Positions 1 through 36,863 of a stretch of 36,863 bases of DNA are shown here, one piece after another (the first letter of the stretch is position 1; the number at the start of each line of letters is the position of its first letter). The notes beneath the pieces are model-generated. The model saw only the letters and a program-made list of their open reading frames with translations, was not told the origin of the DNA and did not search any database. This stretch comes from Verrucomicrobiaceae bacterium (GTDB lineage: Bacteria > Verrucomicrobiota > Verrucomicrobiia > Verrucomicrobiales > DEV007). Both the position numbers and the translations under genes were made by a program. The DNA lies in NCBI GenBank assembly GCA_012719225.1, contig JAAYAT010000112.1, forward strand, positions 1 to 36,863, written 5' to 3'.

Positions 1-540
1 ATCGAGGCGGTTGGTGATGCCGAAGCGGGACAGGAGCGGGCGGGTCAGCATGCCGGCCTTGGTCGTGGCGCCGATCAGGGTGAACTTCGGCAGGGAGAGG
101 GAGATGGAGCGGGCACTCGGTCCCGAGTCGATGATGATGTCGAGTTTGAAGTCCTCCATCGCCGGGTAGAGGTATTCCTCGATGGCCGGGTGGAGGCGGT
201 GGATCTCGTCGATGAAGAGAAAATCGCCGTGCTGCACGTTTGTCAGGATGCCCGCGAGATCGCCCGCCTTTTCGATCTGGGGGCCGCTGGTGATGTGGAT
301 CTCGCTCCCGAAGGCGCGCGCGAGGATGTGGGCCAGGGTCGTCTTGCCGAGTCCGGGAGGGCCGCAGAGCAATACGTGATCGAGGGCGTCGTTGCGCCCC
401 TTGGCCGCATCGACCATGAGAATGAGGCGCTCCTTCACTTTCGCCTGGCCGCAAAATTCCACGAAGTCCGGCGGGCGCAGGCTCTGTTCAAACTCCCGCG
501 CGGGGGACGCTTCGGGCTCGGCTGGATAAGGGTCGGTCAC
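1..540 (-). CDS. ruvB: Holliday junction branch-migration helicase RuvB (3'-truncated by window edge)
   Basis: This is the ATPase motor of the RuvAB complex, which drives branch migration of Holliday junctions in recombinational repair. The translated minus strand shows a RuvB N-terminal segment ([10 protein letters not shown]), Walker [10 protein letters not shown], Walker [12 protein letters not shown], and the sensor region IGATTKAG followed by a typical LLSRFGI stretch. 180 codons are present; the family is about 340 residues, so the C-terminal half lies beyond base 1. The start is a GTG at 540-538 giving [11 protein letters not shown]; a TTG three codons upstream is the only near alternative, and neither has a convincing Shine-Dalgarno. 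The gene is divergent from bamA with a 342-base gap. Identity is secure; the start is less so. Confidence 0.95.
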
Positions 541-882
541 GGGGGACAAGGGGACGAAAATGAAAAAGAAAGAGCCTCAAGCCCGATCCAATAAGGAGGA
601 AATGATATTTAAATTTTCCAGAAAATCAAGATAACCTAAAAATTATAAAAGTCGATACGTTTTGCTTGCTTCGCGGGGGATTTACGATAAACAATTGCAG
701 AAGGGGGAAATTGGCCGTTTACTTGGCTCGATTTCAGTCCTTTCCGGAACACCGCCGGAGCAAATTCCAACTTGACGCGGGGCCTTGAGGTTCTATCTAG
801 TGGGTTTCTTCCGGTGGGGTTTCAGAAACCACCACACACAGACTTTACCGCCTTACCGAGCACGGAACACTTTGATCAGCCT
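541..882. other. Divergent intergenic region ruvB/bamA
   Basis: There is no convincing gene in these 342 bases. Bases 600-720 are clearly AT-richer than the coding DNA around them, consistent with promoters for the two divergent genes. A perfect AAGGAGG at 593-599 sits only two bases before an ATG at 602 that opens a 10-codon frame; the spacing is too short for normal initiation, so I do not call it a gene. Near 812-832 a short hairpin (GGTGG and TTT pairing with AAA and CCACC) lies in the presumed bamA leader. Confidence 0.5.
772..799 (+). promoter_or_regulatory. Candidate sigma70-type promoter for bamA
   Basis: TTGACG at 772-777 and TATCTA at 794-799 are separated by 16 bases, close to the housekeeping sigma consensus. 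They lie about 85 bases upstream of the bamA ATG. This is a pattern match only, and no transcription start is known. Confidence 0.35.
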
Positions 883-3192
883 ATGAATTTACTGAAACGA
901 CTCCGCCCCCGTTTCCTCGCACCATCCCTCGGATTGATGGCCGGGATGCTCGCTTTCCAAGGGGGGGCGCTTTCAGGGCTCGCACAGGAAGGGGCGGTGG
1001 TGAAATCCATCGATGTCCAGTATGTCGGCAATCAGACCGTCGCACCCGAGCGTATTCTCTCCCACATGTCCACCCGCGTCGGGGACAAGCTCTCCATGGC
1101 GCAGATCGACGAGGACGTGAAGAGCCTCTATGCGAGCGGGGATGTGGAGAACGTCCGCATTCTCTCCGACAGCGCCTCCGGCGGAGTGGCGCTCATCGTG
1201 GTGGCCCAGACGCGCGCTGTCTACGGCGGTTCCCAGTTTGTCGGCAACACCCTCATCGAAACCTCCAAGCTGGAGAAGAAAATCGATCTCACGGTCAACA
1301 AGCCCATCGACGAATCCGCGCTCCAGACCGCGAGGCAGGAAATGCAGGAGATGTACCGCAAGAAGGGCTTCTCCGAGGCGACAGTGACCTATCGCATCGG
1401 CGCACCCACCGCCGAGGGATATTCCACCGTGATGTTCACCGTCGACGAGGGCACCCAGGGAGTGCTCCGCAACATTGAATTTGTCGGCAACACCGCCTTC
1501 CCCGCCTCTCGTCTCAAAGAGGAGATGACGCAAAAGGAAAAGGGCATCACCACCATTTTCAGCAAAGGGGGCTCGACCGATGCGGAGACCCTCGCGCAGG
1601 ATGTCCGGGCGATCGAGGATTTCTACCGCGACAACGGCTACCTCAACGCCAGGGTCGTGAATGTCTCGCGTCTCCGGGCCGACGCCAAGCACGTCGATGT
1701 CATCATCACCATTGACGAGGGCCAGACCTATCAGGTCGACAGTCTCGCGATCAACGGTATCACCGTGCTGAATATGCAGGAGGACGTGCTGCCCTTCCTC
1801 AAGACCTCGGCCGGGGACACCTTCGCGGGGAATAAGCTCAAGTCCGACATCCAGCTCATCACCGACCAATACGGCAGCCGCGGCTACGCCGATGCCCGGG
1901 TCAGCCCCCGCCTCGAAGACTCCGGGAGCGGTGCGGTGCGCGTCGTCCTCGATGTCACCGAGGGCCGTCCCTACAAAATCGGCCAGGTCAGCATCGAGGG
2001 GAACAACAAGACCAAGGAACACGTGATCCGTCGCGAGCTCCCGATGGAGCCCGGCCAAGTCTACGACACGACCAAGGCCGACGTGACCGAGCGTCGTCTC
2101 CAGAACATGAACTATTTCTCCAGCGTCGAAGTGATCCCGGTGGACACCAGCTACCTCGACGAGAAGGACCTCCTCATCCGGGTCGTGGAGAAACCCACCG
2201 GGACGATCAACTTCGGGGCCGGGTTCAGTTCGATCGACAGCCTGACCGGTTTCTTCGAGGTCACCCAGACCAACTTCGATCTCTTCGACTGGCCGAGCTT
2301 CACCGGGGCGGGGCAGCGTTTCCGCTTCAGTGTCCGGGCCGGTAGCGAGCGCAAGGACGCCAGCATCTCGATCACGGAACCCTGGCTCTTCGGGCACCGC
2401 TTGGCCTTCACGACCGAGGCCTACTACCGCGACCTCCTTTTCCTCAGCGACGAGTATGACCAGACCAGCTATGGCGCGGCCTTCTCGCTGCGCAAATCGA
2501 TCGGCGAGTTCACCTACCTGGTGGGCGATTACCGGGCCGAGCAAATCGAGATCGACGCGGTCCCCGGGGCGTCTCCCGCCTTCCTCGCCGAAGAGGGCGA
2601 CTTCTTCAAGAGTTCGGTCGGCACCAGCGTCGTCCGCGATACCCGCGACAACGTCTTCCTGCCGCGCGAGGGGCACAAGGCTTCGGCTGGATTCGAGTTC
2701 GCCGGTCTCGGTGGCGACGTGGACGACACGATTTTCTCCGCCAGCGCCGCTCAATACATCCTCCTGCCCCGCGACATCATCCTGAGCCTGAGCGGGGAAG
2801 TGAACCAGTCCTCGGACGGGGATCACGTCTTCACCCGCCATTTCCTCGGCGGTGCCAACAATCTGCGCGGCTTCGAGTTCCGCGACGTGGGTCCGCGCGA
2901 TCCGGTCAGCGGCGAAGTCCTCGGCGGGAAGCGTTCCTGGAACGCGACGGCGGAAGTCTCCGTGCCGATCGTGGAGAAAATCCGGGCGGCCGCCTTCTAC
3001 GATCTCGGCGAGGTCAGCGACGGCCCGGCCGGTTCGATCGCCGGCGGGATCCACTCCGACTGGGGTCTCGGTGTCCGTCTCTTCGTCCTCGGGAGCGCTC
3101 CGGTGCGTCTGGACTACGCCTTCCCGATCCAGCACGACGGCTTCAACGACGACGGCGGACGCTTCCAGTTCACCATGGGCGCCCAGTTCTAA
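883..3192 (+). CDS. bamA: Outer membrane protein assembly factor BamA
   Basis: This is the Omp85-family core of the beta-barrel assembly machine, which folds and inserts outer-membrane proteins. The 769-residue product is of usual length. It has a signal peptide over about residues 1-34 ending near LAQEG. Tandem POTRA repeats fill about 40-420, each with the recurring pattern of an xxGN motif, a helix pair and an ITIDEGQ-type strand. A C-terminal 16-strand barrel domain follows, with the GGANNLRGFEFRDVGPRD region (the conserved loop-6 RGF signature) and a final FTMGAQF ending in Phe, the usual barrel signal. The ATG at 883 begins the signal peptide; an in-frame TTG at 772 would add 37 non-signal residues and falls on the candidate -35 element, so it was rejected. 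ompH/skp follows, as is common. Confidence 0.96.
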   Translation: MNLLKRLRPRFLAPSLGLMAGMLAFQGGALSGLAQEGAVVKSIDVQYVGNQTVAPERILSHMSTRVGDKLSMAQIDEDVKSLYASGDVENVRILSDSASGGVALIVVAQTRAVYGGSQFVGNTLIETSKLEKKIDLTVNKPIDESALQTARQEMQEMYRKKGFSEATVTYRIGAPTAEGYSTVMFTVDEGTQGVLRNIEFVGNTAFPASRLKEEMTQKEKGITTIFSKGGSTDAETLAQDVRAIEDFYRDNGYLNARVVNVSRLRADAKHVDVIITIDEGQTYQVDSLAINGITVLNMQEDVLPFLKTSAGDTFAGNKLKSDIQLITDQYGSRGYADARVSPRLEDSGSGAVRVVLDVTEGRPYKIGQVSIEGNNKTKEHVIRRELPMEPGQVYDTTKADVTERRLQNMNYFSSVEVIPVDTSYLDEKDLLIRVVEKPTGTINFGAGFSSIDSLTGFFEVTQTNFDLFDWPSFTGAGQRFRFSVRAGSERKDASISITEPWLFGHRLAFTTEAYYRDLLFLSDEYDQTSYGAAFSLRKSIGEFTYLVGDYRAEQIEIDAVPGASPAFLAEEGDFFKSSVGTSVVRDTRDNVFLPREGHKASAGFEFAGLGGDVDDTIFSASAAQYILLPRDIILSLSGEVNQSSDGDHVFTRHFLGGANNLRGFEFRDVGPRDPVSGEVLGGKRSWNATAEVSVPIVEKIRAAAFYDLGEVSDGPAGSIAGGIHSDWGLGVRLFVLGSAPVRLDYAFPIQHDGFNDDGGRFQFTMGAQF

Positions 3193-3323
3193 TCGCGGGA
3201 AACGCAGAGTTTTTCTAAGAAAACCACGTGCCCTATCGTCCGTTCTGAGCCCGATGCACACTCACCGCCCCCGGCGTGGTTGCTGAAGGCGAACCTTCCC
3301 TCTCATTCTCCTGATTGACCCCT

Positions 3324-3920
3324 ATGAAATTCCGCCTGCCCGCCCTCTTCCTTGCCCTCGCCCTGCCGGTGCTCGCTCCAAGCGCCTCCGGACAAGAGTT
3401 GAAAATTGCTGTCATCGACATGCAGGAAGCGCTCAACCAGTTCTACAAGACCGAGATCCAGGTGAAACAGATCAACGATCTCGCCGACGAGAAGCGCAAG
3501 AATCTCGACGAGCGCCAGGCCGCCTACCAGCAGATGAACAACAAGATGGCCGAACTGGACGCCGTCTACAAGGACACCGCGCTGGCCGAGAGCAAGCGGA
3601 AGGAAGCGCTGGAGCAACTCCAGGCCCTTTTCCAGGAGCGCCAGGCCAAAGGCAAGGAAATCTCCGACGCCCAGCGCAAGGCCTCGGCCGAAGTGATGAC
3701 CGCCCGCCAGGAGATGGAAGCGACCTTGGTGGACGAGATCAAAAAGACCGTCGATACCATCGTGCAGGCCCAGGGGCTCGACCTCGTCTTTGACAAATCT
3801 TTCCTGCCCAAGGCGAACAAGGCCATCCTCTACACCTCGGAAAATGTGAAGGATCTCACCGCCGAAGTGGTCAGCACCCTCAACGCCGGGGCACCGGCCG
3901 CCGCCGCCCCGACAAACTGA
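3324..3920 (+). CDS. OmpH/Skp-family periplasmic chaperone
   Basis: This is a periplasmic chaperone that holds unfolded outer-membrane proteins for delivery to BamA. The 198-residue product has a signal peptide (about 1-24, ending SASGQ) and a core that starts with LKIAVIDMQEALNQF, the typical OmpH/Skp opening strand. A long Lys/Glu/Gln-rich region over about 45-150 is predicted to form the two coiled-coil tentacles. The domain closes with LDLVFDKSFL and LYTSENVKDLTAEVV, both family-typical. The Ala-rich C-terminus is unremarkable. The ATG at 3324 is preferred over an in-frame TTG at 3315. It follows bamA by 131 bases and is followed by a strong terminator, so bamA and ompH probably form one transcript that stops before lpxD. 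Confidence 0.9.
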   Translation: MKFRLPALFLALALPVLAPSASGQELKIAVIDMQEALNQFYKTEIQVKQINDLADEKRKNLDERQAAYQQMNNKMAELDAVYKDTALAESKRKEALEQLQALFQERQAKGKEISDAQRKASAEVMTARQEMEATLVDEIKKTVDTIVQAQGLDLVFDKSFLPKANKAILYTSENVKDLTAEVVSTLNAGAPAAAAPTN

Positions 3921-3951
3921 GCGGGGACGCGTCCGGGAAAAATCCCGATCC

Positions 3952-3978
3952 AAAGCGGCGGTTCCCGCCGCTTTTTTT
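3952..3978 (+). terminator. Intrinsic terminator after ompH/skp
   Basis: A perfect 10-bp stem (AAAGCGGCGG, loop TTC, CCGCCGCTTT) is followed directly by a run of T residues (3972-3978). It lies 31 bases after the ompH stop and 65 bases before the lpxD ATG, so lpxD probably has its own promoter or is reached by partial readthrough. Confidence 0.85.
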
Positions 3979-4042
3979 GTTTCGGACATCCTCTTCTGTT
4001 TTTGCGAAAACCCGGATCGGGTGCGAAGAAGGACATCGGATC

Positions 4043-5107
4043 ATGAAAACGAGCGTCGGAGAAATAGCCGCCCTGGTCGAGGGGGAACTGGTTCGCGGCG
4101 ACGCCGCGACGATCCTGACCAACTTCGCCGCTCTGGACCACGCCGACGAGAGCTGTGTCAGTTTTTACGGGAACCCGAAGTACCGCGAGCAGCTCCGCTC
4201 GACCCGCGCGGGCCTGGTCCTGGTGCCCGAGGTTGCGGTGTCGGCACCGGAAAGCGCGGCTCTCGTGGTGGTGGAGAATCCGGTGCTCGCCTTCGATAGC
4301 ATCGTGCGGCTCTACGGAGTGACCTCGCCGCCCTTCGAGGCGGGAGTCCACCAGACCGCCTTCGTCCATCCCGATGCGCGACTCGATCCCACCGCCGTCT
4401 CGATCGCGGCCAAGGCCACGGTGGCGGAGGGCGCGGTCATCGGGAAAGGCACCCGCATCGGAGCGGGTGCGGCCATCGGCGGGGATGTCGTGATCGGCGA
4501 GGACTGTGTCATCGCAGCGAATGTGACGATTTGTCAGGGCTGTCTCGTGGGGAACCGGGTCATCCTCCATCCCGGCGTCGTGGTCGGGGCGGACGGGTTC
4601 GGATTTGAATTCGTCGAGGGCCGACATCGCAAGATCGAGCAACTCGGGATCGTCCGCATCGGCGACGATGTGGAGATTGGGGCCTCCAGCACGATAGACC
4701 GGGCCCGCTTCGGCGAGACGGTCATTGGCGAGGGAACCAAGATCGACAACCAGGTGCAGATCGGCCACAACTGCATCATCGGGAAACACTGTATCGTCGT
4801 CGCCCAGACCGGGATCTCGGGCAGCACCCGGATCGGGGATTATGTCACCCTGGCGGCGCAGTGCGGCATCGCCGGCCATCTCGTTATCGCGGACCGCGTC
4901 ACCTGCGGGGGACGCACCGGCGTGATCGCTTCGATCCGGGAGCCGGGCGGGACTTACTTCGGGTATCCGGCCCGTCCTTTCAAGGAAGGCCGCCGCGAGG
5001 CGATGCGGATCAAGCAGCTCGGGAGTCTCTTCCGCCGGGTCAAGGCCCTGGAGTCCGGAAAAGCCGCGCCGGGTGACGAGGCGACGTCGGGTGGCGAGGC
5101 GGAGTGA
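4043..5107 (+). CDS. lpxD: UDP-3-O-acylglucosamine N-acyltransferase LpxD
   Basis: LpxD adds the N-linked hydroxyacyl chain from acyl-ACP to UDP-3-O-acylglucosamine in lipid A biosynthesis, in the cytoplasm. The 354-residue product has the LpxD N-terminal domain (about 1-100, with SFYGNPKYREQL) followed by a left-handed beta-helix of hexapeptide repeats (about 110-330). KIDNQVQIGHN carries the likely catalytic histidine, residue 242, equivalent to the essential His of the E. coli enzyme. GADGFGFEF and GYPARPFKE are further LpxD signatures. The ATG at 4043 begins the conserved MKTSVGEIAALVEG; a longer in-frame extension starts inside the preceding terminator and was rejected. Its presence implies LPS. 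No lpxA, lpxB or fabZ gene is adjacent. It is convergent with the next gene, with a 15-base gap. Confidence 0.95.
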   Translation: MKTSVGEIAALVEGELVRGDAATILTNFAALDHADESCVSFYGNPKYREQLRSTRAGLVLVPEVAVSAPESAALVVVENPVLAFDSIVRLYGVTSPPFEAGVHQTAFVHPDARLDPTAVSIAAKATVAEGAVIGKGTRIGAGAAIGGDVVIGEDCVIAANVTICQGCLVGNRVILHPGVVVGADGFGFEFVEGRHRKIEQLGIVRIGDDVEIGASSTIDRARFGETVIGEGTKIDNQVQIGHNCIIGKHCIVVAQTGISGSTRIGDYVTLAAQCGIAGHLVIADRVTCGGRTGVIASIREPGGTYFGYPARPFKEGRREAMRIKQLGSLFRRVKALESGKAAPGDEATSGGEAE

Positions 5108-5122
5108 AGGTCCCGGCTTTTC

Positions 5123-6481
5123 TCACAAATCCACGCTTTCGCCCGGAGCGGGGATGATGACCCGCGCCTTGGGGAGACGCCGCTCCAACTCGGCCTTGAA
5201 CCAGGCCCGCGCCGGTTCGTCGCCGTGGACGAGGAGGACCGTTTTCGGATCGCAGGAGACGGTGTAGTCGACGATTTGTTCGCGGGGGGCATGTCCGCTG
5301 AAGTCGAAGCGTTCGACATCGCACCGGATTTCGGATTCGTGCGGGGAATTGTCCGAAAGGGCGACGCGCCCGCCCTTGCCGGCGGCGAGGATGCGCCCGG
5401 CGAGGCTGTCTTTGTCGGCGTATCCGACAAAGAGGATCGAGTGCGCCTCCGAGGGGAGGATGCGACGGGCGAAACGATGGGAGACGGTGTGCTCGGACAT
5501 CATGCCGCTGGAGAGGGCGTAGATCGCGCCGGGATGAAACTCGGGTTCGCGATGGCCGCGGGCGAGGACGCGCAGGCCGGGGAATTCCTCCAGCAGCTTG
5601 AACCCCCGGTGGTTGCGCCCCGGATCGTGGGAAAAACGGTCCGCGATCTGGGTCATTCGGGTGCTGAGACCGCCGATGTGGACGGGAACGGGGGGAATGA
5701 CATCCGCGTCGATCAACTCGCGCAGCATCAGGAGAAGTTCCTGCGTTTTGCCGAAGGCGAAGACGGGAATGAGGACGGCCCCGCCGCGATCCAGGGTGCG
5801 GTTGATCGCCTCGCCGAGGCGGCGCTGCTCCGCCGCCCGCGAATATTCCGGGTCGCGCTGGTGGTCGCCGCGGGTGGTCTCGATGGCCATGGCGTCGAAT
5901 TTTTCGACCGGGAAACTCGCCGCCCGGACCAGGGTCTGCTCTTCAAAATGCACGTCGCCGGTGTAGAAAAAAGTCCTGTTGTCGTGCTCCAGGCGGATCC
6001 CGACCGCTCCGAGGACGTGTCCCGCCCGGAAGAACCGGCAGGAGACCCGCTCGCGATCTCCGAGGGAAAAGGTCTCGCCCACCTCCCGCGTGAGCCAGGT
6101 GCGCTCCGCCTCGTCGACGGCCCGATGCGAGTAAAGCGGATAGGCGGGTTCGTCCAGCTCCTCGCGCTGGGCTTTCATCACATTGACCGAATTGTGGAGC
6201 AGCGCGCCGCCGTTCTCGCGGGTCGCTTCGGTCATCGCGACGGCCGCCTCGGGGTGCTGTTTCATGAGCACGGGAAGCCCCCCGATATGGTCGAGATGGG
6301 GGTGGCTCAGCAAAATCGCGTCGAGAGATCCGGGCTCGAGTTTTTCAAACAAGGGCAGGGTGTCTTTGCCGGTGTGCTTGGGGTGGGTCCCCGCGTCGAG
6401 GACGATGCGCGTCCCGCCGGTTTCGAGGAGGTAGCAATTGGTTCCGATGTCGGGATATCTCGCGAGATTTTGAAAACGCAT
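5123..6481 (-). CDS. Beta-CASP metallo-beta-lactamase-fold ribonuclease-like protein
   Basis: This is a predicted zinc-dependent RNA nuclease of the CPSF73/RNase-J-like beta-CASP group. The 452-residue product has the zinc motif HPHLDHIGG (His60, His62, Asp64, His65), a later GHVLGA histidine and FYTGDVHFE aspartate (motifs 3 and 4), then the beta-CASP cap with AIETTRGD, a helicase-like PVFAFGKTQELLLML stretch and YALSSGMMSEH. The final KTVLLVHGDEPA carries the C-terminal histidine. It resembles the KH-less bacterial CPSF-like subgroup (COG1236) more than RNase J, which has an extra C-terminal domain. ATG 6481 gives MRFQNLARYPDIGTNCYLLE, the usual start of the fold. It lies 28 bases downstream of tadA on the same strand, so the two may be co-transcribed. 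The substrate cannot be read from sequence. Confidence 0.88.
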   Translation of the reverse strand: MRFQNLARYPDIGTNCYLLETGGTRIVLDAGTHPKHTGKDTLPLFEKLEPGSLDAILLSHPHLDHIGGLPVLMKQHPEAAVAMTEATRENGGALLHNSVNVMKAQREELDEPAYPLYSHRAVDEAERTWLTREVGETFSLGDRERVSCRFFRAGHVLGAVGIRLEHDNRTFFYTGDVHFEEQTLVRAASFPVEKFDAMAIETTRGDHQRDPEYSRAAEQRRLGEAINRTLDRGGAVLIPVFAFGKTQELLLMLRELIDADVIPPVPVHIGGLSTRMTQIADRFSHDPGRNHRGFKLLEEFPGLRVLARGHREPEFHPGAIYALSSGMMSEHTVSHRFARRILPSEAHSILFVGYADKDSLAGRILAAGKGGRVALSDNSPHESEIRCDVERFDFSGHAPREQIVDYTVSCDPKTVLLVHGDEPARAWFKAELERRLPKARVIIPAPGESVDL

Positions 6482-6509
6482 GGGGAAAAGAGGGGCAGAA
6501 TGAACCGTT

Positions 6510-7031
6510 TTACCCGTCGGAGCCAGCTTTCTTTTTGAGGCGGGCTTCGTGGAAAAAGGTTTTGAGAAGATGGACGGATTCTTCTTCGAGAACCCCGCCG
6601 GTGATCTCGCTGTGGTGGTTGAGGGTCGGCTGCTGGAGGAGGTTGAGAAGCCCCCCCGCCGCGCCTCCCTTGGGATCGCCGCAACCGAAAACGACCCGGC
6701 GGATCCGGCAGTGGACGATGGCCCCGGCACACATGGGGCAGGGCTCTTTGGTGACGAAGAGATCGCAATCGGTCAGACGCCAGTCGCCCAGGGCTTCCTG
6801 GGCCTGCGTCAGCGCGAGCATCTCGGCATGGGCGGTGGCGTCGCGCAAGGTCTCGACCTGGTTGTGGGCGCGGGCGAGGATGCGGCCTTCCCGCACGATC
6901 ATCGCCCCGATGGGGACCTCCCCGGCGAGGTAGGCCTTCTGCGCTTGACGCAGCGCTTGGCTCATCAGGAAGGTATCGCTGGTGAGTTCGATGCGGGCGT
7001 CCTCGTTTTCCTCGGGAGAATGGCTGACCAT
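6510..7031 (-). CDS. tadA: tRNA-specific adenosine deaminase TadA
   Basis: TadA deaminates adenosine 34 to inosine in tRNA-Arg(ACG), allowing wobble decoding. The 173-residue product carries the cytidine/deoxycytidylate deaminase fold, with AHAEM supplying zinc ligand His68 and proton shuttle Glu70, and PCPMCAGA supplying Cys98 and Cys101. GEVPIGAMIV and the later RRVVFGCGDPKGGAAG are typical of TadA. The start is ATG 7031, which adds a 22-residue acidic leader; an internal ATG at 6965 (MSQALRQAQ) would give a more standard 151-residue TadA and is an equally plausible start. It is divergent from rpe (63 bases) and 28 bases upstream of the beta-CASP gene. Confidence 0.93.
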   Translation of the reverse strand: MVSHSPEENEDARIELTSDTFLMSQALRQAQKAYLAGEVPIGAMIVREGRILARAHNQVETLRDATAHAEMLALTQAQEALGDWRLTDCDLFVTKEPCPMCAGAIVHCRIRRVVFGCGDPKGGAAGGLLNLLQQPTLNHHSEITGGVLEEESVHLLKTFFHEARLKKKAGSDG

Positions 7032-7094
7032 GGGATCGTTTTCGGGAGACAATGGTTTGCGGAACTCCGAAACCGTGAAGATAATGGCCCCAGC

Positions 7095-7772
7095 ATGAGC
7101 GACTGCAACACCCGAATCATCGCCCCCTCGATTCTCGCGGCCGACTGGTCGCGGATTCGCGACGAAGTGACCAGGACCGAAAACGCCGGTGCCGACTGGC
7201 TCCACCTCGATGTCATGGACGGTCATTTTGTCGAAAACGTCTCCTTCGGGCCCCAGTTCGTCGCGGCGGTCCGCCCGCACGCGGCGATCCCTCTCGATGC
7301 GCATCTCATGATGACCCACCCCGACCGCTACCTCGACCGCTTCATCGACGCCGGGGCGGACCGCATCACCGTCCACGTCGAAGCGGACCACGACGTCGGC
7401 GAGACCCTGGCGCGGATCCGGGCGGCGGGGCTCGGTTGCGGGCTCGCCCTGAATCCGGCGACGCCCTTCGAGGCGGTCCTTCCCTGGCTCGACCGGATCG
7501 ACCTTCTCCTCGTCATGACGGTGGTCCCCGGATTCGGCGGACAGGCCTTCATGGAAGAAGAGACCATGCCCAAGGTCGCGGCGGCGCGCGCCTACCGGGA
7601 GGATCACGATCTCGCCTGGCATATCGAAGTCGATGGCGGGATCGACCAACGCACCGCCGTCATCGCCGCCGCCCACGGCGCCAACGTCATGGTCGCGGGG
7701 ACGGCGCTCTACGGCGCTCCCGACATGGCGCAAGCGATCCTGAAAATGCGGGGCGGTTCTCCCGGAGAGTGA
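7095..7772 (+). CDS. rpe: Ribulose-phosphate 3-epimerase
   Basis: This enzyme interconverts ribulose 5-phosphate and xylulose 5-phosphate in the pentose phosphate pathway. The 225-residue product is a standard-length TIM barrel with APSILAADW, LDVMDGHFVENVSFGP (metal-binding Asp and His), DAHLMMTHPDRY, VMTVVPGFGGQ, and EVDGGID ahead of NVMVAGTALYG, the phosphate-binding end. ATG 7095 opens MSDCNTRIIAPSIL, matching the family's usual start. Its stop shares one base with the xseA start (TGATG), implying translational coupling. Confidence 0.96.
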   Translation: MSDCNTRIIAPSILAADWSRIRDEVTRTENAGADWLHLDVMDGHFVENVSFGPQFVAAVRPHAAIPLDAHLMMTHPDRYLDRFIDAGADRITVHVEADHDVGETLARIRAAGLGCGLALNPATPFEAVLPWLDRIDLLLVMTVVPGFGGQAFMEEETMPKVAAARAYREDHDLAWHIEVDGGIDQRTAVIAAAHGANVMVAGTALYGAPDMAQAILKMRGGSPGE

Positions 7773-9100
7773 TGAGCGACCACGTCCATACCGTCGCGGG
7801 GATCACCGCCCTCCTCCGCGAGAACCTCGAAGAGCGGTTCCGCGGGGTCTGGATCGAGGGCGAGATCAGCAACCACCGGCTTCCCGGATCGGGGCACCAT
7901 TACTTCACCCTCAAGGATCCCTTCGCCCAGCTCGCCTGTGTCTTGTTCAAAGGGGCTGCGGCAAAAAGTCCGGTGCGGCTGAGCGACGGCCTCCAGGTGC
8001 GGATCTACGGGAACATCTCGGTCTACGAAGCGAGGGGGCAGTACCAGTTGATCGCCCAGACCGTGCAGCCGAAGGGCTACGGCGATCTGCAGGCGAAATT
8101 CGAAGCGCTGAAACGCCGCCTCGAGGCCGAGGGACTCTTCGATCCGGCGGCGAAAAAACCGCTCCCGGCCTTTCCCCGGACCATCGGCATCGTCACCTCG
8201 CCGACCAGCGCGGCGATACGGGACATGCTCAACGTCCTCGGACGCCGGGCGCCGTGGATTCGTGTCCTCATCCATCCGGTGCGGGTTCAGGGCGATGGGG
8301 CGGCCGAGGAGATCGCCGCCGGGGTCCGCGCCTTCGACGAGGCGAAAAACATTCCCCGTCCCGATCTCGTCATCGTCGCCCGCGGCGGAGGCAGCATCGA
8401 GGATCTCTGGGCTTTCAACGAGGAGGTCGTGGCCCGCGCCATCGCCGCCTCCTCCCTCCCGGTGATGTCCGGGGTCGGGCACGAGATCGATTTCACCATC
8501 GCCGATTTCGTGGCGGACCGCCGCGAGCCCACCCCCAGCGCCGCCGCGGAAAACGCCGTTCCCGACGGATTCGCCCTGCGACGCCATCTCGGACGCCTGC
8601 AGGATTCGCTAGACGCGAAAACCGAACACGCTCTGGCGATTTCGTCCCGCCATCTCCAATCGCTCCAGCGCGAACTCGCGGCGCGGGAACCGGGGCGGAG
8701 GATGCGTCAGTGGACCCAGTCGCTCGATTATCTCGGCGAGCGCATCGAGGCCGCCCTCTCCGTGCGACTCTCGCGTTGCCGGGGCGACCTGGGGAGCGCG
8801 CGCCGCGGGTTGCAGGCCCTCCAGCCCGAGCGGGAACTGGCTCGCCGCCGCGAACGCGTCCTCGAGACGGGCGGGCGATTCGACCTGGCCGCCCGGCGGG
8901 CCTTCGCCGACCGCCGCCGTCAGTTGGAAAATCTGGGCACCCTGATGGAATCGCTCAGCCCCGACTCCATCCTCCGGCGGGGATTTTCCGTGACCACGGA
9001 TCCCTCGGGCCGGGTCGTGAAATCGGCCGGTCAGGTGAAGGCGGGGGAAATCATCCAGACCCGTTTCGCCGACGGGAAGATTTCCAGCGTGGTGGAGTGA
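7772..9100 (+). CDS. xseA: Exodeoxyribonuclease VII large subunit
   Basis: XseA is the catalytic subunit of exonuclease VII, which degrades single-stranded DNA from both ends. The 442-residue product has an N-terminal OB fold (about 5-105, with GVWIEGEISNHRLPGSGHHYF) and the Exonuc_VII_L domain. The latter includes IGIVTSPTSAAIRDML, VARGGGSIEDLWAFNEE, GVGHEIDFTIADFVADRRE and the typical TPSAAAE, followed by a coiled-coil-rich region (about 280-390) and a final LRRGFSVTTD strand. The start at 7772 overlaps the rpe stop by one base. The small subunit gene xseB is not adjacent and must be elsewhere if present. The pairing with rpe has no obvious functional meaning. Confidence 0.96.
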   Translation: MSDHVHTVAGITALLRENLEERFRGVWIEGEISNHRLPGSGHHYFTLKDPFAQLACVLFKGAAAKSPVRLSDGLQVRIYGNISVYEARGQYQLIAQTVQPKGYGDLQAKFEALKRRLEAEGLFDPAAKKPLPAFPRTIGIVTSPTSAAIRDMLNVLGRRAPWIRVLIHPVRVQGDGAAEEIAAGVRAFDEAKNIPRPDLVIVARGGGSIEDLWAFNEEVVARAIAASSLPVMSGVGHEIDFTIADFVADRREPTPSAAAENAVPDGFALRRHLGRLQDSLDAKTEHALAISSRHLQSLQRELAAREPGRRMRQWTQSLDYLGERIEAALSVRLSRCRGDLGSARRGLQALQPERELARRRERVLETGGRFDLAARRAFADRRRQLENLGTLMESLSPDSILRRGFSVTTDPSGRVVKSAGQVKAGEIIQTRFADGKISSVVE

Positions 9101-9320
9101 AGGGTGGTGGCACGACCCATCCGGCTGGATTTTCCACGATTACCGGAATCAAGTCGGCGAAAGAATTTCTCTGCTGTTGTATGCGGGAGGCTGTTGGGGT
9201 AAAAGCGGGGTGTCCTTTTTAGGAAAAGATGAATCCTTTGTCCCGGAGCGGGGTTTACCCGTGCGCGGCGGCCCGGGATGAGGGATGAGAAACACGACCC
9301 CGGATAGAGAAACACGACAG

Positions 9321-11843
9321 ATGAGCAGCGAGATTTTCAGCGGTTCCCGGCGAAACTGCGGCGGGGCAGGGTGGTGCGTCCTATTGGTTCTCGTTTTTCT
9401 CGGCGCGGTGTCTGTCCGCGCGCAGCAGGATGACGCGGACCGCCGCCCCACCCCCCTCCAGGCACCCTCCGCGTTGCAGCGTCCCGGCGGAGCGGACGCC
9501 GCCCCTCTCGGCGATCGTGTCAGCCTCCAGTTCCCGCTCAACCCGGTCAACGACATCCTCAGCATCTACGAGCGTCTCATCGACAAGCCCATCGTGAAGG
9601 ACAGCTCCATCTTCGAAGGCCCCCAGGTCAGTCTGGTCACCCCCAGCGAAGTGTCCCGCGACGAAGCGATCCGCCTGATCGAGGCCGCCCTGCTGGTGAA
9701 CGGCTACGTCATCGTGACCGAACCCGACGACGAGAGCGTCAAGGTCCTCCTCGGCGGCGCGCGCAAGGGCGGCAGCAGCCCCTCTTTCAGCGAGGGCGTC
9801 GTCATTTACACCGATGCGACCCTGCTTCCCGACGGCGAGTCGCTCGTCGGGTTTTTCATGGAACTCGAGTTCGTCGATCCCGAGGACGCCGCGACCATTT
9901 TCAGCAATCACATCGTCCTCAACGAATTCGGCCGCATCACCCCGGTGATCCATCCGCGCGGACTCCTCATCACCGAGACCAGTCCCATCGTGCGGCAGTT
10001 GATCCGGGTGCGGTCCATCATCGATCATCCGGTCGACGACGCGCCGCTCATCACCGAGTTCGTGCAATTGGACTACGCCGAGGCCAATGTCGTCGCCCAG
10101 ATCATTCAGGCGGCGATGGACGCCCGCATGGTGGAACGCCAGCGCCAGAGCGAGTCCCGGGGCACTGTCACCGGCACCGCCGCCCCCGAGGCTCCGCAGC
10201 AGGGGGGCAACCAGAGCCGCAGCGGGGGCAACGCCAACAACGCTCCGCAGCAGGCGCAGGCGGCGGGACGGAACGCCCGCTCCCGCAACGTCATGAGCGG
10301 GGTCGGCACCGCCGATCAGCCCGCTGCCCAACTCATCCCCGACGATCGCATGAACCGCATCATGATCGTCGCATCGCCGACCGATGCCGCCTACGTGCTC
10401 GGGCTCATCGGCCAATTCGATCAGCCTCTCGACAATCCCGAACCATTGGAAAGAAAGCTGAAATACGTCAAGGCCAACGACATCCTCCCGGTGCTCGTCG
10501 ACATCCTCCAGGACACCGGGACCGGCCAGACCCAGCTCCCCGGCGGCCGCCAGATCGAGACCCGCACGACCCCAGTGACCTCCTCGCAATTGTCCACCCT
10601 CACCGGCGGAAACCGGACCGCGCAGAACAACCAGAACCGCACCCAGCAGCAGGGCTCCACCGACGAGGTGGGCGGCCGCAGCGACCAGATCGCCTTTCCC
10701 ATCGACGAGGTGGCCCCCATCTCCGTGCTGGTGGGAAAAACCCGCATCATCGCCGACCGGCAGGCCAACACCATCATCGTGGCCGGCACCACCGAGTCGC
10801 AGCAGATCGTGATGGACATGATAGAGCGCCTCGACCGCCGTCCCGTGCAGGTCTACCTCGCCACCGTGATCGGGGAACTCACCCTCAGCGACGACGTGGA
10901 ATTCGGGGTCGATTACCTCCAGCGCTTCGTGAAATTCAACGGAGGAAAACCGAGCAGCGGAGGATTCACCAGCGGGAACATCAACGGACGCAACGACATC
11001 ATCGGTCTCCCGGGCGCTCCCGGCAACATCGCCAACCTCGCGGACATGATCACCACCACGCCCTTCGGCCCCGCGACCGGGCTGAATTTCTACGGACAGA
11101 TCGGGCAGTCCCTCGACGTCATCGTCACCGCGCTGGAGGCGACCCAGCGCTTCAAGGTGCTTTCCCGCCCCGTCGTCTACACCCAGAACGGGAAACGGGC
11201 CGAGATCACCTCGGGCCAGGAGGTGCCCTATCCGGCGACCTCCGTCTCCGACACCAACAACCCGAACTCGGTGCGCTCCTCCGTCGATTTCAAGGATGTC
11301 GTCCTCAAGCTCGAAGTCCTCCCGACGATCAACGAAGAGGACGAGGTCACTCTCGACATCGTCCAGGTCAACGACCGCGTCGTGGGGCAGCAGCTCATCG
11401 ACCAGAACGAGATCCCCATCATCGGCAAGCAGGAGCTCAACACCACCGTCACCGTGGCCAATCGCTCCACCATCATTCTGGGAGGACTCATCTCCGAGTC
11501 GAAAAACGAGGCCGATGCCGGCATTCCCATCCTCAAAAATATTCCCCTGATAGGGCACGCGGCCAAAAGCACCAATGTCGCCAAGTCCCGCTCCGAGCTG
11601 ATGATCTTCATTCAGCCCGTCGTGGTCCACGGAGACGGAGCGGCGGTGGCGAGCAGCTACGACGAGGATGTCCGCAGCGAGATCGGGGAGGAAGCCGCCC
11701 AGGTCTTTCCCGAACCCGGAGTGCCCACGATCCGCCATCGCGCCGAAGTTGTTCGGGAAGCCGAAGTCGAGAAGCAACCTCTCCGCCGCCTCGGCCAGAA
11801 GCTCTTCGGAAAACAGAAAATCCCCCGCGAGCCGCTTCCCTGA
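9321..11843 (+). CDS. Secretin (type II secretion GspD/PulD-like)
   Basis: This is an outer-membrane secretin, a multimeric gated pore for protein or pilus export. The 840-residue product has a signal peptide (about 1-37, ending VRAQ), N-terminal N0/N1-type modules and a C-terminal secretin domain. The latter includes RFKVLSRPVVYTQNGKRAEI, GQEVPYP, VGLKLEVLPTINE-like VVLKLEVLP, and VANRSTIILGGLI. Two low-complexity Gln/Asn/Gly/Arg-rich inserts (about residues 263-335 and 398-456) interrupt the N-domains. ATG 9321 starts a clean signal peptide; ATG 9285 is an in-frame alternative. A 12-base direct repeat, GAGAAACACGAC, occurs at 9287-9298 and 9307-9318, just before the chosen start. No other Gsp or Pil genes are nearby, so the secretion type is inferred only from the overall family. 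Confidence 0.88.
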   Translation: MSSEIFSGSRRNCGGAGWCVLLVLVFLGAVSVRAQQDDADRRPTPLQAPSALQRPGGADAAPLGDRVSLQFPLNPVNDILSIYERLIDKPIVKDSSIFEGPQVSLVTPSEVSRDEAIRLIEAALLVNGYVIVTEPDDESVKVLLGGARKGGSSPSFSEGVVIYTDATLLPDGESLVGFFMELEFVDPEDAATIFSNHIVLNEFGRITPVIHPRGLLITETSPIVRQLIRVRSIIDHPVDDAPLITEFVQLDYAEANVVAQIIQAAMDARMVERQRQSESRGTVTGTAAPEAPQQGGNQSRSGGNANNAPQQAQAAGRNARSRNVMSGVGTADQPAAQLIPDDRMNRIMIVASPTDAAYVLGLIGQFDQPLDNPEPLERKLKYVKANDILPVLVDILQDTGTGQTQLPGGRQIETRTTPVTSSQLSTLTGGNRTAQNNQNRTQQQGSTDEVGGRSDQIAFPIDEVAPISVLVGKTRIIADRQANTIIVAGTTESQQIVMDMIERLDRRPVQVYLATVIGELTLSDDVEFGVDYLQRFVKFNGGKPSSGGFTSGNINGRNDIIGLPGAPGNIANLADMITTTPFGPATGLNFYGQIGQSLDVIVTALEATQRFKVLSRPVVYTQNGKRAEITSGQEVPYPATSVSDTNNPNSVRSSVDFKDVVLKLEVLPTINEEDEVTLDIVQVNDRVVGQQLIDQNEIPIIGKQELNTTVTVANRSTIILGGLISESKNEADAGIPILKNIPLIGHAAKSTNVAKSRSELMIFIQPVVVHGDGAAVASSYDEDVRSEIGEEAAQVFPEPGVPTIRHRAEVVREAEVEKQPLRRLGQKLFGKQKIPREPLP

Positions 11844-11927
11844 GCCGGTGCGGCTCGCGCGGCGGGCGAGATCACGCCAGAACCGGCATTTTCCCGAATG
11901 CCCTCGCCTGTGATACCGTTTCCCGAA

Positions 11928-13451
11928 ATGAAAAAACGTTCTCTCTTCTTTCTCCTCCTCGGCCTGACCCTGTCGGGTGCGGGCCTGCACCCTCTTCACT
12001 CGGCCCCGGTGAAATCCGGTTTCGCCGAGCGCGACATTTCCCCGGAGATCGGGATGGAGCGCCCCGGCGGCTACCTGAAAGGGTATCACCAGGCCTTTCA
12101 CGATCCCTGCAAGGCCCGTGCGGTGGTCTTTGACGACGGAGCCAAGGTGGTCGCTCTCGTCGGGCTCGACGCCCTTTTCATCCGGGAACCCCAGGTCGCC
12201 GAAGTGCGCCGCCGCATTCAGGAAAAAACGGGAATCCCGGGCGAGGCGGTTCTCATCGGGGCTTCGCATTCCCACAGCTCGGGTCCGACCGGCATGGTCC
12301 TGCCGGGCGAGTTCGACCACGCCGACGAACTCGTCCAGGAACTGGCCTACGAGAAAAGTTCCGCCGCGGATCCCACCTACCTCGAGACGATGATGGCGGG
12401 CATCGTCGAGGCGGTCACCGAGGCCTACGAAAAGAGGGCCGAAATCCGTCTCGGTTTTGGCCGGGGCGAGGAGGACGGGGTCAGCTTCAACCGCCGCTGG
12501 CGCATGAAGAACGGACTCAGCTTCACCCATCCCCGGGCCGGCAATCCCGACATGGTCGAGCCGGCCGGTCCGATCGATCCCGAGGTCGGCGTCATCGGGG
12601 CCTGGGACGACGAGGGAAAACTGGTCGGTTGCGTCGTCAATTTCGCCTGCCATGCCACCACCAGCCCGCCCGGCATCTCCGCGAACTATCCCTGGGCGCT
12701 GGAAAAAGTGATCCGCGGAGCCTTCGGAGAGGACGTGGTGGTGGTCTTTCTCAACGGGGCCTCGGGCGATGTCACCCAGGTCGACAACGCCTCGCCGGTG
12801 GTCGCGCCGCGCGGAGCGGATGGCGCGATGCTCGTGGGCGGGTCCGTCGGGGCCGAGGCGGTGAAAGTCCTGGCCGGGTTGGTCGCCTCCCTCACCAAGG
12901 AGGTGGCCGTCGATACGCGTTCCCGCGTCCTCGAAATTCCCCGTCGTCCGCCCTCGGCGGAGCGGGTCGCGAAAAGCCGCGCCCTCGCCGCGGCACCGCC
13001 CGCCGGAGCGGCCGCGCTGAACGATTGGATCTGGGCCAAGGAGATCGTGATGCTCCAAGCCTTGGTCGACAAAGAGCCGGTTCGCCGGGTCGAGGTCCAG
13101 GCGGTGCAGATCGGACCAGCGGTTTTCGTGACCAATCCGGCGGAGTATTTTTGTGAATTCGGATTGCAGCAAAAGGCGGCGAGCCCGTTTCCCTTCACCT
13201 GGCCGGTCAGTCTCGCGAACGGTTGTGTCGGCTACGTGCCCACGAGCGAGGCGATGGGTCCACAGGGCGGCGGCTACGAGACGAGACTGACGAGCTACAG
13301 CAATCTCGTGCCCGAAGCCGGTGACCTCATCCGCGACGCGGGCATCGCCCTCACCAAGGAACTCAAGCCCGGCGAGGTGCCCGCGGGCCAAGCGGCACCC
13401 GAATTCAAAGCGGGCTGGAACTACGGCAACGTCCCGCCGCAATTGAAGTGA
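11928..13451 (+). CDS. Neutral ceramidase-fold secreted hydrolase
   Basis: The 507-residue protein matches the N-terminal neutral/alkaline ceramidase domain, exported by a signal peptide (about 1-25). Zinc-site motifs are present: ASHSHSS (His114, His116) and NFACHATT (His242). In animal and Pseudomonas neutral ceramidases, from memory, a GDVSPN motif carries the serine nucleophile; here the aligned stretch is GDVTQVDN (residues 280-287), so the serine is replaced by Thr283 and the PN is lost. The C-terminal immunoglobulin-like domain of full-length ceramidases (about 650-750 residues) is also missing. It is therefore probably a related zinc amidase or esterase with another substrate. The ATG at 11928 immediately precedes the KKRSLFFLLLG signal. 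It lies 84 bases after the secretin on the same strand. Confidence 0.8.
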   Translation: MKKRSLFFLLLGLTLSGAGLHPLHSAPVKSGFAERDISPEIGMERPGGYLKGYHQAFHDPCKARAVVFDDGAKVVALVGLDALFIREPQVAEVRRRIQEKTGIPGEAVLIGASHSHSSGPTGMVLPGEFDHADELVQELAYEKSSAADPTYLETMMAGIVEAVTEAYEKRAEIRLGFGRGEEDGVSFNRRWRMKNGLSFTHPRAGNPDMVEPAGPIDPEVGVIGAWDDEGKLVGCVVNFACHATTSPPGISANYPWALEKVIRGAFGEDVVVVFLNGASGDVTQVDNASPVVAPRGADGAMLVGGSVGAEAVKVLAGLVASLTKEVAVDTRSRVLEIPRRPPSAERVAKSRALAAAPPAGAAALNDWIWAKEIVMLQALVDKEPVRRVEVQAVQIGPAVFVTNPAEYFCEFGLQQKAASPFPFTWPVSLANGCVGYVPTSEAMGPQGGGYETRLTSYSNLVPEAGDLIRDAGIALTKELKPGEVPAGQAAPEFKAGWNYGNVPPQLK

Positions 13452-13454
13452 AGG

Positions 13455-13931
13455 CTACGACACGCCGGAGGCGGCCGCGCCAGCGACGCCTATGATCATC
13501 ACGACAATGGCGATGGCGTAAAAAGCAAACATCACTATCATGAGAATGCCGACGTATTTCCAGAAGGCGCGTTGTTCGTTGAGGGCCGCAATGAGATTCG
13601 CCTCGTTCGGGGCGTTCATCAGATCGGCGATCCGGCTGGAGTAGCCGCCGAGTTTGAGGGCGGGGTAAATGTAAAAAAAGGCCAAGACGAGGTAAACCAC
13701 CCCCAGGCCGATACCTCCGCCGACGGCCGCAAGTTGTTCTTCGATCTGGCCGGAGGTGGCACCCGCCGCCAGACCCATGAACATCATTCCAGCTCCTGCC
13801 AAAAGCAGAAACACTGCCCCAATCCACATGATAATGCTGAAAAATCGCGTCCATCCCTTGGTGCGGGCGAGTTGATCGACGACCGCCGAGCCAACGGCGC
13901 TTCCGGGCGAGAGAGATAAATTCGGTTCCAT
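13455..13931 (-). CDS. Small three-helix membrane protein of unknown function
   Basis: The 158-residue product has three hydrophobic segments (about 30-55, 70-93 and 124-150) separated by short polar loops, one of them NAPNEANLIAALNEQRAFWKY. It loosely resembles the DUF5362-type membrane proteins of Bacteroidota and Verrucomicrobiota; that resemblance is from memory and not certain. No catalytic motif or signal peptide is visible. ATG 13931 gives MEPNLSLSPGSAVGSA; a longer frame upstream runs through a terminator-like hairpin and was not used. It is convergent with the ceramidase-fold gene (3 bases apart). No function is assigned. Confidence 0.7.
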   Translation of the reverse strand: MEPNLSLSPGSAVGSAVVDQLARTKGWTRFFSIIMWIGAVFLLLAGAGMMFMGLAAGATSGQIEEQLAAVGGGIGLGVVYLVLAFFYIYPALKLGGYSSRIADLMNAPNEANLIAALNEQRAFWKYVGILMIVMFAFYAIAIVVMIIGVAGAAASGVS

Positions 13932-13961
13932 TTCGTTGTTGTAGCGTTTTGCCAGAAATTT

Positions 13962-14001
13962 GGCAAGCCCCCCGCGTCGCTTTTTGTTCGTGGGGCTTGC
14001 C
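13962..14001 (-). terminator. Hairpin at the 3' end of the ABC-peptidase operon
   Basis: A perfect 10-bp stem (GGCAAGCCCC at 13962-13971, GGGGCTTGCC at 13992-14001) with a 20-base loop begins eight bases past the stop of the leftward permease gene. On the minus strand the following bases are AAATTT, a weak T tract. On the plus strand the hairpin is followed by TTGTTTTTT, a better tract. It may therefore act in both directions, ending the operon and blocking rightward antisense transcripts. Confidence 0.5.
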
Positions 14002-14008
14002 TTGTTTT

Positions 14009-15964
14009 TTACTCCGAAACCGTCACGTTGACCCATTCCCCGAAGACGGGAAAGCGGGAATCCGCCTCCATTTTCCAGCCGATCTGGAAACCGATGGCGG
14101 GCTTCAGGAAGGAGATCGCGGGGACGGAAAAGCTCTCCTCTTCGCCCAGCCCGCTGTAGCGCCACTCGGTCGGTCTGGCGTCGGCGCGGGGGCGCACCCG
14201 ACAGAGGATTTCGGCCCCGTCGGGCAGATGGCTCTTCCATCCGTCGGGGAATTCCGGATGGATCACGATTTTGTCCCCGCGCCGGAAGGCGTCGCCGGCG
14301 GTGATCTCCGGGAACGCCTGTGAGGCGTCGGCATATTCCTCCCGCAGGTCGGCGAGCTGTCTGCGGAAATCCGATCGGACCCGCTCCAGATCGAAATCGG
14401 CGGCGAGGCAGGCGTCGCGCCAGAGGGCGAGGCCCCGGAGCTTGCGCGGTCCCTCGCGGCGTCCGAGGGCGCGGAGGAGCTTCGCGGGCGCGTCATCGCC
14501 GTAGACCCGCACGAGGGAGTCGACCCAGAGATAGCCGGCCGGGTAGGCGAGGAAGGGGTCGCGCTTCGTCGAGAAGGTTTCGTTGTGGACCATTTCGGAA
14601 AATTCCACTTCCTCCCACTGCGCGGCGAGGGCGATCCAGCGGCGGTAGGCGGTGGCCCCGCTGTCGTCCCGGAAAAAGCGGAACTCGACGTAGCTGGCGA
14701 GTCCCTCGTGGAACCAGCGGGCCGCGTCGAAGGATTCCCCGAGCCTCCCGTCGGTGATCTGGTCGAGGAAGACGTGGGTGATCTCGTGACCGAGGATGGC
14801 GACGCCTTCCTTGTCACCGGGGTCGGGGTTGTCCTCGTCACCAGGCGGCAGGGTCATGCGGATTTTTTTCCAGTAGGCCTGCCCGGCGTTGTGCGCGGCG
14901 AGGGGGCTGGAGAGATCGACGGTGATGCGGTCGCCGCGATCTTCCTCCGGCATTTCGAGGAAGTCGGCCACGGTCTCGTGGATCGCGTCGGCTTTCGCTT
15001 CCAACGTCTCGACCCGGTGCTGGATCTCCCGGCGATAGACGAAGAGGAAGCGTTCTGATTCCGTCGTGACGATTTCTTTTGCGCGGTCTACCGGCGAGGC
15101 CGGGGCTGCCGCCTCGGCGCGAGCGGTTTCGACACTGTCCTCCCACGAGACCGTGACGAAGATGCCCAGCCAGATCACCACGATCAGGACGACGGCGCAC
15201 CCGCCCGCGAGTTTTCCCCAGCAGGTCTCGCGGAGCCTGCGCGAGAAGGCGCTGGCGGAACCCTGACGGAACGAGAACAGGATATAGCCGACGATCCACG
15301 CGATCAGGGCGATGACGCCCATGACGAGGAGTTGGAGCCGGGGCCATTCCCATCGGTCATCGATCTCAGCCGGGGCGACGAGGAGGGAGGAGGGGTCGAG
15401 CAGTTCGGCGTAGGGCGCTTGCAGGGATCGCAAGCCGAGCAGAATCCAGAAGACCGCGCCGATCGCGACGAGGGTCCAGCGCCGCAGGAAGGAAAAGGCG
15501 ACCAGCAGGGTGATAAAATACACGCCGAGAAAGAGTTCCAGCACGGCGAAAACGCCGATCGACCGCCACGGGACGGGCGGCGAGGCGCTCCCGCGCGAGA
15601 GCAGGTCGTAGACGATGGACTCGAGCGTCCAGAGCAGGTTGACGGCGGAAACGAGGGCGACGGCGACGAGCCATTTGGCGAGATAAATGGAGAAGCGCGA
15701 GAGGGGGAGCCCGTCGAGATAGAGCAGGGTGCCCTCGTCTTTTTCCCGGACCATCAGGCCCAGCGAAACCACCGCACAGAGGATGAAGGTCATCGCAACG
15801 ACCGAGCCGAGGTTGCCGATGGTGTTTGCCCAAAAGGGGTAGACGTCGAAATACTCCGTCGCCTGGACCAGGAAAAGGCCGAAGACAAACAGCGCGAGGA
15901 GGAGCAGGGCGAAGGGGCGCAGCGAGACCCACTCTTTCCAGAGAATGGCGCGGAAGGCTCTCAT
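14009..15964 (-). CDS. ABC-2 permease fused to an extracytoplasmic HExxH peptidase-like domain
   Basis: The 651-residue protein has two parts. About residues 1-290 form an ABC-2-type permease with six to seven hydrophobic helices, starting MRAFRAILWKEWVSLRP, the usual cytoplasmic amphipathic opening, with REKDEGTLLYLDGLPLSR as the typical helix-2 loop. About 300-651 form a soluble domain carrying HEITH (393-397) and, 22 residues on, WFHEGLASYVE with Glu420, the gluzincin-type zinc site of the peptidase MA clan. The domain follows a membrane segment (VVLIVVIWLGIFVTVS) and is probably outside the cytoplasm. The C-terminal 100 residues (about 540-651) look like a beta-rich appendage. The ATG at 15964 overlaps the previous stop by four bases (ATGA). 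It is the third gene of the ABC operon, the partner of the degenerate permease and the ATPase. The substrate is unknown. Confidence 0.85.
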   Translation of the reverse strand: MRAFRAILWKEWVSLRPFALLLLALFVFGLFLVQATEYFDVYPFWANTIGNLGSVVAMTFILCAVVSLGLMVREKDEGTLLYLDGLPLSRFSIYLAKWLVAVALVSAVNLLWTLESIVYDLLSRGSASPPVPWRSIGVFAVLELFLGVYFITLLVAFSFLRRWTLVAIGAVFWILLGLRSLQAPYAELLDPSSLLVAPAEIDDRWEWPRLQLLVMGVIALIAWIVGYILFSFRQGSASAFSRRLRETCWGKLAGGCAVVLIVVIWLGIFVTVSWEDSVETARAEAAAPASPVDRAKEIVTTESERFLFVYRREIQHRVETLEAKADAIHETVADFLEMPEEDRGDRITVDLSSPLAAHNAGQAYWKKIRMTLPPGDEDNPDPGDKEGVAILGHEITHVFLDQITDGRLGESFDAARWFHEGLASYVEFRFFRDDSGATAYRRWIALAAQWEEVEFSEMVHNETFSTKRDPFLAYPAGYLWVDSLVRVYGDDAPAKLLRALGRREGPRKLRGLALWRDACLAADFDLERVRSDFRRQLADLREEYADASQAFPEITAGDAFRRGDKIVIHPEFPDGWKSHLPDGAEILCRVRPRADARPTEWRYSGLGEEESFSVPAISFLKPAIGFQIGWKMEADSRFPVFGEWVNVTVSE

Positions 15965-17568
15965 GGTTTTCTCTCCTCCGTTGCCGGGGTCTTTTCCGTT
16001 TCCTCCAGATCCTCCGCCCCCGGATGGGCGAGGATGTAATCGCGGGTGCCCTCGACGAACGCTTCGAGGGAGATGCCGGTGGTGGCGGCGAAAACACGCG
16101 GGACAGGCTGGAACAGTTCCCGCCACACCGGCCGACTGTCCAGGCGGGTGACGCGACGGGTGATGGTGCGTCGCGCCAGGTCGCGGACGTTTTCCTCTCC
16201 GACCGTTTCGACGAGGTAGCGAAAGGCCATCCACGCGACCGCATCGGCCTCGCGCCACCCGGCTTCCTCCGCATAGAGATCGCGGCCGAGCAATTGCTCC
16301 ACGGTGAAGCCGTGCTCGCGGACGGTGTCGCAGGCGGATTTCTCCCTCGCGAGACGCTTCCGCTCGTCGGCGTGCTCCATCTCGATGAGTCCCTCGATCC
16401 CGCAGACGATCCACCAGCGGCGTTCCTTGTTGACCCGGCGGAGCGAGTGGACGCTGAGGGCCACGCTCATGGAAAAGGCCGCGAGGGTGTCTCGGGTGAA
16501 GTCGGGATCTCGATAGTCCGCGTACATGAGGACGACGCGGTTGCCCTCGACCTCCTCCCAGTCGATTTCTTCATTCAGGGCCCCTTCGCGCTCGACCACA
16601 AACACGGGGGGAAATTCGTCCTTTGGAATGGCGAGCCAATCGCGCTTCTCCGCCAACCGACGGGCCAGCCAGGAGGCGAGGACGACCTCGTCATCGACGG
16701 GGCGGTCGAGGTCTTCGGGGGAAAGGTGGACGTGGACGCCGTCGTATTCCTCCTCCACCGCGCCGGGCAGGGCGAAGGGCTCCGCCGGGGGAACGAACCA
16801 GATCATCACCGCCGCGAAGAGGATCGCAACAGCCGCACCCAGCAGCATTTTTTCCCGGTAGCTCATCGTCTCGCCGAGAATCGCGGCGACCGAACCTTCC
16901 TTGGCCAGGCCGATGAAAAAAGCCGCTGCGAAGAGTCCCGCGGTGATCAGCGCGGTGCCCCGCAGCGCCTCGGTCGGCCAGAGATCGCGCTCGAAACCGA
17001 AGTGGGTCAGCAGGGCGAAAGGAGGAAAATCGCGCAGCGGGAGAGCCGTCGCGTAATTGATCCACGAGAGTCCGAATGTCAGGGTGAGCAGGACGACCAC
17101 CTTGTATCTCCCGAGAAAGGAGAGGAAAAAAAAGAGTGCGGTGAGGAACCACGCCCAACTGATTGCCGAAGTCAGGAGAATGCCGAGGAAATCCTGGTCG
17201 ATCACCTCGCGTCCGCCCGAAGCGACCACGCCCGCGAGCACCGCCGCTCCCGCGATCAACGCCGAGAGGAAGAGAGCGAGCAGCGCCTTGATCGCGATCA
17301 TGCGCCAGCGGGGCAGGGGGAGTCCCTCCAGAAAAAGCCGGGTCTTGCGGCGAAATTCCATCGCGACGAGAAGATGGCAGAGAATAAAAACGGGGATGCC
17401 GAGAAACCAGGAGAGACCCTGTCGGATACCGAAAAAGACGCCTCCGGAGGTACCGTCGGCCCCCGTGGCGAAGACAATGAGGAAGAAAACGAGACAGCTC
17501 AGTCCCGTGAGCAGGACCAGCCAGACGCCGTGCTGACGCAGTTCCTTGTAGAGCAGGGCGCGGTTCAT
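15961..17568 (-). CDS. ABC-2 permease with a degenerate peptidase-like domain
   Basis: The 535-residue protein has the same layout as its downstream neighbour: an ABC-2 permease half (about 1-300) opening MNRALLYKELRQHGVWLVLL, with EFRRKTRLFLEGLPLPR as its helix-2 loop, and then a soluble domain (about 310-535). In that domain the place expected for HExxH reads ALSVH (370-374): the first His and catalytic Glu are gone and only the last His remains. The following helix GIEGLIEMEH still resembles the Glu-bearing helix of the partner (HEGLASYVEF). It is therefore a predicted pseudopeptidase. It starts 10 bases after the ATPase stop and overlaps the downstream permease by four bases. The two permeases probably pair as a heterodimer with the single ATPase. 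Domain boundaries are estimates. Confidence 0.83.
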   Translation of the reverse strand: MNRALLYKELRQHGVWLVLLTGLSCLVFFLIVFATGADGTSGGVFFGIRQGLSWFLGIPVFILCHLLVAMEFRRKTRLFLEGLPLPRWRMIAIKALLALFLSALIAGAAVLAGVVASGGREVIDQDFLGILLTSAISWAWFLTALFFFLSFLGRYKVVVLLTLTFGLSWINYATALPLRDFPPFALLTHFGFERDLWPTEALRGTALITAGLFAAAFFIGLAKEGSVAAILGETMSYREKMLLGAAVAILFAAVMIWFVPPAEPFALPGAVEEEYDGVHVHLSPEDLDRPVDDEVVLASWLARRLAEKRDWLAIPKDEFPPVFVVEREGALNEEIDWEEVEGNRVVLMYADYRDPDFTRDTLAAFSMSVALSVHSLRRVNKERRWWIVCGIEGLIEMEHADERKRLAREKSACDTVREHGFTVEQLLGRDLYAEEAGWREADAVAWMAFRYLVETVGEENVRDLARRTITRRVTRLDSRPVWRELFQPVPRVFAATTGISLEAFVEGTRDYILAHPGAEDLEETEKTPATEERKP

Positions 17569-17578
17569 CAGGTCGGTG

Positions 17579-18511
17579 TCAGAGACGGGTCGTCGAAATC
17601 CCGACGCAGGCGATGAAGATGTCATCGAGGGGGAGTGTCGTGCCGGGGATTCCGGCCTCATCCCAGCGCGTCGGATCGGCTTCGACGATGAGGCGACGTT
17701 CCGTTCCGGCCCCGGTTTCGGTGACACCGAGTTCCCGCCAGATCCGGAAGCCGTCGGGCGGGGGATCGCCGCCGGGCAGACGTATCTCGCGGACGCGCCG
17801 CCGCAGATCCTCGAGGCGGCCTTCGAATCGTTTCTTTCCCTGGTGGAGGATTCCGACGCGATCTGCGGCGCGCTCGACCTCGTCGAGGAGATGGGTCGAG
17901 AAAAAAGTCGTGCGGCCGTACTCCCGCGCCTGGTGGGTGATGATTTCGAGGAACTCGCGCCGGGCCACGGGATCGAGACCGGCGGTGGGTTCGTCGAGAA
18001 TGAGGAGGGGCGGACGCGGCGCGAGGGCGAGGGCCAGTGCCAACTTCACCCGCATCCCACCGGAGAGACCCGAGACCTTGCGATGGACCGGAACCTCGAG
18101 CACCGAGAGGAGCCGACGATACTCTGCCGCGTCCCAGGTGGGATAGAGGCCGCCGACAAATTTTCCCAGCATTTCCGCCGTCATCCAGGGATAGAAATTC
18201 TGGTCCTGCGAGACGTAGCCGATGCGTCGCTTTTGCTTGAGGGTGGTGCGCCGCGATTTTTTTCCGAGCAACTCGATGGTGCCGCGGTCCGGAGCGATGA
18301 TGCCCATGAGCATGCGTATCGTCGTCGTTTTTCCCGCCCCGTTGACGCCGAGGAATCCGTAGATTTCCCCGGCCTGAACGGAGAGGTCGAGTCCGTCGAC
18401 GGCGGCGAAGCGACCGAAGGATCGTCGCAATCCCGTCACGGAGAGGACGGTTTCCCCGGGCGGGTCGGCGGAGGAGGGGGGCGGGGCAGTCGAAGAAGTC
18501 GGCGGGGTCAT
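17579..18511 (-). CDS. ABC transporter ATP-binding protein (ABC-2 type)
   Basis: This is the motor ATPase of the permease pair downstream. The 310-residue product has Walker A VNGAGKTTT, a Q-loop (YVSQDQNFYPWMT), ABC signature LSGGMRVKLALA, Walker B LLILDEPTAGLDP and an H-loop (FFSTHLLDEVE). The C-terminal 80 residues form the accessory domain of CcmA/NatA-type exporters. An N-terminal Pro/Ser/Thr-rich leader of about 20 residues follows the chosen ATG at 18511; the conserved fold begins at VLSVTGLRRSFG. It is the first gene of a three-gene leftward operon and is divergent from hemL with 183 bases between. Confidence 0.93.
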   Translation of the reverse strand: MTPPTSSTAPPPSSADPPGETVLSVTGLRRSFGRFAAVDGLDLSVQAGEIYGFLGVNGAGKTTTIRMLMGIIAPDRGTIELLGKKSRRTTLKQKRRIGYVSQDQNFYPWMTAEMLGKFVGGLYPTWDAAEYRRLLSVLEVPVHRKVSGLSGGMRVKLALALALAPRPPLLILDEPTAGLDPVARREFLEIITHQAREYGRTTFFSTHLLDEVERAADRVGILHQGKKRFEGRLEDLRRRVREIRLPGGDPPPDGFRIWRELGVTETGAGTERRLIVEADPTRWDEAGIPGTTLPLDDIFIACVGISTTRL

Positions 18512-18694
18512 GGGAGAGGCCGATTCTGAGGGAGGATCGGGGAAAGGCGAGAAAATTCGCCAAGGCCGGGGGCATTTCCCTTTCCTCCCCCCCGCTTTCC
18601 CGTGCCGGGGATCGACGCTACCGTGGCCCCTTGAAATTGCCGCTCTCCATTCTGCGTTGACGGAAGGCGGGAGCGGCGATTCATTGGCCGCAAC

Positions 18695-19987
18695 ATGCCT
18701 GCTCGCCCCCTTTCCGCCAAACTCTTCCAAGCCGCCAAAGAAGTCATCCCCGGCGGGGTCAATTCCCCGGTGCGGGCCTTCCGGAACGTCAACGGAGATC
18801 CCTTCTTCGTGCAGCGCGCCCGCGGCTGCCGGATCTGGGATGTCGATGGCAACGAGATGGTCGATTACGTCGGCACCTGGGGACCCGCGATCCTCGGTCA
18901 CGCTCCCTCCGCGGTGATCGAGGCGGTCCACCAGGCCGCGAAGGAAGGGCTCAGTTTCGGTATCCCCAACCGGCACGAGGTCGAGATGGCGCGTCTCATC
19001 CGCGACTACGTGCCCTCGGTGGAGAAGGTGCGCATGGTCAACAGCGGCACCGAGGCGACGATGAGCGCGATCCGCCTCGCGCGGGGCTACACGGGCAGGG
19101 ACAAGATCGTCAAATTCGAGGGCTGCTATCACGGCCACGTCGATTCGCTACTCGTCGCGGCGGGGAGCGGCGCCCTCACCTTCGGCCAGCCCGACAGCGC
19201 CGGAGTGCCTGCGGACCTCGCCAAACTCACCCTCACGGTGCCTTTCAACCGGCCCGACATCATCGAGGAGGTTTTTGCCAAACACGGGCACGAGATCGCC
19301 GCGCTCATTCTCGAACCCGTCCCCGCCAACGCCGGATTGATTTTCCCGAAAGAGGGTTTCCTCCAACTCCTCCGCGAACTCACCGCCAAACACGGGACCG
19401 TGCTGATTTTCGACGAGGTCATGACCGGGTTCCGCCTCGCCCGCGGCGGCGTCCAGGAGCGGGTCGGAATCACCCCCGATCTCACCGCGATGGGCAAGGT
19501 CATCGGCGGCGGACTGCCCGTCGGTGCCTTCGGCGGTAAGGCGAAAATTATGGATAGGCTAGCTCCAGATGGTCCGGTCTACCAGGCCGGCACCCTCTCC
19601 GGGAATCCGCTGGCCCTCGCCGCCGGGATCACCCAACTCAAGGAGATGGAGCGGCTCGACGGCTGGAACCGGCTGGAGGAGATCGGAACGATGTTTGAAA
19701 ACGGAGTCCGCGAGACCCTGCGCGAACTGGGGCGCGACCTCACGCTGAACCGCATCGGCTCGATGTTTTGCCTCTTTTTCACGGAAGGGGCTGTGGACAA
19801 TGTGGACGATGTGAAAAAATCCGACTTCGAGGCGTTCCGGAAATTTTTCTGGGCGGCGCTCGATCGGGGCGTCTATTTCGCCCCTTCGCAGTATGAAGCC
19901 GGCTTCCTGTCCCTCGCCCATGCAGAGGGGGACATCGAAAAGACCACCGAGGTGACAAAAGAGGCCTTGAAAATAGCGCTGGCGTGA
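18695..19987 (+). CDS. hemL: Glutamate-1-semialdehyde 2,1-aminomutase
   Basis: HemL converts glutamate-1-semialdehyde to 5-aminolevulinate in the C5 pathway of tetrapyrrole synthesis. The 430-residue PLP enzyme is full length: VIPGGVNSPVRAF at the N-terminus, MVNSGTEATMSAIRLARGYTG (cofactor phosphate region), FEGCYHGHVDS, LIFDEVMTGFR, and AMGKVIGGGLPVGAFGG with the Schiff-base lysine at residue 268. YQAGTLSGNPLALAAG is also characteristic and separates it from acetylornithine-type transaminases. ATG 18695 is the natural start. It is divergent from the ABC operon; the next gene starts 144 bases after its stop. Confidence 0.96.
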   Translation: MPARPLSAKLFQAAKEVIPGGVNSPVRAFRNVNGDPFFVQRARGCRIWDVDGNEMVDYVGTWGPAILGHAPSAVIEAVHQAAKEGLSFGIPNRHEVEMARLIRDYVPSVEKVRMVNSGTEATMSAIRLARGYTGRDKIVKFEGCYHGHVDSLLVAAGSGALTFGQPDSAGVPADLAKLTLTVPFNRPDIIEEVFAKHGHEIAALILEPVPANAGLIFPKEGFLQLLRELTAKHGTVLIFDEVMTGFRLARGGVQERVGITPDLTAMGKVIGGGLPVGAFGGKAKIMDRLAPDGPVYQAGTLSGNPLALAAGITQLKEMERLDGWNRLEEIGTMFENGVRETLRELGRDLTLNRIGSMFCLFFTEGAVDNVDDVKKSDFEAFRKFFWAALDRGVYFAPSQYEAGFLSLAHAEGDIEKTTEVTKEALKIALA

Positions 19988-20131
19988 CGATTTGAACGCG
20001 GCGAACCTGACTCCGCCTGTTGGGACGGAGAAAGAATGGGTGAGGCAGCAGGCCTCTGCGATCCGCACCCTCCCGAAACGGTTCGGCCCGAACCGGGACA
20101 TGGCCAGACAAACAACATTGAAGTCCGTAGA

Positions 20132-22123
20132 ATGAGTGACGAGGACAAATCCCTGGAATTTTCCGCACGTGACCTGATGCCCGATTGGGCGCAGGATACG
20201 AAATCGACCCCTGACAAAACTTTCGCCAAGCGCTTCGAGCGCGAAGAGGGCGAAGGGGACCGTCGTGGAAAGGGCGGGCGTCGGGACGACCGGCGCGGTG
20301 GCGGTGGTTTCGCCGGCCGCCGAGGTTCGCACGGCGGTGGCGAGAGGCGCTCCGGTGGCGGTCGGGAGGATCGCCGGGGACCTCGGCCCCAGGGTCGTGG
20401 ACCGGATCGCGGCGGAGATCGCCGGGGAGGAGACCGACGCGGCGGCGGGGGGCGGGACTCCCGTGACCGTCCTCGCGAGGACAGGCCCGCCGCCGGAATC
20501 ACGGCGGTGATCGAACCGTCCGGACCTGCGATCGAGGGACTCACCAAACACATCAAGGAAACGCTGCGCGCTTTCCCGATGGCGGATCTGGCGAAAATGA
20601 TCCTCAACGGGCGTGATCGGTATCAGGTCCGTTTCACGGGACAGGAGGATCACCGCCTCTACCGGTGTCCGGCCGACGGATCGGTCTGGCTGAGCCGCGA
20701 GGAAGCCATCTCGCATTTCCTCGGCAGCCCCGCGATCGAAAAATATTACCTCGCCGAAGAGGTCGAGGTGGGGGCGCCGACGGGGAACTACACCGTCGTG
20801 GCGGTCTGTGGTCTCAGCGGCAGCCTCCTCGGGCCTCCGAATCATCACGAATACCAGCGCAATATCGCCCGCCTCCATCAGGAGCGTTTTTCCCACATGT
20901 CGCTGGAGCGCTACAAGTCCCGCATCGCGATGGAGAGCGGGGAAGAGGTGATCGAGCGCTGGAAAGAGCAGGCCAGTCGGGTGCGCCATTACCGCCTCCA
21001 ATCCGACCTTGTGGTTTCCGAGATCGCTCCCGAAACAGAGGAGCCTCTCGCGGCGACATCCGAGGACAACCAGGCTGCTGAAACTCCCGGGGAGGAGAAT
21101 AGGGAAACCGACGAAGCGGTCGAAACGCCCGCCGCGCTGGAATCGGAGGAACCCACCGCGCCGGTCGAAGAATCCAGCGCAACGGAAGAGAAGGAGAACG
21201 ACGCGGCGGAAGAAACTGCTGCCGCCGACGCGCCCGATGACGGCGAGGAAGTCGCCCATGCCGAGGACGAACCGCCCGCCGCTCCAGAACCCGAAGTCGC
21301 CGTCAAACCCGAGGGGCTCGTGATCCGATCGGTCGAGGAATTGGCCCGCCATTTTCGCCAGCACTACGCCGACGAGGCGGTGCGCGCAGTGCGGGAGGCG
21401 GTTGTGCCGGGCGACATCCCGGGAAAAATGCTTTCCCCTGGTCTGCTCGCTCATCTCCGGCAGGAGGGCGAACGCCTCCGCCGCGGGTTTCCGCTGTCGC
21501 TCATTCAAAAGCTCTGCCGCGATCTGGAGAAAAAGGGACTCCGCTTTTTCAAACGAGGCAAGAAGTCGCTCCACTTCTCGGCGGTCCGTCCCAAAGAACT
21601 CGATCCGGCGGTGACCCTGACATCGCAGATCCAGGAGATCGTGGATTTCATCACGGCGAACCCGCGATGCACCGTGGCGGCGCTGCTCGAGGCGATGTCG
21701 CCCGGTTCCGACAAATCGGAGCCCACCGAGGGCACCGAGACCGCCGCGACCGAATCCGCCGAGGCGGGATCTACCCAAGCCGAGCCCACCGAAGGCGAAG
21801 CGGCGGCTCCCGAAGCGGTCGAATGGACCGAAGAAACCCGAACGGTGCTCAAGAACCTGCGCTGGCTCACCTCCGAGGGCTATGTCCTGGAGTTTCCCGA
21901 CACCCGTCTCGTGATCGGTCGCGCTCCCCGGAAGGAGGCCGGAAAAACCGCCGCGAAATCCACTCCGAAGAAGAAGACTCCGAAGAAAAAAACAGTGGCG
22001 AAGGGCGACGCGGGCGAGGTCTCCGATCTCCTCGATCCCCTGGTGGTTCTCGATGCGGCGGAGGAAGATCCCCACGACGTCGACACCCTGCCGGTGGAGG
22101 TCGATCCCGTGGAGACCTTCTGA
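20132..22123 (+). CDS. RGG-rich protein of unknown function with two globular domains
   Basis: I do not recognise a named family. The 663-residue product has five blocks. Residues 35-120 are an Arg/Gly/Asp repeat-like region full of RRG, RGG and DRR. Residues 125-300 are a globular domain with RLYRCPADGSVWLSREEA, SGSLLGPPNHHEYQRNIA and RFSHMSLERYKSRI, likely well conserved. Residues 300-390 are an acidic Glu/Ala/Pro linker. Residues 395-595 are a helical region closing with two halves of what looks like a winged helix (IVDFITANPRCTVAALLEAM and LKNLRWLTSEGYVLEF) split by another low-complexity insert. Residues 600-625 are Lys-rich (TPKKKTPKKK). RGG and Lys tracts suggest RNA or DNA binding, by inference only. 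ATG 20132 is chosen over an upstream in-frame start at 20036 that falls in a GC-rich leader with an inverted repeat (20079-20095). Confidence 0.8.
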   Translation: MSDEDKSLEFSARDLMPDWAQDTKSTPDKTFAKRFEREEGEGDRRGKGGRRDDRRGGGGFAGRRGSHGGGERRSGGGREDRRGPRPQGRGPDRGGDRRGGDRRGGGGRDSRDRPREDRPAAGITAVIEPSGPAIEGLTKHIKETLRAFPMADLAKMILNGRDRYQVRFTGQEDHRLYRCPADGSVWLSREEAISHFLGSPAIEKYYLAEEVEVGAPTGNYTVVAVCGLSGSLLGPPNHHEYQRNIARLHQERFSHMSLERYKSRIAMESGEEVIERWKEQASRVRHYRLQSDLVVSEIAPETEEPLAATSEDNQAAETPGEENRETDEAVETPAALESEEPTAPVEESSATEEKENDAAEETAAADAPDDGEEVAHAEDEPPAAPEPEVAVKPEGLVIRSVEELARHFRQHYADEAVRAVREAVVPGDIPGKMLSPGLLAHLRQEGERLRRGFPLSLIQKLCRDLEKKGLRFFKRGKKSLHFSAVRPKELDPAVTLTSQIQEIVDFITANPRCTVAALLEAMSPGSDKSEPTEGTETAATESAEAGSTQAEPTEGEAAAPEAVEWTEETRTVLKNLRWLTSEGYVLEFPDTRLVIGRAPRKEAGKTAAKSTPKKKTPKKKTVAKGDAGEVSDLLDPLVVLDAAEEDPHDVDTLPVEVDPVETF

Positions 22124-22129
22124 TCGATC

Positions 22130-22804
22130 TCAGGTTTTTTTCCGGGGAAACACCGTCCGCGCGAGCCAGGAGAGGGCGACCGAGACCCCGTCGATATAGG
22201 CGGTGCTGGCGGCGCCGATGACCCGCTCGACACCGACCCGTTCGTCGAGGTTTTTGAAAACCCGCATTCCCTCAAGTTCCTTGCGGGCGCGCGATCCGGC
22301 GTCGAGTTCGGTGGGAACGGTGAGGCAGTTCCAGAAAGCGATCGCGGACCAGGCCAGGAGGACCATGGGGAAAATCGTTTTGGTCAGTCCGAGGGCGAGG
22401 GTGAGGAGCCCGACGAGCACCAGCGGCAGGCTCATGTGGACGGTCCAGCGTATCACCGACGTGCGCCAGAGGAGCGGGCGATGCCCTTCGAAATGCTGGA
22501 TCGCTTTTCCGGCCTGCTGGGCGGCCATGGCGAGGGCGCTGAAGGTCGATCCGGCGAAATGCTGCGGCGCGAGGGTGATCTGTCGGTTCTCGGGGTGGTA
22601 AAAATCGTCGAAGAGTCCCCGACCGCGTTTCACGGTGACGCCCTCAATGCCGCGATAGCGCATCATGCCCTCGGCGAGTCGGGCCCCGGTGAGACCCGAG
22701 GAAATGAGATTGCGGGATTCCTGGCTGTAGATTTTCAGAAAACGGCTGCGCCCCCACATGGTGAGGGCCAGGGCGATCATGAATACGAGGAAGAAGACCT
22801 GCAT
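22130..22804 (-). CDS. YugP-family membrane protein with a lost zinc site (pseudopeptidase)
   Basis: The 224-residue protein matches the YugP-like neutral zinc metallopeptidase family: a membrane segment at the N-terminus, then IEGVTVKRG, YHPENRQITLAPQHFAGSTFSALAMAA, a helix, two or three membrane helices (VHMSLPLVLVGLLTLAL), and LTVPTELDAGSRARKEL. In family members the segment after AMAA reads HExGHAIQ; here it is QQAGKAIQH (residues 96-104), so both histidines and the glutamate of the zinc site are replaced. I checked this on the nucleotides (reverse complement of 22499-22519). The start is ATG 22804 (MQVFFLVF); a TTG at 22840 would add 12 residues. It is convergent with the RGG gene (6 bases) and lies downstream of the Coa1-like gene. 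Confidence 0.82.
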   Translation of the reverse strand: MQVFFLVFMIALALTMWGRSRFLKIYSQESRNLISSGLTGARLAEGMMRYRGIEGVTVKRGRGLFDDFYHPENRQITLAPQHFAGSTFSALAMAAQQAGKAIQHFEGHRPLLWRTSVIRWTVHMSLPLVLVGLLTLALGLTKTIFPMVLLAWSAIAFWNCLTVPTELDAGSRARKELEGMRVFKNLDERVGVERVIGAASTAYIDGVSVALSWLARTVFPRKKT

Positions 22805-22867
22805 GGCGCGGAAGCTCGCACGCTCCGGCGTGCGAGGCAACGGCGGGACCGAACCTGCCGGGCCGAC

Positions 22868-23287
22868 TTATTTGCCGAGGGGGATGGGCTCGGGCCTGCC
22901 CTCGACTTCCAATTGCCAGGTATCGTAGGTCCAGGCGGTGCCGCCGGCGGACTTGGTGCCCTTCACCCGGATGACACCATTGCCCTTCGGACCCGAGACG
23001 GGGATGGTGAGATCGACCTCCCCTTCGCCGTTGTTGATGCCGACATTGCCCGCGACGAAGAAGCTCGGGGTCACGGGCGTGCCGAGGGCGGCGACGGCGG
23101 CCTCGTTCGATTCGATCGCGGCGATGGACTCGGTGTAGGCATCGCTGCTCTTGAGCGCCTTGGTGACGAAAAAGAAGATGCCGGCGACGGCGAGGATCCC
23201 GACGAGGATCAGCCCCCCGCAACCGCAGCCGATGATGGTGAGAACTTTTTTGGTGGAAGTTTTGCCCGGTTCTTCGATTGCGCTCAT
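22868..23287 (-). CDS. Coa1-like single-pass membrane protein
   Basis: The 139-residue product has one transmembrane helix (about 22-42, GGLILVGILAVAGIFFFV) followed by an extracytoplasmic domain of the Tim21/Coa1 type: AYTESIAAIESNEAAVAALG, a small loop, then GEVDLTIPVSGPKGNGVIRVKG and WTYDTWQLEVEG. In mitochondria Coa1 assists cytochrome oxidase assembly; bacterial members are functionally uncharacterised and no oxidase genes are nearby, so the name describes the fold only. The ATG at 23287 begins MSAIEEPGKTSTKKVL. The downstream YugP-like gene starts 63 bases after its stop on the same strand, so the two may share a transcript. Confidence 0.75.
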   Translation of the reverse strand: MSAIEEPGKTSTKKVLTIIGCGCGGLILVGILAVAGIFFFVTKALKSSDAYTESIAAIESNEAAVAALGTPVTPSFFVAGNVGINNGEGEVDLTIPVSGPKGNGVIRVKGTKSAGGTAWTYDTWQLEVEGRPEPIPLGK

Positions 23288-23398
23288 GGAGGAAGATTGA
23301 GGGTTTCGAGCGAATCTGACAATCCTATTCTGAGAAAATTTTACCCGATTTCCCGGCATTTCCTTTGCCAAGGGAGGCTCTTGCCGCGAACCGTTGTC

Positions 23399-24232
23399 AT
23401 GCCCTTGGACCAGAAAACATCGAACATGGCGATTTTCGCCGATTTTGAAAACGTCGCCATCGGCGCGGAACAGGCGAAGTACGAGCGCTTCAACATCGAC
23501 AAGGTGATGGACCGGGTCCTCGTGAAGGGCAACGTGGTGGTGCGCAAGGCCTACTGCGACTGGGGGCGCTACGAGAAATTCAAACGCAGCATGCACGAGG
23601 CGAACTTCGAGCTCATCGACATCCCCCACGTGCGCCAGTCGGGAAAAAACTCCGCCGACATCCGCATGGTGGTGGACGCCCTCGATCTCTGCTACACCAA
23701 ATCCCACATCGATACCTTCGTGGTCATCAGCGGGGACTCGGATTTTTCTCCGCTGGTCAGCAAGTTGCGCGAGAACAACAAGGAGGTCATCGGGGTGGGG
23801 GTGAAACAATCCACTTCCGATCTCTTCGTGGCGACCTGTGACGAGTTCATTTTCTACGACGATCTCGTCCGGAAAAAGGAAAACCAGCGCACCCGGACCG
23901 CCGGGAAAAAAGTAGCCGGGAAACCGGCCAACGGCACCGCCTCGTCCGGCGGCGGCGCGGCGGGATCCGCTCCGGGAGCGGAGAAACGGGACGAAGCGAT
24001 CACCCTGGTCCTCGAAACCATCGACGCCATGCACGAAACCCGCGGGGAAGACGAGCTGATCTGGGGTTCCATGGTGAAGCAGGCGATCAAACGCCAGAAA
24101 CCCGGATTTACCGAGAGCTACTACGGATTCCGCGGGTTCAATTCCCTCCTCGAAGAGGTCCGCGACCAAGGCCACATCGAGCTGCAGGCCGATGAGAAAT
24201 CGGGCGGGTATATCGTGCGCCGGATCGGCTGA
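23399..24232 (+). CDS. NYN-domain nuclease-like protein with a C-terminal LOTUS/OST-HTH domain
   Basis: The 277-residue protein begins with a NYN (PIN-like) nuclease fold: AIFADFENV with Asp15 and Asn18, SADIRMVVDAL with Asp87, VVISGDSDFSPLV with Asp113 and Asp115, matching the acidic site expected for divalent-metal RNA cleavage. After a flexible Gly/Ala/Ser linker (about 165-195), residues 199-277 form an OST-HTH/LOTUS domain (WGSMVKQAIKRQKPGF and FNSLLEEVRDQGHIEL), an RNA-binding winged helix. The combination is known from LabA-like bacterial proteins and from eukaryotic MARF1/limkain. ATG 23399 is used; ATG 23426 (MAIFADF) is nine codons in and would also keep the whole domain. It is divergent from the Coa1-like gene (111 bases). 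The target RNA is unknown. Confidence 0.9.
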   Translation: MPLDQKTSNMAIFADFENVAIGAEQAKYERFNIDKVMDRVLVKGNVVVRKAYCDWGRYEKFKRSMHEANFELIDIPHVRQSGKNSADIRMVVDALDLCYTKSHIDTFVVISGDSDFSPLVSKLRENNKEVIGVGVKQSTSDLFVATCDEFIFYDDLVRKKENQRTRTAGKKVAGKPANGTASSGGGAAGSAPGAEKRDEAITLVLETIDAMHETRGEDELIWGSMVKQAIKRQKPGFTESYYGFRGFNSLLEEVRDQGHIELQADEKSGGYIVRRIG

Positions 24233-24300
24233 GAAATCGGAAGCGGACTCCGCTCGATCGGCCTTGTCTCGTGCCCAAAAGAGCCTTTTGCCAAAATGAG

Positions 24301-24326
24301 AAAGGCGGGACCTGGGCCCCGCCTTT
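24301..24326 (-). terminator. Hairpin between the NYN gene and the porin gene (convergent)
   Basis: A perfect 9-bp stem, AAAGGCGGG with CCCGCCTTT and an 8-base loop, lies 45 bases past the porin stop, which ends the leftward porin transcript, and 68 bases past the NYN stop. The leftward tail has a short T run (CTCATTTT), the rightward tail none, so it fits best as the porin terminator and may also slow NYN readthrough. Confidence 0.5.
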
Positions 24327-24371
24327 CCAACCAAGGGTCGCCCCTTCACTCGAAGGAGCAAATTCTATTGC

Positions 24372-25610
24372 TCACCAGGAGCTGCGGATGCCCAGCATCC
24401 AGGTGCCGGTGTCCACCGTGTCATTGGCCGATGCGTAAATGTCACCGGTGGCGTGTTCATACCCCGCCATGACCTTGAGGTTGTTCTTGCAGATGTAGTA
24501 GTTGAACCCGGCGTAGAAGGTGTGGTAACCCTCGACGGACTGACGGGCGTCGTAGCGCTGGGGCCGTTGTTCGCGCCCTTCTCCCATGTAGGCGTAACGA
24601 GTCACGAACTGCAGGTCGTCGGTGATGTTGTAGTAGGGCATGATGACCACCCCGGCGGTATCAAACCCGGCCGGGAGTGCTCCGGTGGCGAGTCCGTTGG
24701 CGGCGTAGATCACATCGGTGAGCAAGCCGAGTCGGCCGAATTCGGAAACCGTTCCCAGCGAGACGACGTGTTCGAAGGCGGAGCCGAGGCTGGTGTCCGC
24801 GCTGCCGCGGGGATTGACCGCTCCATCGCTGTTGTTGGTGAACTGATAGCCGAACTGGATTTCCGTGTCTTCGGTGAAATCAAAGGAGTTCCGGTAGGTC
24901 AGGCTCCCGCGGGAATCGAAGTCAGCCCAATCGTATCGTTCTCCGGTGAAGTCGCGGTCCGCACCGGCGATCCATCCGCCCACTTCGTGACTGAGGCCGA
25001 GAGCTTCAAAACCAACGGCGACACCCCACGGCTTGTTGGAGATAACGGCGTTGGAGATCGCGGAGCGCTCGATCGTGAGGATGCTGTTCGAAGACATCTT
25101 GTTCTCCGCAGTGATCTTCTGCTTGGATTTGCCGAGGATGACGTAGAACTCATCCGAAGGCTCCCAGGCGATGTTTATTTCGTCCCAATCGTCGAAGAAG
25201 GTACCGTAGGTCAGACCGTGCGATCCCGTCCCGCCGCTGCCATCACTGACGTTGAGGATGGCGGTGAAGGTGAGGTCGTTGGCCATTTCGATCTCGGTCC
25301 CGAGCCGGAAGCGGCGGTGTTGGAATTCGTGGTATCCGTTGGTGGTTTCGACACCGCCGGCGAGGGTGTCTTCCGTCTGGGAGATCCACTGGCCGTGGTA
25401 GCGCCCTTTGAATTTCACGGATCGGATGAATCCGTCGCCTTCGTAGAGCTTGTTTTTCTTGAACACGTCGCACCAGGACGTGTCCACGATGGGCATTTTG
25501 TCATTGATGACGGTTTTCCCGTATTCTCCGGCGGTGACCGAGGCGACGCCCGCGAGCGCGATGGCCCCGGTAAGAGCGGTTACTGGTAGTGTTATTCTAT
25601 TTTTTTGCAT
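24372..25610 (-). CDS. Outer-membrane porin, probably phosphate-selective (OprO/OprP-like)
   Basis: The 412-residue product has a signal peptide (about 1-28, ending VTAGE) and a beta-barrel with alternating hydrophobic residues: FKGRYHGQWISQTEDT, RRFRLGTEIEMANDLTFTAILN, EFYVILGKSKQKITAE and GYHTFYAGFNYYICKNNLKVM. It ends SSW, an aromatic C-terminus usual for porins. The family is phosphate-selective porin O and P by overall pattern and by its divergent neighbour pstS; phosphate specificity is inferred from that context rather than from residues I can align. ATG 25610 opens MQKNRITLPV. It shares a 339-base regulatory region with pstS, where Pho-box-like sites lie about 70-85 bases upstream of this start. 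Confidence 0.8.
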   Translation of the reverse strand: MQKNRITLPVTALTGAIALAGVASVTAGEYGKTVINDKMPIVDTSWCDVFKKNKLYEGDGFIRSVKFKGRYHGQWISQTEDTLAGGVETTNGYHEFQHRRFRLGTEIEMANDLTFTAILNVSDGSGGTGSHGLTYGTFFDDWDEINIAWEPSDEFYVILGKSKQKITAENKMSSNSILTIERSAISNAVISNKPWGVAVGFEALGLSHEVGGWIAGADRDFTGERYDWADFDSRGSLTYRNSFDFTEDTEIQFGYQFTNNSDGAVNPRGSADTSLGSAFEHVVSLGTVSEFGRLGLLTDVIYAANGLATGALPAGFDTAGVVIMPYYNITDDLQFVTRYAYMGEGREQRPQRYDARQSVEGYHTFYAGFNYYICKNNLKVMAGYEHATGDIYASANDTVDTGTWMLGIRSSW

Positions 25611-25949
25611 GGTGTGATCGGTTTTCGAACCTGTCCGAATCCATGGCGGAAAATCCGCCGAAAAGCGAAGGGAAAAATGTGACGATGCCGTCACGCATGG
25701 AACCGTCGATCCAGCTCGCGGCCCTGTCTCAGGGCGTTTCATGCCGTTTTACGCATGTTCCATCGCGCGAATGCGCCCTCCATCCGCTTCGGTCCCCGAG
25801 TCCCGTCGGTTTTCACATGTGTCGTGACTGTCACATACGGCGGTTTGAAACGGGGTTGTGGATAGGGATGGTTGGCCGCGTTCGATCGGCGAATTCCTCG
25901 CTGGCTCGACAAATTCCTAAACGAAAACAAACCCTACCCAACTCAAGAA
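25611..25949. promoter_or_regulatory. Divergent porin/pstS control region with two Pho-box-like palindromes
   Basis: This 339-base gap holds no gene. Two inverted pairs of GTGAC and GTCAC stand out: 25679-25694 (arms 6 bases apart) near the porin, and 25824-25834 (arms 1 base apart) near pstS. The second includes CTGTCAC at 25828-25834, identical to a classic PhoB half-site, with a TGT-containing 7-mer 11 bases before it. The first can be read leftward as two 7-mers 11 bases apart (GCGTGAC and TCGTCAC), the second matching the PhoB half-site at five of seven positions. Phosphate-starvation control by a PhoB-type regulator is a reasonable inference, but no regulator gene is present in the window. 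Confidence 0.45.
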
Positions 25950-26927
25950 ATGAAACTCTCTCAAAATCTGTGGAAAGTCGGTCTGATGGCCGCGGCGGTT
26001 CTCCCGGCCTGGTCTCAGGCCGATGATGTCGTCAAAGTCGATCCGGCCATTCCCGCCTACGAGGTCGTCAGCGGGGTGACCGGCAACCTGAACTCGATCG
26101 GGTCCGACACCCTCAACAACCTCATGACCCTCTGGGCCGAGGGCTTCAAGGCCAAATACCCGAACGTGAACATCCAGATCGAAGGGAAGGGGTCCTCGAC
26201 CGCTCCCGTCGCCCTGATCGAAGGCACCGCCCAGCTCGGCCCCATGAGCCGTGCGATGAAGTCGGAGGAAATCGACCAGTTCGAGAAGAAATTCGGCTAC
26301 AAGCCCGTGGAAGTGAAGGTGTCCATCGACGCCCTCGCGGTCTACACGCACAAGGACAACCCGGTCAAGGGTCTCACCCTGAAGCAGGTGGACTCGATTT
26401 TCTCCTCCACCTTCAAAGCCGGCGGCACCGCGATCACCAAGTGGGGTCAGGCGGGACTGGAAGGCGAATGGGGCGACAAGGACATCTCCAAGTACGGCCG
26501 CAACAGCGCCTCGGGCACCTACGGGTTCTTCAAGGACGTCGCCCTCCTCAAGGGAGACTACGATGCCTCGGTCAAGGAGCAGCCCGGTTCCTCGGCGGTG
26601 GTGCAGGGGGTCGCGAGTGATCTCGGCGGGATCGGCTACTCGGGGATCGGCTACAAGACTTCGAGCGTGAACGCCATCGCGCTCGGGTCTTCGCCCGACG
26701 CCCTCTTTCCGCCCTCCTACGAGAACTGCCTCAGCGGCGACTACCCGATGGCTCGTTTCCTCTACGTCTACGTGAACAAGAACCCCGAGAAGGCGCTCGA
26801 CGCGCTCACTCTCGAGTTTCTCAAGTTCGTGCTCTCGCAGGAAGGCCAGGAAGTGGTCGTCAAAGACGGCTATTTCCCCATGCCCGCCGAAGTCGCCGCC
26901 GAAGTGGTGGGAACGATCTCGAAGTGA
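25950..26927 (+). CDS. pstS: Phosphate ABC transporter, substrate-binding protein PstS
   Basis: PstS captures orthophosphate in the periplasm and delivers it to PstCA. The 325-residue product has a signal peptide (about 1-24, ending SQADD) and the periplasmic binding fold with phosphate-contacting loops: GSDTLNNLM, GKGSSTAPVALIEG, and YGRNSASGTYGFFKD. DLGGIGYSGIGY and the C-terminal QEVVVKDGYFPMP are also family-typical. ATG 25950 (MKLSQNLWKVG) starts the signal peptide. pstC follows after 84 bases containing a strong hairpin (26974-27008), so pstS can be expressed above the permease genes. Confidence 0.95.
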   Translation: MKLSQNLWKVGLMAAAVLPAWSQADDVVKVDPAIPAYEVVSGVTGNLNSIGSDTLNNLMTLWAEGFKAKYPNVNIQIEGKGSSTAPVALIEGTAQLGPMSRAMKSEEIDQFEKKFGYKPVEVKVSIDALAVYTHKDNPVKGLTLKQVDSIFSSTFKAGGTAITKWGQAGLEGEWGDKDISKYGRNSASGTYGFFKDVALLKGDYDASVKEQPGSSAVVQGVASDLGGIGYSGIGYKTSSVNAIALGSSPDALFPPSYENCLSGDYPMARFLYVYVNKNPEKALDALTLEFLKFVLSQEGQEVVVKDGYFPMPAEVAAEVVGTISK

Positions 26928-26973
26928 TTCCGGTCGAAATTCGACGGAAACTCAGGTGAAAACACTTGTCTTT

Positions 26974-27008
26974 GGTGCCAAGGTCCCATCCCTTGGCACC
27001 CTTTCTTG
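26974..27008 (+). terminator. Terminator/attenuator-like hairpin between pstS and pstC
   Basis: A perfect 10-bp stem (GGTGCCAAGG, loop of 7, CCTTGGCACC) is followed by CTTTCTTG, a short T-rich tail. It starts 46 bases after the pstS stop and ends just before the pstC ATG at 27012. It would stabilise the pstS message or end most transcripts after pstS, giving more binding protein than permease. Confidence 0.65.
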
Positions 27009-27011
27009 AGC

Positions 27012-28982
27012 ATGAACACCCTCCCGGACCCCACGGAGACCCAGCCCCAGGCTCAGGTCCCGCGACCGACTCCCGATCCGAAACGCTTCGAGGCGTCGCG
27101 ACGGGTGCTCCTGACAGATGCCTTCATGAACGGCTTCATCAAGGTGGGCGGGATTTTCGTGGTGGTGGCGGTGATCGGCATCTTTGTCTTCATCGTGTCC
27201 CAGGTTCTGCCGATGTTCCAGTCGGCCCGGGTGGAGGTCGAGGGAGGCGGGGTCGTCTCCGAGGTCCTGCCGGAAGGGGACTACGTCGCCATCGCCGTGG
27301 ACGAATGGGGGGAACGCCCTCTGGCCCTGCATCGGAACGGGCGATTTTTTTACTCCGATCTGACCGACGCGGGAGTCGTCCGTGAGGCGGAGTTTACTTT
27401 TCTGGAAAACGACGACGACATTTCCGCGGTGGCCGCCGTGCCCGGATCGGGAGTGTTTGCGGTGGGCACCGTCGGCGGCGGGATCCATCTGCTCGATTAT
27501 GCCTACGAACCGGTTTTTCACGAAGGAGAACGAAGCATCGAGGGGAACCTTACCGAGGCCTATCGCGGGGAGGCGGGTGGCCCGGTCCGGGTCCTCGGAT
27601 TCGGTCAGTCGGAGTCGGCTCGTCTCGTGGCGGTGTTGGCGGATACGGACGACGGTCCCCATCTGCGCGTCACCCTGGTGGAGCGGAAACGCAGCCTCGT
27701 CGGGGCGGGCAAGTGGACGGAATCCGCCGTGATCGATCTCACGGATTCCCTGCGCGACGGCGTCGCGGTGCGATCGCTGCACGTCTCCAATCGGACCGAC
27801 GCCGTGCTGGTGGTGTTTGAAAACGGCGAGGTGGACTACCACTTTCGCTCCGGCTCGGAGACGAGCTTCTCCCTGCGACAGACCTTCCGTCCCTTTTCGG
27901 ATCTCGACGACCCGAGTATCGCGGCGTCGGGTTTTCTGTTTGGCGACGTCTCGATGGTCTTTGTCTCCTCCTCCGGGGCCAACCGCGTCTTCAGTCTCTA
28001 CCGCACCGAGGAGGAACCGGTCCGGCTTTTTCATCGCACCAAAAATTTCGAAGCCCTTCCGGAGGCGGCCGGTTTTCTCGCGAAAAGTCTCCGCAACAAG
28101 GCCTTCCTGACCGGCTCGGGCGACCATGTCAGTCTCCGCCACGCCACCACGGAGAAGGTGCGATGGGAAGGAGATCTGCCCTTCCAGGTCCGCCACGCCC
28201 TCGTGGGGTCGAAGTATGACTCGCTCCTCTTTTTCTCCGACGAACGCCGTTTCCACCGCCTCCCGCTCCGGGATCCGCATCCCGAAGTGAGCTTCCGGGC
28301 GCTTTTCGGCAAAGTCTGGTATGAGGGTTCGCCGGAACCGAAATACGAATGGCAGTCCACCGGCGGGTCCGACGATTTCGAGCCGAAGCTCTCCCTCGTC
28401 CCTCTCATTTTCGGCACCTTCAAGGGCACCTTCTACGCGCTCCTCTTCGCCCTGCCCATCGCTCTCTTCGGCGCCATCTACACCTCCGAGTTCCTGCATC
28501 CGCGCAACAAGGTCTACGTGAAGCCGGTCATGGAGATCATGGCGTCCCTGCCCTCGGTGGTGCTCGGCTTCCTCGCCGCGTTGTGGCTCGCCCCCATTCT
28601 CGAAAATCGGTTCCCCTCGCTGCTCTGCATCGTCTTCCTCCTCCCGGCGGGTTCGTTCCTGATCGGCTGGCTCTGGAGCCGCCAGCCCCAGGCGATCCGC
28701 AAGCATGTCCCTCCCGGACGCGAATTCCTCTATTTCACTCCGCTGCTGTTGCTCCTCCTCGTCGTCGGCTGGCATCTCGGGCCTCTCCTGGAGCAGGTCC
28801 TCTTCCGGGTGAAAGATTCCGCCAGCGGAGAATGGGTCGGCGACTTCACGAGATGGTGGCCCGCCGTCACCGGCACCGCCTACGAACAACGCAACTCGCT
28901 GGTGGTGGGTTTCGTGATGGGATTCGCGGTCATCCCGATCATTTTCACCATTTCCGAGGACGCCCTCTCCAATGTGCCGTGA
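27012..28982 (+). CDS. pstC: Phosphate ABC transporter permease PstC, cut short by an in-frame TGA
   Basis: PstC is one of the two channel subunits of the Pst phosphate importer. The open frame here encodes 656 residues: a polar N-terminus, TM1 (about 42-64), a large extracytoplasmic insert (about 70-455) with repeated short beta-strand units that look propeller-like, then the permease core from about 462 (LVPLIFGTFKGTFYALLFAL, SLPSVVLGFLAALWLAP and VIPIIFTISEDALSNVP). A TGA at 28980-28982 ends it immediately before the conserved cytoplasmic loop. The reading frame continues without shift for another 121 codons as normal PstC sequence. Large N-terminal inserts are known in PstC of several Proteobacteria, so the length is not itself odd. 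ATG 27012 is used; a TTG lies two codons earlier. As written the product lacks the ATPase-contact loop and last helices and should be inactive. Confidence 0.9.
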   Translation: MNTLPDPTETQPQAQVPRPTPDPKRFEASRRVLLTDAFMNGFIKVGGIFVVVAVIGIFVFIVSQVLPMFQSARVEVEGGGVVSEVLPEGDYVAIAVDEWGERPLALHRNGRFFYSDLTDAGVVREAEFTFLENDDDISAVAAVPGSGVFAVGTVGGGIHLLDYAYEPVFHEGERSIEGNLTEAYRGEAGGPVRVLGFGQSESARLVAVLADTDDGPHLRVTLVERKRSLVGAGKWTESAVIDLTDSLRDGVAVRSLHVSNRTDAVLVVFENGEVDYHFRSGSETSFSLRQTFRPFSDLDDPSIAASGFLFGDVSMVFVSSSGANRVFSLYRTEEEPVRLFHRTKNFEALPEAAGFLAKSLRNKAFLTGSGDHVSLRHATTEKVRWEGDLPFQVRHALVGSKYDSLLFFSDERRFHRLPLRDPHPEVSFRALFGKVWYEGSPEPKYEWQSTGGSDDFEPKLSLVPLIFGTFKGTFYALLFALPIALFGAIYTSEFLHPRNKVYVKPVMEIMASLPSVVLGFLAALWLAPILENRFPSLLCIVFLLPAGSFLIGWLWSRQPQAIRKHVPPGREFLYFTPLLLLLLVVGWHLGPLLEQVLFRVKDSASGEWVGDFTRWWPAVTGTAYEQRNSLVVGFVMGFAVIPIIFTISEDALSNVP

Positions 28983-29348
28983 GCGCTCCGCTCCGGTTCG
29001 CTCGCACTCGGGGCGAGCCGCTGGCAGACGGCCTGGCGGGTGGTCCTGCCGACGGCTTCGGCCGGCATTTTCTCGGCCCTGATGATCGGTCTGGGCCGGG
29101 CCGTGGGGGAGACGATGATCGTGGTCATGGCCACGGGGAACACCCCCATCATGGAATGGAACATTTTTTCGGGGATGCGCACGCTCTCGGCCAACATCGC
29201 GGTCGAACTCCCCGAGGCACCCCACCACGGCACCCTCTATCGCACCCTCTTCCTCGGGGCGCTGGTGCTTTTCCTCCTCACTTTCGCGATCAACACCATC
29301 GCCGAAGTGCTGCGCCAGCATCTCCGCGAGCGATACAAGACGGTGTGA
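28983..29348 (+). pseudogene. pstC: C-terminal remainder of PstC after the in-frame stop
   Basis: In the same frame as the upstream part, these bases encode ALRSGSLALGASRWQTAW, the cytoplasmic EAA-type coupling loop, then VVLPTASAGIFSALMIGLGR, AVGETMIVVMATGN and the last helix (LVLFLLTFAINTIAEVL), ending LRERYKTV. The sister subunit PstA shows the parallel stretch AVSRGAREASLAAGASKWQ, where Arg aligns with the PstC TGA. A CGA to TGA change (C to T at a CpG) would explain the stop. An internal GTG at 29040 could start a 102-residue fragment, but this would begin after the coupling motif and is not credible as a protein. pstA follows after 30 bases. Confidence 0.85.
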
Positions 29349-29378
29349 CCCTCCCGCGATTTCCCGCCCCATGCGCCC

Positions 29379-31046
29379 ATGAGTTTTTTCCATTCCTCAC
29401 AATCCAAATCGGACGGCACCGCCCCGGGGGAACCCATGGTCTGGTTTTCCGGGATGTGGTTGGCGATCGGCCTGCTCATGATCGTCACCCTCCTGACGGT
29501 GATCGTGAAAAACGGACTGACCTTGTTCTGGCCGTCAAAAATCGTCCGGATCGAGTTGGTCGAGGGCAGCGCGGCGGCGATCCAGGGTGCGAGCAGTTTC
29601 GCCGGAGAAGTGCGCAAGCGTCAGGACAAAAGCATCCGCGACGCCGAGGGCCACGCCATCCCCGAGTTGCAGTTCTTCGTGGGCAATCGCGACGCCTACG
29701 GTTTCGGTTTCCGCTACGTCGATCAGGCCGACATCGCGGCCCGGACCTATCCGGAGAATTTCCTCGTGGCGGAGCGCCTGGAATACGGGGACCTCCTGGG
29801 ATATCCGGTCGCGCTGAAGCTCGCCGACGGGACGGTCGCGGTGGACGCGCCGGATTTCCGGGAGCGTCTCCGGGCTCTCGTGGACGAGGGCAACCAACGA
29901 CGTCACGAAATCGAGCGGATCGAAAAAGGGGAGATCGGGGCGATCAACCGGAAGATGGAGGCTCTCAAGCTCTCGCTCCGCAAAGCCGAGCTGGGAGACA
30001 CCCTCACCGATGCCTTCCGCGCCTCCGTCGAGGAAGAGACCGCCGCACTCCAAGCCGAGTACGAAGTCCTCGCGAAAGAGGCCTCCTCCCTGCGGGCCGA
30101 GCAGAAAGTGGCGCGCTTTGTCTATCGCCTCGACACCGGGGCGGAGCGCGAAACGGCCATCGGGAATCTCATCCATTTTTATTATCCCAACGAGATGGGA
30201 TTTTTCGGCCGGGTCGGCCATTTCCTCGCGGAAATCTGGAACTTTCTCTCGGAAGATCCCCGCGAAGCCAACACCGAGGGAGGGGTTTTCCCGGCGATCT
30301 TCGGGACCTTCGTGATGACTCTGCTGATGAGTCTGGTGGTCGTGCCCTTCGGAGTCGTCGCGGCGATCTACCTGCGCGAGTATTCGAAACAAGGACCGCT
30401 CGTGCGGGCGGTGCGCATCGCGGTGAACAATCTCGCCGGAGTGCCCTCCATCGTTTTCGGGGTGTTCGGGTTGGGCTTTTTCGTCTACTTCGTCGGCGGC
30501 GGGATCGACAGCCTCTTCTATCCGGAACGACTCCCCACGCCCACCTTCGGCACCGGAGGGATTCTCTGGGCCGCCCTGACCCTCGCCCTCATGACCGTGC
30601 CCGTGGTCATCGTCTCGACCGAGGAAGCTCTCGCCGCCGTCTCCCGGGGCGCTCGCGAGGCCTCGCTGGCGGCCGGCGCCTCGAAGTGGCAGACCATCCA
30701 ACACATCGTCCTGCCCGCTTCGGTGCCGGGCGTGATCACCGGCCTGGTCCTCTCGATGGCCCGCGGGGCCGGGGAGGTCGCCCCGCTCATGCTCGTCGGG
30801 GTGGTCAAGCTCGCCCCCACCCTCGCGCTCGACGCGCAAGCTCCCTTCGTCCATCTGGAGCGCAAGTTCATGCACCTCGGCTTCCACATCTACGATCTCG
30901 GTTTCCAGTCCCCCGACTCCGAGGCCGCCAAGCCCATGGTCTTCGCGACGACCTTGCTCCTGATCGCCCTGGTCGTCGTCCTCAACGCCACCGCCATCCT
31001 GCTCCGGGAACGGTTGCGGCGGAAATATGCCTCGAGTGCCTTTTGA
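29379..31046 (+). CDS. pstA: Phosphate ABC transporter permease PstA
   Basis: PstA is the second channel subunit of the Pst importer. The 555-residue product has TM1 (about 22-45), a long extracytoplasmic insert (about 50-295) with a probable coiled coil (about 165-245: repeated Glu/Arg/Lys heptads such as KMEALKLSLRKAELGD), and a permease core from about 302 (AIFGTFVMTLLMSLVVVPFG). The coupling loop AVSRGAREASLAAGASKWQ and the final VAPLMLVGVV helix are intact. Extended PstA of this kind is also known from Proteobacteria such as Pseudomonas, where it pairs with a long PstC. ATG 29379 begins MSFFHSSQSKS. pstB starts 12 bases after its stop. Confidence 0.94.
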   Translation: MSFFHSSQSKSDGTAPGEPMVWFSGMWLAIGLLMIVTLLTVIVKNGLTLFWPSKIVRIELVEGSAAAIQGASSFAGEVRKRQDKSIRDAEGHAIPELQFFVGNRDAYGFGFRYVDQADIAARTYPENFLVAERLEYGDLLGYPVALKLADGTVAVDAPDFRERLRALVDEGNQRRHEIERIEKGEIGAINRKMEALKLSLRKAELGDTLTDAFRASVEEETAALQAEYEVLAKEASSLRAEQKVARFVYRLDTGAERETAIGNLIHFYYPNEMGFFGRVGHFLAEIWNFLSEDPREANTEGGVFPAIFGTFVMTLLMSLVVVPFGVVAAIYLREYSKQGPLVRAVRIAVNNLAGVPSIVFGVFGLGFFVYFVGGGIDSLFYPERLPTPTFGTGGILWAALTLALMTVPVVIVSTEEALAAVSRGAREASLAAGASKWQTIQHIVLPASVPGVITGLVLSMARGAGEVAPLMLVGVVKLAPTLALDAQAPFVHLERKFMHLGFHIYDLGFQSPDSEAAKPMVFATTLLLIALVVVLNATAILLRERLRRKYASSAF

Positions 31047-31058
31047 ATCTGTCGAAGA

Positions 31059-31934
31059 ATGCGCCATGCGATGATGGAAAATACCCAAAACCTGGAAGAA
31101 GCTACCCCGATGTCCCTGCCGTCCACGCCCCTCCCCAGCAGCGCCGATACCCTGTCCGCCACCGGTCCCGTCCGGTGCCCCGACTACATTCAGGTCCGCG
31201 ATTTCTGCTTCAATTACACACCCGAGGTTCGGGTGCTCCACGACATCACCATGGACATCCCCGAGAACGAGGTGACCGCCTTCATCGGCCCCTCGGGTTG
31301 CGGGAAGACCACCCTGCTGCGGAATTTCAACCGGATGAACGACCTCATCGACGGCATCTCGCACGAGGGAGTCATCACCGTTGACGGGCAGGACATCTTC
31401 GACCCGAATCTCGAGGTCATCTCTCTCCGCAAACGCATCGGGATGGTCTTCCAGAAATCGAACCCCTTTCCCAAATCCATCTACGAAAACGTCGTCTACA
31501 GTCTCCGCATCGCCGGGCAGAGGGATAAAAACATCCTCGACGAGGTGGTCGAGCGCAGCCTCCGCGGCGCGGCCCTGTGGGACGAGGTGAAAGACCGGCT
31601 CCAACAGAGCGCCCTGGGACTTTCCGGCGGACAAATGCAGCGCCTCTGCATCGCCCGTGCGATCGCCAACCAACCGCACATCCTCCTCATGGATGAACCC
31701 TGCTCGGCGCTCGATCCCATCGCCACGGCGAAAATCGAGGAGTTGATCAGCGAACTCAAGGAGCAGTTCACCGTCGTCATTGTGACCCACAACATGCAGC
31801 AGGCCGCCCGCGTCTCGGACCGCACCGCGTATTTCTACCTCGGCAAACTCATCGAGATGGACGAGACCACGAAAATTTTTGCCAACCCCTCGAAGAAGGA
31901 GACCGAGGACTACATCTCGGGTCGCTTCGGGTGA
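31059..31934 (+). CDS. pstB: Phosphate ABC transporter ATP-binding protein PstB
   Basis: PstB powers the Pst importer. The 291-residue product has Walker [10 protein letters not shown] (77-85), [10 protein letters not shown] just after it, the Q-loop [17 protein letters not shown] (the PstB hallmark), ABC signature [17 protein letters not shown], Walker [13 protein letters not shown], and [13 protein letters not shown]. The C-terminal [12 protein letters not shown] is also diagnostic. An N-terminal leader of about 40 residues precedes the fold; possible starts are ATG 31059, 31071, 31074 and 31110, and I use the first. No phoU, phoB or phoR follows in this strand. A foldback element begins 8 bases past the stop. 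Confidence 0.95.
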
Positions 31935-31942
31935 TCCTTCAC

Positions 31943-32108
31943 TAGCAGCCTGTCGGACTTAGATCGTCTGAGCGAGGAATTTGTGGTTCGAGCCAGAATT
32001 TTCATGAGTTTGAGGAATTTGTGTGGACACAAATGACGAAAACGAAGGGAAATTCGGGCCGAATCCACGGCTTTCGCAGCCGGGTGAGATAAGTCCGACA
32101 GGCTGCTA
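31943..32108. mobile_element. 166-bp MITE-like foldback element with 19-bp terminal inverted repeats
   Basis: TAGCAGCCTGTCGGACTTA at 31943-31961 is the exact reverse complement of 32090-32108. Both ends carry TA, so a TA target duplication (as in IS630/mariner-type elements) is possible. No coding capacity for a transposase is present, so movement would need one supplied elsewhere. Inside are a 12-base direct repeat GAGGAATTTGTG (31974-31985 and 32012-32023), a hairpin (TTTGTGT-GG-ACACAAA, 32018-32033), and an imperfect inner inverted repeat, so the whole element can fold into a long stem. It fills nearly the entire gap between convergent pstB and the cyclase gene and could also act as a terminator. 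Its identity as a mobile element is an inference from structure. Confidence 0.7.
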
Positions 32109-33026
32109 AGGAAAGGACTCGACCGCGAAGACCTCCACCCCCCGGGCGCGGCCTTTGACGCGGCGCACCCCGTGATTCGCGCAGTGCCGGCGGATCCCGG
32201 GCAGTTCCTTCACGAAATCACCGGAGAGGAGGACGTTCTTGCCCAGCTCGCGGGTCAGCGACTCGAGGCGGAAGGTGAGGTTGACCGGATCCCCCACGAG
32301 GGTGAACTCACCCTGACTCATGCCTCCGTAGGCCACCTTGCCGACGTGCAGGGCCACCCCCACTTCGAAGCGGCGATCGGTCTTGGCAAACACGTCGGGA
32401 CGGGATTCGTAGATTTTTTCACAGGAATCGAGCAGCCGTCGCGCCGAGCGCAGGGCCGCGTGGAGGGTCTCCGCGTTCACCGTCGTCCAATAGGCCAAAA
32501 CACAGTCGCCGATGAACTTGTCGAGGGTGCTGCCCTCTTCGGAAAGGATCTGTTCGCAGTCGGAATACCAGCCGCCGATGACCTGCGCGAGTTCGTCCGC
32601 CTCCAGTTTTTCGGAGAGGGCGGTGAAGCCCTTGATATCGCTGACCAGCAGCACCACCGGAGTCGAGCGGATCAGGGCGATGGTCGAGCCGCCGATGTCT
32701 TCGGTGTTTTGAACCGACGGGGCATCGCCGGTCTCCTGGTAGTGGAACTCGTGATCGGCGAAACTGAGAACATCCCCGTGCCGCAGTTGCCGGGTCGCGG
32801 TGAGCCGGGCGCCGTTCAAATAGCTGCCGTTGAAGCTGCCGAGATCGAAAAGATAAAATCCCCCGTCCTGCTTCCGGATCATGGCGTGGCGACGCGACAC
32901 GCGCGGATCGGAGAGCTGGACCTGACACTCCGCGCTGCGTCCGATGATGGCGACGGGGGCGAGCTCGATGGTCTCGTCGTTTTCGATGCGATGGAGGAAT
33001 GCGTTCACGTGCGGAGATGGAATCAT
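32106..33026 (-). CDS. FHA-domain adenylate/guanylate cyclase (class III)
   Basis: The 306-residue protein joins an FHA phosphothreonine-reading domain (about 5-95: VAIIGRSAECQVQL, SRRHAMI and LGSFNGSYLNG) to a class III nucleotide cyclase catalytic domain (about 120-300). Metal-binding aspartates are Asp130 in LLVSDIKGFTALSE and Asp174 in FIGDCVLAYW; GDPVNLTFRLE is the family's transition-state region. No membrane segment is present, so it is cytoplasmic. cAMP or cGMP preference cannot be read safely. The start is ATG 33026. The stop codon TAG is made by the end of the adjacent foldback element (32106-32108), so the last few residues may have been altered by the insertion. It is divergent from the acyl-ligase gene. 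Confidence 0.9.
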   Translation of the reverse strand: MIPSPHVNAFLHRIENDETIELAPVAIIGRSAECQVQLSDPRVSRRHAMIRKQDGGFYLFDLGSFNGSYLNGARLTATRQLRHGDVLSFADHEFHYQETGDAPSVQNTEDIGGSTIALIRSTPVVLLVSDIKGFTALSEKLEADELAQVIGGWYSDCEQILSEEGSTLDKFIGDCVLAYWTTVNAETLHAALRSARRLLDSCEKIYESRPDVFAKTDRRFEVGVALHVGKVAYGGMSQGEFTLVGDPVNLTFRLESLTRELGKNVLLSGDFVKELPGIRRHCANHGVRRVKGRARGVEVFAVESFP

Positions 33027-33181
33027 TTTCGCGGAGCGGGGGCAAGCCGTAAAGGCGCATTTGCGAGGGAAGGACGGGGAAATGGCAAGAAAACACCCGA
33101 TCGCGGGGACGGAGGAAAACTCTTTTTTCGTTCCTTCATTAATTATTGGTTCTATTAAAAATTTAACTTACATTTCCATAC

Positions 33182-34741
33182 ATGAGTCATCCTCCTACCC
33201 CGGCCCGGGGGTGGCGGGCCGGTTCCGGAGTGGCGGGATTGCTTACTGCGACGGCCCGTGCCCGCCCCGATGCGATCTTTCTGGAAGATCGGCACGGCCA
33301 AACCCGCAGCTATGCCGAGACCGAGGCTCTGGCCCGTCGGCTCGCGACCTATCTGCAGGAGCGGGGAGTGGGGAGGGGCGACCGCGTCGCGATCCATCTA
33401 CAAAACCGGATCGAATTGGTCGTGGCCCTTTTTGCCGCGGCGCTGCTGGGTGCGATCCACGTGGTTCTCAACGCCCGGCTCCGCCCGCAGGGCCTCGCCA
33501 AGATCCTGGAGCAGGCCGACGTCTCCGTGATCCTCGTGGACGAGACCACCTTGGCGAATCTCGCGGAGGTTCCGTCCGATCTCCCGCGACTGGGTGTCGG
33601 CGAACCTGTCCCCGCGATGGATCACTGGGATCACTGGGACGAAGCGGTCACCCGCGAACCGTATCCCGGGGATTGGGACGGCTGCGATGTCGATGCCGCC
33701 TGTCTGGTGTTCACCTCGGGCTCCACCGGCGCGCCACGGGGCGTCACCCTCACCCACGACAACATCCGCTTCGTCGTCGCAGCGATCCAGGAGCGTCTCG
33801 GCTACCACTCGGACGATACCGTGGGCTGTTTTCTTCCGCTCGCTTTCGACTACGGTCTCTACCAAATCTTCCTCGCAGCGCAGTCGGGGGCGAAACTCTA
33901 TCTCGGTGATCCCGATCAGGTCGGACCGAGGCTTCCAGGGATCTTGAAATCCGCAGGCATCACGGTGTTGCCCGGAGTCCCCTCGATCTATGCCGCCCTC
34001 ATCGCTCTCGGCCGCCGCCGCCCGTTCGAGCTGCCCCGGCTCCGCGCCATCACCAACACCGGCGAGCGGCTCCCGCTCTCCCACATCGAGGAAATGCGGC
34101 GCCTCTTCCCGGGGCTCGCTGTCTTCGTGATGTATGGCCTGACCGAGTGCAAACGCGTCTCCATCCTGCTGCCGTCGGAGCTGGAAAGCCATCCCGATTC
34201 AGTCGGACGTCCTCTCGCCGGAACCGAAGTCTATGCCGTCGACGAGAGCGGCGAGCGTCTCCCGCCCGGCTCGGTCGGCGAACTGGTGGTGCGCGGACGT
34301 CACGTCGCGCTCGGCTACTGGAGCGCCCCCGGGGAGACCGCGGCACGATTTCGCAAGCGCGCGCCGGAGAGCTCCGTCGAACTTTTCACGGGGGACACCG
34401 GCTCGGTCGATGCCGCTGGTTTCGTCTCCTTCGCGGCCCGCGGCGACGATCTCATGAAACACCGCGGCACCCGCATCAGTCCGCTGGAAATCGAGATCGA
34501 GGCCTGCTCCGTGCCCGGGGTGGTCGAAGCGAGCCTGCACAAGCGCGAATCCGACGACACCCTCCATCTCTTCGTGACCGTGTCAGGGGAGTCCACCACG
34601 GCCGCGACCCTGCTGCGCGCCCTCGCCGAAACCCTGGAGCCGGCCAAGGTTCCCGAACACGTCATCCTCCTGACGGAAATGCCGAAATCGCTCAACGGGA
34701 AAATCGACCGCAAATCACTCGCCGCCCGCGTGGGCGATTGA
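33182..34741 (+). CDS. AMP-forming acyl-CoA/acyl-ACP ligase
   Basis: The 519-residue protein is an ANL-superfamily enzyme that activates a carboxylic acid as an acyl-adenylate and transfers it to CoA or a carrier protein. Motifs: LVFTSGSTGAPRGVTLTHDN (P-loop A3), PLAFDYGLYQIF, VMYGLTECKRVS (A5), ELFTGDTGSVDAAG (A7) and C-terminal MPKSLNGKIDRKSL with the catalytic lysine (A10). It resembles the exosortase-associated acyl ligases of polysaccharide clusters; this is a resemblance from the overall pattern, not proof. ATG 33182 starts the frame in an AT-rich promoter region. The next two genes follow closely on the same strand (19 bases to the next ATG), so an operon is likely. Confidence 0.9.
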   Translation: MSHPPTPARGWRAGSGVAGLLTATARARPDAIFLEDRHGQTRSYAETEALARRLATYLQERGVGRGDRVAIHLQNRIELVVALFAAALLGAIHVVLNARLRPQGLAKILEQADVSVILVDETTLANLAEVPSDLPRLGVGEPVPAMDHWDHWDEAVTREPYPGDWDGCDVDAACLVFTSGSTGAPRGVTLTHDNIRFVVAAIQERLGYHSDDTVGCFLPLAFDYGLYQIFLAAQSGAKLYLGDPDQVGPRLPGILKSAGITVLPGVPSIYAALIALGRRRPFELPRLRAITNTGERLPLSHIEEMRRLFPGLAVFVMYGLTECKRVSILLPSELESHPDSVGRPLAGTEVYAVDESGERLPPGSVGELVVRGRHVALGYWSAPGETAARFRKRAPESSVELFTGDTGSVDAAGFVSFAARGDDLMKHRGTRISPLEIEIEACSVPGVVEASLHKRESDDTLHLFVTVSGESTTAATLLRALAETLEPAKVPEHVILLTEMPKSLNGKIDRKSLAARVGD

Positions 34742-34760
34742 CGAGACCGCCGCCGCTCTC

Positions 34761-35776
34761 ATGGGATACCGCATCGTCAACATCGTCGGAAATGCCGCGG
34801 ACAACCGCCCCGCAGCCGAGTTCCTCGCTGCCTTCGTGCGCGACGGCGAGCTGGCCCTGCCCCGGCCGGGCGACAATGACGCGGAGGTCTGGCAGCAGCG
34901 GATGCGCTGGTGGTGGGATGAGAACCCCCATTGCCGGGTGGATTCCCCCGGGGATTTCTCCTGGAGGACGAAGACGGAGTCATCGTGGGATTCAACGGCT
35001 TCATCCCCTTCGACTACGAAGTGGATCGGGAGCCTGTCCCCACTCTCGTGACGACGAGTTTTTTTGTCCGCGAACGGCACCGCAGCGCGGTCCTGGGAAT
35101 GCTGACGCGCCAGCGCGCCTACGGGAAAACCCACCAGATCATCGATGGGTCGCCGTCCCCGGAAATGCGCCAGCTTCTCGCGAGGCTCGGCTACGCCCAC
35201 TCCGGGGAGCGGCGACAGTATTTTTTCCCCACCGCCCGCCTCGGAGGAGCGGCCGCGCGATCGCTTCTGCGGACGGCGGGCTGGAGTTTCGCCCTGCCGC
35301 CCGGCGCGGGCTCCGTGACCAACGATCCGCTCGCCCTCGCCGGGGCCACGCCGCCGCGTGACGGTCGCGTCCACCGCCATCTCGGCGTGACGACCTGGCA
35401 ATGGCTCACCCGGGTCGGCTCGATGCCGCGCCGGTTCTTCGGACTCCTCGACGAGGCCGGCGCTCCGCTCGCCTACGCCATCGGTCTCTACAAGGAAAAA
35501 GCCGGGATCAAAGCCTGCCTCCTGATGGACTACGAAGATTTCCATCCCGAGAAAAAAGGTCTCGCCCTCTTGCTCCGTGCGCTCCTCGACGATCCCCGGG
35601 CGGCGGGTCTCGACGCCGACACCGGACTCATTCTCCTCTCCCTCTTCGAAGCGGACGCGCCCGACACCGTGCCGGGGCTCCGCCGCGATTCCCTTCTCTA
35701 CTACCAACTCCCTCCCCCGTGGCGGGATCGGGAAAAAGCCTTTCGCCCCTTGGAAGGCGATTTGCCCCTGATCTGA
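34761..35776 (+). pseudogene. GNAT-like acyltransferase gene broken by a one-base deletion
   Basis: Two overlapping frames make one protein. From ATG 34761 the frame encodes MGYRIVNIVGNAADNRP to RWWWDENPHCRVDSP, then turns into nonsense. The -1 frame continues as RGFLLEDEDGVIVGFNGFIP and runs to 35776. Restoring a sixth C in the run at 34945-34949 joins them as DSPRGFLLEDED, a typical acetyltransferase beta-strand pair. The rejoined product would have about 338 residues: an N-terminal GNAT-like fold (about 1-150, with VTTSFFVRERHRSAVLGMLT) and a less familiar C-terminal half. It lies between the acyl ligase and a glycosyltransferase, so an acyl transfer in polysaccharide assembly is plausible. 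The shift could be real, or a homopolymer error; a programmed slip at TCC-CCC is possible but not supported. Confidence 0.75.
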
Positions 35777-35812
35777 TCCCACCCTCCGGGAGTTCCCGTG
35801 GAAATCCCCAAC

Positions 35813-36863
35813 ATGAAGTGTCTCTGGCTCACCCGCAAATATCCCCGTCCGACCAACAGCGGGGAACTCATCTACTCCAACGGCCTGATCCGCTCCTTCG
35901 CGCAAACCGGCGTCGATCTCACCGTGATCGCCCACGACAACGAGGAAGCACCTGTCGGGGACGGCGGCGAGTCCGGCTTCCACCGCGACGAGGACGGGGT
36001 GGAGTGGCGTCTCGGCAGTCCGCTGCTGGGATCTCGTCTCGGCAGTCTTTTCACTCCGTGCCCGAGCGATTCGTGGCGCTTGAAAAACGGCGGACCCGAA
36101 AAAGCTTTCGTCGAGGCGCTCGCGACGGAGCGCTGGGATGTCATCCTCCTCGATCACGCCGCGATGGGCTGGGCCCTCGGGCCGATCCGGGCGCGCCGTC
36201 GGTCCGGCGGAATCCAGGGCGACCCGCTCCTCGTCTATCTTTCGCACAATCACGAGGCCAAAGTGCGCCGCGAGGTCGCGAAGCACTCTCCCGCGAGGCT
36301 TCCCCGTCGGCTCGTGCTGCGCCTCGACGCGGAGAAATACGCCCGGCAGGAGGACGCCCTCTGCCGCGAGGTGGATCTCGTCACCGCCATCACCGAAACC
36401 GAAGTGGAAGCCTACCGGGAGAATTTCCCCCGCCAGCGCTATCTCTGTCTCACCCCCGGCTACGATGGTGCCATCCCTGCTGACCGGGAAATCACCGCGG
36501 AGACGCCGCGTCGCGTCCTCATGTCGGGATCCTTCGAATGGATCGCCAAGCGGATCAATCTCGAGCGATTCCTGGAAAACGCGTCGCAGCCCCTCGCCGC
36601 AGCCGGGATCGACCTGCGGATCGTCGGCAAGACCGAGGAGAATTTCCGGACCGCGATGCGAGAGCGTTTTCCCGGGGTTGATTTCGTGGGGCGGGTTCCC
36701 GAGATGACGCCCTATCTCCTCGACGCCCGCATGGGACTGATCGTCGAGGAATTCGGCGGCGGGTTCAAATTGAAGACCCTCGAATACATTTTCCACGGCC
36801 TGCCCCTCGCCGGTCTCGACCACGCCGTCGAATCGCTCCCGCTGCGCAGTCCCGAGAACATCC
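35813..36863 (+). CDS. GT4-like glycosyltransferase (3'-truncated by window edge)
   Basis: The visible 350 residues start MKCLWLTRKYPRPTNSGELI, the nucleotide-sugar glycosyltransferase GT-B opening, with SNGLIRSFAQTGVDLTVIAH following. The middle carries YLSHNHEAKVRREVA and AITETEVEAYRENF. The C-terminal Rossmann half begins RRVLMSGSFEW, with DLRIVGKTEENF, FPGVDFVGRVPEMTPYL and GLIVEEFGGGFKLKTLEY, in which the E-x-x-x-G-x-K-x-K-x-L-E pattern matches the donor-binding region of GT4 enzymes. The gene runs off the window. ATG 35813 is used; a GTG at 35798 is in frame. It lies 36 bases after the broken acyltransferase. Donor and acceptor are unknown; a surface-polysaccharide role fits its neighbours. 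Confidence 0.82.
   Translation, partial: MKCLWLTRKYPRPTNSGELIYSNGLIRSFAQTGVDLTVIAHDNEEAPVGDGGESGFHRDEDGVEWRLGSPLLGSRLGSLFTPCPSDSWRLKNGGPEKAFVEALATERWDVILLDHAAMGWALGPIRARRRSGGIQGDPLLVYLSHNHEAKVRREVAKHSPARLPRRLVLRLDAEKYARQEDALCREVDLVTAITETEVEAYRENFPRQRYLCLTPGYDGAIPADREITAETPRRVLMSGSFEWIAKRINLERFLENASQPLAAAGIDLRIVGKTEENFRTAMRERFPGVDFVGRVPEMTPYLLDARMGLIVEEFGGGFKLKTLEYIFHGLPLAGLDHAVESLPLRSPENI

Follow-up and report, generated by a model that had tools for sequence, protein, structure and literature searches.

The closest described counterpart of the gene analyzed here is PstC of the phosphate importer PstSCAB (TIGR02138; PF00528). In Sinorhizobium meliloti Rm1021 a natural frameshift in pstC is known, whose repair yielded the strain RmP110 (PMC12445080, PMC9561847). 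Given Rm1021, a disrupted pstC in a strain with a sequenced genome is an event of a known kind. A literature search for pstC nonsense alleles did not reveal any. The locus described below resembles that of Rm1021, a natural single pstC lesion in a sequenced strain, but differs from it in that the lesion is a nonsense codon instead of a frameshift and resides in an unverified draft genome. It shares with PstSCAB the gene order pstS-pstC-pstA-pstB as well as matches of both halves of pstC, in the right order, to the PstC model; in contrast to PstSCAB, its pstC is interrupted by a TGA. The window, i.e. the whole stretch of 36,863 nucleotides that was analyzed, is an entire contig (G000:C21). The following features of the operon were identified:

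25872-26927, plus strand: pstS-like gene for a phosphate-binding protein (PF12849 PBP_like_2, 5.7e-31)
27012-28979, plus strand: 5′ part of pstC, encoding a long N-terminal region followed by the beginning of the permease domain (TIGR02138 positions 47-138; orthologues align across the stop)
28980-28982, plus strand: in-frame TGA (Gly in 7/7 close orthologues)
28983-29348, plus strand: 3′ part of pstC, encoding the EAA-type coupling loop and the C-terminal part of the permease, with the true stop at 29346-29348 (PF00528 positions 86-182, TIGR02138 positions 182-293, dN/dS ~0.03)
29379-31046, plus strand: pstA, intact (TIGR00974, 243 bits, above the cut-off)
31059-31934, plus strand: pstB, intact (TIGR00972, 391 bits, above the cut-off)

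Read directly from the window, the pstC frame runs SNVP, stop, then ALRSGSLALGASRWQ, and continues without a shift through KTV to the TGA at 29346-29348, giving a normal PstC C-terminus. In profile searches the two halves of the gene matched consecutive sections of TIGR02138 (296 positions), with 84.6 and 117.2 bits, respectively, each counted separately against a cut-off of 196.45; as the stop breaks the frame, no single open frame exceeded this value. The tail was matched to nearly the end of PF00528 (184 positions). Since the matched model positions are split around the stop, the TGA lies upstream of the EAA-type coupling loop. Both the in-frame stop with an unshifted continuation to 29348 and its location just upstream of this loop, as the original prediction had proposed, were thus confirmed by the sequence and by the positions of the TIGR02138 and PF00528 matches. 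When read through the TGA, pstC aligned end to end with close orthologues (~75-79% identity), the stop being the sole break between intact flanks. As this read-through frame aligns over its full length, it is not a chance reading, and the gene is an interrupted pstC. Its start is most likely the ATG at 27012, which was picked by eye, while the ORF list places it at the TTG at 27006.

Without the interruption PstC would comprise ~780 amino acids (noted for 27012-28430) and PstA (29379-31046) has 555, both far above the ~270-300 positions of the PstC and PstA models. The additional length is common to the orthologues of Verrucomicrobiota, and part of the extra PstC region was also matched in Planctomycetota (loci L012 and L013). 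This long N-terminal region distinguishes the gene from PstC of PstSCAB; no Pfam family covered the extra region.

The PstS-like, PstA and PstB neighbours of pstC are all open frames, in agreement with the claim that the rest of the operon is undamaged. The start of the pstS-like gene, read by eye, is probably the ATG at 25950. Between pstS and pstC a terminator-like hairpin with a 10-pair stem (26974-27000) was noticed, which could lower the expression of pstCAB relative to pstS. Divergent from the operon, a phosphate-selective porin O/P-like gene (PF07396) resides on the minus strand (24372-25742); near it, at ~25815-25835, TGTCA-type motifs were seen by eye that resemble a PHO box. Just 3′ of pstB, on the opposite strand, lies a gene encoding an FHA domain and, fused to it, an adenylate/guanylate cyclase domain (32106-33026).

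Alignment of homologues, suggested with the original prediction as a way to find the residue at the stop, disclosed a Gly codon (GGA, GGG or GGC) in all seven close orthologues (loci L003-L009, several of which recur as L014-L019). One further genome of the same genus has Asp at this position, and distant homologues contain Ala, Pro, Asp, Ser, Arg, Lys, Gln, Thr or Asn. None of the ~30 homologues compared has a stop there. Because the orthologues carry Gly, the simplest origin, judged by parsimony, would be a first-position G-to-T transversion converting GGA into TGA. An Arg codon (CGA) changed to TGA by C to T deamination at a CpG, as had been suggested, was rejected as the simplest origin, since the Arg was taken from the paralogue PstA and the orthologues have Gly. 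The variability of the position indicates that the residue itself is not critical.

As almost any inserted residue might be acceptable here, and frame and tail of pstC are fully conserved, a near-cognate tRNA or an unseen suppressor might read through the TGA and yield full-length PstC. We consider this unlikely, since TGA is the usual stop in the window: 18 of the 21 predicted genes with a visible stop end in it (the interrupted pstC counted as two), among them pstC and pstA, and RF2 (prfB) was found in the genome. Moreover, a UCA anticodon was absent from all tRNAs located; given that this set is incomplete (e.g., tRNA-Trp, -Cys and -Ile are missing), a suppressor tRNA is formally possible. 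The stop is kept in no relative, and the RNA 3′ of it is ordinary, with no SECIS-like or stimulatory structure above shuffled sequences (z = -0.98; the stretches of relatives included in the folding are not exactly homologous and provide a loose background only). Still less probable is a real but leaky TGA, at which a little full-length PstC would be made and phosphate import tuned by the efficiency of termination.

Insertion of selenocysteine or a reassignment of TGA can point to the in-frame TGA with its conserved continuation and to nothing else. In the profile search of the genome the best match to SelB reached 181.6 bits (cut-off, 242) and adjoins a tRNA gene, a position that would suit EF-Tu. 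Matches to tRNA-Sec remained below the gathering cut-off, the two best being Ser-tRNA(tga) and Gly-tRNA(tcc). Thus, neither SelB nor tRNA-Sec was detected above the cut-offs, and the relatives have Gly, not Cys or Sec, at the stop. Nor does the genome resemble those with a reassigned TGA (codes 4 and 25): TGA is its main stop codon, prfB is present, and the aligned genes sampled contain no second in-frame TGA, i.e. one case in 24,417 codons. Both possibilities are therefore extremely improbable, and neither a read-through of the TGA, which had been raised at the outset, nor its recoding was supported. Just as improbable is a split of PstC by the stop into two subunits, each translated on its own. 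The GTG at 29040 is in frame and does open an ORF of 102 amino acids, but it is situated within or just past the coupling helix, so that conserved residues would be lost, and the gene is split in no relative.

To assess how rare such lesions are, 596 kb of the source genome were compared with ~500 kb of relatives. In 61 orthologous stretches comprising 24,417 codons, no stop other than the TGA in pstC fell within a well-aligned gene, and no frameshift was convincing. Possible frameshifts at 7053-8428, 26664-27199 and 29076-29475 of the window and at 14657-15448 of locus L096 were judged to be shadow frames, as a gene in another frame matched better. Other flagged stops were close to the ends of alignments, where the flanking identity was poor, and were located 5′ of likely starts. 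Because the pstC stop is thus the only internal one and convincing frameshifts are lacking, the draft assembly is not generally error-ridden within the sample.

These data bear on the possibility that the base is a sequencing or assembly error, or belongs to a minority strain in the consensus, and that pstC is undamaged in the living cells. We regard this as a serious possibility, only a little short of an even chance. The genome is a highly fragmented draft of 443 contigs, and in 4 Mb of draft sequence one wrong consensus base would not be remarkable. The pstC stop is the only one of its kind in the sample, and its tail lacks decay. Furthermore, G-to-T changes are also the signature of oxidative damage artefacts (PMC12390751). 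On the other hand, no further nonsense codon or convincing frameshift occurred in the aligned codons, and the base is 7.9 kb away from the nearest contig end.

The tail 3′ of the stop showed a dN/dS of ~0.03 to the nearest relatives, and its private changes are two conservative ones (V to L, V to I) among 121 residues. Most of this divergence is probably older than the stop; therefore the dN/dS value shows only that there was no detectable time for decay. An undecayed tail fits a very recent mutation and a sequence error equally well. Together with the absence of the stop in relatives, it supports the original prediction that pstC either suffered a recent nonsense change of one base or is wrong in the sequence.

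We infer, with about an even chance of being right, that pstC is an ordinary gene hit by a very recent single nonsense substitution, most simply GGA to TGA, and that the base is real and the allele null. Against a real mutation stands the fragmented state of the draft, in which the same picture would arise from a consensus error or from a mixture of strains. By our judgement, which was not computed, the chances that the null allele is real and that the consensus is wrong are about equal. If the allele is real, translation would stop ahead of the coupling helix, and the product would consist of the N-terminal region and the first permease part, devoid of the PstB-docking loop and the last helices. 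From what is established for type I ABC importers, a truncated PstC that lacks the coupling loop and the last helices would probably be inactive.

Phosphate uptake is redundant in this genome, and thus the loss of one pstC is tolerable. Contig C339 (L050) encodes an intact PstC and PstA, both above the cut-offs; an ORF 5′ of them occupies the position of PstS and has no family match. The same contig bears a catalase-peroxidase gene. Another contig, C226 (L095), ends within a strong PstB match and may adjoin C339, the second Pst system apparently being split over the two contigs; this second set is apparently complete in the draft genome. A transporter of the PHO4/Pit type, a Na/Pi cotransporter and PhoU were found as well. 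The routes of phosphate entry would then be this second Pst set, the Pit-type transporter and the Na/Pi cotransporter. The predicted knockout of the importer consequently holds at most for the present operon, but not for the strain as a whole, which has another PstSCA(B) set as well as two further phosphate carriers.

Neither a real lesion nor an error would change the general understanding of the system. In case of an error, the gene would be a caution for the automated annotation of draft genomes. A natural pstC lesion has already affected the work with one sequenced strain. If the stop is real, the organism would be another strain in which one of two Pst systems was lost recently, and such a loss can alter the control of the phosphate-starvation response.
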